Shown piece by piece: positions 1-51,407 of a DNA stretch of 51,407 nucleotides. A program made the position numbers and the translations under genes. The DNA lies in NCBI GenBank assembly GCA_028708215.1, contig JAQVZL010000003.1, positions 1 through 51,407 of the forward strand, in the 5' to 3' direction. A model generated the notes under the pieces. The model made no database searches. It was not told where the DNA came from and worked only from the letters and a program-made list of their open reading frames with translations. Source of the stretch: Bacteroidales bacterium. GTDB taxonomy: Bacteria; Bacteroidota; Bacteroidia; Bacteroidales; UBA932. Every line of letters starts with the position of its first letter. The stretch's first letter is position 1.

Positions 1-1
1 T

Positions 2-475
2 AATCAAACCCAGGTAACGTTTAATTTTAAACATCTATCGAGCTTAATTACTGTTCAAGTAAATCCTCTCATTGAGTCTCAAAAAATAGAACTTACACTA
101 GTAAAGATAGGAGTTCCAGATTCTCTCCAAACTATAACTCTTGCAAGTGGTAAAATAAACCCATGTAGTAAAATTACAACTCCCAAAGAAAAGATGAATC
201 TAGATGAAAATAGAGCATCTTATATAGTTCTACCAATACAAAAAGGGAGAGAAATTCCTATAGAACTAAACCTCACATTAAGTAGTAGTAAAAATATAAA
301 AACCGAAAACAAATACCTATTCTCTCTTCCATCTCCTCCAAATGGATTTGAAGGAGGCACTCAATATAAATACAGAGTTAAAGTTGGCTCAAATAAAATT
401 GTTTTTGAAAACACATCTGTGGAGTCATGGAAAAAAGAAGAGGTAAATAACATTCATTTAAGTGAAACTAAATAA
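2..475 (+). CDS. Fimbrillin-like (Mfa-like) protein, 5'-truncated by window edge
   Basis: The reading frame is open from base 2 to the stop at 473-475, so the gene starts before the window; the ATG at 194 is internal. The visible 157 codons include an early stretch reading FKHLSSLITVQV and an end reading GGTQYKYRVKV followed by a Trp near ESWKKEE. This pattern of a beta-rich middle, a GxxYxYxV strand and a Trp close to the C-terminus is typical of fimbrillin-like Mfa-like_1 proteins of Bacteroidales, which are exported lipoproteins polymerised or displayed on the cell surface. The signal peptide and N-terminus are not visible. It overlaps the next gene by 14 bases, so it belongs to the same operon. 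The family call is moderately sure; the exact role (stalk or tip subunit) is not visible. Confidence 0.6.
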   Translation, partial: NQTQVTFNFKHLSSLITVQVNPLIESQKIELTLVKIGVPDSLQTITLASGKINPCSKITTPKEKMNLDENRASYIVLPIQKGREIPIELNLTLSSSKNIKTENKYLFSLPSPPNGFEGGTQYKYRVKVGSNKIVFENTSVESWKKEEVNNIHLSETK

Positions 476-1013
476 ACTAAGACATATAATTTGCATTGGA
501 ATAATAATACTGCCATTAAAACCCATTAACTGCAACGCTCAAAACCACTCAATAGGTGTAAATATGGCTCTACTGGCAGTTGGCTCTATAAATATTGAAC
601 TATCCAAAGCTTTTTCTAAAAAAGTAACAGCCCACGTTCCAATCTCTTGGAATCCCATAACATTCAGCAATAATAAAAAAATAAAGCACATAATGTTACA
701 ACCGGGAATAAGATGGTGGCAATGGCATAGTTACTCAGGCTATTTTGGAGGGATAAATATAACAATAGCTCAATTTAATACCGGTATAAAAGCACTTCGC
801 TATTACGGAAAAGGAGCAGGAGTTACCATAAGTGCTGGTTATGCCAAAATGCTCTCTAAAAGGTGGAATTTAGAAGCCGAGGCAGGCTTCTATTCAGGTT
901 GGATTAAATACAACAAATACCAACGAAAACATTGTGGAGACTATGAAGGAAACTGGTCTGGGATAAAGCTCTTTCCAGCAAAAATTTCCTTGTCACTAAT
1001 ATATGTTATGTAA
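462..1013 (+). CDS. DUF3575 domain-containing protein
   Basis: A 183-residue exported protein with a signal peptide of about 26 residues (hydrophobic core IIILPL, cleavage likely after NCNA). The mature part shows the DUF3575 pattern: a strand ending SWNPI, then QPGIRWWQW, YFGGINI, a YYGKGAG segment, then GYAKMLSKRWNLEAEAGF. This family is predicted to form a small outer-membrane beta-barrel and is found beside DUF3868 and fimbrillin genes in Bacteroidales. The start overlaps the upstream fimbrillin gene by 14 bases and the stop TAA is followed at once by the ATG of the DUF3868 gene, indicating translational coupling. A role in fimbrial assembly or anchoring is inferred from context, not shown. 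Confidence 0.85.
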   Translation: MKLNKLRHIICIGIIILPLKPINCNAQNHSIGVNMALLAVGSINIELSKAFSKKVTAHVPISWNPITFSNNKKIKHIMLQPGIRWWQWHSYSGYFGGINITIAQFNTGIKALRYYGKGAGVTISAGYAKMLSKRWNLEAEAGFYSGWIKYNKYQRKHCGDYEGNWSGIKLFPAKISLSLIYVM

Positions 1014-2957
1014 ATGAAAATAAAAATTATAATAATAATAGTAATAATAGTAAATAGTTGTAACAAACCCCTCTACCGTCTTATTAAAGAAAATCCGGTA
1101 CCTGGTTTAAGTTATAGCTCAGAGCAAGATGAGTATAATATCTCATATAACGAGAATTCAGAAAAGAGAAACAATAACTCATTCACATTTACAAACAAAG
1201 AGGGAGATGAGATTATTTTTAATGAAGCAGTAGTAGATAAAGAGAGTGGACAACTCGTAGGATTAAGACATCTTAATGAAATAACAATAAGCGCAAAAGC
1301 AAATAATATAGCAGAGAGAAACGGCATAATCACATTAGGCTTTACCATTACACTTCCAAGCGTGTTGCAGAATAGTAATTGCCAAATAGTTATGACACCA
1401 ATTCTACAAAGAGGAGAAGAGACTATGCCTTTTGAAAAAATAATTGTGAGTGGAAAAGAGTTTAAAAAATCACAAGAGAAAGGGTACAAAAAATTTGAAA
1501 AATATATTAAATCAATAATACCAGACACTGTTAATTTTCTTGAAGTATATGCCTACCTACCAAACCTTGCTATTTTTTTAGAAAGAAACTTACCAAGCTC
1601 ACTTGCAATATATGGCACAACAAACGACACTTTAAAAACAGAATTTGGAGTAACAGAGAAGCTTATTATAGAACAATATTTAAAAACCTGGCTAATTAAT
1701 AGAAATAACCGCAAAAAAAGAGATATAGATAAAAAATTTAACAAATATGTAAAAACTCCATACTACACTGGAGCCCACTTAGATTCTATTATATGCAATA
1801 AAGATGGTAGTTTTAAATATCACTACACACAAGATATCTACACAAATGAAAACTCCTCACGTCTCTCTTTATGGATATCTAGTTCAATTAGAGATTTAAA
1901 CGGCACTCAAGTAGAGTTAAAAACTTCAGATACAATAATATATAATGTCTCTTCAATGAGTGGGCTTGTACAAGAGATTTCACGGTATAAAAAAAAGATT
2001 ATTGAGAGACAAATACAGATTAATTTAGATGCAAATATCTCTTTTCCAGTAGGTATATGGGATATTCAACCTAATTATAAAAACAACAAGAAAGAGATTG
2101 ATAAAATCAATCAAGTTTTTTTCAATATAATCTCAGAAGATTTGTATGATTTAGACTCTCTCTACATCTCTTCCTTCTCTTCTCCAGAAGGGCTATACCA
2201 TAGAAATGAGGCACTCTCCAAGAAGAGAGCTAACTCAATTAAAAACTATATACACTCCTATATTCAAGAACTATCTAACAACACAATATCTTTTGATGTT
2301 GCCAATTACCATACAAAATGCTCAAACAACAGCCATACAATAGATAATGAGAGAATAGTAACCGCAACTCTACCAGAAGATTGGGACAAACTCTATTTTC
2401 TTTTACTAAGAGACTCAATAGTAGAAAACAAAGAGGCTCTATTACAATCATGGAAAATAGAGAACCTAGATAAAAGAGAAAAAAAGCTAAAGCTCTACCG
2501 AAAAGATTACCGCTACATAAAGGAGTTCCTATACCCCAAATTACGTAGAGTTAGTTTCAAAATAAATCTCTTAAGAAAAGGGATGGTTAAAGATACAATT
2601 CACACAACAGAACCAGATACTCTCTACAGCAAAGGGCTAGAATTGCTAAAAAAGAGAGAGTACACACAAGCACTCTCTATACTCAACGAGTATAAAGATA
2701 TTAACACAGCTATAGCACACATCTCACTAGGGCACGACCACTCTGCGCTTAAAATATTAGAGCAGATTCCTGTAAGCGCCAAACAGACCTATATGATGGC
2801 CATTATTTATGCAAGAAAAGGTTTAGAAGAGAAAGCAGCAACCTATTTTTTAAAATCAAAAGAGATAGATTTTAAAATGGCCTATAGAGGAGGGTTAGAT
2901 CCAGAGATAAGCTATCTAATCAATAAATATAATTTAAATAGAGATCTTTTTGAATAA
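1014..2957 (+). CDS. DUF3868 / OmpA-like lipoprotein with C-terminal TPR-like repeats
   Basis: A 647-residue predicted lipoprotein: a very short Ile-rich signal ends at the lipobox VNSC (Cys16). The N-terminal third matches the DUF3868 family pattern (strand-rich, with EITISAKANN and FTITLPS segments). Around residues 380-405 an OmpA-like segment reads SSPEGLYHRNEALSKKRA, similar to the peptidoglycan-binding loop region of OmpA C-terminal domains. The last about 100 residues (from about 540) are helical with TPR character. Bacteroidales genomes place such proteins between DUF3575 and fimbrial anchor genes. The gene begins directly after the DUF3575 stop and its last 8 bases overlap the next reading frame. 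A role linking a fimbria to the envelope is inferred from context. Confidence 0.8.
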   Translation: MKIKIIIIIVIIVNSCNKPLYRLIKENPVPGLSYSSEQDEYNISYNENSEKRNNNSFTFTNKEGDEIIFNEAVVDKESGQLVGLRHLNEITISAKANNIAERNGIITLGFTITLPSVLQNSNCQIVMTPILQRGEETMPFEKIIVSGKEFKKSQEKGYKKFEKYIKSIIPDTVNFLEVYAYLPNLAIFLERNLPSSLAIYGTTNDTLKTEFGVTEKLIIEQYLKTWLINRNNRKKRDIDKKFNKYVKTPYYTGAHLDSIICNKDGSFKYHYTQDIYTNENSSRLSLWISSSIRDLNGTQVELKTSDTIIYNVSSMSGLVQEISRYKKKIIERQIQINLDANISFPVGIWDIQPNYKNNKKEIDKINQVFFNIISEDLYDLDSLYISSFSSPEGLYHRNEALSKKRANSIKNYIHSYIQELSNNTISFDVANYHTKCSNNSHTIDNERIVTATLPEDWDKLYFLLLRDSIVENKEALLQSWKIENLDKREKKLKLYRKDYRYIKEFLYPKLRRVSFKINLLRKGMVKDTIHTTEPDTLYSKGLELLKKREYTQALSILNEYKDINTAIAHISLGHDHSALKILEQIPVSAKQTYMMAIIYARKGLEEKAATYFLKSKEIDFKMAYRGGLDPEISYLINKYNLNRDLFE

Positions 2958-4599
2958 AAAAATTAAAATGAAACCAAAAAAAGTTATAAAAAAGATACTA
3001 CAACAGCTTACAATAAAAAGCTCGTTCTTAATTATTCTTTTGGGATTTGTTTTCGCTGGATGTGAAAAAGAGAGCTCTTGTAGCCACAAGAATGAAAGTT
3101 GCTTATTAACTATCTATTTCAACACATATAGTAAAACAAAAAGTGGTCTTATACCTGAAAATATTTTAGATATTAATTTACTAATTTTTGACCAGAACCA
3201 ACAACTCATTAAAAAAGTATATCTAAATAACCAACTAAGTACCACTCTTCAAATAAATTTTGGAGAAAAAACTATAGCGGCAATAGCCAACGTTGGAAAT
3301 ATAGATTTTAGCCAATGTAATACATTAACCCAACTAAGAAACTCCAAACATAGTAGCATACTTGGCACACAAGGCAATACTATTTTTTCTGGAGAAGTTA
3401 CCAAGAACTTTACTCTAAATAATAAAAACATAACCATTCCTCTTACAAGAATGGTCTCGAAAATCACCTATCTATTTGACAAATCCAACTTAGATAAAGA
3501 TGTAAATATAACAATCCAAAAGATTCAATTAAAAAACACTCCTACTGAATGTAGTTATTTGGCTTCTAACATCCCTAATAGTTCCCAAATAGCAATTAAT
3601 GGAGATGTTTTAGAGGGATCTAATACAGAGCCTACAAGCCACATTAGTGCAACTCCTTTATACATGTTCGAAAATATGCAAGGAACAATAGGAGCCAACA
3701 GCAACCCAAGATTAAAACACCCTGGGTCAAAAGAGAATCAATGCACCTTTGTAGAGATAACCGCAAGCTATAGTAGCCCGGCTAAAACGGGAACAGTTAA
3801 ATACAGAAACTTCATAGGCCTAAATACAACAAATAATTACGATATAGTTAGAGGCAAACACTATAAAGAGACTATTGTCTTTAATGGTAGTTCAATAAAT
3901 GAAAACTCTTGGAGAGTAGACGTATCTGATTTACATGATGTTCCCCCACCTAATATAGATGTAACTGGCATCTCTATTAGTGACAACTCTTTACAGCTTA
4001 TTAATGGCAATACCCACCAACTAGAATCAACTATCTATCCTACAAATGCCACAAATAAAGAGCGCAGTTGGAGCTCTTCTAACCCAAGTGTTGTATCAGT
4101 AAACCCAACAACAGGAAAATTAACTACTCACAGTTATGGTACAGCTATAATTACAGTTAAAAGTACAGATGGCCCATTTGAAGATTACTGCACTGTAAAT
4201 GTATATGACCAAATAACACTATATGTAGGCACTCATGAATTACCCGAATATAACCCCATAACAAACCAAAAGACAAGCGCTGCAGTTACACTTTATTTAA
4301 GAGCAAACCTAACTAGGCAGTCAAATATGACAATTATAAACGCAATTGCACAACATGTGTCAGTAAATATAACATACTCATATAAACAAAACGGAACAAC
4401 TTACACAAAAAATGGAACGCTTACACTAGATAACATACAAAATAACGATTATCCACATAATAGTATTGGAGGTAACACTCAAGTAATCTTTTTTGAGTAC
4501 TCACATACAGAAGAAGAACTATTAGCTGCAATAAATAGCATCTCAATTGAAGTTACACCTGGCAATGTATACGTTCAAAATTGGTATGTAATATGGTAA
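2950..4599 (+). CDS. DUF4906-like fimbrial lipoprotein with BIG_2 Ig-like domain
   Basis: A 549-residue lipoprotein; the signal peptide ends in FVFAGC, giving a lipidated Cys near residue 38. Residues about 45-330 resemble FimB/Mfa2 and DUF4906 fimbrial subunits (an early LLIFDQN strand, then MVSKITYLF and NNYDIVRGKHYKETI blocks). Residues about 337-420 form a bacterial Ig-like group 2 domain, with VTGISIS, STIYPTNAT, WSSSNPSVVSV and GTAIITV signatures. The last about 125 residues are beta-rich and not recognised. The architecture suggests an anchor or tip adhesin. The first ATG overlaps the upstream gene by 8 bases; an alternative ATG at 2968 lies just after the upstream stop and would remove six lysine-rich residues, and the sequence does not decide between them. 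Confidence 0.75.
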   Translation: MNKKIKMKPKKVIKKILQQLTIKSSFLIILLGFVFAGCEKESSCSHKNESCLLTIYFNTYSKTKSGLIPENILDINLLIFDQNQQLIKKVYLNNQLSTTLQINFGEKTIAAIANVGNIDFSQCNTLTQLRNSKHSSILGTQGNTIFSGEVTKNFTLNNKNITIPLTRMVSKITYLFDKSNLDKDVNITIQKIQLKNTPTECSYLASNIPNSSQIAINGDVLEGSNTEPTSHISATPLYMFENMQGTIGANSNPRLKHPGSKENQCTFVEITASYSSPAKTGTVKYRNFIGLNTTNNYDIVRGKHYKETIVFNGSSINENSWRVDVSDLHDVPPPNIDVTGISISDNSLQLINGNTHQLESTIYPTNATNKERSWSSSNPSVVSVNPTTGKLTTHSYGTAIITVKSTDGPFEDYCTVNVYDQITLYVGTHELPEYNPITNQKTSAAVTLYLRANLTRQSNMTIINAIAQHVSVNITYSYKQNGTTYTKNGTLTLDNIQNNDYPHNSIGGNTQVIFFEYSHTEEELLAAINSISIEVTPGNVYVQNWYVIW

Positions 4600-4652
4600 T
4601 ACAAAAGCAACTTACAAATAACAACTAATTTATTAACCTTAAGCATTATAAC

Positions 4653-5147
4653 ATGAAAACAAAAATCACACTTCTACTCTTAACAGCTACGCTTTTTTAC
4701 TCTTGCCAAAAAACGGCACTAGAAGAGGTTCCAACTTGGAATGCACTTGCTTTTACCGAATCACAATCGAATGATTATCTTGATTACATGAATGAACCTC
4801 ATATTAACATCTCCTTCCCTTCAAAAACAGATAGAAAAACTATTATTTATGAAAGAGGAGAGTGGAGAGAAAAAAACACAATTTATATATTAACTGCTCA
4901 CAATTGGAAGGAGAGCGAAGTAATATTACATATATATAAAGGAGATAAACTCTTTAATGAATTTATTTTGAAACCAGAAGTATCAAGTAACAACAACAAA
5001 CAAGCTTCATTAAAAGAGTTCTCACTAAGCTTTCAACCAACTCCAGGTGAATATAGTTTTAAAGCATCTGTAAAAGACTCCAGAGGTATAACACTATTAA
5101 ACCTCTACACTCTTCATGGAAGCAAAAACAAAATGATTGTCTATTAA
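4653..5147 (+). CDS. Hypothetical lipoprotein at the end of the fimbrial locus
   Basis: A 164-residue predicted lipoprotein: short signal, lipobox LFYSC at about residue 18. The mature part is predicted to be mostly beta strand and contains no motif I recognise. A strand pair around SEVILHIYKGDKLFNEF and a final stretch GEYSFKASVKDSRG look like an Ig-like or carbohydrate-binding sandwich, but this is only an impression. It lies 53 bases after the DUF4906 gene on the same strand and is followed by a clear terminator, so it is probably the last gene of the fimbrial operon. Function unknown. Confidence 0.6.
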   Translation: MKTKITLLLLTATLFYSCQKTALEEVPTWNALAFTESQSNDYLDYMNEPHINISFPSKTDRKTIIYERGEWREKNTIYILTAHNWKESEVILHIYKGDKLFNEFILKPEVSSNNNKQASLKEFSLSFQPTPGEYSFKASVKDSRGITLLNLYTLHGSKNKMIVY

Positions 5148-5173
5148 CATGCTACTACTAGCAGTACAAAAAA

Positions 5174-5211
5174 CAAGGATGACCTTTTATTAAGGCCATC
5201 CTTGCTTTTTT
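5174..5211 (+). terminator. Intrinsic terminator after the fimbrial operon
   Basis: The arms CAAGGATGACC and GGCCATCCTTG flank an AT loop with one A/C mismatch, followed by CTTTTTT. It lies 27 bases after the last fimbrial-locus gene and 19 bases before the stop of the minus-strand ferredoxin gene. It should end the plus-strand operon. Confidence 0.8.
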
Positions 5212-5229
5212 ATCATAAAGTAATGATAA

Positions 5230-5397
5230 TTATTCTGGGCTAATTGCACTAACCGGACACACATCTGCGCATGAACCACAATCTGTACAAATGTTAGGAT
5301 CTATAACATAGATATCACCAGGAGTTATAGCTTCTACTGGGCACTCGTCAATGCAAGTTCCGCACGCTGTGCAGTCATCTGAAATTTTGTAAGCCAT
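5230..5397 (-). CDS. 2[4Fe-4S] bacterial ferredoxin, 55 aa
   Basis: A short reverse-strand gene of 55 codons, ATG at 5397-5395 and TAA at 5232-5230. It encodes two complete CxxCxxCxxxCP clusters: [12 protein letters not shown] near the N-terminus and [12 protein letters not shown] near the C-terminus, with the typical start MAYKI. This is a clostridial-type ferredoxin carrying two [4Fe-4S] clusters, a soluble low-potential electron carrier of anaerobes. In this organism it is a natural partner for the [FeFe]-hydrogenase encoded at 31-35 kb and for pyruvate:ferredoxin oxidoreductase, though that pairing is inferred. It stands alone, between the terminator of the fimbrial operon and a divergently transcribed DUF1573 gene. 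Confidence 0.95.
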
Positions 5398-5428
5398 TGT
5401 AACTAAATTTTAAATTGGTTTGTTGGCA

Positions 5429-5459
5429 CAAAGATAGAAATTTGATTTAATAGAACAAA
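5429..5459 (-). promoter_or_regulatory. Ferredoxin promoter (Bacteroidetes -33/-7)
   Basis: On the minus strand TTTG (5459-5456), 19 bases, then TATCTTTG (5436-5429): an exact match to the Bacteroidetes primary sigma consensus TTTG-N19-TAnnTTTG. It ends about 31 bases before the ferredoxin ATG. Confidence 0.8.
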
Positions 5460-5468
5460 TACAAATCG

Positions 5469-5476
5469 TATCTTTG
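5469..5476 (+). promoter_or_regulatory. -7 box of the DUF1573 gene
   Basis: TATCTTTG matches TAnnTTTG and lies 51 bases before the DUF1573 ATG. A TTTG sits upstream at 5441-5444, but the 24-base spacing is longer than the usual 19, so the -33 element is uncertain. It is back to back with the ferredoxin promoter. Confidence 0.5.
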
Positions 5477-5527
5477 TAAGCATAACAGATAAGTTATAAA
5501 CTAAACTTTTTTAGTAAAAAATAAAAC

Positions 5528-6613
5528 ATGAAAAGAGCCACATATATTAAACCTTTTTTAATTACAGTTTTACTAGCCCTCTATTCCATAAGTTACTCTC
5601 AGCAAAGTAATGTTAAATTCAATAAAACAGTACATGATTTTGGTGATATAATGTTAAACTCGGGGCATCATAGTTGCAACTTCTCCTTTAAAAACATCTC
5701 TAACCAACCCGTAGTTATTCAAACAGTAATATCTTCTTGCGGCTGTGCACAACCAAAATGGACCAAACAACCTATTATGCCCAATGAGAGTGGAAACATA
5801 TCGGTCACTTTTCTAAATGACCAAGGGCCCTACCCTTTCGATAAATCCTTAACAGTTTATATCACAGGAGAGCCCAAACCTATAATACTTAGATTAAAGG
5901 GTGTTGTTCATAAAAAGCTAAAATCTCTTAGCGAACTCTTCCCCGAAAACTATAATGGTCTCTCTTTTCGCAAGTCATATATAGACTTTGGAAGTATTGC
6001 AAAAGACAATGTTAACTCTCTGGTAATAGAGGTAGCAAACACCTCTAACAAAAAAATAGAAGTAACCTTTACTAACCTTAAAGAGGGACTCTCTATTAAA
6101 CCCAATCCTATTGTGATTGAAGCCAATAAAAGAGACAACTTGGTTTTTACTATAGACACGTACAAAACTAAAGAGTGGGGAAAGAGCACTTTTAGTAATG
6201 ATATAACTGTAAACGGGAAAAAAGTTAATGATAAAGAATTGAAAATATATGCCTCAATTAGAGACAATTTTTCTAACCTCACTAAAGAAGAGAAAAACAG
6301 TGCTCCTCTTCCAATGGCAGGCTCTTCTAGCTACAATTTTGGAGAGATAAAACAAGGAGATCTAGTTAAAACAAGCTTTAGAGTTCGGAACCTTGGTCGC
6401 AGAGACCTACTTATTAGAAAAGTTGAATCTGAACTTTCAAATATTAATGCAAAATATCCTAATATAATTGCACCCAGAGAGACTGGGGTAATAGAAATAA
6501 CAGTTAATACTTCAGAAAAGATTGGAGAACAAACATTCTTAGTATCTGTTATAAGTAACTCACCATCTAGACCTGTAATGAATTTTGTACTCACAGGCCA
6601 CATTGTTCAGTAG
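5528..6613 (+). CDS. DUF1573 domain-containing exported protein
   Basis: 361 residues with an N-terminal signal peptide (about 24 residues, cut after SYS). Three related beta-sandwich units are visible: residues about 28-125 (FNKTVHDFGDI, FKNISNQPVVI, SSCGCAQP), about 148-240 (SYIDFGSIAKD) and about 265-360 (SYNFGEIKQGD, FRVRNLGRRDLLI, FVLTGHI). The first carries the DUF1573 hallmark: a FGDI strand followed by SxCGCxxP. These are abundant, poorly understood periplasmic or surface proteins of Bacteroidetes with an immunoglobulin-like fold resembling ASPM/SPD-2/Hydin domains. It is divergent from ferredoxin and is followed 29 bases later by meaB on the same strand. Confidence 0.85.
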   Translation: MKRATYIKPFLITVLLALYSISYSQQSNVKFNKTVHDFGDIMLNSGHHSCNFSFKNISNQPVVIQTVISSCGCAQPKWTKQPIMPNESGNISVTFLNDQGPYPFDKSLTVYITGEPKPIILRLKGVVHKKLKSLSELFPENYNGLSFRKSYIDFGSIAKDNVNSLVIEVANTSNKKIEVTFTNLKEGLSIKPNPIVIEANKRDNLVFTIDTYKTKEWGKSTFSNDITVNGKKVNDKELKIYASIRDNFSNLTKEEKNSAPLPMAGSSSYNFGEIKQGDLVKTSFRVRNLGRRDLLIRKVESELSNINAKYPNIIAPRETGVIEITVNTSEKIGEQTFLVSVISNSPSRPVMNFVLTGHIVQ

Positions 6614-6642
6614 TAGCATTAATTTAAAATTTAGAGAAAGAG

Positions 6643-7731
6643 ATGCAAAAAAAAGATTTTGAAAGCGCTTTAAAGGTAAATCAAGGAATTGAGCAACCTC
6701 CTGCAATTAACCCATACCTAAAAAATTTTTATAAAAAAAACAGAGTTAAACTTCTTAGCGAAGATGAATATGTAGAGGGTATCACATCTGGAAATACATC
6801 AATTCTTAGCCAAGCAATAACCCTTGTTGAAAGCTCTAAAAGTGACCATAGAGCAATGGCACAAAAAATTATTACACGCTCCATTCCCCATGCGGTCAAA
6901 TCTATGCGTATAGGAATTACTGGAGTACCAGGTGCTGGTAAGAGTACATTCATAGAAGCATTCGGAAGCTTAATAACCAACAAAGGGCATAAACTTGCTG
7001 TGTTAGCAATAGACCCAAGTAGTGAGAAAAGTAAAGGAAGCATTTTAGGAGACAAAACCCGAATGGAAACACTTTGTAACGACCCTAACGCCTTTATACG
7101 TCCAAGCCCAAGTAGCGGTTCACTTGGTGGAGTTGCTCAAAAAACAAGAGAGAGCATAATTCTATGCGAAGCTGCAGGTTACGATGTTATATTTATTGAA
7201 ACCGTAGGTGTTGGTCAATCTGAAACAACTGTTCACTCAATGTGTGATTTCTTTTTACTTCTAATGCTTGCAGGAGCAGGAGACGAACTCCAAGGAATTA
7301 AAAGAGGCATAATGGAGATGTCAGATCTTATAGCAATCACAAAAGCCGATGGGAATAATAAAGATAAAGCTACTCTAGCAAAAGCTCTCTACAAAAACGC
7401 TCTTCACCTATTCCCTCCAACAGAATCTGGCTGGGTACCAACAGCACTCTCAACCTCTTCTGTAACCAAACTAGGCCTTGAAGAGGTGTTAGAGAAAATC
7501 ACAGAATACTTTGATATGGCTCACAAAAGTGGCTATTACTTGCATAAACGAAGGGAACAATCTCGTTTTTGGATGTACGAAACTATACAAGAAGAGCTTA
7601 AAGAGCACTTCTTTGAAAATGAAATAGTAAAAAACAGTATTTTAGATTACGAATCCAAAGTACTACATGGAGAAATAAGTTCCTTTGCTGCTGCCACAAA
7701 ATTAATGGACTTATATAAGTCTCAAATATAA
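6643..7731 (+). CDS. meaB: MeaB/ArgK-type GTPase, chaperone of methylmalonyl-CoA mutase
   Basis: 362 residues, the usual family length. The G3E P-loop GVPGAGKST lies at about residues 94-102, followed by AIDPSSEKSKGSILGDKTRM, the Walker-B-like IFIETVGVGQSE and the base-recognition motif ITKADG. MeaB protects and reloads adenosylcobalamin in methylmalonyl-CoA mutase, the step that converts succinyl-CoA to methylmalonyl-CoA in propionate formation. No mutase gene (mutA/mutB) is in the window, so the pair is split in this genome or the mutase lies elsewhere. It sits between a DUF1573 gene and a permease with short gaps and may be co-transcribed with either; the neighbours do not explain it. Confidence 0.95.
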   Translation: MQKKDFESALKVNQGIEQPPAINPYLKNFYKKNRVKLLSEDEYVEGITSGNTSILSQAITLVESSKSDHRAMAQKIITRSIPHAVKSMRIGITGVPGAGKSTFIEAFGSLITNKGHKLAVLAIDPSSEKSKGSILGDKTRMETLCNDPNAFIRPSPSSGSLGGVAQKTRESIILCEAAGYDVIFIETVGVGQSETTVHSMCDFFLLLMLAGAGDELQGIKRGIMEMSDLIAITKADGNNKDKATLAKALYKNALHLFPPTESGWVPTALSTSSVTKLGLEEVLEKITEYFDMAHKSGYYLHKRREQSRFWMYETIQEELKEHFFENEIVKNSILDYESKVLHGEISSFAAATKLMDLYKSQI

Positions 7732-7784
7732 GTCTTGAGCAAACCAATTGTTAAATAGTCATTGGGAATTTAAAAATAAAGTAG

Positions 7785-8894
7785 ATGAGTCCAATAATAT
7801 TAAGCGCGCTTAAAAACAGCATACTCATTACAGGCCTAGTAATGATAATGATGCTATTAATAGAATATATCAATATTCATACTAGTGGAAACTCCTTTAG
7901 AAAATTAAAAGACTCCTCTATTAAACAGATTTTCATTGCCACCCTACTAGGTATAATTCCTGGATGTGTTGGAGGGTTTGCAGTTGTTTCTCTCTATACT
8001 CATAGGATATTGAGTTTTGGAGCACTAGTAGCTATGATGATTGCCACCACTGGCGATGAGGCATTTTTTATGCTTGCTCTTATTCCTAAAACAGCCATTA
8101 TTCTTTTTATAGCCCTTTTTGCTACAGCTATAATAGTTGGAATAGTTGTAGATAAATTTGTTAAAAAAGAGGTTGCACCATTCAACTCAAATCACTACCA
8201 AGTTCATGCAGATTGTTGCAGCTCACACAATCACAAAAAAAATTCAATTTTTCACAATAAAATTGGGAGCAACCTAAAAAACATCTCTAAGGAACGCGCA
8301 CTAATTATTTTAGGGATACTCCTCTTTATTGCTGCAATAGTGATGGGGCTTTTAGAGCACGACCACACAATTCAAGAACAAGCACTACACACCCATCAGG
8401 GTCATAGCCATGCAACATTTGATGTTTTTAGTGAAAGATGGGTTAACCTATTTTTCGCAGGCTTAAGTGTTGTTATTTTACTACTCACTCTAAAATCAAA
8501 TGACCACTTTATTAAAGAGCACCTTTGGAACCATGTGATTCGCAAACATTTAAAATCAATATTTTTATGGACATTTGGTGTCTTACTAGTAATAAACTTT
8601 GGCATGCAATTCCTCCATTTAGAAGAGTGGATTGCCCAGAATATGTATGTAATGATTTTACTAGCAGTACTTGTTGGTCTAATCCCAGAGTCTGGGCCTC
8701 ACATGGTATTCATAACACTTTTTTCAACTGGGATTATACCTTTTAGTGTTTTATTTGCAAGTTCAATTGTTCAAGACGGGCATGCAGCCCTTCCACTGCT
8801 AGCAGAAAGCAAAAGAAGCTTTTTCAAAGCAAAAGCAATAAACATGGCTGTAGGATTAATAATGGGAGTTACTCTCCACCTTTTTGGATTGTAG
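7785..8894 (+). CDS. Putative manganese/arsenic-type efflux permease (ArsP_2 family)
   Basis: 369 residues with about ten hydrophobic segments, grouped into two halves. The first half ends near residue 130; a hydrophilic linker at about 135-165 carries HADCCSSHNHKK; a second short loop (about 185-210) carries EHDHTIQEQALHTHQGHSHA. The second half holds LIPESGPHMVFITLF, which resembles IIPGCVGGFAVVSLY in the first half, indicating internal duplication. This matches the putative heavy-metal exporters labelled arsenic efflux or putative manganese transporter. The His- and Cys-rich loops fit binding of a transition metal. It starts 53 bases after meaB and is the last plus-strand gene before a repeat element. 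Confidence 0.8.
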   Translation: MSPIILSALKNSILITGLVMIMMLLIEYINIHTSGNSFRKLKDSSIKQIFIATLLGIIPGCVGGFAVVSLYTHRILSFGALVAMMIATTGDEAFFMLALIPKTAIILFIALFATAIIVGIVVDKFVKKEVAPFNSNHYQVHADCCSSHNHKKNSIFHNKIGSNLKNISKERALIILGILLFIAAIVMGLLEHDHTIQEQALHTHQGHSHATFDVFSERWVNLFFAGLSVVILLLTLKSNDHFIKEHLWNHVIRKHLKSIFLWTFGVLLVINFGMQFLHLEEWIAQNMYVMILLAVLVGLIPESGPHMVFITLFSTGIIPFSVLFASSIVQDGHAALPLLAESKRSFFKAKAINMAVGLIMGVTLHLFGL

Positions 8895-8940
8895 CACATT
8901 CCCATTTTAGCACGCCCACACTCCAATTAAAACAACATCA

Positions 8941-9312
8941 AATTAAAGTTTTCCACCCTGTAACTTGTTGACACAAAATCACTCCTCAAACCACTTCATC
9001 TAATTAGCTAAAAAAGAGATGTTGCTTTATGTTGAGCAGAGCAGAGCAAATATTGCCAGGAGATGATTGCGCGTAAATACCTAGTAACCAAGCATTTAAT
9101 TTTCTAAATGAACCCAAAAGGGGTTATTTCCAAAAGCTAACTACCACACTGTAAATAAGTTATGAGTAATCATCTCCTAGGGAATCGTCTCCTAGGGAAA
9201 AATCAGATGAATTATTAGATAAAATGTTTGCAACAATATTATAACTAAAATTTCACCAAAACACTGCTTCATGTATTGTTTATCTGCTAGTTGAGAGGTG
9301 GGAAACTTTAGT
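8941..9312. repeat. MITE-like dispersed element, copy 1
   Basis: This non-coding stretch fills most of the 431-base gap between two convergent genes (permease stop 8894, rho stop 9326). Its ends are inverted repeats: AATTAAAGTTTTCCACC at 8941 and GGTGGGAAACTTTAGT at 9297-9312. The inside (about 9140-9257) matches the reverse complement of 45011-45125 over more than 100 bases, including ACCACACTGTAAATAAG. A second shared block is GAGCAGAGCAGAGCAAA near 9034-9050. It holds an imperfect 15-base tandem repeat (9169-9183, 9184-9198) and about 90 bases absent from copy 2. No open frame of useful size and no transposase. The remaining bases of the gap (8895-8940 and 9313-9325) show nothing else I recognise. 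Confidence 0.8.
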
Positions 9313-9325
9313 CTTAGAAAAATCT

Positions 9326-11332
9326 CTATTCGCCATTCATTGAGAATAGAAACTCATGATTATTTTCTGTTCTTAATAAACGAGTTTTCATGAACTCCAT
9401 TGCCTCAACAGAATTCATATCGGCAAGATAATTCCTTAAGATCCATACTCTGTTTAAAGACTCCTTATCAAAGAGAAGGTCTTCTCTTCTAGTACTACTT
9501 AAAGTAACATCTACAGCAGGGAACACACGCTTGTTAGAAAGCTTCCTATCTAACTGTAGCTCCATATTACCTGTACCTTTAAACTCCTCGAATATAACCT
9601 CGTCCATTTTAGAACCAGTATCTGTAAGAGCTGTTGCCAAGATTGTTAAAGATCCACCGTTTTCAATATTACGAGCAGCTCCAAAAAATCTTTTTGGCTT
9701 ATGCAGAGCATTTGCATCTACACCACCACTAAGAACTTTACCAGAAGCAGGTTGAACTGTATTAAATGCTCTTGCCAGTCTAGTTATTGAATCTAATAAA
9801 ATAACTACATCGTGGCCACACTCAACCAATCTCTTAGCTTTTTCCAATACAATATTAGCAACCTTCACATGCCTATCTGCAGGCTCGTCAAAAGTAGATG
9901 CAATAACCTCTCCTTTCACACTCCTAGCCATATCTGTAACCTCCTCTGGTCTTTCATCTATAAGAAGCACCATCATATATACCTCAGGGTGGTTGGCTGC
10001 AATTGCATTTGCAATATCTTTTAACAGTACGGTCTTACCTGTTTTAGGCTGTGCAACAATAAGCCCTCTTTGCCCTTTTCCAATAGGTGCAAAAATATCT
10101 ACAACACGAGTAGATAGATTATTATGACCATTAGATGTAATATTAAACTTTTCATCTGGGAAAAGTGGTGTAAGAAAATCAAAAGGAACTCTATCTCTAA
10201 TAAATTCTGGACCTCTACCATTAATTTGCTTTACTTTTACCAATGGAAAGTATTTATCTCCCTCTTTTGGAGGCTTAATCTCTCCTTGCAAAGTATCGCC
10301 GGTCTTAAGACCATATAGTTTTATTTGAGACTGAGATACATAAATATCGTCTGGGGAGTTTAAGTAGTTATAATCAGAAGATCTAAGAAAACCATAACCA
10401 TCTGGCATAATTTCCAATACTCCAGTAGCATCTACTACGCCTTCAAATTCAAACCTCTGCTTTTGCTGCTCTCTCTGCTGTTTCTGATTATCCTTCTTAT
10501 CGTATGGAGAAGTTCTCTGTTTTGTTTGTTGTGGCTGTTGGTCTTTGGCCTTTGGCTGTTGGCCCTTGGCTGTTGGCTGTTGGCTGTTAGCCTTTGGCGG
10601 TTGGCCTTTGGTGGTTGGTGGTTGGTTATTGGCCTTTGGCTGTTGGTTGTTTGCGGCTGGCTGTTTAGATGACTCTGAAGAGGAGGTCTCTTTCTGAACA
10701 GCTTTTTCTTCCTTAACAGTTACAGTATCTGCGATCCTCTCCTTAGGAGCTCTTTTATCATCTATAACACTGCTTTTCTTGTTTTCGTCACTAGAGTCTG
10801 TTTTACGAGCTCTTCTAGGCCTTAACTGCTTTTCTGCAGTAGAATCTGCTTGCTGTTTAGGCTGCTCTATACTAGATGCTTGCTGCTCAGGAGCAAGCTT
10901 TTGTACAGCTGGTGAATCAGTTGCAGACTTTTGCTCTATTGGCTGCTTATCTATTGGTCTATTTTTATTTGACTCAGATGCAACAACAGGCTCCGCTGTT
11001 TTGGTAGCAGGTTTTTTATTTTGGGCTATAGGCTTTTTGGGTTTTTCAGTTTTTGATGCCTGAGAAGTTTTGGTGCTCTCTGGGTTACTCTTCTTTGTAG
11101 CTGGCTTTGCTGCCTTATCTACACTGTTTTTACGCCCTTTAGTTTCTCTCTTAACAACTGGGCGCTTTACTGGTTTGCTCAAAGATTTACTCCCAATTTT
11201 CGCCTGTTCGTCAAGAATCTCATAGACCAAATCTTCTTTAGAGAAATTTTTAGCCTTTGTAATTTTAAGTTCATTGGCAATAGAAATCAGCTCTTCCTGA
11301 TTTTTTTCGCTTAATTCTAGTATATCGTACAT
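9326..11332 (-). CDS. rho: Transcription termination factor Rho with long disordered insert
   Basis: 668 residues, much longer than the about 420 of E. coli Rho. Order: Rho N-terminal helical domain (about 1-45), a charged, Q/K/P/S-rich low-complexity region (about 50-290) that includes tandem units such as [15 protein letters not shown], the cold-shock RNA-binding domain (about 294-370, with DGYGFLRS), then the RecA-like hexameric ATPase with Walker A AQPKTGKT (about 427-434), LLIDERPEE, the Q-loop/R-loop region [21 protein letters not shown] and [10 protein letters not shown]. Rho is the ATP-driven RNA translocase that ends transcription. The insert is typical of Bacteroidetes; in Bacteroides the disordered region has been linked to phase separation. 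It is transcribed from its own promoter upstream and converges on repeat copy 1. Confidence 0.97.
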
Positions 11333-11390
11333 TAATTTATTTGTGTGGATGTGAACTATCCTCTATGGAAATATAGTATTTATATTGTTA

Positions 11391-11421
11391 CAAAAGTATA
11401 GAATATTTGTTACAAAACAAA
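11391..11421 (-). promoter_or_regulatory. rho promoter (Bacteroidetes -33/-7)
   Basis: On the minus strand TTTG (11421-11418), 19 bases, TACTTTTG (11398-11391). This is an exact consensus. The predicted start of transcription leaves about 50 bases of leader before the rho ATG. A direct repeat TTGTTACAAAA (read on plus, 11385-11395 and 11407-11417, 22 bases apart) covers the -7 box and the region next to the -33 box. Confidence 0.75.
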
Positions 11422-11448
11422 AAAAGTGAAGTTAAACTTCACTTTTTT
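11420..11448 (-). terminator. Terminator after lptD-ridA
   Basis: A perfect hairpin with stem AAGTGAAGT / ACTTCACTT, loop TAA, and A/T runs on both sides. It lies 22 bases beyond the ridA stop on the minus strand and overlaps the -33 end of the rho promoter by two bases. Confidence 0.85.
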
Positions 11449-11470
11449 TACTATATATAAGGGATTATTG

Positions 11471-11848
11471 CTATTTAGATGCAATAACATCAATCTCTAC
11501 AAGAGCGCCCTTTGGCAAACCTACTACAGCAAAAGCAACTCTAGCCGGGTAAGGCTCAGAATAGAAAGAAGCATATACCTCATTCATAGCAGCAAAATCT
11601 TTCATATCTGTTAAATAGACAGTAGATTTAACAACATCTTTAAAACTATATCCTGCCTCTTCTAATATGTATTCAACATTCTTTAAAACTTGAGTAGCTT
11701 GCTCTTTAACACCACCCAGAACAAACTCTCCAGTGGCAACATCTACTGGTAATTGACCCGAAACATAAAGAAATCCCTTTGATTCTACAGCTTGGCTGTA
11801 TGGCCCCACAGCTTTAGGAGCCTTTGCTGTTGCAATAATTCTTTTCAT
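11471..11848 (-). CDS. ridA: RidA family reactive imine/enamine deaminase
   Basis: 125 residues, the normal length of the YjgF/YER057c/UK114 family. It begins MKRIIATAKAPKAVGPYSQA, has VSGQLPVD, the loop around YLTDMKDFAAMNEVY, and the C-terminal signature PARVAFAVVGLPKGALVEID with the conserved Arg that binds the carboxylate of the imine. RidA hydrolyses 2-aminoacrylate and related imines produced by PLP enzymes such as threonine dehydratase, protecting PLP enzymes. It starts 19 bases after lptD ends on the same strand and has a terminator behind it, so the two genes are probably co-transcribed. Confidence 0.95.
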   Translation of the reverse strand: MKRIIATAKAPKAVGPYSQAVESKGFLYVSGQLPVDVATGEFVLGGVKEQATQVLKNVEYILEEAGYSFKDVVKSTVYLTDMKDFAAMNEVYASFYSEPYPARVAFAVVGLPKGALVEIDVIASK

Positions 11849-11867
11849 AACTATAATTAATTAAACA

Positions 11868-14624
11868 TTAAAATCCACTACCTCTATCCCAGTAGCTTGC
11901 ATTCTTTTTATATTGTAGTAAATCTGCCAAGGCAGAAGCCTTTGCATTTATTCTAAAACTCCAGCTCTCCCACATACCCCTCGGCACCCAAGAGACAGAA
12001 ATAATAAAACAGTGCAAATCGTAGCTAGCGGTCAATTGAGTAGTTGTAAGCGCCATCTTCATAAGGTCTAGGCCAGTATTCAAGTTAAAATCCAACGCTT
12101 TTCCAAGCTTTACCTGAGCCGAGATTCCAAGCGTTTGCACATGATTATGATTAGTAGTAAGCTGCCCACCAACATCTGTATAACTCCTATTATAAGAGTA
12201 GTTGTAATTAAAATTCACAGACCAAGGGTTATTCGGGTCTAAATAATAGACCCACCCACCAGGAATATACTCTTTAGTTACCGGGTGCTCATAAATTCTC
12301 ACATAATCTAAACCCTCTTTGGTTTTTTTATCTGGCAAACCCATACCTGCACCTTTTCTCTCTCCTTTTCCAGAAAATTGATAAGACAATGACATACTAG
12401 CATTTGTAAGACGAGCTGCTTTTAAAAGCCCATTATCTATAATATTAAGGCGATTATACCTTTTCCCTTGACTATCTATAGCATAAGGGTCTAGTGTTGC
12501 ATTAGCATTAAAAGCAAGAGAACCAAAAATTGTGGTACTCATACTAGCAGATATATTTGACAATTTCAATGAATCTGCCATAAAGTTATATGAGCCCCCA
12601 AAATTCAAATTATCTATAAGCTTAATTTTTTTTAACCCTCCATCTGTTGTATCCTTATCACTAAACACTTTAGCTTCAAAGTTATTTTGGAGAGAGAAAC
12701 TCATTGAAGCACTACTACCCTTTCCTGGATATCCAAAAAGCAAACTCTCGTATATATTATACTCCTGCTCTTGCTCTACACCATTTGCATCTATATACTT
12801 GAGCGTTCTATATCCATTACCAGCTGTTCCCTGCTCTGGTCTGTAACTAATACTAACACTAGGTTTCACCATGTGCCTAATAGCCCTAACTTTAGAGTTC
12901 TCTCCAAAGTTAAACATTCCATACAATGTAGTATTCAAAGAGAGTGAAGCGGCAAAATCTGTAGTTGCTCCAAAATGAGAAAAAATATCTGAAACCTCAC
13001 CTTCTACTTTACCTGTCTCTTGGTTATAAGACTTGTCGTTTTTTTGAAAAAACCAATTCATACCATATGTAACTCCAGGAGAGAACTGCAAATAGTTAAA
13101 GAGATTAAAAGTAGGCAAACCTATCTGAAAACTATGTTGCATTCCACTTCTAAACTTAGAGAGAAAACCCTCCTGGCCAAAATCACTAGCCTTAAAATTA
13201 ATCTTATTATTTAAAGTAGTATTATATCTAAACGTAATCTGTTCATAAATCTTCTCTTTACCCACAGCATTTTTCCTTTTAAAAGGGAAAATTTGATTCA
13301 TTGTTAAAGTAATGTTAGGCAATGTAAAAGCATATGAACTATCTAAAGAGTTTTGGCTATGCAACATATTTGCCGATATAGAGAAAGGAGTGCCAGCAAA
13401 TGTTTTACCATAAGAGACAGAAGAAGAGATCTGATTCTGTAAACTCTGCTGAATATCATACGAGTTAAAACGGTCATTCATTGGTGTTGCAAAATTAACC
13501 GATGCTCTAAAATTGGTTCCAGGCCTTGCCTTTGCATCTTGCGAGTGGCTCCACCTAACAGAGAAGTCTTTTGAACGATAAAAGTCTGGCGAATCTTTCT
13601 CGCCAACCTGATTCACAGAGTAGTTAAGATTAAAATTACCATTGTATTTATATCTTTTTCTATATCTTGCAGATGCCATCGCATTCCAAGAACCTAAAGT
13701 ATAAATATCTGTAGTTAAAGTTACATCAAAGTGGTCTCCCAAAACAAAATAGTAGCCTAACCCTTTCAAAGAGAAGCCCCTAGAAACCTCGTCGTTAAAT
13801 GTTGGAATTAATATCCCACTAGCCCTAGTAACCTGGTTTGGAACAAAGCCAAAAGGAAGAGCAAAAGGAGTAGGGACATCTTCTACTACCAAATATGCTG
13901 GCCCAAAAACTGTAGTTTTTTTTGGTTCATTCACCACTTTAGCATTTGTGAGTTGAAGATAAAAGTGAGGATGCTCGGCATCACATGTAGTATATTTCCC
14001 TCCAGATATATTAATTGAATTATCTGGCATCTTTTTCAACAGCTTTCCATGCAAAAACCCCTCGGCCTCCTGAGTAATCATATTATTAATCAGAGCTTTT
14101 CTAGACTCAAAATTATAACTTACCGTCTCCATAGTATATTTATCTTGGCCCTCAATCATCTCTGGCTTGCCCTGCAAAACACCAGTAGAGTCCATTATAC
14201 CCGAAGCAAATACAGTATTGGTTTTCATATTATAAGCCATATATTCACTTTTCAACTCTAAAGTACCGTACTTTACAGTAACATCTCCATAATAATAAAT
14301 CATTCGCTCTCCATTCGCAAAATCTTCAATTATAGAGTCTCTAGCAGTAGAGAAAGCAGGATAGAGCAAAGAGCCCCTCATTTTAGCAGAATCTTTTGCA
14401 GATAGAGTATCTGCTAAAGCAGTTGAATCTTTCAATAAGATTGAGTCTCTTATAAAAGTACTATCTCTAACAATTAATGAATCTCTCGAAGAGAGCGTAT
14501 CTTTAACTCCCAATGAGTAAACATTGGGCTTAAATTTATCATATGCATATGCTCTTGCCTTCCCAATATAGAGGGAGCATAGAGTAAAAAGCAGGAGCAA
14601 CAGAATCTCTTTTCTCAAAACCAA
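11868..14624 (-). CDS. lptD: LPS assembly outer-membrane protein LptD (Bacteroidetes type)
   Basis: 918 residues. A signal peptide (LLLLLFTLCSLYIGKARAYA) is followed by a Ser/Asp-rich linker of repeated DSTxxRDS-like units (about 35-85), an OstA/LptA-like jelly-roll region (about 90-250, with YYYGDVTVKYGTLELKSEYM) and a long C-terminal beta-barrel (about 250-900) rich in alternating aromatic residues. LptD forms the outer-membrane pore that inserts lipopolysaccharide from the LptA bridge. No ATG is available: an in-frame stop lies just upstream and the next Met is about residue 83, past the signal peptide, so translation must start at TTG 14624 or a neighbouring non-ATG codon (ATT 14627, TTG 14618). 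It is divergent from the amidase gene and is followed by ridA. Confidence 0.88.
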   Translation of the reverse strand: MVLRKEILLLLLFTLCSLYIGKARAYAYDKFKPNVYSLGVKDTLSSRDSLIVRDSTFIRDSILLKDSTALADTLSAKDSAKMRGSLLYPAFSTARDSIIEDFANGERMIYYYGDVTVKYGTLELKSEYMAYNMKTNTVFASGIMDSTGVLQGKPEMIEGQDKYTMETVSYNFESRKALINNMITQEAEGFLHGKLLKKMPDNSINISGGKYTTCDAEHPHFYLQLTNAKVVNEPKKTTVFGPAYLVVEDVPTPFALPFGFVPNQVTRASGILIPTFNDEVSRGFSLKGLGYYFVLGDHFDVTLTTDIYTLGSWNAMASARYRKRYKYNGNFNLNYSVNQVGEKDSPDFYRSKDFSVRWSHSQDAKARPGTNFRASVNFATPMNDRFNSYDIQQSLQNQISSSVSYGKTFAGTPFSISANMLHSQNSLDSSYAFTLPNITLTMNQIFPFKRKNAVGKEKIYEQITFRYNTTLNNKINFKASDFGQEGFLSKFRSGMQHSFQIGLPTFNLFNYLQFSPGVTYGMNWFFQKNDKSYNQETGKVEGEVSDIFSHFGATTDFAASLSLNTTLYGMFNFGENSKVRAIRHMVKPSVSISYRPEQGTAGNGYRTLKYIDANGVEQEQEYNIYESLLFGYPGKGSSASMSFSLQNNFEAKVFSDKDTTDGGLKKIKLIDNLNFGGSYNFMADSLKLSNISASMSTTIFGSLAFNANATLDPYAIDSQGKRYNRLNIIDNGLLKAARLTNASMSLSYQFSGKGERKGAGMGLPDKKTKEGLDYVRIYEHPVTKEYIPGGWVYYLDPNNPWSVNFNYNYSYNRSYTDVGGQLTTNHNHVQTLGISAQVKLGKALDFNLNTGLDLMKMALTTTQLTASYDLHCFIISVSWVPRGMWESWSFRINAKASALADLLQYKKNASYWDRGSGF

Positions 14625-14652
14625 AATGGTTTAAGGTTTAATAAAAATGTAC

Positions 14653-14660
14653 TACATTTG
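14653..14660 (+). promoter_or_regulatory. -7 box of the amidase gene
   Basis: TACATTTG matches TAnnTTTG, 34 bases before the amidase ATG. A TTTA at 14630-14633 is 19 bases upstream, one base off the -33 consensus. Confidence 0.55.
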
Positions 14661-14667
14661 TGACTTA

Positions 14668-14675
14668 CAAAGTTA
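14668..14675 (-). promoter_or_regulatory. -7 box of lptD
   Basis: TAACTTTG on the minus strand (14675-14668) matches TAnnTTTG. It would start transcription about 40 bases before the TTG start of lptD. No good -33 element is visible at the right spacing. Confidence 0.45.
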
Positions 14676-14694
14676 ATTATAATTAGCAACAATT

Positions 14695-15780
14695 ATGCCC
14701 ACTAGAGTGCTTTTAATCATTTTTTGTATTCTTAGCACCTCCTTCGCCTCTGCACAGGAGGGTTCGTCTATTAATATTAGAAAAGTTGTAATTGATGCAG
14801 GGCATGGCGGGAGAGACCCAGGCACAGTAAGCCCTAATGGCAAATTTAAAGAGAAAGAGATAACACTCTCTGTAGCATTAAAACTTGGAGCACTAATAGA
14901 GAACAAGTACCCCAATATAGAGGTTATATACACTCGCACCAAAGATGTAGCAGTAGCCCTCAATAAAAGAACAGAGATAGCAAATAAAAACAAAGCAGAT
15001 CTCTTTATCTCTATCCATGTTAATGGAGTTACTTCAAGATCTCCTTCTGGCTCAGAAACCTTTGTTATGGGAGCAGATAAGTCTAACTCCAACTTTCAAG
15101 TAACAATGTTAGAAAATAGTGTTATTCTCTTAGAAGGAGAAGACTACCAATCACATTACGAGGGCTTTAACCCAAATGACCCAGAATCTTACATAATTTT
15201 CACACTACTCCAAAATGCCCATTTAGAGCAGAGCCTTAACATGGCAACACTTGTCCAAAAACATCTTACTAAAGGGCCAATAAAAGTTAATAGAGGCATA
15301 AAGCAAGCCCCATTCCTAGTTCTTTGGAAAACAAGTATGCCTTCTGTACTAATTGAACTTGGGTTTATCTCCAACTCTGGAGACTTAAAAATATTGGCAA
15401 ATAAAAACAATCATAATACATTAGCTTCTCTTATATTTGATGCTTTCGAGGAGTATAGAAAGAAATATGACAAAGGGTATAATAACCTAGACTATATAAC
15501 CCCAAACCAAAAAAGTGAAGAGAAGGGCAACCAAAAAACAGAAAGCAACCAAATTCATTATAGGGTTCAAATTCTTTCAGTAAACAAAACAATACCCTTT
15601 AACTCAAGAGAGCTAAAAGGAGAAAAAAACGTTGAATACTTAAAGAAAAACTCTCTATTTAAATATACAATAGGGCAATACAAAACTAGAGAAGAGGCTG
15701 CTACTGCACTCAAAGAGATTCGTAAAAAATTCCCACAAGCCTTTATTATAAGAGTCAAAAACAATACAATTATCAACTAA
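14695..15780 (+). CDS. N-acetylmuramoyl-L-alanine amidase (Amidase_3) with C-terminal SPOR-like domain
   Basis: 361 residues with a signal peptide (about 20 residues, FASAQEG). The zinc amidase domain spans about 30-245: VVIDAGHGGRDPG supplies the first His, KEKEITL the Glu, and LFISIHVNG the next His; SVLIELGFISNSGD carries the catalytic Glu near its end. Residues about 285-360 form an SPOR-like repeat (YRVQILSVNKTI, YTIGQYKTREEA, KFPQAFIIRV) that should bind denuded septal peptidoglycan. The enzyme cleaves the amide between MurNAc and L-Ala during daughter-cell separation and cell-wall turnover. It is 18 bases upstream of mlaD, so an operon is likely. A very similar amidase-MlaD pair is common in Bacteroidetes. 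Confidence 0.92.
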   Translation: MPTRVLLIIFCILSTSFASAQEGSSINIRKVVIDAGHGGRDPGTVSPNGKFKEKEITLSVALKLGALIENKYPNIEVIYTRTKDVAVALNKRTEIANKNKADLFISIHVNGVTSRSPSGSETFVMGADKSNSNFQVTMLENSVILLEGEDYQSHYEGFNPNDPESYIIFTLLQNAHLEQSLNMATLVQKHLTKGPIKVNRGIKQAPFLVLWKTSMPSVLIELGFISNSGDLKILANKNNHNTLASLIFDAFEEYRKKYDKGYNNLDYITPNQKSEEKGNQKTESNQIHYRVQILSVNKTIPFNSRELKGEKNVEYLKKNSLFKYTIGQYKTREEAATALKEIRKKFPQAFIIRVKNNTIIN

Positions 15781-15797
15781 GATTTACAAATAAATAG

Positions 15798-16718
15798 ATG
15801 TCTAAAATTAAAATTACCCGAGAACTAAAAATAGGTTTTTTTGCACTAATTATACTACTATCACTTTACTTTGTAGTGAACTATTTAAAAGGAAAGAATC
15901 TATTTAGCAGTAGAAACTCATATATATCTATATATGAAGATGTAACCGGGCTAACCCCCACTGGCCCTGTCTATATAAGAGGTCTTAAAGTTGGTACAGT
16001 AGAAGCTATCTCATATAACCAAGCTCAAGATAACTTCACAGTTGAGATTAAAGTAAAAAATGAATACCAAATACCTAGTAACTCTATAGCAGAAGTGTAT
16101 AGTTCAGATATTATGGGCACAAAAGCACTCAGGTTAAATATAGGTAATTCTCCATCTTATTTAAAAAATAGAGATACTCTTGAATCTGCTATAGAGATAG
16201 GTCTTATAGAGATGGTAACCCAAGAGCTACTACCTCTCAAAGAAGATATCTCAAACTTAATTACAAACATCAACACAACATTTAATAGCGTAAATAATGT
16301 GTTAAACCCACAAGCCCAAAAAGAGCTTGCACAATCTTTTGAGAATTTAAACAAGACACTCTCTAGTGCACAAACTATATCTAAATCTCTTGAAAAGGGA
16401 GCCCCTCAAATTAATGAACTACTCACCCACCTTAATGAACTTACTTCAAAGTTAAGCGTAGGAACAGAATCATTAAATAGAGGGTTAGATAATGTAGTAG
16501 AAATTACCGATTCCCTCAAAAGCGCAAATCTTGCAGAGACAATTTCTTCTCTTAGAGATCTACTAAAAAAGGTTCAAGACCCATCTGGAAGTGTAGGGAA
16601 ATTACTCCAAACAGATACCGCTCATAACTCAATTCTAGAGCTCATAAGGGATCTAGACGAATTGGTAAAAAATATAAATAACAACCCTAAGAAATACATC
16701 AAGATTAGCGTCTTTTAG
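15798..16718 (+). CDS. mlaD: MlaD/MCE family lipid-transport protein
   Basis: 306 residues: one N-terminal transmembrane helix (about 12-30, GFFALIILLSLYFVV), then an MCE domain (about 38-120) with YEDVTGLTPTGPVYIRGLKVGTV and IMGTKALRLNIG, then a long helical, coiled-coil-like tail (about 130-300). MCE proteins form hexameric rings that receive phospholipids moved between outer and inner membrane by the MlaFE ABC transporter. The ABC partners are not in the window. It follows the amidase by 18 bases. A weak AT hairpin (16716-16734) directly after the stop may act as a terminator. Confidence 0.92.
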   Translation: MSKIKITRELKIGFFALIILLSLYFVVNYLKGKNLFSSRNSYISIYEDVTGLTPTGPVYIRGLKVGTVEAISYNQAQDNFTVEIKVKNEYQIPSNSIAEVYSSDIMGTKALRLNIGNSPSYLKNRDTLESAIEIGLIEMVTQELLPLKEDISNLITNINTTFNSVNNVLNPQAQKELAQSFENLNKTLSSAQTISKSLEKGAPQINELLTHLNELTSKLSVGTESLNRGLDNVVEITDSLKSANLAETISSLRDLLKKVQDPSGSVGKLLQTDTAHNSILELIRDLDELVKNINNNPKKYIKISVF

Positions 16719-16903
16719 TAAAAAAAAATTACTATATTTTGCTGTTTTTAAAGAAATTAAAAAAATAAATAATTTATTTCTATTTTTTCAATTGAAAGAC
16801 AACAGCTTGTGAAATAAATTAAAAATACAAGAGTTTTTTTCTTTTTTTAACGAGATTTTTTTCCCAAGTTTGTATTCCAAAACTTAACCTATCCAAGTAA
16901 AAA
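16719..16903. other. AT-rich gap upstream of dnaA
   Basis: 185 bases, strongly A/T with long A and T runs. No perfect DnaA box (TTATCCACA or a single mismatch) was found, and no TAnnTTTG promoter box could be placed with confidence. The dnaA promoter must be here or upstream, but I cannot locate it. Confidence 0.5.
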
Positions 16904-18319
16904 ATGACAGAACCAAAACATACCATGGTGTGGAATAATTGTCTCACAATTGTAAAAGACATTATTCGTCCCCAAAGTTTTAAAACATGGTTTGAACCAA
17001 TTAGAGCTGTCAAGATTGCTGGAGAGGTATTAACTATTGAAGTTCCCTCTAATTTCTTTAGAGAGTACCTAGAAGAACACTACATAGACCTAATTAGCAA
17101 AGCACTAAAAAGGGAACTTGGCAAAGAGGCCCAATTAGAATATAATGTAAAAGTTGTCTCTGGAGAAGATGTAGTTACATACCCTCAACAACCAAAAAAA
17201 GAGATCAAAAACAAATCGGTACCATTTCCCAATAAAGCAGGAAATATTACCAATCCATTTATAATTCCAGGGCTGCAGCAACTAGAGATTGACCCCCAAC
17301 TCAACTCCCTCTACTCTTTCGAAAACTTTATTGAAGGGGAGTGTAACAAACTAGCAAGATCTGCTGGACTAAATATTGCAGCTAACCCAGGAAAAGGAAC
17401 ATTCAACCCCCTCTTCCTTTATGGTAAATCTGGTTTAGGAAAGACCCACCTTGCACAAGCAATAGGAATTTCAATAAAGAAACAGTTTCAAGATAAGATA
17501 GTACTTTATGTAAGTGCAAACAGGTTCATGACACAATACATGGATGCAACAACTGTAAAAAATAAGCTTACAGACTTTCTTCACTTCTATCAAATGATAG
17601 ACGTATTAATTATAGACGATGTACATGAGTTCTCTGGAAAAGCTGGCACACAAAATGCTTTTTTCCATATTTTCAGCCATCTTCACTCTGTTGGTAAGCA
17701 ACTAATTTTAACTTCAGATAAAGCACCTGTAGATTTGCAAGATTTAGAGATAAGGCTGCTTTCTAGGTTTAAGTGGGGTCTTATAGCAGAGCTTTTACCT
17801 CCAGATTACGAAACAAGAATAGCTATATTAAAAGCAAAGAGCTATAAAGATGGTATTACACTCCCAGAAGAGGTAACAGAATATGTTGCTTCTAGGGTTA
17901 CTACCAATATTAGAGAACTGGAGGGGACATTAATATCTCTTCTAGCCCACTCTACTTTAACCAACAAAAAAATAGATCTAGACCTTGCAGAGAGTCTCAT
18001 TGAAAAGCTTGTGACTAAAAACAAGCCCGAAATAACAATAGATCATATTCAAAAAATTGTTTGCGACTATTTCAAAATTGAGGCCGAAAGGTTTTTAAGT
18101 CCTTCCAGAAAAAGAGAGCTTGTACAAGCAAGACAAATTGCTATGTTCTTAAGTAGAAATCACACTAAAAACTCTTTAGCATCTATAGGGAGTAAAACTG
18201 GTGGAAGAGATCACGCAACAGTGCTGCACGCATACAATACTGTCCGTGATCTTTTGGATACCGACAGATCTTTCCGTAAATTTGTTGTGGATATTGAGAA
18301 GAAGCTCAAATCCAACTAA
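16904..18319 (+). CDS. dnaA: Chromosomal replication initiator protein DnaA
   Basis: 471 residues. Domain I (about 1-85) has WFEPIRAV and PSNFFREYLEEHY. A linker follows, then the AAA+ domain with Walker A GKSGLGKT (about 174-181), Walker B LIIDDVHEF and sensor II. The C-terminal DNA-binding domain has the DnaA signature ASIGSKTGGRDHATVLHA (about residues 428-445). DnaA-ATP opens the replication origin. The linker is short and the first about 10 residues precede the usual family start. It is followed 41 bases later by pepD on the same strand. dnaA is often near oriC in other phyla, but no DnaA-box cluster is visible here. Confidence 0.97.
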   Translation: MTEPKHTMVWNNCLTIVKDIIRPQSFKTWFEPIRAVKIAGEVLTIEVPSNFFREYLEEHYIDLISKALKRELGKEAQLEYNVKVVSGEDVVTYPQQPKKEIKNKSVPFPNKAGNITNPFIIPGLQQLEIDPQLNSLYSFENFIEGECNKLARSAGLNIAANPGKGTFNPLFLYGKSGLGKTHLAQAIGISIKKQFQDKIVLYVSANRFMTQYMDATTVKNKLTDFLHFYQMIDVLIIDDVHEFSGKAGTQNAFFHIFSHLHSVGKQLILTSDKAPVDLQDLEIRLLSRFKWGLIAELLPPDYETRIAILKAKSYKDGITLPEEVTEYVASRVTTNIRELEGTLISLLAHSTLTNKKIDLDLAESLIEKLVTKNKPEITIDHIQKIVCDYFKIEAERFLSPSRKRELVQARQIAMFLSRNHTKNSLASIGSKTGGRDHATVLHAYNTVRDLLDTDRSFRKFVVDIEKKLKSN

Positions 18320-18360
18320 CTATTATCTTCTATGTACATAACTCTTAAATAACTTCAGAT

Positions 18361-19797
18361 ATGGAGAATTCTAAAATATTTTCAATATTCGACCAGATTA
18401 CCAAAATTCCACGTGAAAGCGGTAAAGAAGAACAAATAATTCAATATCTAATTGACTTTGCAAAAAGCAGGTCACTCGAATACAAAAAAGACCAAGCAGG
18501 TAACGTAGTTATACTTAAACCTGGCACACCAGGAATGGAAAATGCTCCTACAGTAGTACTACAAAGCCACTCAGATATGGTATGTGAAAAAAATGCCGAT
18601 AGTGATTTTAATTTTGACACAGACCCAATAAAGTACCAAGAAGAAGATGGCTGGCTAATTGCTAAAGAGACCACTTTAGGAGCAGACTGCGGAATAGGGA
18701 TGGCTGCACAATTGGCAGTACTAGATTCAAACAACATAAAGCATGGCCCCATAGAGGCTCTATTCACTACAGAAGAAGAGACAGGCCTTATTGGAGCTCA
18801 ATCTCTAAAACCAGGCTTTATAAAGGGAGAGATACTAATTAACCTAGATTCCGAAGATGAAGGCGAACTCTTTATTGGATGTGCAGGAGGAGTAGATACA
18901 ACAGCAAAGTTCCACTATAGCAAAGAGGAGGTCTCTCCAGAGAATTCCTTTGTTAAAGTATCTATATCTGGTGCTACAGGCGGGCATAGTGGAGATGAAA
19001 TTGACAAGAATAGAGCCAATGCAAATCAACTTCTCTTCCGCTACCTCTACCAACTATCTAGCACAACAAATTTTGCCCTCTGCTCTGTAGATGGAGGGAA
19101 CAAACGTAACGCTATAGCTAGAGAAGCTCATGCAGTAATTGCCATCTCTGCAGAAGAGAGAGCATCTGCCAAAGTTCTTTTTTTAAAAACAGTAAACGAA
19201 GCGAAAGAAGAGCACTCAAAGTCAGACCCAGAACTAACTGGCTCGTTTGAAAGCGCTCCACCAACTAATGAAGCCATAGATAAAAAGACCACCACTAAAT
19301 TAATACATGCAATGCATGGAGTTCCACACGGTGTTCTTGCAATGAGCCAAGATATTGAAGGTCTTGTAGAGACCTCTACAAACCTTGCATCAATCAAAAT
19401 GAAAGAGGGCAACATTATACGTATAGGAACAAGCCAAAGAAGCTCCCTAAACTCAGGTAGGTTCAATGCTGCTAGCAGAGTAGAAGCAGTATTTGCACTT
19501 GCTGGAGCAAAAGTTACACACGAAAGCGAATATCCAGGGTGGAAACCAAGAACAGACTCTCCTATTTTAGATATATCAGAAAAATCATATACCTCACTTT
19601 TTGGTAAAAAGCCAATAGTAAGAGCAATACACGCAGGTTTGGAGTGCGGAATGTTCCTCAATACCTACCCCAATTTAGATATGATCTCTTTTGGACCAAC
19701 AATTAAAGGAGCACATGCACCAGGAGAGAAGTTAGAGATAGCAACCGTAGATAAGTTTCGCAAATTACTAATTGACATACTTGAAAAAATTAAATAA
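18361..19797 (+). CDS. pepD: Aminoacyl-histidine dipeptidase (PepD, M20C)
   Basis: 478 residues, the family length. Zinc-site motifs of the M20 family are visible: LQSHSDMV (first His and the catalytic Asp two residues on), LGADCGIGMA (bridging Asp), TTEEETGLIGA (catalytic Glu pair), LDSEDEGELFIG, and HAGLECGMF near the C-terminus. The lid domain between (about 205-390) holds SGATGGHSGDEI. It hydrolyses Xaa-His and other dipeptides in the cytosol, supplying amino acids to a peptide-fermenting cell. It lies between dnaA (41 bases) and rpe (15 bases), the latter almost certainly co-transcribed. Confidence 0.95.
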   Translation: MENSKIFSIFDQITKIPRESGKEEQIIQYLIDFAKSRSLEYKKDQAGNVVILKPGTPGMENAPTVVLQSHSDMVCEKNADSDFNFDTDPIKYQEEDGWLIAKETTLGADCGIGMAAQLAVLDSNNIKHGPIEALFTTEEETGLIGAQSLKPGFIKGEILINLDSEDEGELFIGCAGGVDTTAKFHYSKEEVSPENSFVKVSISGATGGHSGDEIDKNRANANQLLFRYLYQLSSTTNFALCSVDGGNKRNAIAREAHAVIAISAEERASAKVLFLKTVNEAKEEHSKSDPELTGSFESAPPTNEAIDKKTTTKLIHAMHGVPHGVLAMSQDIEGLVETSTNLASIKMKEGNIIRIGTSQRSSLNSGRFNAASRVEAVFALAGAKVTHESEYPGWKPRTDSPILDISEKSYTSLFGKKPIVRAIHAGLECGMFLNTYPNLDMISFGPTIKGAHAPGEKLEIATVDKFRKLLIDILEKIK

Positions 19798-19812
19798 CTA
19801 GAATAAACAACC

Positions 19813-20466
19813 ATGCATCACTCAATTGCACCCTCAATGCTATCGGCAAATTTCAGCAACCTTGAAAAAGACATTGAGCTAGTAAATTCAAGCGAAGCAA
19901 ATCTGTTCCACCTAGATATTATGGATGGAGTATTTGTACCTAACATATCATACGGGTTCCCTGTTGTAAAAGCTATTGCATCTAAAGCAAAAAAACCTTT
20001 AGATGCCCACCTAATGATAGTAGACCCAGACAGATACTTAGAGAACTTTGCACAGTTGGGGGTAAATTATTTGAGTGTGCACTACGAGGCATGTACACAT
20101 TTACATAGAACCATCCAGAAGATTAAATCACTTGGAATGAAAGCAGGTGTTGCCCTTAACCCTCATACACCAGTAGAAACCCTTACAGACATTCTTTCAG
20201 AAACAGACTTTATACTTATTATGTCTGTAAACCCTGGCTTTGGGGGGCAGAGCTTCATAGAGAACTCCTATTCAAAAATTAAACGTCTTAAAAAGATGAT
20301 TGAACAGAGATCTCTAAACACTCTAATAGAGGTAGATGGAGGAGTCAACAAAGAAAATGCTCCACTTCTTTTCAAAAGTGGAGCAAATATTCTTGTTGCA
20401 GGTAATTCTGTATTTGCATCTAGTGACCCCGCAAAAGCAATTACCCAATTAAAAAACGCTCTATAA
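19813..20466 (+). CDS. rpe: Ribulose-phosphate 3-epimerase
   Basis: 217 residues forming a TIM barrel. Start APSMLSANFSNLEKDIEL carries the conserved Ser; HLDIMDGVFVPNISYG holds the metal His and catalytic Asp; DAHLMIVDPDRYL the second His; IMSVNPGFGGQSF the phosphate site and IEVDGGVNKENA the second catalytic Asp. It interconverts ribulose-5-phosphate and xylulose-5-phosphate in the pentose phosphate pathway. It follows pepD by 15 bases. Its TAA overlaps tail to tail with the stop of birA on the other strand (6 bases shared). Confidence 0.96.
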   Translation: MHHSIAPSMLSANFSNLEKDIELVNSSEANLFHLDIMDGVFVPNISYGFPVVKAIASKAKKPLDAHLMIVDPDRYLENFAQLGVNYLSVHYEACTHLHRTIQKIKSLGMKAGVALNPHTPVETLTDILSETDFILIMSVNPGFGGQSFIENSYSKIKRLKKMIEQRSLNTLIEVDGGVNKENAPLLFKSGANILVAGNSVFASSDPAKAITQLKNAL

Positions 20467-21207
20467 AATATACTTTATCTCCTTAAAGGAGTACCTTTTT
20501 GTAGTACCATCTTCTTTCTCTAAAAGAAGGCAAGCACTACTATCAATCCCAGTAATTCTAGCAGTAATAATCTCTCCACCAGGAGTCTCTTGGTACTTAT
20601 GAAACTCATCTAACCTATATAAAGAGTTATAGTACTCAGAATCTAACTTATCAATAGCTCTGCTAGAAGAGTAGTTAATAAAAGGGAAATAAACATCATA
20701 GATATACCCTGCCAAAGCCTCCAACTCATCTTCTGCATTAAACTCTCTACCTAAAATATTTTTCATTGATATTGGGTTTGGTGCGGTAGAACTAAACTTA
20801 TCTTGATTTAAATTCAATCCAACACCAACAACAGAACCAGACAAAATGTCACCTGACAAAAAATGCTCTATAAGAATTCCACACACCTTTTTGTCGCCAA
20901 CATATATATCGTTAGGCCATTTTATTTTTGCCTCTACCCCCCTACTTTTCAAGTATCTTTTAATACCAATTGTAACAATTTGAGCTATAACAAACTGTTT
21001 ATCAGCTCTTATACTGTCTGACTTTAGAATCAAAGAAAACGTTAAATTCTTACCAGATTGACTCTCCCAATTAGTGCCTCTTTGCCCTCTGCCAGCAGTT
21101 TGAAATTTAGAAGCGACAACTGTAAAATCGTCATATTCTTTAAACCTCCTAAGAGCCTCACTATTAGTTGAATCCAGAGTGTTGTGCCAAATAATTTTAA
21201 GCGTCAT
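20461..21207 (-). CDS. birA: Biotin--[acetyl-CoA-carboxylase] ligase (BirA, no HTH)
   Basis: 248 residues with the biotin protein ligase catalytic domain only; there is no N-terminal helix-turn-helix, so it should not repress biotin genes. Motifs: STNSEALRRF, the biotinyl-AMP loop GRGQRGTNWESQSGKNLTFS (20 residues), KWPNDIYVGDKKVCGILIE and VVGVGLNLNQ. It attaches biotin to the BCCP subunit of biotin-dependent carboxylases such as methylmalonyl/propionyl-CoA decarboxylase. The stop (TAG) overlaps the rpe stop on the opposite strand. Confidence 0.95.
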   Translation of the reverse strand: MTLKIIWHNTLDSTNSEALRRFKEYDDFTVVASKFQTAGRGQRGTNWESQSGKNLTFSLILKSDSIRADKQFVIAQIVTIGIKRYLKSRGVEAKIKWPNDIYVGDKKVCGILIEHFLSGDILSGSVVGVGLNLNQDKFSSTAPNPISMKNILGREFNAEDELEALAGYIYDVYFPFINYSSSRAIDKLDSEYYNSLYRLDEFHKYQETPGGEIITARITGIDSSACLLLEKEDGTTKRYSFKEIKYIL

Positions 21208-21219
21208 AATAATTATTTT

Positions 21220-21249
21220 ATTGTTGGTCTATAAATTGCAGTATTTTTG
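21220..21249 (+). promoter_or_regulatory. Promoter of rsfS-ftsH-cdsA
   Basis: TTG at 21221-21223, 18 bases, then TATTTTTG at 21242-21249: a close fit to the Bacteroidetes promoter. It lies 61 bases before the preferred rsfS ATG and 31 before the alternative GTG. Confidence 0.6.
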
Positions 21250-21309
21250 TAAATTACTAGACTTTAAAAAACAATTATTGTGCCAATAAAAGAGAAAATA
21301 ACTTCGACC

Positions 21310-21666
21310 ATGAGCGAAGCAGATAAAAAAGAGATAAAATGTATAGTAGATGCAATGCAAGACAAAAAAGCAAGCTTTGTTTGCTCGTTAAACTTAACAT
21401 CTACAGGAACAGCTATTTGCGATCATTTTGTAATCTGTAATGCAGATTCCACTTCACAAGTAGTAGCAATTGCAGATAACGTAGAAGAGATGATGATCCA
21501 AAATTGCGACAGAAAAGTAATTCGCAAACAAGGAAAAGAGAATGGATTTTGGATAATTCTAGACTACAGCAACATAGTTGTTCATATATTCCAGACTGAA
21601 TACAGGCAATTCTATAGATTAGAAGATTTATGGGCCGATGCAGAAAAAACCACTTATCAAGATTAA
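21310..21666 (+). CDS. rsfS: Ribosome silencing factor RsfS
   Basis: 118 residues of the RsfS/Iojap family, with IVDAMQDKKASFVCSLNL, CDHFVICNADSTSQVVAIAD, DYSNIVVHIF and FYRLEDLWADA. RsfS binds ribosomal protein uL14 and blocks subunit joining when nutrients run low. The ATG at 21310 is preferred because it puts about seven residues before the family's first helix, as in relatives; a GTG at 21280 would add ten residues (MPIKEKITST). It is the first gene of a run rsfS-ftsH-cdsA, an arrangement common in Bacteroidetes. Confidence 0.93.
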   Translation: MSEADKKEIKCIVDAMQDKKASFVCSLNLTSTGTAICDHFVICNADSTSQVVAIADNVEEMMIQNCDRKVIRKQGKENGFWIILDYSNIVVHIFQTEYRQFYRLEDLWADAEKTTYQD

Positions 21667-21671
21667 CACAT

Positions 21672-23699
21672 ATGCAATCAAAAAACAATAAAAAACTTAA
21701 AGATCAACTACCTAAGATTAAGCCTCCTAAATTTAACATTTTATGGATATACATTGTGCTCCTAGCGGCCATTGCATATATGTGGAGCTCTTATGATGGT
21801 GGCGAGCCAATAAAGTCTGAATGGCTTAGTATTAAAGAAGAGATGGCTACAACAGGAGACGTAGAGAAAATTATTTACGTAACCAACGAACAAAAAGCAG
21901 AAGTTTTTATCAAAAAAGATAGCCTCTACAAATATAAAGAAGAGTTTGGAGGCAAAGAGCCTAAATTTGGGCCACACTTCTACTTTATAGTCTCATCTAA
22001 CTTTAACCCAGAAGAGCAATTTGAATCTGTACTAACTGAGTTACCAACAGAAGACAAATTCTCATTTCAAACCGAAGAGCGCACAAACTATTTTACCAAA
22101 GCTCTTGAGTGGCTACTATTCCCAATAATAATATTAGCACTATGGATATTTATGTTCAGACGAATGAACAAAACCATGGGCGGAGGAGCTGGAGGAAAAG
22201 GCGGCGGAGGGATATTCTCTGTAGGAAAATCCCAAGCAAAACTTTTTGACAAAGAGAACCACTCCAAAACTAACTTCAAAGATGTAGCAGGGCTAGAAGA
22301 GGCAAAAATAGAGGTAATGGAAATTGTAGATTTCCTTAAAAACCCAAGCAAATATACAACACTAGGCGGTCAAATTCCCAAAGGAGCGCTCTTGGTAGGG
22401 CCTCCAGGTACTGGAAAAACCCTACTAGCAAAAGCTGTAGCCGGAGAGGCCAATGTTCCATTTTTCTCAATCTCTGGATCTGACTTTGTAGAGATGTTTG
22501 TAGGAGTAGGAGCCTCAAGAGTAAGAGATCTATTCCGCCAAGCAAAAGAGAAAGCCCCATGTATTGTTTTTATAGATGAGATAGATGCAGTAGGCCGAGC
22601 TAGAGGCAAAAACGCAGGATTCTCTTCGAACGACGAAAGAGAAAACACCCTAAACCAGCTACTCACAGAGATGGACGGCTTCGGCTCAAATTCAGGAGTA
22701 ATCATACTCGCTGCCACCAACCGAGCAGACATCCTAGACAAAGCACTCATGAGAGCAGGCCGATTCGACCGCCAAATACATGTAGACCTCCCCGAGCTTA
22801 ACGAGAGGTTAGATATCTTTAAAGTACACCTAAGACCCCTTAAACTAGCAGAAGGTTTCGATATAGATTTTCTAGCAAAACAGACTCCTGGTTTTTCTGG
22901 GGCCGATATAGCAAATGTATGCAACGAAGCTGCTCTTATCGCAGCTAGGAACAACAAAGATTGCGTTGAAAAACAAGATTTTTTAGATGCAGTAGATAGA
23001 ATTATTGGAGGTCTTGAAAGGCGAAGTAAAATAATCTCTCCACAAGAAAAGAGAACAATAGCTTTTCACGAAGCAGGCCATGCAACAGTAAGCTGGATGC
23101 TACCACACGCAAACCCTCTCCTAAAAGTGACCATAATTCCACGTGGCAGGTCTTTAGGAGCAGCATGGTACCTTCCAGAAGAACGCCAAATAACCACCAC
23201 AGAACAAATGATGGACGAGATGGCGGCAACTATGGGAGGAAGAGCAGCAGAAGAGGTAGTAAACAATATGATCTCATCTGGTGCTTTAAACGATTTAGAA
23301 AGAGTTACCAAGCAGGCCTACGGAATGGTATCATACCTAGGTATGAGTAAAGAGGTGGGAAATCTCTCTTTCTACGACTCTTCAGACTCTAGAGGCTTCA
23401 ATTTTGGTAAGCCTTATAGTGAAAAAACTGCAGAACTTATAGATGCCGAAGCTAAAAACCTTATAGACCAAGCATATGAAATGGCTAAAAAGGTATTAAT
23501 AGATAACATGGAGGGCTTTACCAAACTTGCCGAACAACTTTTAGAAAAAGAGGTAATTTTTGCCGAAGATCTAGAGAAGATATTTGGGAAAAAAGCAGGT
23601 TCTCAACCTCCTACTGTAAAAGAGCAGATAGAGCATGAAATAGAAGAGTCTGAAAATAAAGAGAAACCTAAGAAAGAGGTAAATATAGAGAATGAATAA
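21672..23699 (+). CDS. ftsH: ATP-dependent zinc metalloprotease FtsH
   Basis: 675 residues from ATG 21672, five bases after the rsfS stop; an earlier in-frame ATG at 21630 would overlap rsfS and is unlikely. Order: TM helix about 20-38, a periplasmic domain, TM helix about 140-158, a Gly-rich linker, AAA+ domain with Walker A GPPGTGKT (about 243-250), Walker [12 protein letters not shown], second region of homology [17 protein letters not shown], then the M41 peptidase with HEAGH (about 466-470) and the Asp zinc ligand in [11 protein letters not shown]. It degrades misassembled membrane proteins and regulates lipid A synthesis in other bacteria. Bases about 22625-22815 use C-ending and CGN codons far more than the rest of the gene (see findings). 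Its last 8 bases overlap cdsA. Confidence 0.97.
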
Positions 23700-24528
23700 G
23701 ACACTAATACGCTCTTTAAGTGGAGCACTATTTCTAATAATAGTAACAGGATCTATGCTATTAGGTCCTGTTATTTTTGCATTAGTAATGGTTTTTGCAC
23801 TACTAGTTGCTACAAAAGAGTTTCTTAATATTTCCCTTAAAGATAAATTCAAATATCCTAGATTAATAACTCTAATAACCTCATTCCTTATATATCTATT
23901 ACTCTTTCTTTATTATCACAACAACATAGAAATTAAATATTTTTGGCTCTTAGTACTTCCCTTTATAGCCATAATTGTCTCTATTTTATATAGTAAAGAA
24001 TCTATCTCTAGTAGCTACTATAAAACAGCCTTTCTATTAGTGGCTCCACTCTATATAGCTCTCCCCCTATCGCTAACCAATACAATACTATTCAACAACC
24101 AAGGCACCTATATCCCAAACACTCTCCTATCTATCTTTATTATCCTCTGGAGCTGCGATGTAGGAGCATATGTATTTGGAATTAGCTTTGGCCAGAAAAA
24201 CGGACACAAACTGTTCCCCTCAATCTCCCCCAAAAAATCTTGGGAAGGCTTCTTTGGAGGTTTAATATCTGCACTAATTACAGGGTTTATATTATATAAA
24301 GTAGGACTTATCACATTTTCTATAATAGATGTTTTAGCTCTTTCTGCTATAATATTCCTTTTTGGAGTATTTGGAGATTTGGTAGAATCGCTCTTTAAAC
24401 GTAATTTTGGAGTCAAAGACTCAGGAAATATAATGCCTGGTCACGGAGGCTTATTAGATAGGTTCGATAGCGCACTGCTAGCACTTCCTGCAGCAATAGC
24501 TTACATTAAACTATTTGAACTAATTTAG
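23692..24528 (+). CDS. cdsA: Phosphatidate cytidylyltransferase
   Basis: 278 residues with about eight transmembrane segments. The CDP-diglyceride synthase signature sits at the C-terminus: KSWEGFFGG, FGDLVESLFKRNFGVKDSG and MPGHGGLLDRFDS, which binds CTP and two Mg ions. It makes CDP-diacylglycerol for phosphatidylserine/phosphatidylethanolamine synthesis. Translation overlaps the ftsH stop by 8 bases. The pyruvoyl decarboxylase of the same lipid pathway follows 80 bases later. Confidence 0.96.
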   Translation: MNKTLIRSLSGALFLIIVTGSMLLGPVIFALVMVFALLVATKEFLNISLKDKFKYPRLITLITSFLIYLLLFLYYHNNIEIKYFWLLVLPFIAIIVSILYSKESISSSYYKTAFLLVAPLYIALPLSLTNTILFNNQGTYIPNTLLSIFIILWSCDVGAYVFGISFGQKNGHKLFPSISPKKSWEGFFGGLISALITGFILYKVGLITFSIIDVLALSAIIFLFGVFGDLVESLFKRNFGVKDSGNIMPGHGGLLDRFDSALLALPAAIAYIKLFELI

Positions 24529-24608
24529 CAAATACTCTAACTCAACTTAGAAAGAATCACTTAAACTTGAACTAAAATAAATTTCGCAACCCATTCATAT
24601 TAAAACAT

Positions 24609-25259
24609 ATGCGCATACACAAAGAGGGCTACAAAATAATTTTAAATAGCTTCTTAATAATAGTAGTAATTGTAATAATTACAATTGTATTGGCAAGCTC
24701 CCCTAAAGTAGGTTACTACACAACTGCAGCTGGCCTACTACTTTTTATTCTTATTGTCCGCTTCTTTAGAGAGCCCAATAGAACTCCCATAGAAGAGAGC
24801 GGGTCTGTAATAGCCCCAGCAGATGGCACTGTTGTAATTGTAAAAGAGGTTTACGAACCAGAATATCTCAAATGCGAATGCATACAGGTATCAATTTTCA
24901 TGTCTGTGTTTAATGTTCACGTAAACTGGTTCCCAGTAAAAGGGGAGGTAGAATATTTCAAATATCACCCCGGTAAATACTTGGTAGCAATTCACCCAAA
25001 ATCTTCAGAGAAAAACGAGAGAACAACTGTTGTAACAAATGTAGAGGGAACAAAAATACTTACCCGCCAGATAGCTGGGTTCATCGCAAGAAGAATTGTA
25101 AGCTACGCAAAAGAGGGAAATGTAATGAAAGCAGGAGACCAGATGGGCTTTATAAAGTTTGGCTCTAGAGTAGATCTCTTTTTACCTAAAGAGAGCACAA
25201 TACAAGTAATCAAAGGGCAAAAAGTAAAAGGGTGCGAAACAATAATCGCTAAATTTTAA
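24609..25259 (+). CDS. psd: Phosphatidylserine decarboxylase family protein
   Basis: 216 residues, the short (about 215-230) class. Two N-terminal TM segments (about 9-32 and 36-52) are followed by the catalytic part: APADGTVVIV, FMSVFNVHVNWFPVKGEVEY, FIARRIVSYAK and IKFGSRVDLFLP. Self-cleavage at the Gly-Ser of FGSR would make the pyruvoyl group on the small subunit. It converts phosphatidylserine to phosphatidylethanolamine. The stop overlaps the pyrF stop on the other strand by 4 bases. Confidence 0.95.
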   Translation: MRIHKEGYKIILNSFLIIVVIVIITIVLASSPKVGYYTTAAGLLLFILIVRFFREPNRTPIEESGSVIAPADGTVVIVKEVYEPEYLKCECIQVSIFMSVFNVHVNWFPVKGEVEYFKYHPGKYLVAIHPKSSEKNERTTVVTNVEGTKILTRQIAGFIARRIVSYAKEGNVMKAGDQMGFIKFGSRVDLFLPKESTIQVIKGQKVKGCETIIAKF

Positions 25260-26149
25260 AGGTAATTTTTCATTTCTAGAGCAACAGCCTCTGCAGCTAC
25301 AGCAGCAGCTTGGGCATAATTTTGCTCAGAGAATCCACTCTTCTCTTTTTTCCAAGCAAAAATTATATCTCTTGAGATATTAACAAGTAACCCACAAGAA
25401 CTATTCATACCATATTTAACAACCTCTTTTAAAGAGCCTCCCTGCGCACCTACTCCAGGGACTAAGAAAAAATGATTTGGACAATACTCTCTAATCTCTG
25501 CTAACTTCTCTGGGCGAGTTGCCCCCACAACAAACATTGTATTATCTTGTGTACCCCAACTCATAGCTGTTTCAATTACTCTTCTAAAGAGTGGAGCTAC
25601 CTGTTTACTAGATAAACCTGTCTGTTCTTGCGCACCACCATTTAAAAAGAAAGAGCTCTCTTCAAGAGTAACCAAAGTCTCAAAATCTTCTGCAGAAGGG
25701 TTAGATGTAAGAGCAAGAACAACTGCCCAATGTCCACTAAATTTCAAAAAAGGAGCAACCGAATCTTTACCCATATATGGAGCTAAAGTAACAGCATCAC
25801 AATCCATTCTTTCAAAAAAAGCAACAGCATACCTTTCGGCAGTATTTCCAATATCGCCTCTTTTAGCATCGGCAATTATAAAAAGAGAGGGATCTTTACT
25901 TCTTATATACTCTACAGTCATCTCTAACTGCATCCACCCCCTATAACCCAGAGCCTCATAAAAAGCAAGATTAGGTTTATAAGCTACTGCAAAAGCAGAA
26001 GTTGCATCAATAATAGCCTTATTAAACTCAAAAAGTGGATACTCACTCTCGCTTAAAAAATCAGGAATAAGAGCCGGATTAGTATCTAAACCAATACACA
26101 AAAAACTCTTTTTCTTAAGAATATTATTATATAACTCTTTATAATTCAT
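25256..26149 (-). CDS. pyrF: Orotidine 5'-phosphate decarboxylase (type 2)
   Basis: 297 residues, the longer type 2 subfamily (about 270-310). Motifs: IGLDTNPALIP near the N-terminus, AYKPNLAFYEALG, the catalytic FIIADAKRGDIGNTAERYA with the Asp-Lys-Asp charge relay, TLAPYMGKDSVAPF and LVPGVGAQGG. It makes UMP from OMP in de novo pyrimidine synthesis. It lies 55 bases after prfA on the same strand, and ends tail to tail with psd. Confidence 0.96.
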   Translation of the reverse strand: MNYKELYNNILKKKSFLCIGLDTNPALIPDFLSESEYPLFEFNKAIIDATSAFAVAYKPNLAFYEALGYRGWMQLEMTVEYIRSKDPSLFIIADAKRGDIGNTAERYAVAFFERMDCDAVTLAPYMGKDSVAPFLKFSGHWAVVLALTSNPSAEDFETLVTLEESSFFLNGGAQEQTGLSSKQVAPLFRRVIETAMSWGTQDNTMFVVGATRPEKLAEIREYCPNHFFLVPGVGAQGGSLKEVVKYGMNSSCGLLVNISRDIIFAWKKEKSGFSEQNYAQAAAVAAEAVALEMKNYL

Positions 26150-26204
26150 TAAGATTACACTAAATAATAAGAGTCTATAAAATAAACTCCCACATTTATA
26201 TTAA

Positions 26205-27290
26205 CTATTCACCACTCTCTTTGAGCCTCTCTGCATTCTCTGCAACCTGAAGTTCATCTAAAACATCTTGCAAAGCACCATCCATAAACATTGGAAGATT
26301 GTGCATATTGTAATTTATCCTATGATCTGTTACTCTAGATTGAGGATAATTGTAAGTTCTAATCTTTGCAGAACGGTCTCCTGTAGAGACCATAGTCTTT
26401 CTTTTGCTCGAGATCTCATTCAAATATTTATCATACTCCAAATTATAAACCCTTGTACGGAGCTCGGCAAAAGCCTTCTCATAGTTTTTAATCTGAGATT
26501 TCTGATCTTGGCACTGAACAACTACTCCAGAAGGAATATGTGTTAACCTAATAGCAGAGTATGTAGTATTAACAGATTGCCCCCCTGGGCCAGAAGAACA
26601 AAAAGTGTCTTTTCTAATATCATTAACACTAATATCAATGTCAAACTCCTCTGCCTCAGGTAGTACTACAACAGAAGCAGCCGAGGTGTGAACTCTCCCT
26701 TGCGTCTCTGTCTGAGGAACTCTTTGAACACGATGCACACCACTCTCATATTTTAGTACACCATAAACACCCGTTCCAGAAACCTTACAAATAAGCTCCT
26801 TAAAACCACCAGAAGTACCCTCATTCTGGCTGTTAATCTCTATTTTCCAACCTCTCCTCTCGGCATATTTAGAGTACATCCTAAAGAGATCACCCGCAAA
26901 AATTGATGCTTCATCGCCACCAGCGCCAGCTCTAATCTCTAAAATGGCATTCTTCTCGTCCTGAGGGTCGGCAGGAATAAGTAACAACTTAATCTCCTCC
27001 TCTAAACGAGGGATCTCTTCTTCTAACATAGAGACCTCTTCTTTAGCCATATCTCTCATCTCCTCATCTTTCTCTACCATAAGAAGCTCCTTGGCAGATT
27101 GCAAATTGCCCATCAAACTTTTATACTTCTCTCCCGCCTCCACTAAAGGTTCTAACCCTCTATACTCCCTATTTAAAGAGATATACTTTTTCATATCAGA
27201 CATAACCGACGGGTCTGAAAGCTGTTCCGACAAATTTTCGAATTTCTCTTTAATTCCCGTAAGTTTTGACAATAAATTATTATCGCTCAT
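26205..27290 (-). CDS. prfA: Peptide chain release factor 1
   Basis: 361 residues. The peptidyl-hydrolysis GGQ is in SSGPGGQSVNTTYSAI. The anticodon-like loop region reads VQRVPQTETQGRVHTSA, in which PQT replaces the PxT tripeptide of RF1, consistent with UAA/UAG reading. An N-terminal coiled coil covers about residues 5-100. Followed by pyrF on the same strand. Confidence 0.96.
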   Translation of the reverse strand: MSDNNLLSKLTGIKEKFENLSEQLSDPSVMSDMKKYISLNREYRGLEPLVEAGEKYKSLMGNLQSAKELLMVEKDEEMRDMAKEEVSMLEEEIPRLEEEIKLLLIPADPQDEKNAILEIRAGAGGDEASIFAGDLFRMYSKYAERRGWKIEINSQNEGTSGGFKELICKVSGTGVYGVLKYESGVHRVQRVPQTETQGRVHTSAASVVVLPEAEEFDIDISVNDIRKDTFCSSGPGGQSVNTTYSAIRLTHIPSGVVVQCQDQKSQIKNYEKAFAELRTRVYNLEYDKYLNEISSKRKTMVSTGDRSAKIRTYNYPQSRVTDHRINYNMHNLPMFMDGALQDVLDELQVAENAERLKESGE

Positions 27291-27308
27291 ATTCTATTAT
27301 ATTGGATG

Positions 27309-27316
27309 CAAAAGTA
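27309..27316 (-). promoter_or_regulatory. -7 box of prfA-pyrF
   Basis: On the minus strand TACTTTTG (27316-27309) matches TAnnTTTG, 18 bases before the prfA ATG. A TTTA is 19 bases upstream (27339-27336), one base off the -33 consensus. Confidence 0.5.
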
Positions 27317-27344
27317 GTTAAAATCGTTTAATAATTAAAATGTA

Positions 27345-27378
27345 TAAAAAAAGAGACTCCCTAAAAAAGAGAGCCTCT
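27345..27378 (-). terminator. Terminator of hcp
   Basis: On the minus strand the arms AGAGGCTC and GAGTCTCT pair fully with one G-U, and are followed by a run of seven T. It lies 36 bases beyond the hcp stop. Confidence 0.8.
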
Positions 27379-27413
27379 CAAGAAGTTATTTAGAACCACT
27401 ATTAAATCAAATA

Positions 27414-29069
27414 TTAATCTAGAAACAACTTCAAATCTTCATCTACAGAGCCAATACCAGCAATTCCAAAATTAGAAACCAAAACATTAACAATGTTTGG
27501 AGAAAGGAATGCAGGCAGTGTTGGACCTAAATGGATATTCTTAACTCCCAAAGAGAGCAGAGCCAATAATACAATAACTGCCTTTTGCTCATACCAAGCA
27601 ATATTATATGCAATAGGCAACTCATTTATATCGTTTGCATTAAAAATCTCTTTAAGCTTAAGAGCAATAACTGCAAGTGAATAAGAATCGTTACACTGGC
27701 CAGCATCTAAAACTCTAGGAATACCACCTATATCTCCTAACGGTAGTTTGTTGTAACGGTATTTTGCACACCCAGCAGTAAGAATAACTGTATCTTTAGG
27801 CAATGCCTCGGCAAACTCTGTATAGTAGCTACGGCTCTTCATTCGCCCGTCGCAACCTGCCATAACAAAGAACTTCTTAATAGCTCCACTTTTAACAGCA
27901 TCTACAATTTTGTCTGCAAGTGCAAACACCTGAGCATGAGCAAAACCACCAACTATTTCACCTGTTTCTATCTCTGTAGGAGGGGCGCACTTTTTAGCAT
28001 GCTCTATAATAGCACTAAAATCTTTAGCCTTACCATCTTCTCTATCTTTTATGTGAATAAAACCAGGAAAACCAGATGAACCAGTTGTATAAATTCTATC
28101 GCCATAAGTAGCATTTGCTTTTGGAGGTACTATACAGTTAGTAGTAAATAAAACAGGGCCATTAAAAGATTCAAACTCCTGAGTTTGTTTCCACCAAGAG
28201 TTACCATAATTACCAACAAAATGGCTATACTTTTTAAATGCAGGGTAGTAATTAGCTGGTAACATCTCTGAGTGAGTATAAACATCTACACCTGTACCCT
28301 CTGTCTGCTTAAGCAACTCTTCCATATCCTTCAAATCATGACCAGAGATAAGAATTCCAGGATTATTACGCACACCAATATTAACTTTAGTAATTTCTGG
28401 GTTACCATAAGTTTGAGTGTTAGCCTTATCTAAAAGAGCCATTACCTTAACTCCATACTCACCAGTCTTAAGAACTAAAGCAGTAAGCTCCTCTGCACTA
28501 AGAGCATCGTTAGTAACATCTACTAATGCTTGCTGCATAAAAGCAAAAATATCTTCTTGCTCATGTCCTAACTTTAAAGCGTGCTCGGCATATGCAGCCA
28601 CCCCCTTTAAGCCATATACAGTAAGTTCCCTCAAAGAGCGAACATCTTCATTTTCTGTAGCAAGAACACCTACTTGAGTAGCTTTCTCTTCCATAACTGC
28701 TACATCTCTAGAGCTCCAAAAGGCTCCTTCAAAAGTAATATCATCTATCTTGCCCCCCTTTGAAACATAAAGAGCAGAAAGCGAATCCCTCAAATCTATT
28801 GCCTCATTTATCCTATTAACAAACCTATCTCTATCGAAATTTGCATTTGTAATAGTCATAAAAAGAGAGTCTGTTACAAACTTATTGGCCTGCTCACTCT
28901 CTACCCCCATCTCTCTTAGACGAACAGAAAAATGAGAAATACCTTTACATAAAAACAGTAAAAGATCTTGAAGGTTGGCAACATCTGCAGTTTTCCCACA
29001 AACCCCTTTTATAGTACAACCAAAATTTTTAGCCGTTTCCTGGCACTGATAACAAAACATGTTACTCAT
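27414..29069 (-). CDS. hcp: Hydroxylamine reductase (hybrid-cluster protein)
   Basis: 551 residues, the class-1 prismane family length. The N-terminal cubane site [20 protein letters not shown] gives the four-Cys CxxC(x8)C(x5)C pattern. Later motifs for the hybrid [4Fe-2S-2O] cluster include [10 protein letters not shown] (His), THSEMLP (Glu), TTNCIVPP (Cys), [17 protein letters not shown] and [11 protein letters not shown]. Hcp reduces nitric oxide or hydroxylamine and protects anaerobes from nitrosative stress. It stands divergent from a Crp/Fnr-type regulator, and their shared gap holds a perfect palindrome placed as an activator site for hcp. Confidence 0.97.
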
Positions 29070-29112
29070 AATAATTAAATTAATTAAAGATTAATATTCG
29101 ATTTATCTTCTG

Positions 29113-29120
29113 CAAATCTA
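29113..29120 (-). promoter_or_regulatory. -7 box of hcp, no -33 element
   Basis: TAGATTTG on the minus strand (29120-29113) matches TAnnTTTG. At the expected -33 place (29143-29140) there is no TTTG; the palindrome 29142-29157 begins there instead, as expected of an activator-dependent promoter. Confidence 0.6.
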
Positions 29121-29141
29121 AATCTTATAGAACTAAAAATA

Positions 29142-29157
29142 TGTAACAGTTGTTACA
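29142..29157. promoter_or_regulatory. Crp/Fnr-type operator palindrome between hcp and its regulator
   Basis: TGTAACAGTTGTTACA is a perfect inverted repeat (7-base arms, 2-base centre). Its centre is about 33 bases from the centre of the hcp -7 box, that is near -40 to the hcp start, which fits class II activation by a Crp/Fnr family protein. It is 45 bases before the regulator's ATG, so it may also control that gene. The gene next door is the obvious candidate binder; this is inference. Confidence 0.65.
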
Positions 29158-29194
29158 CTTAAGAGACATTATTACTTTTTATACTATTAATTCT

Positions 29195-29884
29195 ATGATT
29201 CACAACCTAGATCTATCTGAATGCCCTATCTGCAGTGCAATTGCACCAGAGAATTTAAAAGCGCTTTTCCAAAATATGGAATATCACTTAGGCACTTATA
29301 CAAAAGGAGATACTATTGCTCGGCAAAACAGTAAAATCAAACACCTATACATACTAATAACAGGAGCAGTTAAAACAGAGATGATAACAGAAAATGGAGG
29401 GCTACTCACCATAGAGGTGATAAAAGCACCTCGCCCCCTAGCCTCGGCCTTTTTATTTGCACAAAACAACACATTTCCTGTAGATGTAACAGCAACAGAA
29501 GAGTCTAAAATTATTAAAATACCTAAAGAAGAGGTTATTAAACTATTCCAGAAAGATGCCAACTTTCTACAACGCTACCTCACATACAACTCAGATATAA
29601 CTAAATTCCTCTCCAGCAAACTAGAGATATTAACAATTAAAACCATAAAAGGTAAATTAGCTCACTACCTACTAGAGCAACTTTCTACACACCAATCTAC
29701 CCACCCTCGCTCCCTAACTTTTACAATGGACAAAAATCAAACAGAGCTCTCTAAATACTTTGGAGTAACACGTCCAGCTCTAGCACGTACACTTGCCGCT
29801 ATACAACAAGAAGGAGCAATAAAAGCTCAAAGGAATAAAATTACAATACTCAATAGAACTCTTCTTCAAAACATGCTTGCATAA
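29195..29884 (+). CDS. Crp/Fnr family transcriptional regulator (HcpR-like by context)
   Basis: 229 residues from ATG 29195. A longer frame from TTG 29150 is rejected because it would begin inside the operator palindrome. N-terminal cyclic-nucleotide-like sensor domain (about 10-120, with LYILITGAVKTEM), a dimer helix (about 125-145), then a winged HTH with QTELSKYFGVTRPALARTLA at about 175-195. The N-terminus has CPIC, two cysteines that could be a sensing site. Regulators beside hcp in Porphyromonas and other anaerobes (HcpR) respond to nitrosative stress and activate hcp; the divergent arrangement here points to the same job. The ligand is not visible in the sequence. Confidence 0.85.
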   Translation: MIHNLDLSECPICSAIAPENLKALFQNMEYHLGTYTKGDTIARQNSKIKHLYILITGAVKTEMITENGGLLTIEVIKAPRPLASAFLFAQNNTFPVDVTATEESKIIKIPKEEVIKLFQKDANFLQRYLTYNSDITKFLSSKLEILTIKTIKGKLAHYLLEQLSTHQSTHPRSLTFTMDKNQTELSKYFGVTRPALARTLAAIQQEGAIKAQRNKITILNRTLLQNMLA

Positions 29885-30054
29885 GAAATATAAATTTACA
29901 CTATAACAATATTGAACCAATCTATTTGACACGTATAACTTAAATGGTTAATTTTACATTGAAAAGTCAACAAAAAGATTAACAGATTGTATATAAATAT
30001 AGGAGAGAGATACAATAATATATTATACTAACTAAAAATAAAAAAATTACTATT

Positions 30055-30759
30055 ATGGAAGAGCAAATTACACCAATGCCTCGCATAGGCGATATGGCAC
30101 CCGAATTTAAAGCAGTAACAACTCAAGGAGATATTAACTTTCCTGGAGATTATAAAGGAAAATGGATTATTTTATTTAGCCACCCCGCAGATTTTACCCC
30201 AGTATGTACATCGGAGTTTATGACTTTTGGAGCAATGGCTAAAGAATTTGAAGACCTTAACACCCAACTTGTAGGTCTATCTATAGACGGCCTTTATAGC
30301 CATATTGCTTGGCTCCGCACCATCCAAGAAAAGATTGAATATAAAGGGATGAAAAACATAGAGATAAAATTCCCTTTAATTGAAGACATAAGCATGAATG
30401 TAGCCAATAAATATGGCATGATTCAACCTGGTCAAAGTACTACTCAAGCAGTTAGAGCAGTGTTTTTCATAGACCCTAAAGGGGTTATCCGTACAATAAT
30501 ATATTACCCACTAGAGTTAGGTAGAAACTTTAATGAACTAAAAAGAGTTCTTATAGCACTTCAAACTGCCGATAACTTTAAAGTTGCCCTACCAGCAGAT
30601 TGGCATCCTGGAGACGATGTTATTGTTCCTACAGCAGGCTCATGTGGAGTAGCAAAACAACGTATGGATAATAAAGAAGAAGGTGTTACTTGTCACGATT
30701 GGTTCTTCTGTACAAAGAAACTTCCTAAAGAAGAGGTAGAGAAAAAACTAGGCAAATAA
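30055..30759 (+). CDS. Peroxiredoxin (Prx6-type, AhpC/TSA family)
   Basis: 234 residues. The peroxidatic Cys is in SHPADFTPVCTSEF (about residue 52), with the Arg and Thr of the active site in context; RAVFFIDPKGVIR follows. The C-terminal extension (about 190-234) has CGVAKQRM and CHDWFFCTKKLP, giving extra Cys that may act as resolving residues. This is the archaeal/Bacteroides Prx6 subgroup and reduces H2O2 and alkyl hydroperoxides in the cytosol. It stands 170 bases after the Crp/Fnr gene, with a possible weak promoter (TTTG at 29925-29928, then TAATTTTA), and ends in a terminator it shares with the hydrogenase operon. Confidence 0.95.
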   Translation: MEEQITPMPRIGDMAPEFKAVTTQGDINFPGDYKGKWIILFSHPADFTPVCTSEFMTFGAMAKEFEDLNTQLVGLSIDGLYSHIAWLRTIQEKIEYKGMKNIEIKFPLIEDISMNVANKYGMIQPGQSTTQAVRAVFFIDPKGVIRTIIYYPLELGRNFNELKRVLIALQTADNFKVALPADWHPGDDVIVPTAGSCGVAKQRMDNKEEGVTCHDWFFCTKKLPKEEVEKKLGK

Positions 30760-30772
30760 TAAAAGTCAAATT

Positions 30773-30805
30773 AAAAAAGAGCGGCCAAATTGGTCGCTCT
30801 TTTTT
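30773..30805. terminator. Bidirectional terminator between peroxiredoxin and hydrogenase operon
   Basis: Hairpin AGAGCGGCCA / TGGTCGCTCT, loop AAT, one G-T pair, with A-run before and T-run after so that it works on both strands. It sits 14 bases after the peroxiredoxin stop and 16 bases beyond the hndA stop on the minus strand. Confidence 0.9.
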
Positions 30806-30820
30806 AATTTCTTGAGAAAG

Positions 30821-31306
30821 TTAATCTTTGTAGCTCTCAATAATCTCTTTCACTTGGTGTGTCTCTACGCGCCCATAAACTTTCTCTCCAATAAGCACTA
30901 CAGGAGCTAAGCCACATGCACCAACACAACGTAAACAGTCTAAAGAGAATTTTCCATCTTCTGTAACGCCTCCTACATCTATACCAAGTTGTTCTTTAAA
31001 TTCATCTACAATCTTCTCTGCACCACGAACATAGCAAGCAGTGCCCATACAGATAGAAATTGCATGACGCCCTTTTGGAGTCATAGTAAAGAATGAATAG
31101 AAACTAACAACACCATAAACTTTCGCAATAGAGATATTTAGTTTATCTGAAATTGCCCTTTGAACCTCTTCTGGCAAAAAGCCAAACTCACCCTGAGCTC
31201 TATGTAAAATACTAATTAATTCGCCCGGATTGTTATTAAACGAATCACAAATATTATTAATTATTTTTATTTGAGAATCTTGTAATTTAAGTGTACTTGT
31301 ACTCAT
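30821..31306 (-). CDS. hndA: NuoE-like [2Fe-2S] subunit of NAD-linked [FeFe]-hydrogenase
   Basis: 161 residues of the NuoE/HydC/HndA family. Helical N-terminal half (LISILHRAQGEFGFLPEEVQ), then a thioredoxin-like [2Fe-2S] domain with CMGTACYVRGA and LDCLRCVGACGLAP giving the ligands C-x4-C and C-x3-C. It passes electrons between NAD(H)/FMN in HndC and the hydrogenase chain. It is the last gene of the operon, 6 bases after hndD. Confidence 0.94.
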   Translation of the reverse strand: MSTSTLKLQDSQIKIINNICDSFNNNPGELISILHRAQGEFGFLPEEVQRAISDKLNISIAKVYGVVSFYSFFTMTPKGRHAISICMGTACYVRGAEKIVDEFKEQLGIDVGGVTEDGKFSLDCLRCVGACGLAPVVLIGEKVYGRVETHQVKEIIESYKD

Positions 31307-31312
31307 AATCTT

Positions 31313-33076
31313 CTAATGTTTTTCTTTGCAAAAATAGCATGTGTGAAGTAGGTGATGCGCCTTCTCGCTCATAGGTTCTCCCAAGAACTCCTCATATAAT
31401 TTAACTATGTATGGATTCTCGTGAGACTTACGAATTGGTTTGTTAGCATCTTCTCTATAAATAGCTTCGTAACGAGCCTTTAAAATGTTAGAATCACCGT
31501 GATGCAGAGGTTGTCCAGCACCTCCAATACATCCACCTGGGCAAGCCATAATCTCAATTGCATGGAAATTATACATTCCAGCACGAATACCATCTAGCAG
31601 CTTTCTAGCATTACCCAACGTGTGGGCTATACCAATATTAATAGGAGTGCCATCAAAATCTATAGTAGCAGAACGAATCCCCTCAATACCTCTAAGCTCT
31701 TCAAAATCTATTTTCTCTAGCTTTTTACCTGTAAAAAGTTCGTATGCAGTTCTGCATGCAGCTTCAATAACGCCACCAGTAACACCAAAAATAACAGATG
31801 CTCCAGTAGATTCTCCCATAGGGTTATCGTAATCTTCTTCTGGCAAGTTATTAAAGTTAATATTAGCAGCCTTAATTAGCCCAGCAAGCTCCCTTGTAGA
31901 GATTGAAAAGTCTACATCTGGGTTGCCCTCTACAGCAAACTCTTCACGCTCACATTCAAATTTCTTTGCAAGACATGGCATTACAGAAACAACTACTAAA
32001 TCTTCTCTTTTCACCTTCATCTGGTCTGCCAAATAGGTTTTGGCTATAGCACCAAACATCTGTTGAGGAGAACGAGCAGTAGAAGGAATATCTAACATAT
32101 CTGGATAGAAGCACTCAAAGAAATTCACCCAAGCAGGGCAGCAAGAGGTTAACAGTGGAAGTTTTACAGATTTATCTCCCTCTAAAAATCTTGATAAACG
32201 GCTCAATAGCTCTGTTCCTTCTTCCATAATAGTAAGGTCTGCAGCAAAATCTGTATCAAAAACTTTGTCGAAACCTAAAGTTCTAAGAGCAGCCACCATT
32301 TTACCAGTAACAAGAGTACCCGCAGGTAACCCAAACTCCTCTCCTAATGCAGCTCTAACAGCAGGAGCTGTTTGAACAATAACAGTTTTAGAAGGGTCTG
32401 AAAGAGCACGAATAATTTTATTAGTATCGTCAAATGGAGTGAGAGCTCCTGTAGGGCAAACAGCTACACACTGCCCACAGAATGTACAAGTTGAATCTAC
32501 TAAATCCTGCTCAAAAGCAGTAGCCACAACAGACATAAACCCTCTGTTAACTGCACTTAATGCTCCTACAGTTTGTACATCATTACAAACAGTTTCGCAC
32601 TTACGGCACATTATACATTTATCCATATCCCTATTAAGAGCAGGAGAACAATCTTTTCTATAGGTAGAAACCATTGCATTCTCTACAGCATGAATCTCTC
32701 TAATGCCCAATCTCTGAGCCAGATCTTGAAGATCGCACTGCCCAGAAGAAGAGCATGTAAGACAAGAAGAAGGGTGGTCAGAGAGAATTAGCTCTAGCAC
32801 AGTTTTACGTGCATTTAAAACTCTAATAGTATGCGTTTTAACAACCATACCAGGAGTACATTCGGTTGAACATGAAGGAGCTAGATTTCTGCGCCCCTCA
32901 ACCTCTACAACACAAATACGGCAACCACCTGGGCGGTTTTCAATATTTAGGTGTTCTAGATTCATATAACAGAGAACAGGTATATCAATCCCTATTTGTT
33001 TTGCGGCTTTGTAGATAGTAGTACCTTTATCTACTTCTACCTCTATATTATCTATAGTTAATTTTATTTTTTCCAT
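31313..33076 (-). CDS. hndD: NAD-linked [FeFe]-hydrogenase catalytic subunit
   Basis: 587 residues. A [2Fe-2S] domain (C36, C52, C55, C69), a His-ligated [4Fe-4S] site (HPSSCLTCSSSGQC), two CxxCxxCxxxCP-like [4Fe-4S] clusters (CIMCRKCETVC, CTFCGQCVAVCP), and the H-cluster domain with L1 LTSCCPAW (about 310), L2 VMPCLAKK (about 367) and L3 EIMACPGGC (about 512). The proton-transfer Cys and both Met are present, so it is a working enzyme. The C-terminus holds a small-subunit-like helix and ends in HTCYFCKEKH, a CxxC tail. With HndABC it forms the HydABC/Hnd type that may couple NADH and ferredoxin oxidation to H2 (electron bifurcation). The last gene but one of the operon. Confidence 0.97.
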   Translation of the reverse strand: MEKIKLTIDNIEVEVDKGTTIYKAAKQIGIDIPVLCYMNLEHLNIENRPGGCRICVVEVEGRRNLAPSCSTECTPGMVVKTHTIRVLNARKTVLELILSDHPSSCLTCSSSGQCDLQDLAQRLGIREIHAVENAMVSTYRKDCSPALNRDMDKCIMCRKCETVCNDVQTVGALSAVNRGFMSVVATAFEQDLVDSTCTFCGQCVAVCPTGALTPFDDTNKIIRALSDPSKTVIVQTAPAVRAALGEEFGLPAGTLVTGKMVAALRTLGFDKVFDTDFAADLTIMEEGTELLSRLSRFLEGDKSVKLPLLTSCCPAWVNFFECFYPDMLDIPSTARSPQQMFGAIAKTYLADQMKVKREDLVVVSVMPCLAKKFECEREEFAVEGNPDVDFSISTRELAGLIKAANINFNNLPEEDYDNPMGESTGASVIFGVTGGVIEAACRTAYELFTGKKLEKIDFEELRGIEGIRSATIDFDGTPINIGIAHTLGNARKLLDGIRAGMYNFHAIEIMACPGGCIGGAGQPLHHGDSNILKARYEAIYREDANKPIRKSHENPYIVKLYEEFLGEPMSEKAHHLLHTCYFCKEKH

Positions 33077-33085
33077 AGAAGTGGG

Positions 33086-34879
33086 TTATTGAACATGAAT
33101 AGCTGAAAACTTACACTTATCGTAACAAGCACCGCATCTAATACACTTATCTGCATCAATTACGTGCGGCTGACGCTTCTCTCCTGTAATTGCACCTACA
33201 GGACAAGCTCTTGTACATGCTGTACATCCTGTACATTTGTCTGCAATAATGGTATAAAGCTTAAGAGCTTTACAACTTCCTGCAATACAAATTCTCTCTC
33301 GTACGTGAGCAAGATACTCATCGTAAAAATGTTCTAATGTAGAAAGAACAGGATTTGGAGATGTTTGACCTAAGCCACAAAGAGCTGTATCTTTTATAAC
33401 TTTACTTAGATTTTGCAGATACTCAAGATCATCTTCGGTTCCTTTACCAGCACATATTTTTTCTAAAATTTCGTGCAATCTTTTATTACCTACACGGCAA
33501 GGGGCACATTTCCCACAAGACTCCTCTACAGTAAATTCTAAATAGAACTTAGCCATAGCAACCATACAGTCATCTTCGTCCATAACAATCATACCTCCCG
33601 AGCCCATCATAGAGCCAGCTGCAAGTAAATTGTCAAAATCTATAGGAGTATCTAAATGCTTTTCAGTAAGACACCCACCAGAAGGGCCACCTGTTTGAAC
33701 AGCTTTAAATTTCTTGCCATTCTTTATTCCACCCCCAATTTCAAAAATAACCTCTCTTAGGGTAATTCCCATTGGCACCTCTATTAAGCCAACATTATTA
33801 ATCTTACCAGCAAGAGCAAATACCTTAGTTCCTTTTGACTTTTCTGAACCTATTGAAGAGAACCAACTAGCTCCTTTATTAAAGATTACAGGAATATTAG
33901 CGAGAGTCTCTACGTTATTTACATTTGTAGGCTTTCCTAAGTAACCCTTCTCTGCAGGGAACGGTGGTTTTACTGTAGGTTCACCTCTATTCCCCTCCAT
34001 TGAGTGAATAAGAGCGGTCTCCTCTCCACAAACAAAAGCACCAGCACCAAATTTCAACTCAATTTCAAAACCAAAGCCAGTACCCATAATATCTTCTCCT
34101 AACAACCCATACTCTCTAGCTTGCTTTAGAGCTGTTTGTAAACGCTTAATTGCAAGAGGATACTCTGCACGAATATAAACTAACCCTTTTGTAGCACCTA
34201 TACAGTAACCACAAATAGCCATAGCCTCAATAACAGAATGGGGGTCGCCCTCAAGAATAGATCTATCCATAAATGCACCTGGGTCTCCCTCATCTGCATT
34301 ACAGACAACATATTTTTGATCTGCCATGTTTTTAGAAGCAAACTCCCACTTAAGACCAGTAGGGAAACCACCTCCACCTCTACCACGAAGGCCAGATTTC
34401 TTAAGAACATCTATCGCCTCCTGAGGGGTCATCTCTTCTAAAATTTTTGCTATAGCAGCATATCCTTCGCGAGCTATATACTCATCTATATTTTCTGGAT
34501 CTATAAACCCGCAATTTCTTAAAGCAATTCTAAGCTGTTTCTGATAGAAGCCCATATGCTTAGAATCCTCTATATGTTTTTTTGTTTCAGGATCTTCATA
34601 AAGAAGCCTTTTTACTTTTCTTCCCTTAAGTACATGCTCTTTTACAATCTCGGCGCAATCTTCCAATTTTACCTGTGTATAAAAAGTATTATCAGGAACA
34701 ACCTTTACAATGGGCCCTTTTTCACAGAATCCAAAACAGCCAGTTGTAACTACCTGAGCATCGTTTTCAAGTCCCAATTTTTCAATTTCTGCAGTAAGAT
34801 TTTCAACAATCTTATCACTTTGTGAAGCTCGGCATCCCGTACCTCCACAAACTAGTAAATGCATCTTATAATGTGCCAT
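33086..34879 (-). CDS. hndC: NuoF-like FMN/Fe-S subunit of the hydrogenase
   Basis: 597 residues. An N-terminal thioredoxin-like [2Fe-2S] segment (CGGTGCRAS, TGCFGFCEKG), the NADH-binding loop GLRGRGGGGFPTG, FMN-binding EYPLAIKRL, the N3 cluster motif ESCGKCAPCRVG, and two C-terminal [4Fe-4S] motifs (CTGCTACTRACP and CIRCGACYDKC). This is the HydB/HndC class, where NAD(H) and flavin split or merge electrons. It follows hndB by 5 bases and precedes hndD by 9. Confidence 0.96.
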   Translation of the reverse strand: MAHYKMHLLVCGGTGCRASQSDKIVENLTAEIEKLGLENDAQVVTTGCFGFCEKGPIVKVVPDNTFYTQVKLEDCAEIVKEHVLKGRKVKRLLYEDPETKKHIEDSKHMGFYQKQLRIALRNCGFIDPENIDEYIAREGYAAIAKILEEMTPQEAIDVLKKSGLRGRGGGGFPTGLKWEFASKNMADQKYVVCNADEGDPGAFMDRSILEGDPHSVIEAMAICGYCIGATKGLVYIRAEYPLAIKRLQTALKQAREYGLLGEDIMGTGFGFEIELKFGAGAFVCGEETALIHSMEGNRGEPTVKPPFPAEKGYLGKPTNVNNVETLANIPVIFNKGASWFSSIGSEKSKGTKVFALAGKINNVGLIEVPMGITLREVIFEIGGGIKNGKKFKAVQTGGPSGGCLTEKHLDTPIDFDNLLAAGSMMGSGGMIVMDEDDCMVAMAKFYLEFTVEESCGKCAPCRVGNKRLHEILEKICAGKGTEDDLEYLQNLSKVIKDTALCGLGQTSPNPVLSTLEHFYDEYLAHVRERICIAGSCKALKLYTIIADKCTGCTACTRACPVGAITGEKRQPHVIDADKCIRCGACYDKCKFSAIHVQ

Positions 34880-34884
34880 AAACT

Positions 34885-35286
34885 CTACTTTTTCTCATTA
34901 ATAGTTTGATAGTTTGTTGGAATAATTCCGTCAATAAGTTCACCGTTTTTAATGTACTTGTCAACTATCTCTGCAGCTACTTTTTCATCTACATTGCCAA
35001 AGACTACCGGATCTTTGCCAGGAATCTTAACTTCAATTGTAGGTTCTGCATAACAATAGCCCATGCACCCACCCTGAGTTACCACAGCAGGAACTTTTTC
35101 TTTCTCTATCTTCTCTATTAGAGCGTTCATTACCGTTCTGGCGCCAGCTGCAATTCCGCAAGTAGCCATTGCCACACGTATCTGAACAAGAGACTCCGGC
35201 GAATTGCTCTTCTCACGAATATTCATTCCATGTTCGAGCTCTCGCTTCATCTTGCGCAAATCGTCAAGGGATTTGATTTTTTTCAT
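34885..35286 (-). CDS. hndB: (2Fe-2S) ferredoxin-like subunit of the hydrogenase
   Basis: 133 residues. A short helical N-terminus (DDLRKMKRELEHGM) precedes a thioredoxin-like [2Fe-2S] fold with VAMATCGIAAGA and VTQGGCMGYCYAEP giving the C-x..-C, C-x3-C ligands. This family is found as a separate gene next to NuoF-like hydrogenase subunits (HndB in Desulfovibrio). First gene of the structural hydrogenase genes. A 91-base AT-rich gap separates it from the sirtuin gene; no clear promoter is visible there, so it may be read from upstream or from a weak start. Confidence 0.92.
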   Translation of the reverse strand: MKKIKSLDDLRKMKRELEHGMNIREKSNSPESLVQIRVAMATCGIAAGARTVMNALIEKIEKEKVPAVVTQGGCMGYCYAEPTIEVKIPGKDPVVFGNVDEKVAAEIVDKYIKNGELIDGIIPTNYQTINEKK

Positions 35287-35377
35287 AATTAAAATGGTTT
35301 GGTTTTTATAGTCAAAACAATAATTCTTACAAAAAAATAAATTTAATTAAATAAAACAATAAACCATAAAATTATTG

Positions 35378-36082
35378 CTATTTATCTCTATATTTTTCAA
35401 ACAAAATATCTACTAACTTAGGCATAGCCAAAGCAAATCTCTCTCTCATATAAGTAACTCGCTCTCCTCCAACATTTACTGCAGCAGGGTCCAAAACATA
35501 AATCTCTGCACTCTCTGGCGCATACCCCACTAAACCTGCAGCCGGGTATACTGCTAAAGATGTTCCAGCAACAATTACAATATTGGCCTTACTAACAATC
35601 TTAGCTGCTGTTTCTAACATGGGCACTTGCTCTCCAAAGAAAACAATATGAGGCCTTAATTGCCCACCATTAGGGCATAGATCTCCAATACTAACATCAT
35701 CTTCGGTAGTGCAAATATAAGAAGGATCTTTCATACTTCTGCATTTTAATAACTCCCCATGAAGGTGTAGAACCTTTGTAGAGCCAGCCCTTTCATGTAA
35801 GTTATCTACATTCTGGGTTATAACCTCTACATTAAAAACCTCTTCCAACTTAGCCGCAGCATAATGCCCAGCATTTGGCTTAACACTCTTTAACTGCCTA
35901 CGACGTTCATTATAAAAATCTAAAACCAACTTGGGGTTTCTCTCCAAAGCCTCTGGTGTACAAACATCTTCAATATTATGCTTTGCCCACAAACCATCTG
36001 AAGCACGAAAAGTCTCAACCCCACTATCGGCACTAACTCCAGCACCTGTTAACATCACAATATTCATTCTAGCTTTACTCAT
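35378..36082 (-). CDS. SIR2-family NAD-dependent protein deacylase
   Basis: 234 residues, the compact bacterial sirtuin length. NAD site MLTGAGVSADSGVETFRA, ITQNVDNLHERAG, catalytic His in LHLHGELLKC, FGEQVP, AGTSLAVYPAAGL. The zinc loop shows C, C and C (LKC, YIC, LCPNG) but not a clear fourth Cys, as in several Bacteroidetes sirtuins, so zinc binding is doubtful. It removes acyl groups from lysine using NAD. It is embedded between the signalling-like genes and the hydrogenase structural genes, 46 bases after the GHKL ATPase. Confidence 0.92.
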   Translation of the reverse strand: MSKARMNIVMLTGAGVSADSGVETFRASDGLWAKHNIEDVCTPEALERNPKLVLDFYNERRRQLKSVKPNAGHYAAAKLEEVFNVEVITQNVDNLHERAGSTKVLHLHGELLKCRSMKDPSYICTTEDDVSIGDLCPNGGQLRPHIVFFGEQVPMLETAAKIVSKANIVIVAGTSLAVYPAAGLVGYAPESAEIYVLDPAAVNVGGERVTYMRERFALAMPKLVDILFEKYRDK

Positions 36083-36128
36083 ATTATCTTTTTCCTCTTA
36101 TTAATGATTTCTACTTCTAATAAAATTT

Positions 36129-36695
36129 TTAATTACTCCTGTTTGCTGCTCCCTCTCTCTTTAAATCTTCTATATTTGCATCTATCATCTCTGTTAGCAT
36201 TCTTATAACAGAAGGAGAATTAATTGGGAGTCCATCTAAAACCTCATTCACCTCAACCGTATCAAAAACATATTCACTCTCTTCAACAAAATATTTGAAC
36301 AAGAAATTTACATTGGGGTTTGCACTAACCATAAGCACAAAACTGTTTGCTATCTCTCCTAGCGGAGGACAGTCTATATTATTTAGCTCAAAGGTAGCAG
36401 TAACCTTAGTCCCTTTTCCTAGTTCAGATGTAACAACTAAAGAACCTCCACTTTGCCTAGCAGAATCTCTAAAGAGAGGAATACCCATACCTACCCTTCT
36501 TGTTGTACGAGAGGTAAAAAACGGATCGTCTAATTTACTAATTTGCTGTTGACTCATACCCTTACCATTATCTTCAATCTCTATAAAGAGAAGGTTCTCT
36601 GAACTCTTCTCTTTAATTGTAAGCTTAATTAGAGATGCTCCAGCAGATAGAGAGTTTTGTATTATATCTATTATATGTAAAGATAAATCGTTCAT
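36129..36695 (-). CDS. GHKL-type ATP-binding protein (HATPase_c)
   Basis: 188 residues. The ATP-binding Bergerat fold is in about 1-110: N box HIIDIIQNSL, G1 box EIEDNGKGM, F-box-like DDPFFTSR, G2 RRVGMGIPL. No phosphoacceptor His domain is present, so it is not a complete histidine kinase; it may act as an anti-sigma-like or serine kinase. The C-terminal 75 residues are of unknown type. It overlaps the PHP gene by 4 bases (ATGA), showing coupling. A companion ATPase is at 39.1-39.5 kb. Confidence 0.85.
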   Translation of the reverse strand: MNDLSLHIIDIIQNSLSAGASLIKLTIKEKSSENLLFIEIEDNGKGMSQQQISKLDDPFFTSRTTRRVGMGIPLFRDSARQSGGSLVVTSELGKGTKVTATFELNNIDCPPLGEIANSFVLMVSANPNVNFLFKYFVEESEYVFDTVEVNEVLDGLPINSPSVIRMLTEMIDANIEDLKREGAANRSN

Positions 36696-37423
36696 GTTAA
36701 AATCAAATTTTCTAACCCACTTCTTTTAACTGCCTCTTTTATAGACTCAAAAGAGATACTGTTCATCTCTAATAATGTTGAGCACCTCCCAACATCTTCT
36801 ATATAATGAGCATCTGAAGAGCAAATGAAACTATTCCCTATAAGATATGCATTATTTTTTATAAACGAATCTACTTTACAATTTGCAGAAAATTCAAGAG
36901 CATCTACACTCAAATCTGGAGGTAAAAACCCCAATTGACTCAACAGTGAATTAGAGGCCTTATCTATATGAGCAGGAATAAAAATCCCACCCAAAGAGTG
37001 AACAAACCTCTCTACCTCATCTAAACTCTGCTCAATTGCACCAATCAAAAGGTTCTCTTCTTGGTAAAGCACCTCTTCGCTTTCATTTACAACTAGTTGA
37101 TATCCAAATATATCTGGGTTATTGGGAACTTTCATAAGATATCTATTCAGGTACTCCTGCAGCTGGGTAAGAGCTTTACTACCATCTACAAAGGCTAGTA
37201 TATGAACCTCTTCAATAGTAGTAACCTCGGCACCACAAAGAACATATACCCCCTCTCTCTCTCCTATCTCTTTTATAATAGGAGCCATAAGTGTTGAATT
37301 ATGATCTGTCACCCCTATTATATCTAAAGACCTCTCTTTGGCTCTGTTAATAATAGCTAATGGAGACATCTCTATATCTCCGCAAGGCGATAAAACTGTG
37401 TGAATATGAAGATCGGCCCTCAA
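36692..37423 (-). CDS. PHP domain phosphoesterase-like protein
   Basis: 243 residues with all PHP metal motifs: DLHIHT (residues 4-9), GVTDHNST, GAEVTT, PAHIDKA and SSDAHYIED. PHP domains hydrolyse phosphoesters (histidinol phosphate, 3',5'-nucleotides) using three metals; the substrate here is not visible. It overlaps the DRTGG gene (4 bases) and the GHKL gene (4 bases), so all three are translated together. PHP, DRTGG and GHKL genes are recurrently seen next to HydABC-type hydrogenases in Thermotogae and Clostridia as well. Confidence 0.88.
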   Translation of the reverse strand: MRADLHIHTVLSPCGDIEMSPLAIINRAKERSLDIIGVTDHNSTLMAPIIKEIGEREGVYVLCGAEVTTIEEVHILAFVDGSKALTQLQEYLNRYLMKVPNNPDIFGYQLVVNESEEVLYQEENLLIGAIEQSLDEVERFVHSLGGIFIPAHIDKASNSLLSQLGFLPPDLSVDALEFSANCKVDSFIKNNAYLIGNSFICSSDAHYIEDVGRCSTLLEMNSISFESIKEAVKRSGLENLILT

Positions 37424-37752
37424 TTAAGAAGGTTATAGAGCTTACCAGACAACTCAAAAGCCTCCATCTCTGTACCCAAAATTGGTATACCCTCGCTCTT
37501 CGATAAAGCAACAGTATCGGCATCTGGGGTAAAACCCTTTACTAATATAATGCCTGCCAAATCTTTAAGTGAAGCTACACCCATAACATTTTTGTGTGTC
37601 TGCAAAGTAATCCAAAGCTGCCCCTCATTTGCATGCCCCATTACATCTGAGAGTAGATCTGAAGTATAACCTCCAATTACCTCTTTGTCTAATTCAGACT
37701 CCCCCGAAAAGACTTTAAGATCTAATTTTTCTTTAATTTCCTTTAATTTCAT
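37420..37752 (-). CDS. DRTGG domain protein
   Basis: 110 residues consisting of one DRTGG domain: EVIGGYTSDLLSDVMGHA, GQLWITLQTHKNVMGVASL and GIILVKGF. DRTGG domains occur with CBS and P-loop domains and in phosphotransacetylase, and are thought to bind small ligands. Alone, it may sense a nucleotide or metabolite for the neighbouring enzymes. It is 21 bases after the HydS-like gene and overlaps the PHP gene by 4 bases. Confidence 0.85.
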   Translation of the reverse strand: MKLKEIKEKLDLKVFSGESELDKEVIGGYTSDLLSDVMGHANEGQLWITLQTHKNVMGVASLKDLAGIILVKGFTPDADTVALSKSEGIPILGTEMEAFELSGKLYNLLN

Positions 37753-37773
37753 ACTTATATAAGATCAACCAAT

Positions 37774-39102
37774 TTAATTATTAAATCTTTCGGCTCCCCA
37801 AATAGATTCCATTATCTCTATTGCCTCCTCTATAGATATCTCGCCTCTTTTTTCAAGAATTGTTCTTAAGAAGATACAGTCGTTAACTTTAGCCTGCCCT
37901 CTAACAATGTCCTCTGCAAGAGCCTCGCAACTAGGGGCTCCACAAGCTCCACAATCTATTCCTGGTAACAGCTTTTTTAACCGTCTAGCATTTTCCATCT
38001 TCTCAATTGCAATATCTATGTTTCTATCATACTTAACCATAGAGCGTGGCTCTATTTTATCCATATGAACAATAGCAGAACATGTATATTTATAATCGTG
38101 AATAAGATGATGTTTATCTGGCATTTGTGCTGCAAATTCTCTAAGAGTTTGTGCTGCTAAAAATCTATTTCTATAACAGAGAATACCTCCCGCACAAGAT
38201 TCGTCACAAGCCCTTATCTCCAAAAAATCTACATTTTTAATCTCTTCATTCTCTAACTTTTCTAAAAAATCTATAACATTGTTCATGCCATCAATTGCTA
38301 GAGTATTACCCTCTACATGTTTAGACTCCCCACCTGTAGTAGGGTAAAGAACCCCTTTAGAAGAGATTGCACTATTCACACGAATAGAGGTTGTAATTGG
38401 AACCTTCTGCTTATATGCTAAATAGACTTTGTTAAAGAAAAAATCCATATTAATTACTCCGTTTATTGGAGAGGTGTACCCTCCAACGGGAGATTTAACT
38501 GCAGCTATCTTTCCTATACAAGGCGTTAAATAAAAAATTCCATAATCTCTTTCATCTATAGAGTCTCGCTCAAAACGTTTTTTATAGTATTGAGCAGTAA
38601 TCTCTATTGGAGGTAAAAGCTTCATTATATTATCTATCAAAGAGGGGAAGCGCACCTGAATTAATCTAACAACAGCTGGGCAGAAAGAAGAGATCACTGG
38701 CTCTTGGGCACGTTTTACATAGTGGTTTATCTCATCTATAAGCGTATCTATACTCTGCTCTACTGCACAAACCTCGGTAAAACCTAACTCTCCAATTATA
38801 TCGTAAATAGTTTTTCTACTTACAGCATCTTCGAACTGAGCAAAAAAGATAGAGGGCACAAGAAGCACTCGGTGTTTAAATTTGAAGATATCTTTAAAAT
38901 CGTCGTCCATTACTCTTATTGCTCTGGTAGGACAAACTCTATAACACTCTCCACAATCTATACACCAATCTGCATGAATTCCCGCTTTACCACCAGAAAC
39001 CCTTAAAGCCTCGGTAGGGCAAACCTTTATACAATGAGAACAACCAATACAAATATCTCTAGATATATGTAAAGCTCTATTATATATCAGTTCAACTTGC
39101 AT
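37774..39102 (-). CDS. Sensory-type [FeFe]-hydrogenase homologue (HydS-like)
   Basis: 442 residues: two N-terminal [4Fe-4S] motifs (CIGCSHCIKVCP, CIDCGECYRVCP), an H-cluster domain (about 85-330) and a C-terminal RnfB-type Fe-S motif GIDCGACGAPSC (about 380). The H-cluster loops are L1 SSFCPAVV (about 137), L2 YLTPCIGK (about 192) and L3 EIRACDESCAGG (about 296). All four H-cluster Cys ligands are kept, but the proton-relay Cys of L1 (TSCCP in HndD) is Phe, the Met of L2 is Thr and the Met of L3 is Ala. No PAS domain is present. This fits sensory-type [FeFe]-hydrogenases (groups C/D), with little catalysis expected. It sits amid DRTGG, ATPase and PHP genes upstream of the Hnd genes. Confidence 0.85.
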   Translation of the reverse strand: MQVELIYNRALHISRDICIGCSHCIKVCPTEALRVSGGKAGIHADWCIDCGECYRVCPTRAIRVMDDDFKDIFKFKHRVLLVPSIFFAQFEDAVSRKTIYDIIGELGFTEVCAVEQSIDTLIDEINHYVKRAQEPVISSFCPAVVRLIQVRFPSLIDNIMKLLPPIEITAQYYKKRFERDSIDERDYGIFYLTPCIGKIAAVKSPVGGYTSPINGVINMDFFFNKVYLAYKQKVPITTSIRVNSAISSKGVLYPTTGGESKHVEGNTLAIDGMNNVIDFLEKLENEEIKNVDFLEIRACDESCAGGILCYRNRFLAAQTLREFAAQMPDKHHLIHDYKYTCSAIVHMDKIEPRSMVKYDRNIDIAIEKMENARRLKKLLPGIDCGACGAPSCEALAEDIVRGQAKVNDCIFLRTILEKRGEISIEEAIEIMESIWGAERFNN

Positions 39103-39111
39103 AATGTAAAG

Positions 39112-39525
39112 TTAATGAAATTTTATCTCAATATGCAATGTAGTCCCTTTATCTACAACTGTCTCAATTCTAAATGAATCTGCATTATCACTAATATTTG
39201 GCAATCCCATGCCAGCCCCAAAACCCATCTCTCTCACAGATGAGGAAGCTGTAGAAAACCCCTTGGTCATAGCTAATGAAACATCTGGAATTCCTGGCCC
39301 CTTGTCTTCTACCTTAAGTTTAATCCCGTCACCTTTAATATCTACATATATAACTCCCTCATAGGCATGTGCTACAACATTTACCTCGGCCTCATATAAA
39401 GCAACTACAACCCTTTTTATAATTGAAGAGTCTATCCCCAACTGCTTAAGGGTTTTTTTAACTTGCGAAGAGGCAACTCCTGCAATTGTAAAGTCTCCAC
39501 CTACTACTTTATATTCGAAATACAT
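39112..39525 (-). CDS. RsbT/RsbW-like ATP-binding (serine kinase) protein
   Basis: 137 residues of the GHKL fold: N box ALYEAEVNVVAHAY, G1 VEDKGPGIPD, G2 GFGAGMGLPNI. It resembles anti-sigma factor kinases (RsbT/SpoIIAB) rather than histidine kinases, as there is no H-box. These bind partner proteins and phosphorylate Ser or sequester a factor. The partner is not visible. It lies 9 bases before the HydS-like gene and 1 base after the DRTGG gene. Confidence 0.88.
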   Translation of the reverse strand: MYFEYKVVGGDFTIAGVASSQVKKTLKQLGIDSSIIKRVVVALYEAEVNVVAHAYEGVIYVDIKGDGIKLKVEDKGPGIPDVSLAMTKGFSTASSSVREMGFGAGMGLPNISDNADSFRIETVVDKGTTLHIEIKFH

Positions 39526-39526
39526 A

Positions 39527-39871
39527 TTAATAGACTGGGTTTAAACCAGCATTATATAAAAGCCCAGAGCATTTAAACATAGAGAAAGGGCTAGAGATAA
39601 TAGCAATATTATTCTCATTTGCCAATTCAATCATCTCTTTAGAGACTGTTTTACCACGGCAAAGCAGAATATAAGGAGCATCTGACATCTCTGCCGTTCT
39701 AATAGATTGAGCATTAGACAACCCAGTAATTAATAAGAAGTTATCTCTTTTCAGTGTGAGAACATCACTCATTAAATCAGAAGAAAATGCATGAGTCACT
39801 TCTTCATTAAGCCTTAAATCTCCACAGATTACAGTTCCTTCTACAATAGAGCAAATAGCACTCAACAACAT
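39527..39871 (-). CDS. Second DRTGG-like domain protein
   Basis: 114 residues. It is related in layout to the DRTGG protein at 37.4 kb: HAFSSDLMSDVL, NFLLITGLSNAQSIRTAEM and APYILLCRGKTVS, ending with an INISSPF-like strand. Its sequence has drifted more than the first copy. Two copies in one operon point to a paralogous pair with different roles. It is 1 base before the RsbT-like gene and 13 bases after the GNAT-like gene. Confidence 0.75.
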   Translation of the reverse strand: MLLSAICSIVEGTVICGDLRLNEEVTHAFSSDLMSDVLTLKRDNFLLITGLSNAQSIRTAEMSDAPYILLCRGKTVSKEMIELANENNIAIISSPFSMFKCSGLLYNAGLNPVY

Positions 39872-39884
39872 AATTTTTCAATAT

Positions 39885-41006
39885 TTATTTTTCAATATTT
39901 TTAAGATAACACCTTCTTCGCATGTAGGGCTCAAATGAATATCTACTCCAAACCTTATAGGCCGAATTGTCTTCGGCTTGGGGGTTTGAAATAGCATATT
40001 TTATTCTTCCCCTCTCTAAATTGGTTGCAATATGAGTGTGGTAGATAGATGAGATACCCTTATTCTGCCACGCAGGAGCAGCACCCAGAATCATAAGGTC
40101 TATGGTATCGTAATTCTTAAACTCCTTCATAATATGGAACATACCAAAAGGAAATAGCTTCCCTTTTGCCTTTTGGAAAGATTTTGACAAATTAGGGAAA
40201 CAGACACCAAACGCCGCAATATTGTTATCTTGATCTACTATAATTGAGGTAAGCTCCTCCCTTAACTTAGGGAAATACTCTTTAACAATTTGGTCTGCCT
40301 CACTCTGGTTTAAAGGAATAAAATTATCTATCTCTTTAAAACTCTCATTATAACTCTTAAAGAAACTATCTAAAAGTTTAGGGTTCTCTTTAATCTCTTT
40401 AATATCAATAATTCGTAACTTATATTTTTCTAGAAGCATTTGATTAATTCGCCTAAGCTTATCTGGAACACCAGCATTTGCCTCTATCTTAACCTGTACC
40501 CAATCTACCTGCTTCCCAACTCCCAACTCCTCCATAATACGAGGATAATAGGCATAGTTATAAAGGCAATTTATTGGAGGGATATTATCGAAACCCTCTG
40601 TGAGCATCCCTTGACGGTTCCAAGTATTATAACCCAAGGGGCCATGCATCTCTTTCATACCTAGCTCCCTCCCCCACTCCTCTACCTTTTGCAGTAGAGC
40701 ACTGGCCACCTCTTTATCTTCAATAAAATCGAACCAGCCAAAGCGCACCCGTTTTTCATTATGGACCTCGTTTGAACGAGGGTTATAAATACCAGCAATT
40801 CTTCCAACAATTTCACCCTCTTGCGAAACTGCTACCCACATCTTTATTTTACAATACTCCAAAGAAGGACTAGATGTAAGCACCTTAAACTCATCTGAAT
40901 CAAGAACTGGAACATACTGTTTATTTGAACTATAAAGTTTATGAGGGAATTTTATAAACTTTTTAATCTCTGCCGAGGTTACAACCTCTTTTATCTTAAA
41001 TCCCAT
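39885..41006 (-). CDS. GNAT-superfamily-like protein at the head of the hydrogenase operon
   Basis: 373 residues of an uncharacterised family related to E. coli YghO. It appears to be built from two acyltransferase-like halves: the first (about 10-170) has AVSQEGEIVGRIAGIYN, the second (about 210-370) ends IAAFGVCFPNL, LMILGAAPAWQNKGISS and ISNPQAEDNSAYKVW, the last typical of GNAT acetyl-CoA sites. The substrate is unknown. The gene is 13 bases upstream of the second DRTGG gene and appears to lead the operon, since a -7 box precedes it. Whether it belongs functionally to the hydrogen system is doubtful. Confidence 0.75.
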   Translation of the reverse strand: MGFKIKEVVTSAEIKKFIKFPHKLYSSNKQYVPVLDSDEFKVLTSSPSLEYCKIKMWVAVSQEGEIVGRIAGIYNPRSNEVHNEKRVRFGWFDFIEDKEVASALLQKVEEWGRELGMKEMHGPLGYNTWNRQGMLTEGFDNIPPINCLYNYAYYPRIMEELGVGKQVDWVQVKIEANAGVPDKLRRINQMLLEKYKLRIIDIKEIKENPKLLDSFFKSYNESFKEIDNFIPLNQSEADQIVKEYFPKLREELTSIIVDQDNNIAAFGVCFPNLSKSFQKAKGKLFPFGMFHIMKEFKNYDTIDLMILGAAPAWQNKGISSIYHTHIATNLERGRIKYAISNPQAEDNSAYKVWSRYSFEPYMRRRCYLKNIEK

Positions 41007-41038
41007 TAATTCTACCTATTAGATTTAAATAATGCTTA

Positions 41039-41046
41039 CAAATATA
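41039..41046 (-). promoter_or_regulatory. -7 box before the hydrogenase-linked operon
   Basis: TATATTTG on the minus strand (41046-41039) matches TAnnTTTG, 32 bases before the GNAT-like ATG. No -33 element is visible at the right place. It may drive the whole run to 30.8 kb. Confidence 0.5.
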
Positions 41047-41076
41047 CAAAATAATTGAAATTTACCCCTCTTTACT

Positions 41077-41832
41077 TCAAGTAGTAGAAAGACTAGAAGC
41101 ACAATCTATTAGATATTCCAAAGCTGTTTGAGCGGCTATACAGCCAAAAACAGCAGGCATATAAGATATAGTCCCAACCTGTGACTTCTTATTCTGCTCC
41201 TCAACTGCAATAATAGCATTGGTATTAGGGAGCTCCTCAGAGAAAACCACCTTAAAGCCTTTAGAAATCCCAAGCTTACGCAACCTCTTCCTTAACATAT
41301 AAGCCAAAGGACAGTTAAAAGATTTAGAGAGATCTTTAACCCGTATCTTAGTTGCATCTATTTTAGCCCCTGCTCCCATAGAGCTCACCAAAGGTATACC
41401 ATTGGCAACAGCATATTGAATTAATGCAATCTTAGGCGATAGCGTATCTATTGCATCTATCACATAATCAATCTTAAATCTATCTAAAAGAGAAGAGACA
41501 TTCTCTTCTTTCAAATAAGCCTCAACTCTATGCAGAGTTAAATCTGGATTTATCTCCATAAGCCTACTCTCCATCAAAAGAGATTTAGACCTATTCATAT
41601 TACTATCTAAAGCTAGCAACTGCCGGTTTTTATTAGTAATAGTAACCACATCTGAATCTAAAATTACAACATTACCTACTCCAGCCCTAACCACCATTTC
41701 TGCAGCGTAAGCTCCAACACCCCCCAAACCAATAATAGCTACAGTAGAGTTTTTAAAAAACCTTAAAGTCTCTGAACCCAATAATAGCTCACCTCTACTT
41801 AGCCACTCAGGTACACTATACTCACTCTCCAT
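41077..41832 (-). CDS. tcdA: tRNA threonylcarbamoyladenosine dehydratase
   Basis: 251 residues from ATG 41832. A longer frame from 41946 lies within mazG and is rejected. E1-like ATP-binding GLGGVGAYAAEMVVRAGVG, ILDSDVVTITNKNRQL, VIDAIDTLSPKIALIQ and SSMGAGAKIDAT; the end carries a C-terminal helix. It dehydrates t6A37 of ANN-decoding tRNAs to its cyclic form ct6A. It overlaps mazG by 11 bases on the same strand. Confidence 0.93.
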   Translation of the reverse strand: MESEYSVPEWLSRGELLLGSETLRFFKNSTVAIIGLGGVGAYAAEMVVRAGVGNVVILDSDVVTITNKNRQLLALDSNMNRSKSLLMESRLMEINPDLTLHRVEAYLKEENVSSLLDRFKIDYVIDAIDTLSPKIALIQYAVANGIPLVSSMGAGAKIDATKIRVKDLSKSFNCPLAYMLRKRLRKLGISKGFKVVFSEELPNTNAIIAVEEQNKKSQVGTISYMPAVFGCIAAQTALEYLIDCASSLSTT

Positions 41833-42613
41833 TACCCCCTCCTTTAGCCTCATTCCACAAACTATCCATCTGTTCAAGAGTAAGCTCTTTAAGCAATCTC
41901 CCACTCTCTTTAACCCTCTTTTCCAAATAATTAAACCTACTAACAAACTTCTTATTTGTCATCTCTAAAGCACTATCGGGGTCTATATCATATAGCCTAG
42001 CAACATTAACCAAAGAGAAAAGTAAATCTCCAAACTCCTGCTCCACGGCACTTTGAGCACCCCTCTCTTTCAGCTCCTGCTCAAACTCGGCAAGCTCCTC
42101 TTTTACCTTGTCCCAAACCTGCTCTCTCTTCTCCCAATCAAAACCAACAGCTCTAGCCTTATCTTGAATACGGTATGCCTTTACCAAAGAGGGCAAAGAG
42201 GCAGGCACACCAGCAAGCAGAGATCTATTTCCATTTTTCTCTTTACCCTTAAGCTGTTCCCAATTCTTAACAACATCGCCTGTACCATCTACCTCGGTAG
42301 AAGAAAAAACATGCGGATGCCTAAATATAAGCTTATCACAAAGCCTCTCCATAACAACAGAAATATCGAACTCCCCCTTCTCTTCCCCAATTTTAGCATA
42401 GAAAACAATATGCAAAAGCAAGTCTCCCAACTCTTTACTAATATTAAAACTATCTTTATTTAAAATAGCTTCACTCAACTCATAAGTCTCTTCAATAGTT
42501 AACGAACGCAAAGATTCATTTGTCTGCTCTCTATCCCACGGGCACTCCTCCCTCAAACGATCCATCACATCCAACAACTTATTAAAACTTTCAACTGCCT
42601 TATCTCTATTCAT
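41822..42613 (-). CDS. mazG: Nucleoside triphosphate pyrophosphohydrolase MazG
   Basis: 263 residues from ATG 42613 (MNRDKAV); a GTG two codons upstream (42619) is less likely. Two MazG domains: the first has ECPWDREQTNESLR and EETYELSEAI with the metal-binding E-x-x-E, LGDLLLHIVFYA; the second (about 155-235) has FGDLLFSLVNVARL. It hydrolyses (d)NTPs to monophosphates, cleansing aberrant nucleotides. It overlaps tcdA and follows the SAM hydrolase by about 26 bases. Confidence 0.95.
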   Translation of the reverse strand: MNRDKAVESFNKLLDVMDRLREECPWDREQTNESLRSLTIEETYELSEAILNKDSFNISKELGDLLLHIVFYAKIGEEKGEFDISVVMERLCDKLIFRHPHVFSSTEVDGTGDVVKNWEQLKGKEKNGNRSLLAGVPASLPSLVKAYRIQDKARAVGFDWEKREQVWDKVKEELAEFEQELKERGAQSAVEQEFGDLLFSLVNVARLYDIDPDSALEMTNKKFVSRFNYLEKRVKESGRLLKELTLEQMDSLWNEAKGGGNGE

Positions 42614-42639
42614 ATTCACCAGATTTTATCTATTTTTCT

Positions 42640-43425
42640 CTAAAGATTCAAGGGAGAAAACCTCACCCTCACCTCAGAAGAGCTATTCAAATTCTCTAAA
42701 GTAGTAATATCACCCAAATTCACAGCCAGCTCTAAATAGCCCAAAGAGTTAAACAGAGCTATTACTTCACCCGGGTAGCTATCAAAATAACCATCAGATA
42801 TCTTTTTTATCTTCAAATAAGGGCCACGAACAAATATTGTAAACTCCCTCCCACCACCAATTGAGTCAAATAGCTCCCTCTCAATATTTGTAACTGCATT
42901 TCCAAAAGAGTCGCAATAAACTACCCTCCCCACAATACTATCTAAATTATGCACAACCTGCGCCTTATGCTCTTTTTTAGGTGCCGAGGCTTTAGTACAA
43001 CTCTCAAATTTATTGTTAAGTATAATATCTACCCCCCTAACAAAAAAGTCTAACGCACTAAAAGTTGAATGAGAGAACTGCTCCCACTCAAGAATCTCAA
43101 AACAGATAGCAGGTACAGAATCAAATAAGAGAGAGAACCTGCCATCATTAACTCCAATAAAATAATGACCATTATAAAAAACAATAACCATAGGAGAATC
43201 AAGAGTAGGTTCACTCATTACACCCAACAAATGGATAGAAGCTACAGGAAAACTAGCGAAAGTAGACCTTAATATGAAAATCTCCTGCAAAACATCAAAA
43301 CTCGGAACAGAATTTGCAATCTCAACCACACGTAAATTTGAAGATAAACAATAGAGCGCTCCTTTAAGAGCACCCATGTAATAATCACCTTTGTTCCAGT
43401 CGCTTGTTATTGTTACAATATTCAT
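42640..43425 (-). CDS. S-adenosylmethionine hydrolase family protein (SAM hydroxide adenosyltransferase)
   Basis: 261 residues. N-terminus MNIVTITSDWNKGDYYMGALKG, EIANSVPSFDVLQEIFIL, YNGHYFIGVNDGRFSLLF and YCDSFGNAVTNI near the C-terminus. The family of SAM hydrolase/fluorinase-type enzymes binds SAM and water, releasing adenosine and methionine. Compared with halogenase relatives it has no long halogenation loop, so hydrolysis is likely. It is upstream of mazG and tcdA on the same strand and faces the CoA transferase across a short gap. Confidence 0.88.
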   Translation of the reverse strand: MNIVTITSDWNKGDYYMGALKGALYCLSSNLRVVEIANSVPSFDVLQEIFILRSTFASFPVASIHLLGVMSEPTLDSPMVIVFYNGHYFIGVNDGRFSLLFDSVPAICFEILEWEQFSHSTFSALDFFVRGVDIILNNKFESCTKASAPKKEHKAQVVHNLDSIVGRVVYCDSFGNAVTNIERELFDSIGGGREFTIFVRGPYLKIKKISDGYFDSYPGEVIALFNSLGYLELAVNLGDITTLENLNSSSEVRVRFSPLNL

Positions 43426-43444
43426 CTGAAGGTTTCAAATTATG

Positions 43445-43452
43445 CAAAGATA
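43445..43452 (-). promoter_or_regulatory. -7 box of the SAM hydrolase-mazG-tcdA genes
   Basis: TATCTTTG on the minus strand (43452-43445) matches TAnnTTTG, 19 bases before the ATG. The -33 part is not clear. Confidence 0.5.
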
Positions 43453-43463
43453 AAAAAATTTAA

Positions 43464-43471
43464 TAGATTTG
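43464..43471 (+). promoter_or_regulatory. -7 box of the acetyl-CoA hydrolase/transferase
   Basis: TAGATTTG matches TAnnTTTG and is 57 bases before the ATG at 43529. It covers the TTG at 43469, which is therefore not the translation start. Confidence 0.55.
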
Positions 43472-43528
43472 CAGCCGTTCATTTTAAGATTAAAAAAGAT
43501 TAATATAACTAATTATCAAGTAATTATC

Positions 43529-44836
43529 ATGCGTAAAAATCTAAAATTTGTTAGTGCCCAAGAGGCTGTTAAGGTAGTAAAATCTGGTGACCATATTCAC
43601 CTGAGCAGTGTAGCAAGTGCTCCACAAATTCTCATTAATGCTTTAGTAGAAAGAGGAGAGAATAAAGAGTTTAAAGATGTGAGAATACATCACTTACACA
43701 CAGAGGGAGAAGCACCTTACGCCAATCCAAAGTTTGAAGGAATCTTTTTCCACCAAGCCTTTTTCGTTGGAAGTAATGTACGCAAAAGCGTTCAAGCAGG
43801 CTATGCAGATTATATTCCAATATTTTTAAGCGAAACTCAAAAACTATATAGAAGCGGCACTCTACCATGCAATGTTGCTATGATGCAAGTATCTACACCA
43901 GACAATCACGGGTTTGTCTCTTTAGGAACATCTGTAGATGCAACACTCGCAGCAATAGAAACTGCAGACTATGTAATAGCAGTAGTTAACAAGAACGTAC
44001 CAAGAGCATGGGGAGACGCCATGATTCCATTAAGCATGATAGATATCTTTGTAGAAGATAACACTCCACTAGAGCCAGCACACTTTGCAGACCCAGACGA
44101 AATTGAATGCGCCATAGGAAGAAACTGTGCAGCATTAATAGAAGACGGAGCTAACCTTCAAATGGGTATTGGAGCAATACCAAACGCAGTTCTTGCTCAA
44201 TTAGGTAATCACAAAAACCTAGGTATTCACACAGAAATGTTTGCCGATGGAGTATTACCACTTGTAGAGAGCGGAGTAATAAACGGAGCCAACAAAGCAA
44301 TAGATAAAGGCAAGCTGGTAGCAACCTTTTTAATGGGCTCACAAAAAGTTTACGATTTTATAGACGATAACCCAATGGTACTTATGCAAGATGTAGGCTA
44401 TACCAACGACCCATTCATTATTGCAAAAAACCCTAAAGTAACAGCCATTAACTCTGCATTACAAATAGATTTAACAGGCCAAGTATGTGCAGATTCCATA
44501 GGAACAAAACACTACTCAGGCGTAGGAGGTCAAGTAGACTTCATCTACGGAGCATCTCAATCACAAGGGGGAAAAGCAATAATTGCAATGCCATCTGTAA
44601 CTAAAAAAGGAATAAGCAAAATAGCACCCGTACTTAACCTTGGAGCTGGAGTAGTAACAACCAGAAACCACATCCACTGGTTTGTGACAGAACATGGTGC
44701 TGTAAACCTATATGGTAAATCCCTCCAAGAGAGAGCACGCCTACTAACAAGCATAGCTCACCCAGATCACCGCGAATCGCTAGAAAAAGCAGCATTCGAA
44801 AGATTTGGCCCACACTACCACCACATAGGACTATAG
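43529..44836 (+). CDS. Acetyl-CoA hydrolase/CoA-transferase family protein
   Basis: 435 residues from ATG 43529 (MRKNLKF), chosen over TTG 43469, which falls in the promoter. CoA-transferase family I pattern: KSGDHIHLSS at the start, EIECAIGRNCAALIEDGANLQ, catalytic Glu in LGIHTEMFADG and VGGQVDFIYGASQSQGGKAI. Members such as 4-hydroxybutyrate or butyrate:acetyl-CoA transferase and succinyl-CoA:acetate transferase share this fold; the substrate cannot be told here, though it fits acid fermentation. It is followed by a terminator and then repeat element copy 2. Confidence 0.9.
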   Translation: MRKNLKFVSAQEAVKVVKSGDHIHLSSVASAPQILINALVERGENKEFKDVRIHHLHTEGEAPYANPKFEGIFFHQAFFVGSNVRKSVQAGYADYIPIFLSETQKLYRSGTLPCNVAMMQVSTPDNHGFVSLGTSVDATLAAIETADYVIAVVNKNVPRAWGDAMIPLSMIDIFVEDNTPLEPAHFADPDEIECAIGRNCAALIEDGANLQMGIGAIPNAVLAQLGNHKNLGIHTEMFADGVLPLVESGVINGANKAIDKGKLVATFLMGSQKVYDFIDDNPMVLMQDVGYTNDPFIIAKNPKVTAINSALQIDLTGQVCADSIGTKHYSGVGGQVDFIYGASQSQGGKAIIAMPSVTKKGISKIAPVLNLGAGVVTTRNHIHWFVTEHGAVNLYGKSLQERARLLTSIAHPDHRESLEKAAFERFGPHYHHIGL

Positions 44837-44858
44837 ATAACACCACATAAGTACTAAT

Positions 44859-44888
44859 AAAAAAGACCTTGAGCAAAACTCCAAGGTC
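44859..44888 (+). terminator. Terminator after the CoA transferase
   Basis: Hairpin AGACCTTG / CAAGGTCT with a short loop, preceded by an A-run and followed by seven or more T. It is 22 bases after the stop. Confidence 0.85.
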
Positions 44889-44942
44889 TTTTTTTATTTC
44901 ACTTCTACCAACTACTTACAAAAACTCACCATAGAGACTATA

Positions 44943-45237
44943 ACTAAAGTTTCCCACCCTGTAACTAACATATAATTAGAACATAGAGTATTGTTATAAG
45001 TATGAGTATTGGTAAAATTTTAGTTATAATATTGCCCAAAACATTCTATCTGATAATTCATCTGATAATTCATCTGATTTTTCCCTAGAAGATGATTACT
45101 CATAACTTATTTACAGTGTGGTAGTTTGCTTTGCTTTGCTCTGCTCTGCTCACCAGCAGCTAATAGCCAACAGCGTTATATGAAATTTCATAAATAAAAT
45201 AATCATTATTATGGGAAGCAAAGTGGGAAACTTTAGT
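44943..45237. repeat. MITE-like dispersed element, copy 2 (inverted relative to copy 1)
   Basis: Inside the 416-base gap between convergent genes (CoA transferase stop 44836, FKBP stop 45253). The ends are inverted repeats: ACTAAAGTTTCCCACC at 44943-44958 and GTGGGAAACTTTAGT at 45223-45237. The stretch about 45011-45125 is the reverse complement of copy 1's core, and CTCTGCTCTGCTC near 45137-45149 matches copy 1's GAGCAGAGCAGAG. A 12-base unit TCTGATAATTCA is repeated in tandem (45049-45060, 45061-45072) plus half a unit. No coding capacity. The gap outside the element holds only the terminator at 44859 and 15 bases before the FKBP stop. Confidence 0.8.
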
Positions 45238-45252
45238 CCTAGACAAGAAACT

Positions 45253-46233
45253 CTACTCTTCTAACACCTCAATATAAAAATAGAGCTGCTGCTTTCTACC
45301 AAAAGGTTGAGAAGTAGTACCATAACCCAAATCACTACTAAAGAAAGTAACAGCCTTCCCACCATACTTCATCTCTAATAGTGCCAAGCCAAAACCATCT
45401 ACAACCGAAGCTTCATCGCTTCTATTCTCTACTCCTACCTCTTTAACTACATGTCTCACTGGAGAGTAATCTTTCTCGGGATTATAAATCTTATATTTTC
45501 TAGCAGTATCTTCTATATTTGTATCAAATACAAACCCATCTAATAGACGCCCCACATAGTTGTAAGAGATTTTACTATCAACTTTAACAGAATCGCCCTC
45601 ACCCTCCTTTAAAGATTTAAAATAGAATCCACGTTTTAATGAATCTAACCCTTGGTAATTAAGATCACTAAATTTCTGAAGTGTATCTATCTCATAAAGA
45701 GCATAATCATCAACAACCTTAACTATCTCTACATCATAAACCTCTGGGCTAGACAATCGCTTTTCTGCCCCTTCATAATTCAATTTAGAAGCCCAAGAAG
45801 GGATAATAATTCTAGCAACACTACCCTCATTTAACTTCATAAAAGCCTCTTCCAATCCAACCATCATTGAATAGTTTCCCAACTCAAATAGAGAAGGTCC
45901 AAAATAAGAAGCGTAAGAAAAACCACCTACATTCTTTGCTATCTCTTTTATATTAGTCTGCTTATATACATAATTAAGATCTAATACAGAATATCTTATA
46001 AATACAGAACTATTCTCCTCAATCTTTTTACCACTACCCTTTTTATTGGTAATTAAATATGCTCCACTAGAAAGGGGTTTAATACTATCTTTATATACAG
46101 ACTTTATATGAGCCGAAAGGACTCTTCTCTCTGCTGCATCTTCATCTCTTTTAGCATCTTTCGCACAAGATAAAATAACAACTGCAGTAGCTGCAAATAT
46201 TAGTACTCTCTTTAAACTTAGTTTAAAATTCAT
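45253..46233 (-). CDS. Lipoprotein with two FKBP-type peptidyl-prolyl isomerase domains
   Basis: 326 residues; lipobox VVILSC (Cys about 23). Two FKBP-like units: about 55-165 (ISGAYLITNKKGSGKKIEEN... MMVGLEEAFMKLNEGSVARIIIPSWA) and about 180-325 (YFKSLKEGEGDSVKVDSKIS, YNYVGRLLDGFVFDTNIED, VVDGFGLALLEMKYGGKAVTFF). Several active-site aromatic residues are not conserved in the first, so catalysis there is doubtful. Such tandem-FKBP lipoproteins are exported folding aids common in Bacteroidetes. It follows the FKBP gene upstream by 47 bases, and its stop lies 15 bases from the end of repeat copy 2. Confidence 0.85.
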   Translation of the reverse strand: MNFKLSLKRVLIFAATAVVILSCAKDAKRDEDAAERRVLSAHIKSVYKDSIKPLSSGAYLITNKKGSGKKIEENSSVFIRYSVLDLNYVYKQTNIKEIAKNVGGFSYASYFGPSLFELGNYSMMVGLEEAFMKLNEGSVARIIIPSWASKLNYEGAEKRLSSPEVYDVEIVKVVDDYALYEIDTLQKFSDLNYQGLDSLKRGFYFKSLKEGEGDSVKVDSKISYNYVGRLLDGFVFDTNIEDTARKYKIYNPEKDYSPVRHVVKEVGVENRSDEASVVDGFGLALLEMKYGGKAVTFFSSDLGYGTTSQPFGRKQQLYFYIEVLEE

Positions 46234-46280
46234 TCTTTTATACTGTTTCTTTGAAATTGAACACGCAAAGTTATAAAAAA

Positions 46281-46829
46281 TTAGTTCTTTTTAACCGCTA
46301 AAATCCAAACCTCTATTAATAATGGAGACATTTTAGGAATCATTCCCGTTTGAATGTTACCAAAACCATGCCTTGAACTAAAAATAACATAACATCTTTC
46401 TCCAACTTGAGCACCAATAAGACCAATATCTAAACCAGAAATAAGTCTCCCCTTTCCAACTATACCCTCTCTGGGTACAAAATAGTTGTAATCTTGAGTT
46501 GTCCCTAAAGTCTCGGCCAAGCTAAAAACATTTGTATCATATAAATTCCCTTTGCCACTACGAAAAACATAGCCAGCATAATTAAAGACTATTGAGTCTC
46601 CTTTGGCAACCTTATTCTCTTCTCCCTCTTCTCCTCTCTCCATCACAGCCCTCCACACTCCATTATTCACCACTACCTCTAAAGCGCCAAGATCTTTAAC
46701 ATACTCCTCTATTTCAGTCTCTTGCTGAGTAGTAATATTATCTAAATCTTGCTGAGCACAAGAAACAGTAACAATAGATAAGAGTACAATTAACCAATAA
46801 TTTTTAAGTTTAATTACTTCTTGAATCAT
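46281..46829 (-). CDS. FKBP-type peptidyl-prolyl isomerase lipoprotein
   Basis: 182 residues from ATG 46829, whose A is the last base of the nrnA stop (TGATG); a GTG one codon earlier (46832) is less likely. Lipobox VTVSC (about Cys22). FKBP domain (about 70-180) with GDSIVFNYAGYVF, LISGLDIGLIGAQVGERCYVIFSSRHGFG and SPLLIEVWIL. It probably assists protein folding in the periplasm or outer-membrane inner face. Translation is coupled to nrnA upstream. Confidence 0.85.
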   Translation of the reverse strand: MIQEVIKLKNYWLIVLLSIVTVSCAQQDLDNITTQQETEIEEYVKDLGALEVVVNNGVWRAVMERGEEGEENKVAKGDSIVFNYAGYVFRSGKGNLYDTNVFSLAETLGTTQDYNYFVPREGIVGKGRLISGLDIGLIGAQVGERCYVIFSSRHGFGNIQTGMIPKMSPLLIEVWILAVKKN

Positions 46830-47938
46830 CACTCGCTTTTTAAATTGTCTTTACATAGGTTATCACAAATACAATTCTGGTAGCTCTGCTCAAGAGCTTT
46901 TTCAAAATAGTCTGCAACCTCATCGAACTTTATATTTAACCTACCACCAGCAGCCCTCTCGTGTCCGCCTCCATTAAAATGAAGTTTAGAGAATTTATTT
47001 ACAGAAAAATCATTCGTAGAACGGAGCGAAACCCTAATCTCACCCTCTTTTTCTGTAAATAAGGCGCTTAAAAACACTCCCTGAATATTGAGCGGTAAAT
47101 TAACAAAACCCTCGGAATCTCCTACATTATAATTAAAGCGCTCCTGATCTTCTTTCGAAAATAGAATAAAACCAGCATTATACTTCTCTAGAACCACCAT
47201 TCTATTCAATAACATATGACCCATAAGTCTCATCCTATTCTCACTAAAACCTCCAAATACAAGATTTTGCAACTTCTCTTTATCTACTCCCAAATCAATT
47301 AAACGCGAAGCCATTAACAAAGTATCACTACTAACAGAGTTAGCAAAATTGTTGGTATCTGTCATCATACCAACATAAAGAGGCTCTGCTATATCTAAAG
47401 AGAGATTAAACCTAACACCACAATCTAAAAGCACATTACTAGATTCTACAACCTCTTTCTCTGGCTCTTGCATTAGATTAAACAACCAAAAAAGCAACTC
47501 ACAAGTAGAAGAGACTTCTGTATTAGAAATAACCAAATCGAAAGACTCTCGCACTGGAAAAGGGTGGTGGTCTATTAACACTTTTGTAGCGCTTGAATTT
47601 GCAATATGAGTCTCCAACTCATCTACCCTCTTTAACTGGTTAAAATCCAAAGCAATCACTAAATCGGCACTATTAATGATATCTAGAATAGCTTTAGAGT
47701 CTTTAGTGAAAATTTTTATTGGATTTTTATTATCTAAAAAACCTAAATAGTCTGGATAACTACTTGGGAGAACTACAGAACAATTGATTCCTAAGCCATC
47801 TAAATAATTATACATTGCCATAGAAGAGCCAATAGCGTCTCCATCTGGATTTAAGTGGCTAATTATTAAGGCATTATGCGTCCTGTCTAAAATATCTTGA
47901 AACTTTTCTACCTCTATCTTTTTTATATATCTTCCCAT
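46829..47938 (-). CDS. nrnA: Bifunctional oligoribonuclease/PAP phosphatase NrnA (DHH/DHHA1)
   Basis: 369 residues. DHH phosphoesterase motifs: ISHLNPDGDAIGSSMAMY (motif I), LVIALDFNQ (II), LIDHHPFP (III, DHH), MMTDTNNF (IV). DHHA1 ends with GGGHERAAGGRL. NrnA degrades RNA fragments of 2-5 nucleotides and dephosphorylates 3'-phosphoadenosine 5'-phosphate. First gene of a run nrnA-FKBP-FKBP. Confidence 0.94.
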   Translation of the reverse strand: MGRYIKKIEVEKFQDILDRTHNALIISHLNPDGDAIGSSMAMYNYLDGLGINCSVVLPSSYPDYLGFLDNKNPIKIFTKDSKAILDIINSADLVIALDFNQLKRVDELETHIANSSATKVLIDHHPFPVRESFDLVISNTEVSSTCELLFWLFNLMQEPEKEVVESSNVLLDCGVRFNLSLDIAEPLYVGMMTDTNNFANSVSSDTLLMASRLIDLGVDKEKLQNLVFGGFSENRMRLMGHMLLNRMVVLEKYNAGFILFSKEDQERFNYNVGDSEGFVNLPLNIQGVFLSALFTEKEGEIRVSLRSTNDFSVNKFSKLHFNGGGHERAAGGRLNIKFDEVADYFEKALEQSYQNCICDNLCKDNLKSE

Positions 47939-47954
47939 ATCGCAATAATTAGGG

Positions 47955-47962
47955 CAAAAATA
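47955..47962 (-). promoter_or_regulatory. -7 box of nrnA
   Basis: TATTTTTG on the minus strand (47962-47955) matches TAnnTTTG, 16 bases before the ATG; a short leader is expected. The -33 part is weak. Confidence 0.45.
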
Positions 47963-47995
47963 GGAAAATATATTGCGAGGTCTAAATATTTATTT

Positions 47996-48003
47996 TACTT
48001 TTG
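47996..48003 (+). promoter_or_regulatory. -7 box of the 48065 gene
   Basis: TACTTTTG matches TAnnTTTG and is 61 bases before the ATG; TTG at 47973-47975 lies 20 bases upstream. A 7-base inverted repeat (CGCAATA 47941-47947 and TATTGCG 47971-47977) encloses the divergent promoter region. Confidence 0.55.
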
Positions 48004-48064
48004 TAGAACTTATTGAGTAAAACCTATTTTACTAGAGAGATTATTATAAATTATTATTATACCA

Positions 48065-48670
48065 ATGAAAAAGATCTTAATTTTTGTTGTCCTGCCAGTA
48101 ATAGCAGTAGTTTTAGGCTATCTTATTTACAGTAGCATTCAAGAACCTGTGGTTTTTGAAAAAGAGAGAAGGTTCAGAGAAGCAGTATGTATTGAAAGGC
48201 TTAAAGACATACGTACTCTTCAAGTTGCCTACAAGTCTAAGTATAATATATTCACTGGAGAGATGGATTCTCTTATTGATTTCTACCACAACGGAGAAAT
48301 TACCATTGTTAAACAAGTAGGTTCTATGGACGACTCTGCTGCGGTTGCAGAAAACAGAGTTTACCGTGATACTATCTCTATTCCAGTAAAAGACACTCTC
48401 CTTGAAAGAGCTGGGTTTGTTATTGACTCTATTGCCTATATACCATTTAGTGGTGGTAAAAAGATGAATATGACAGCTATAATAGCCAAGGTTTCTGGTG
48501 TAGACGTTCCCCTATTTGAGGCTTCTGCTCCTTACGATTACCTTCTTCAAGGTCTAGAAAGACAACTAATAGTAAACTTAAATTCAGACAGAGAGATGGC
48601 AGGTCGCTATCCTGGGCTTAGAGTAGGAAGCATAGATGCGCCAAACAACAACGCAGGAAACTGGGAGTAA
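48065..48670 (+). CDS. Conserved hypothetical membrane-anchored protein
   Basis: 201 residues. One N-terminal TM helix (about 4-22, ILIFVVLPVIAVVLGYLIY), then a helical stretch (about 30-70, REAVCIERLKDIRTLQVAYK) that resembles the prepilin-type or coiled-coil part of Bacteroidales hypothetical proteins, and a beta-rich C-terminal region. I recognise no domain. It is directly followed (5 bases) by the DUF3822 gene, so the two are co-transcribed. Confidence 0.7.
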   Translation: MKKILIFVVLPVIAVVLGYLIYSSIQEPVVFEKERRFREAVCIERLKDIRTLQVAYKSKYNIFTGEMDSLIDFYHNGEITIVKQVGSMDDSAAVAENRVYRDTISIPVKDTLLERAGFVIDSIAYIPFSGGKKMNMTAIIAKVSGVDVPLFEASAPYDYLLQGLERQLIVNLNSDREMAGRYPGLRVGSIDAPNNNAGNWE

Positions 48671-48675
48671 AAATT

Positions 48676-49488
48676 ATGTCTACTATTGTCAATAATCAGC
48701 CTCAGCTGGAAAAGACAACTGATTATAGATTATCCATTCAAGCTGATTTGAATGGATTTTCTTTTTCAGTTATAGATGAACAGCTAAACAAACTCCTCTT
48801 TCTTTATCAATCCCAATTTATAATGGAGAGAGAAGAGATGGAATTATTTTCAAAAAAAAGCGAAGCCCTTTTCAACTCCATGCCCCTACTCACAAGTGAA
48901 TACAAAAGAGTAGATTTAATATTTGGGACAGAAAAATTCACAGCTATACCAGAAAAGCTACATAAGCATGGAAAAGAGCTACAGGTAATGGAAAAACTTT
49001 TCACTTTAGATGAGTTAGAAGAGATTAATATTAAAAAATTACCTCAAGAAGAGATGATACTTATTTTCGCCATAAATAGCACTTTTCTAAATATTGTAAA
49101 AAAATACCAGCCAACATTCAATCTCTACCCATCTGTATTTACATACTTAAACTATCTTCCACTATACAAAGAGTACAATAAGCTTTTTTTTCGCTATCAA
49201 AAAGGGAGTACTATTATTATAGCGGCAGAAGGAGAAAGAATTATTCACTGTAACTCCTACCCAACTAAACACTTCAACTCTGGTCTATACTTTCTTCTTC
49301 TAGTATTAAAAGAGATTCAATTCAATCCAGAACAGACAACAGTATATATTAGTGGCTCCATAAAAGATCTTGAAGTATACGACATCGCAAAATACTTCTC
49401 TAAAGTAAAGTACTTTAGAAATCCAGAGATTCCACTACCAAACTCTGTAGCAGAATTAAAATACTCTACACTAATGTTTAAAGTTTAA
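48676..49488 (+). CDS. DUF3822 family protein
   Basis: 270 residues of the Bacteroidetes DUF3822 family: RLSIQADLNGFSFSVID at the start, PEKLHKHGKELQ, a middle NLYPSVFTYLNYLPLYKEY and IYFLLLVLKEIQFN-like segment near residue 210. The fold resembles a ribonuclease H-like (PilM/FtsA-like) protein. Function unknown. It is found next to rsmD in this order in many Bacteroidetes, here with 2 bases between. Confidence 0.88.
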   Translation: MSTIVNNQPQLEKTTDYRLSIQADLNGFSFSVIDEQLNKLLFLYQSQFIMEREEMELFSKKSEALFNSMPLLTSEYKRVDLIFGTEKFTAIPEKLHKHGKELQVMEKLFTLDELEEINIKKLPQEEMILIFAINSTFLNIVKKYQPTFNLYPSVFTYLNYLPLYKEYNKLFFRYQKGSTIIIAAEGERIIHCNSYPTKHFNSGLYFLLLVLKEIQFNPEQTTVYISGSIKDLEVYDIAKYFSKVKYFRNPEIPLPNSVAELKYSTLMFKV

Positions 49489-49490
49489 CA

Positions 49491-50027
49491 ATGAGAATTA
49501 TTGGAGGGGAACATAAAGGAAGGTACATAACACCTCCCAAGAACTTCAATGCAAGGCCAACTACAGACTTTGCAAAAGAGGGGCTATTTAACACCCTTAC
49601 CAACCTATACAGCTTTGATACATTAACCGTCTTAGACCTCTTCTCTGGCACAGGAGGCATTAGTTACGAATTTGCATCACGTGGTTGCACAAACATCACA
49701 GCAATTGAGATGAACCATATTCACTCCAACTTTATTAAAGCAACAATTGCCAAACTAAAACTAGAAGGAATAAATATTGTTCGCCACAATGTTTTTGACT
49801 TTCTTAAAGTATGTCGCCTTACTTTTGATATAATATTTGCAGACCCTCCATACAACATAGAAGGGCTTGCCGGCATACCAGATAAAATACTCGCACAAAA
49901 TCTTCTAAACAAAGAGGGCATAATTATCTTAGAACACCCAGCACTGTTCAATTTCAAAGAGCACCCTTCATTTTTCAAAGAGAAAAAATATGGCAATGTT
50001 CACTTCTCTTTTTTCAAGCAATCTTAA
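49491..50027 (+). CDS. rsmD: 16S rRNA (guanine(966)-N(2))-methyltransferase RsmD
   Basis: 178 residues. N-terminus MRIIGGEHKGRYITPP, then PTTDFAKEGLFNTL, SAM-binding LDLFSGTGGISYEFASRG and catalytic ADPPYN (DPPY at about 118-121). It methylates G966 of 16S rRNA in the small subunit. Last gene of the 48065-50027 operon. Confidence 0.95.
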   Translation: MRIIGGEHKGRYITPPKNFNARPTTDFAKEGLFNTLTNLYSFDTLTVLDLFSGTGGISYEFASRGCTNITAIEMNHIHSNFIKATIAKLKLEGINIVRHNVFDFLKVCRLTFDIIFADPPYNIEGLAGIPDKILAQNLLNKEGIIILEHPALFNFKEHPSFFKEKKYGNVHFSFFKQS

Positions 50028-50063
50028 AGTATAAAATAAAGTTTCTATAATTAGTAAATAAAT

Positions 50064-50094
50064 TTTGCAAATATAAAAAACCAGCGTATATTTG
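50064..50094 (+). promoter_or_regulatory. tRNA-Asp promoter
   Basis: TTTG (50064-50067), 19 bases, TATATTTG (50087-50094): an exact Bacteroidetes consensus, ending 26 bases before the tRNA's 5' end. Confidence 0.85.
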
Positions 50095-50120
50095 CACTCC
50101 CAGAACGGGACAACACAAAC

Positions 50121-50194
50121 GGTGTGGTAGTTCAGCTGGTTAGAATACCTGCCTGTCACGCAGGGGGTCGCGGGTTCGAGTCCCGTCCATACCG
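50121..50194 (+). tRNA. tRNA-Asp (anticodon GTC)
   Basis: 74 bases with a full cloverleaf: acceptor GGTGTGG / CCATACC (one G-U), D arm, anticodon stem CCTGC / GCAGG enclosing loop CTGTCAC with GTC, T arm CGGG-TTCGAGT-CCCG, discriminator G. The CCA end is not encoded. A strong hairpin terminator follows at 50230. The 3' half is a typical attachment site for integrating elements, and a recombinase gene begins 281 bases downstream. Confidence 0.98.
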
Positions 50195-50229
50195 CTAGAG
50201 GCTAAGACAACAAAAGCCAAAACTAAGAC

Positions 50230-50265
50230 AAACCCTACAATATCAGCATATTGTAGGGTTTTTTT
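50230..50265 (+). terminator. Terminator of tRNA-Asp
   Basis: Perfect 14-base stem (50230-50243 with 50248-50261, core CCCTACAAT) around the loop CAGC, followed by a T-run. Confidence 0.92.
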
Positions 50266-50326
50266 ATGCTTTGTGGCGTACCACAAAAGACATTCCAAAG
50301 ACAAAAATAGACTCTATATATTTCCT

Positions 50327-50369
50327 AATTCGTACCCCCTTTTGATTTTTCAAAAAAGGGGTACGAATT
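50327..50369. repeat. Long palindrome between tRNA-Asp and the integrase
   Basis: The arms AATTCGTACCCC and GGGGTACGAATT are perfect 12-base inverted repeats, extended inside by TTTT/AAAA pairs with one mismatch and an ATTTTT loop. There is no T-run after it, so a terminator is unlikely. The remaining gap (50266-50326 and 50370-50475) shows no gene; no tRNA-end direct repeat was seen within the window. Confidence 0.75.
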
Positions 50370-50475
50370 GGCTGAATTTGGCACCCAGTTGTCGTGATTT
50401 GGCGTAGTGCATAATTCTCATTTTTAATTGTTTATGTTCAACTTTGCATTCAAGTGCAATTAACAAAATGAGTTT

Positions 50476-51345
50476 ATGAAAAGTACATTTAGAGTGCTCT
50501 TTTTCCTCAAAAGAGACAAGCAAAAGAAAGATGGTCGTACCCCTTTAATGTGCCGTATTACAGTTGATGGTAAAGAATCGCGCTTCAACATGAAAATGGA
50601 CATCCTACCAGAGCATTGGGATGTGAAAGCAAGCAAGGCAATGGGACGAGCCAAAGAAGTGGATGAGATAAATTCTCTCATTGATAATGTGAAAGCCTCC
50701 CTCTATCAAATCTATCGTGATCTTCAAGAACGTGGCAAACAAGTTACGTCTGAAATAATCAAGAACTCCTTTCTTGGTTTAGATGATAGTTTTGAAACCC
50801 TCCTCAATTTATTTGACAAACATAATGAAGATGCACGCAATTTAATTGGAAATGGCTTAGTAGCCGATACTGTGGAAAAATACGAACTCACTCGCAGACG
50901 ACTGCATGAGTTTATGACCTTCAAGTATAAAATTTCGGATATTAATATCAAGGAGGTGAACAATATGTTTATTCTCGACTTCGAAACCTATATGCGAACT
51001 ATTGGTAAATGTAGTGCTAACACAGCTGCCAAATACATGCGACTCTTCAAGAAAATTATTCTCCTTGCTAAAAACAATGGATTGTTGAATGCTGACCCAT
51101 TTGCAAGCTATAAGATTCAATTTAAGAAGACAGACAGAGGTTATCTTACTCAATATGAATTAGAGGCTATAATGGACAAAGAATTTGAGATTGAGCGACT
51201 AGAACACGTGAGAGATATCTTCATTTTTGCGTGTTTTACGGGATTGGCATATATAGATGTTCAGAAACTTCGCAAAGAACATATGTTTATATTAACGAAA
51301 AGGGTACCACTATTTCTCATCCAAAAGTATACCACTTTAATATAA
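50476..51345 (+). pseudogene. Truncated tyrosine recombinase (Bacteroides-type integrase)
   Basis: 289 codons against about 400 for the family. Present: the N-terminal arm-binding part (FLKRDKQKKDGRTPLMCRI, DILPEHWDVKASKA), the SAM-like core-binding domain (about 105-210) and the first catalytic strand FIFACFTGLAYIDVQKL. After KLRKE the family match breaks off into about 20 unrelated residues and a TAA; the His-x-x-Arg and nucleophilic Tyr boxes are missing. The tail FILTKRVPLFL may be a decayed remnant joined by deletion. Arginine is mostly CGN here, in contrast to AGA in neighbours, which supports horizontal origin. It is the probable integrase of an element inserted at tRNA-Asp. The final 62 bases hold no recognisable gene. 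Confidence 0.75.
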
Positions 51346-51407
51346 TATCAAAGTTTATTTAACTCTTTTTTTTGGTGTCTCCACCAAGAACTAATTGGCG
51401 TTTTTAC

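Follow-up and report, generated by a model that had tools for sequence, protein, structure and literature searches.

Two unlinked intergenic stretches of this DNA end in the same short inverted sequence, which raises the question of what kind of element they are and how it came to lie there. The window, meaning the whole 51,407-nucleotide stretch that was analyzed, belongs to a draft genome of 1,898,641 bases in 112 contigs (G000). A preliminary description had reported the shared inverted ends and a common core in opposite orientation, and both are present at the places given. Matches to ACTAAAGTTTCCCACC lie at 8942-8957 (plus strand, two mismatches) and 9297-9312 (minus strand, exact), with a second pair at 44943-44958 (plus strand, exact) and 45222-45237 (minus strand, one mismatch). 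Allowing up to three mismatches, the window holds five matches, beyond the mean of 0.62 and the maximum of 4 in 100 shuffles; the fifth, at 27142 with three mismatches, is unrelated. CTGTAACT directly follows the end in both copies (8958-8965 and 44959-44966), and positions 44943-45132 of copy 2 match copy 1 on the minus strand at 76% identity. Copy 1 sits between open reading frames bounded at 8894 and 9326, copy 2 between frames bounded at 44836 and 45253, and neither copy is overlapped by an ORF of at least 80 amino acids. The genes at copy 1 are those for Rho and arsenic efflux. The frame at 9326-11332 encodes a Rho protein of 668 amino acids, in which a long insert is likely because a 413-position model matches residues 4-665.

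We refer to the element as E1. Its ends stood as first described, but the outer A is excluded because the 7-bp target-site duplications (TSDs) of the family place the start at CTAAAG, giving corrected bounds of 8943-9311 and 44944-45236. Copy 1 (369 bp, minus strand, intact end first), delimited by its ends, the family copies and the CTAAAG boundary, has an intact terminal inverted repeat (TIR), CTAAAGTTTCCCAC, at 9298-9311 (minus strand) from the end search, and a worn one with two mismatches, TTAAAGTTTTCCAC, at 8943-8956 (plus strand) from the end search and the TSD boundary. Its content comprises an end module, CTGTAACTTGTTGACACAAAATCA, at 8958-8981 (plus strand), common to other copies such as those on contigs C46, C47, C49 and C60; a fragment at 8982-9037 (minus strand) of E2, a longer inverted-repeat element with relatives in other genomes of the genus; and a whole E3 at 9059-9177 (minus strand), a 119-nt member of a near-palindrome of about 120 nt (P module) that scores E = 1.8e-29 against a covariance model built from 25 copies including this one. 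Copy 2 (44944-45236, plus strand, 293 bp), delimited by its ends and the family match, has exact TIRs from the end search at 44944-44957 (plus strand) and 45223-45236 (minus strand, CTAAAGTTTCCCAC). Of E3 it retains only the left part (45088-45126, plus strand, within a weak model match at 45088-45210, E = 2.4e-4); in place of the right part, TAGTT is joined to TGCTTTGC, and similar joins were seen by eye at C41 and C72. The TSD that the preliminary description proposed to look for is not visible at the window's own copies, where 3 of 7 (copy 1) and 2 of 7 (copy 2) flanking positions match. We read both copies as worn mosaics, old and rearranged. A plasmid search with copy 2 and a phage search with copy 1 returned no match.

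The case that only these two copies exist, which would have counted against the preliminary description, does not apply. The E1 TIR is CTAAAGTTYCCCAC, 14-16 bp long (RT in relatives). The core of copy 1 gives 41 strong match rows in the window's genome (E ≤ 8.4e-33), and CTAAAGTTYCCCAC with at most one mismatch occurs 49 times versus once in a backwards control. When core matches and ends are clustered at 800 bp, E1 occupies about 55 places on 45 contigs, among which a few one-mismatch ends may be chance. Seventeen inward end pairs span 105-691 bp, two of them being alternative pairings at C41 and C78. The ends are common to the copies and the interiors are mosaic, with frequent truncation or rearrangement; the longest ORF overlapping any of 42 classed copies is 104 amino acids, and no copy examined carries a transposase of its own. 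On contig C60 (46302-46651), repeated CTGTAACTTGTTGACAC end units lie on either side of an assembly gap filled with N.

Evidence of insertion came from flanks compared for end pairs within 800 bp in the window's genome or 2100 bp in relatives, a loose pairing that includes false pairs. An exact 7-bp TSD flanks 3 of 26 pairs in the window's genome (ATATTCT, TTAACCT, TTAATAT; 0.15 with shuffled flanks) and 5 of 30 in relatives (TGTTGGG, TAAAGCT twice, TCACATG, AACTTTG; shuffled mean 0.23), and none of 5000 shuffles was as high in either set. The relatives' five exact pairs amount to four insertions, since L215 and L225 represent the same locus in a pair of nearly identical genomes. Two of the relatives, G011 and G024, are for the most part 92-100% identical across the longer aligned stretches of five loci. 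Eight pairs in relatives match at 6 or more of 7 positions, one of them (L239) with a doubtful partner end. Restricted to at most one mismatch per end, the relatives retain 13 close pairs, five with an exact TSD, two more at 6 of 7 and six at 3 of 7 or fewer. The same restriction leaves 0 of 7 exact in the window's genome, whose three exact-TSD copies have ends with 2-3 mismatches in sum. Other TSD lengths from 3 to 10 gave at most one exact case (k = 5 in the window's genome, p 0.07; k = 6 in relatives, p 0.03). A 5-bp TSD, present in 3 of 17 pairs in the first test, was dropped because setting the boundary one base inward gives a 7-bp repeat of which it is the inner part. For the insertion at locus L214 of genome G011, flanked by TGTTGGG, 10 of the 11 related repeats in the alignment are continuous across the junction (68-77% identity over all), and two of these, L272 in G024 and L280 in G022, hold the full TGTTGGG at the empty junction. 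We read the TSDs and the uninterrupted relatives together as true insertion with a 7-bp duplication.

Related ends are also present elsewhere in the genus. With one mismatch, CTAAAGTTYCCCAC has a match in 14 of 25 genus genomes including the window's own (backwards control 0-6 per genome), and seven stand out by number or inward pairs among the matches listed: G000 with 49, G017 with 18, G011 and G024 with 16 each, G020 and G007 with 12 each, and G016 with 7. For G016 the control is 6, and the case rests on four exact ends and one pair flanked by a 7-bp repeat. Exact copies of the 13-mer AAAGTTTCCCACC number 30 in the window's genome versus one in the 24 other genus genomes, so the ends of the relatives have diverged; the exact 16-mer end is absent from all 59 relatives searched. 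Species-specific ends were nevertheless rejected as an interpretation: the apparent specificity arose because the searches demanded the form of the window's genome, and a 14-mer with Y and one mismatch occurs in 13 other genus genomes, although in chance-like numbers in several. A scan of 393 genomes from this order, of which 390 lie outside the genus, recovered an exact 17-base end form only in G000 and G194, once each; this form suits the relatives better than G000, with its single match, and missed the genus member G004, so the negative outside the genus is weak. The G194 match has no inverted partner in the fetched stretch, and the same holds for two matches on viral contigs.

With its TIRs, 7-bp duplications at part of the copies, copy number, uninterrupted relatives of one site and lack of its own transposase, E1 is therefore very probably a family of miniature inverted-repeat transposable elements (MITEs), mobilized in trans and enclosing or adjoining P modules. 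Both halves of the earlier suggestion, a non-autonomous transposable element or a family of structured intergenic repeats, are thus borne out, E1 being the former and the palindromes that it encloses the latter. A trans-acting transposase would recognize the TIR, insert E1 and leave the 7-bp target duplication; the missing enzyme may be a DDE-type transposase of an insertion sequence (IS) that was lost, has diverged or is unassembled. By enclosing P modules and, in relatives, often sitting at their base, E1 would build up nested mosaics, and deletions together with recombination between copies may have produced those in the window. E1 and E3 copies are also in excess between convergent genes, as the counts below show, and the simplest explanation is probably that insertions are tolerated there. 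The full-length IS with the same ends that had been proposed as a check did not turn up among the ends listed for 25 genus genomes, mostly drafts. In G007, several long ORFs lie in a 4.4-kb stretch between two ends, the right one of which has a closer partner at a distance of 223 bp.

The P modules enclosed by E1 are near-palindromes of about 100-138 nt whose length is constant within families. E3 is the commonest, measuring 119-121 nt in 25 aligned copies of the window's genome, where its covariance model finds 30 full copies at E ≤ 4.2e-26, including the 25 on which it was built. Genome G017 has 13 distinct modules of 113-114 nt with a central hairpin and arms that approximate CCAGTGTTTGATGT. 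The fetched loci of relatives, chosen for holding such repeats, contain 61 near-palindromes with perfect arms of at least 16 bases in a search of spans 95-140, some of them nearly identical; their spans recur within families (e.g., 112, 123-127, 138), and no such palindrome appeared in 60 shuffled loci, even with the arm length lowered to 13 bases. E2, in turn, is an inverted-repeat element of 157-158 nt in nine full copies of the window's genome, somewhat longer by eye in relatives (L077-L090, L091-L102), with a conserved middle (GAGGACCGTYCAACNACCAAAGGGAGGCGYTCC). It also appears in 12 stretches of metagenome-assembled genomes titled Rikenellaceae bacterium, Bacteroidales bacterium and Bacteroidetes bacterium HGW-Bacteroidetes-7/-8.

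E1 and the P modules are spatially associated. In relatives, 15 of 54 E1 ends lie within 14 bp of the outer edge of a P module, compared with 2.4% for positions drawn at random from those loci, and 22 of 54 have a module start within 60 bp inside the end (7.5% in the control), counts that may partly include a locus twice where related genomes are nearly identical. The window's genome shows 2 of 64 ends within 14 bp of an intact module's outer edge (control 0.7%) and 8 of 64 with a module start within 60 bp inside (control 2.0%); further copies at worn E3 ends were recognized by eye at C3, C42, C76 and C78. The arms of the modules also show paired variation. Cells with changes in both partners of a pair number 18 in E3 versus 8.3 in column shuffles (3 of 500 as high), an excess that relatedness can mimic, and 9 versus 4.2 in the G017 module (6 of 500). 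Pairs with a change on both sides number 7 versus 3.6 in the G017 module (8 of 500), and further pair types there 11 versus 9.0 (76 of 500). Two palindromes of G006 (L110 and L120) have a common outer stem half (GTGGCACTGATTTTT) and an inner half that differs on both arms yet remains complementary, as if the arms change together.

A bolder account, possible but rather doubtful, would extend the MITE reading to two coupled selfish systems in one genus. An undescribed enzyme would spread REPIN-like palindromes of about 100-138 nt without duplicating the target, their arms changing together and hence becoming species-specific, and the MITE would land at their bases and carry them along.

Less probable still, and in our view unlikely, is that the whole arrangement is REP/REPIN- or BIME-like, with the palindromes as the replicating units, a RAYT-type tyrosine transposase moving them as single-strand hairpins, and the CTAAAG ends a mere mosaic motif. 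The P modules do resemble REPINs as these are described in PMC3116915, with inverted conserved ends at fixed spacing, a weak middle and compensatory changes; inverted conserved ends at constant spacing are found in the modules of both G017 and the window's genome, whose lengths are near-constant, and no TSD was detected in 15 P-module copies from the G017 and G016 loci. Module arms such as CCAGGAGATGATT and CTTTGCCAGTGTTTGATGT, however, lack a GTAG or CGTC tag on inspection, and a motif scan of the fetched loci (897,629 bases), a weak test, revealed no RAYT-like ORF. The P modules are not filed as REPINs because the tag test fails, the RAYT scan covering the fetched loci. They also differ in lying inside or beside a MITE that itself duplicates 7 bp of its target. 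Such a duplication is not expected of single-strand HUH transposition. CGTC repeats have been reported from Bacteroidetes too (PMC3733652).

It is very unlikely that the elements are a structured non-coding RNA or regulatory element under selection, such as a terminator serving convergent genes in both directions. The fold of one E3 copy (L002) is far more stable than those of shuffles, as RNA (z -5.88) and as DNA (z -5.82), and the two-sided cell changes given above would suit an RNA; however, copy 1 as a whole shows no such advantage (z -1.26, with 13 of 100 shuffles folding as well), and E3 pairs changed on both sides are ordinary in number (4 versus 3.1; 182 of 500 shuffles as high). A cloverleaf and a long extended hairpin are both partly supported for E3, with similar scores. 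Genomic context would also agree with a terminator. When 42 E1/E3 copies were classed against mechanically called ORFs and five at contig edges were dropped, 18 of the remaining 37 lay between convergent genes, 17 between codirectional and 2 between divergent ones, compared with 5, 29 and 12, respectively, of 46 element-free gaps in the fetched sequence of the same genome (Fisher p 0.00018 for convergent enrichment, p 0.017 for divergent depletion). Against a terminator, neither window copy contains a terminator-like site, the copies are often truncated or rearranged, and the TSDs show insertion. That the stretches might belong to a group of annotated RNAs, a possibility raised in the preliminary description, also failed to materialize, the only Rfam match at gathering score in the window being a tRNA. 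Five further E1, P or E2 loci gave no such match; a sixth source searched with them, L147 on contig C25 of the window's genome, holds a group II intron domain at 1298-1356 (RF00029, E 4.9e-7), some 280 bases away from an isolated E1-like end. Five other loci yielded one sub-threshold hit, to mir-3927 (E 0.055).

Finally, that E1 arose by deletion from an IS3-family insertion sequence looked likely at first, when two intact E1 ends in G011 were seen to enclose such a transposase, but is refuted by the anatomy of that IS and is now scarcely credible. The 2003-bp inward pair, the only IS-sized pair with a transposase among the ends listed, encodes an IS3-family enzyme (rve, 6.8e-24; transpos_IS3, 6.3e-57) within an IS that has its own ends (TGTGCCGTCC..GGACGGCACA) and TAG/TAG flanks and therefore jumped into an E1, which is uninterrupted in L215. 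Four G011 copies with identical OrfB matches (L214, L262, L264, L254) lie three times in an E1 right arm and once in another repeat, so this IS3 element may prefer such repeats; its copies in G003 and G020 have no E1 in the flanks shown.

E1 is thus a MITE in kind, and its mutual insertion, convergent bias, landing at dyads and nesting of MITE within MITE are already known from other systems. The pneumococcal BOX, RUP and SPRITE repeats are inserted into one another and over-represented between convergent genes (PMC3049150, PMC10969869), a bias that has been read as tolerance of insertion (PMC3049150), and IS630-Spn1 is presumed to mobilize RUP in trans (PMC2229807). By description they resemble E1 as small dispersed repeats with mutual insertion and a convergent-gene bias, whereas E1 differs in its 14-16-bp TIR, 7-bp TSD and exchangeable palindromes inside, and in that no IS partner was found. 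Closer in taxonomy, although of another genus, Porphyromonas gingivalis in the Bacteroidales carries BrickBuilt, MITE239, MITE464/PgRS and MITE700, one BrickBuilt encompassing MITE239, and so also has a MITE within a MITE (PMC4596501). Its TIRs (GAGACC..., ACGT...) differ from those of E1 and resemble those of IS5-family ISPg elements, and BrickBuilt, unlike E1, carries a 23-nt tandem array and has TSDs that are reported as differing in length (PMC4596501). The YPAL and ERIC elements of enterobacteria are intergenic inverted-repeat elements of 127 and 168 bp, and the targets of YPAL span or adjoin dyad symmetry, as those of E1 do in relatives; YPAL TSDs, however, are given as 3 to 26 bp, while E1 has a TSD of 7 bp where seen and true terminal repeats in addition (PMC2229807).

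In open-licence papers we found no description of the E1 family, and a search for 7-bp TSDs in Bacteroides found nothing. E1 accordingly provides a well-delimited MITE family, with a TIR and a TSD length, for uncultured Bacteroidales, where the literature search found none, and the missing transposase can be sought by means of the fixed TIR and the 7-bp footprint. One mobile element appears here to use the palindromes of another repeat as both target and cargo. The near-constant length of these palindromes and their matching arms raise the question of amplification without target duplication. If the two systems are indeed coupled, the palindromes and the MITE would each spread the other.
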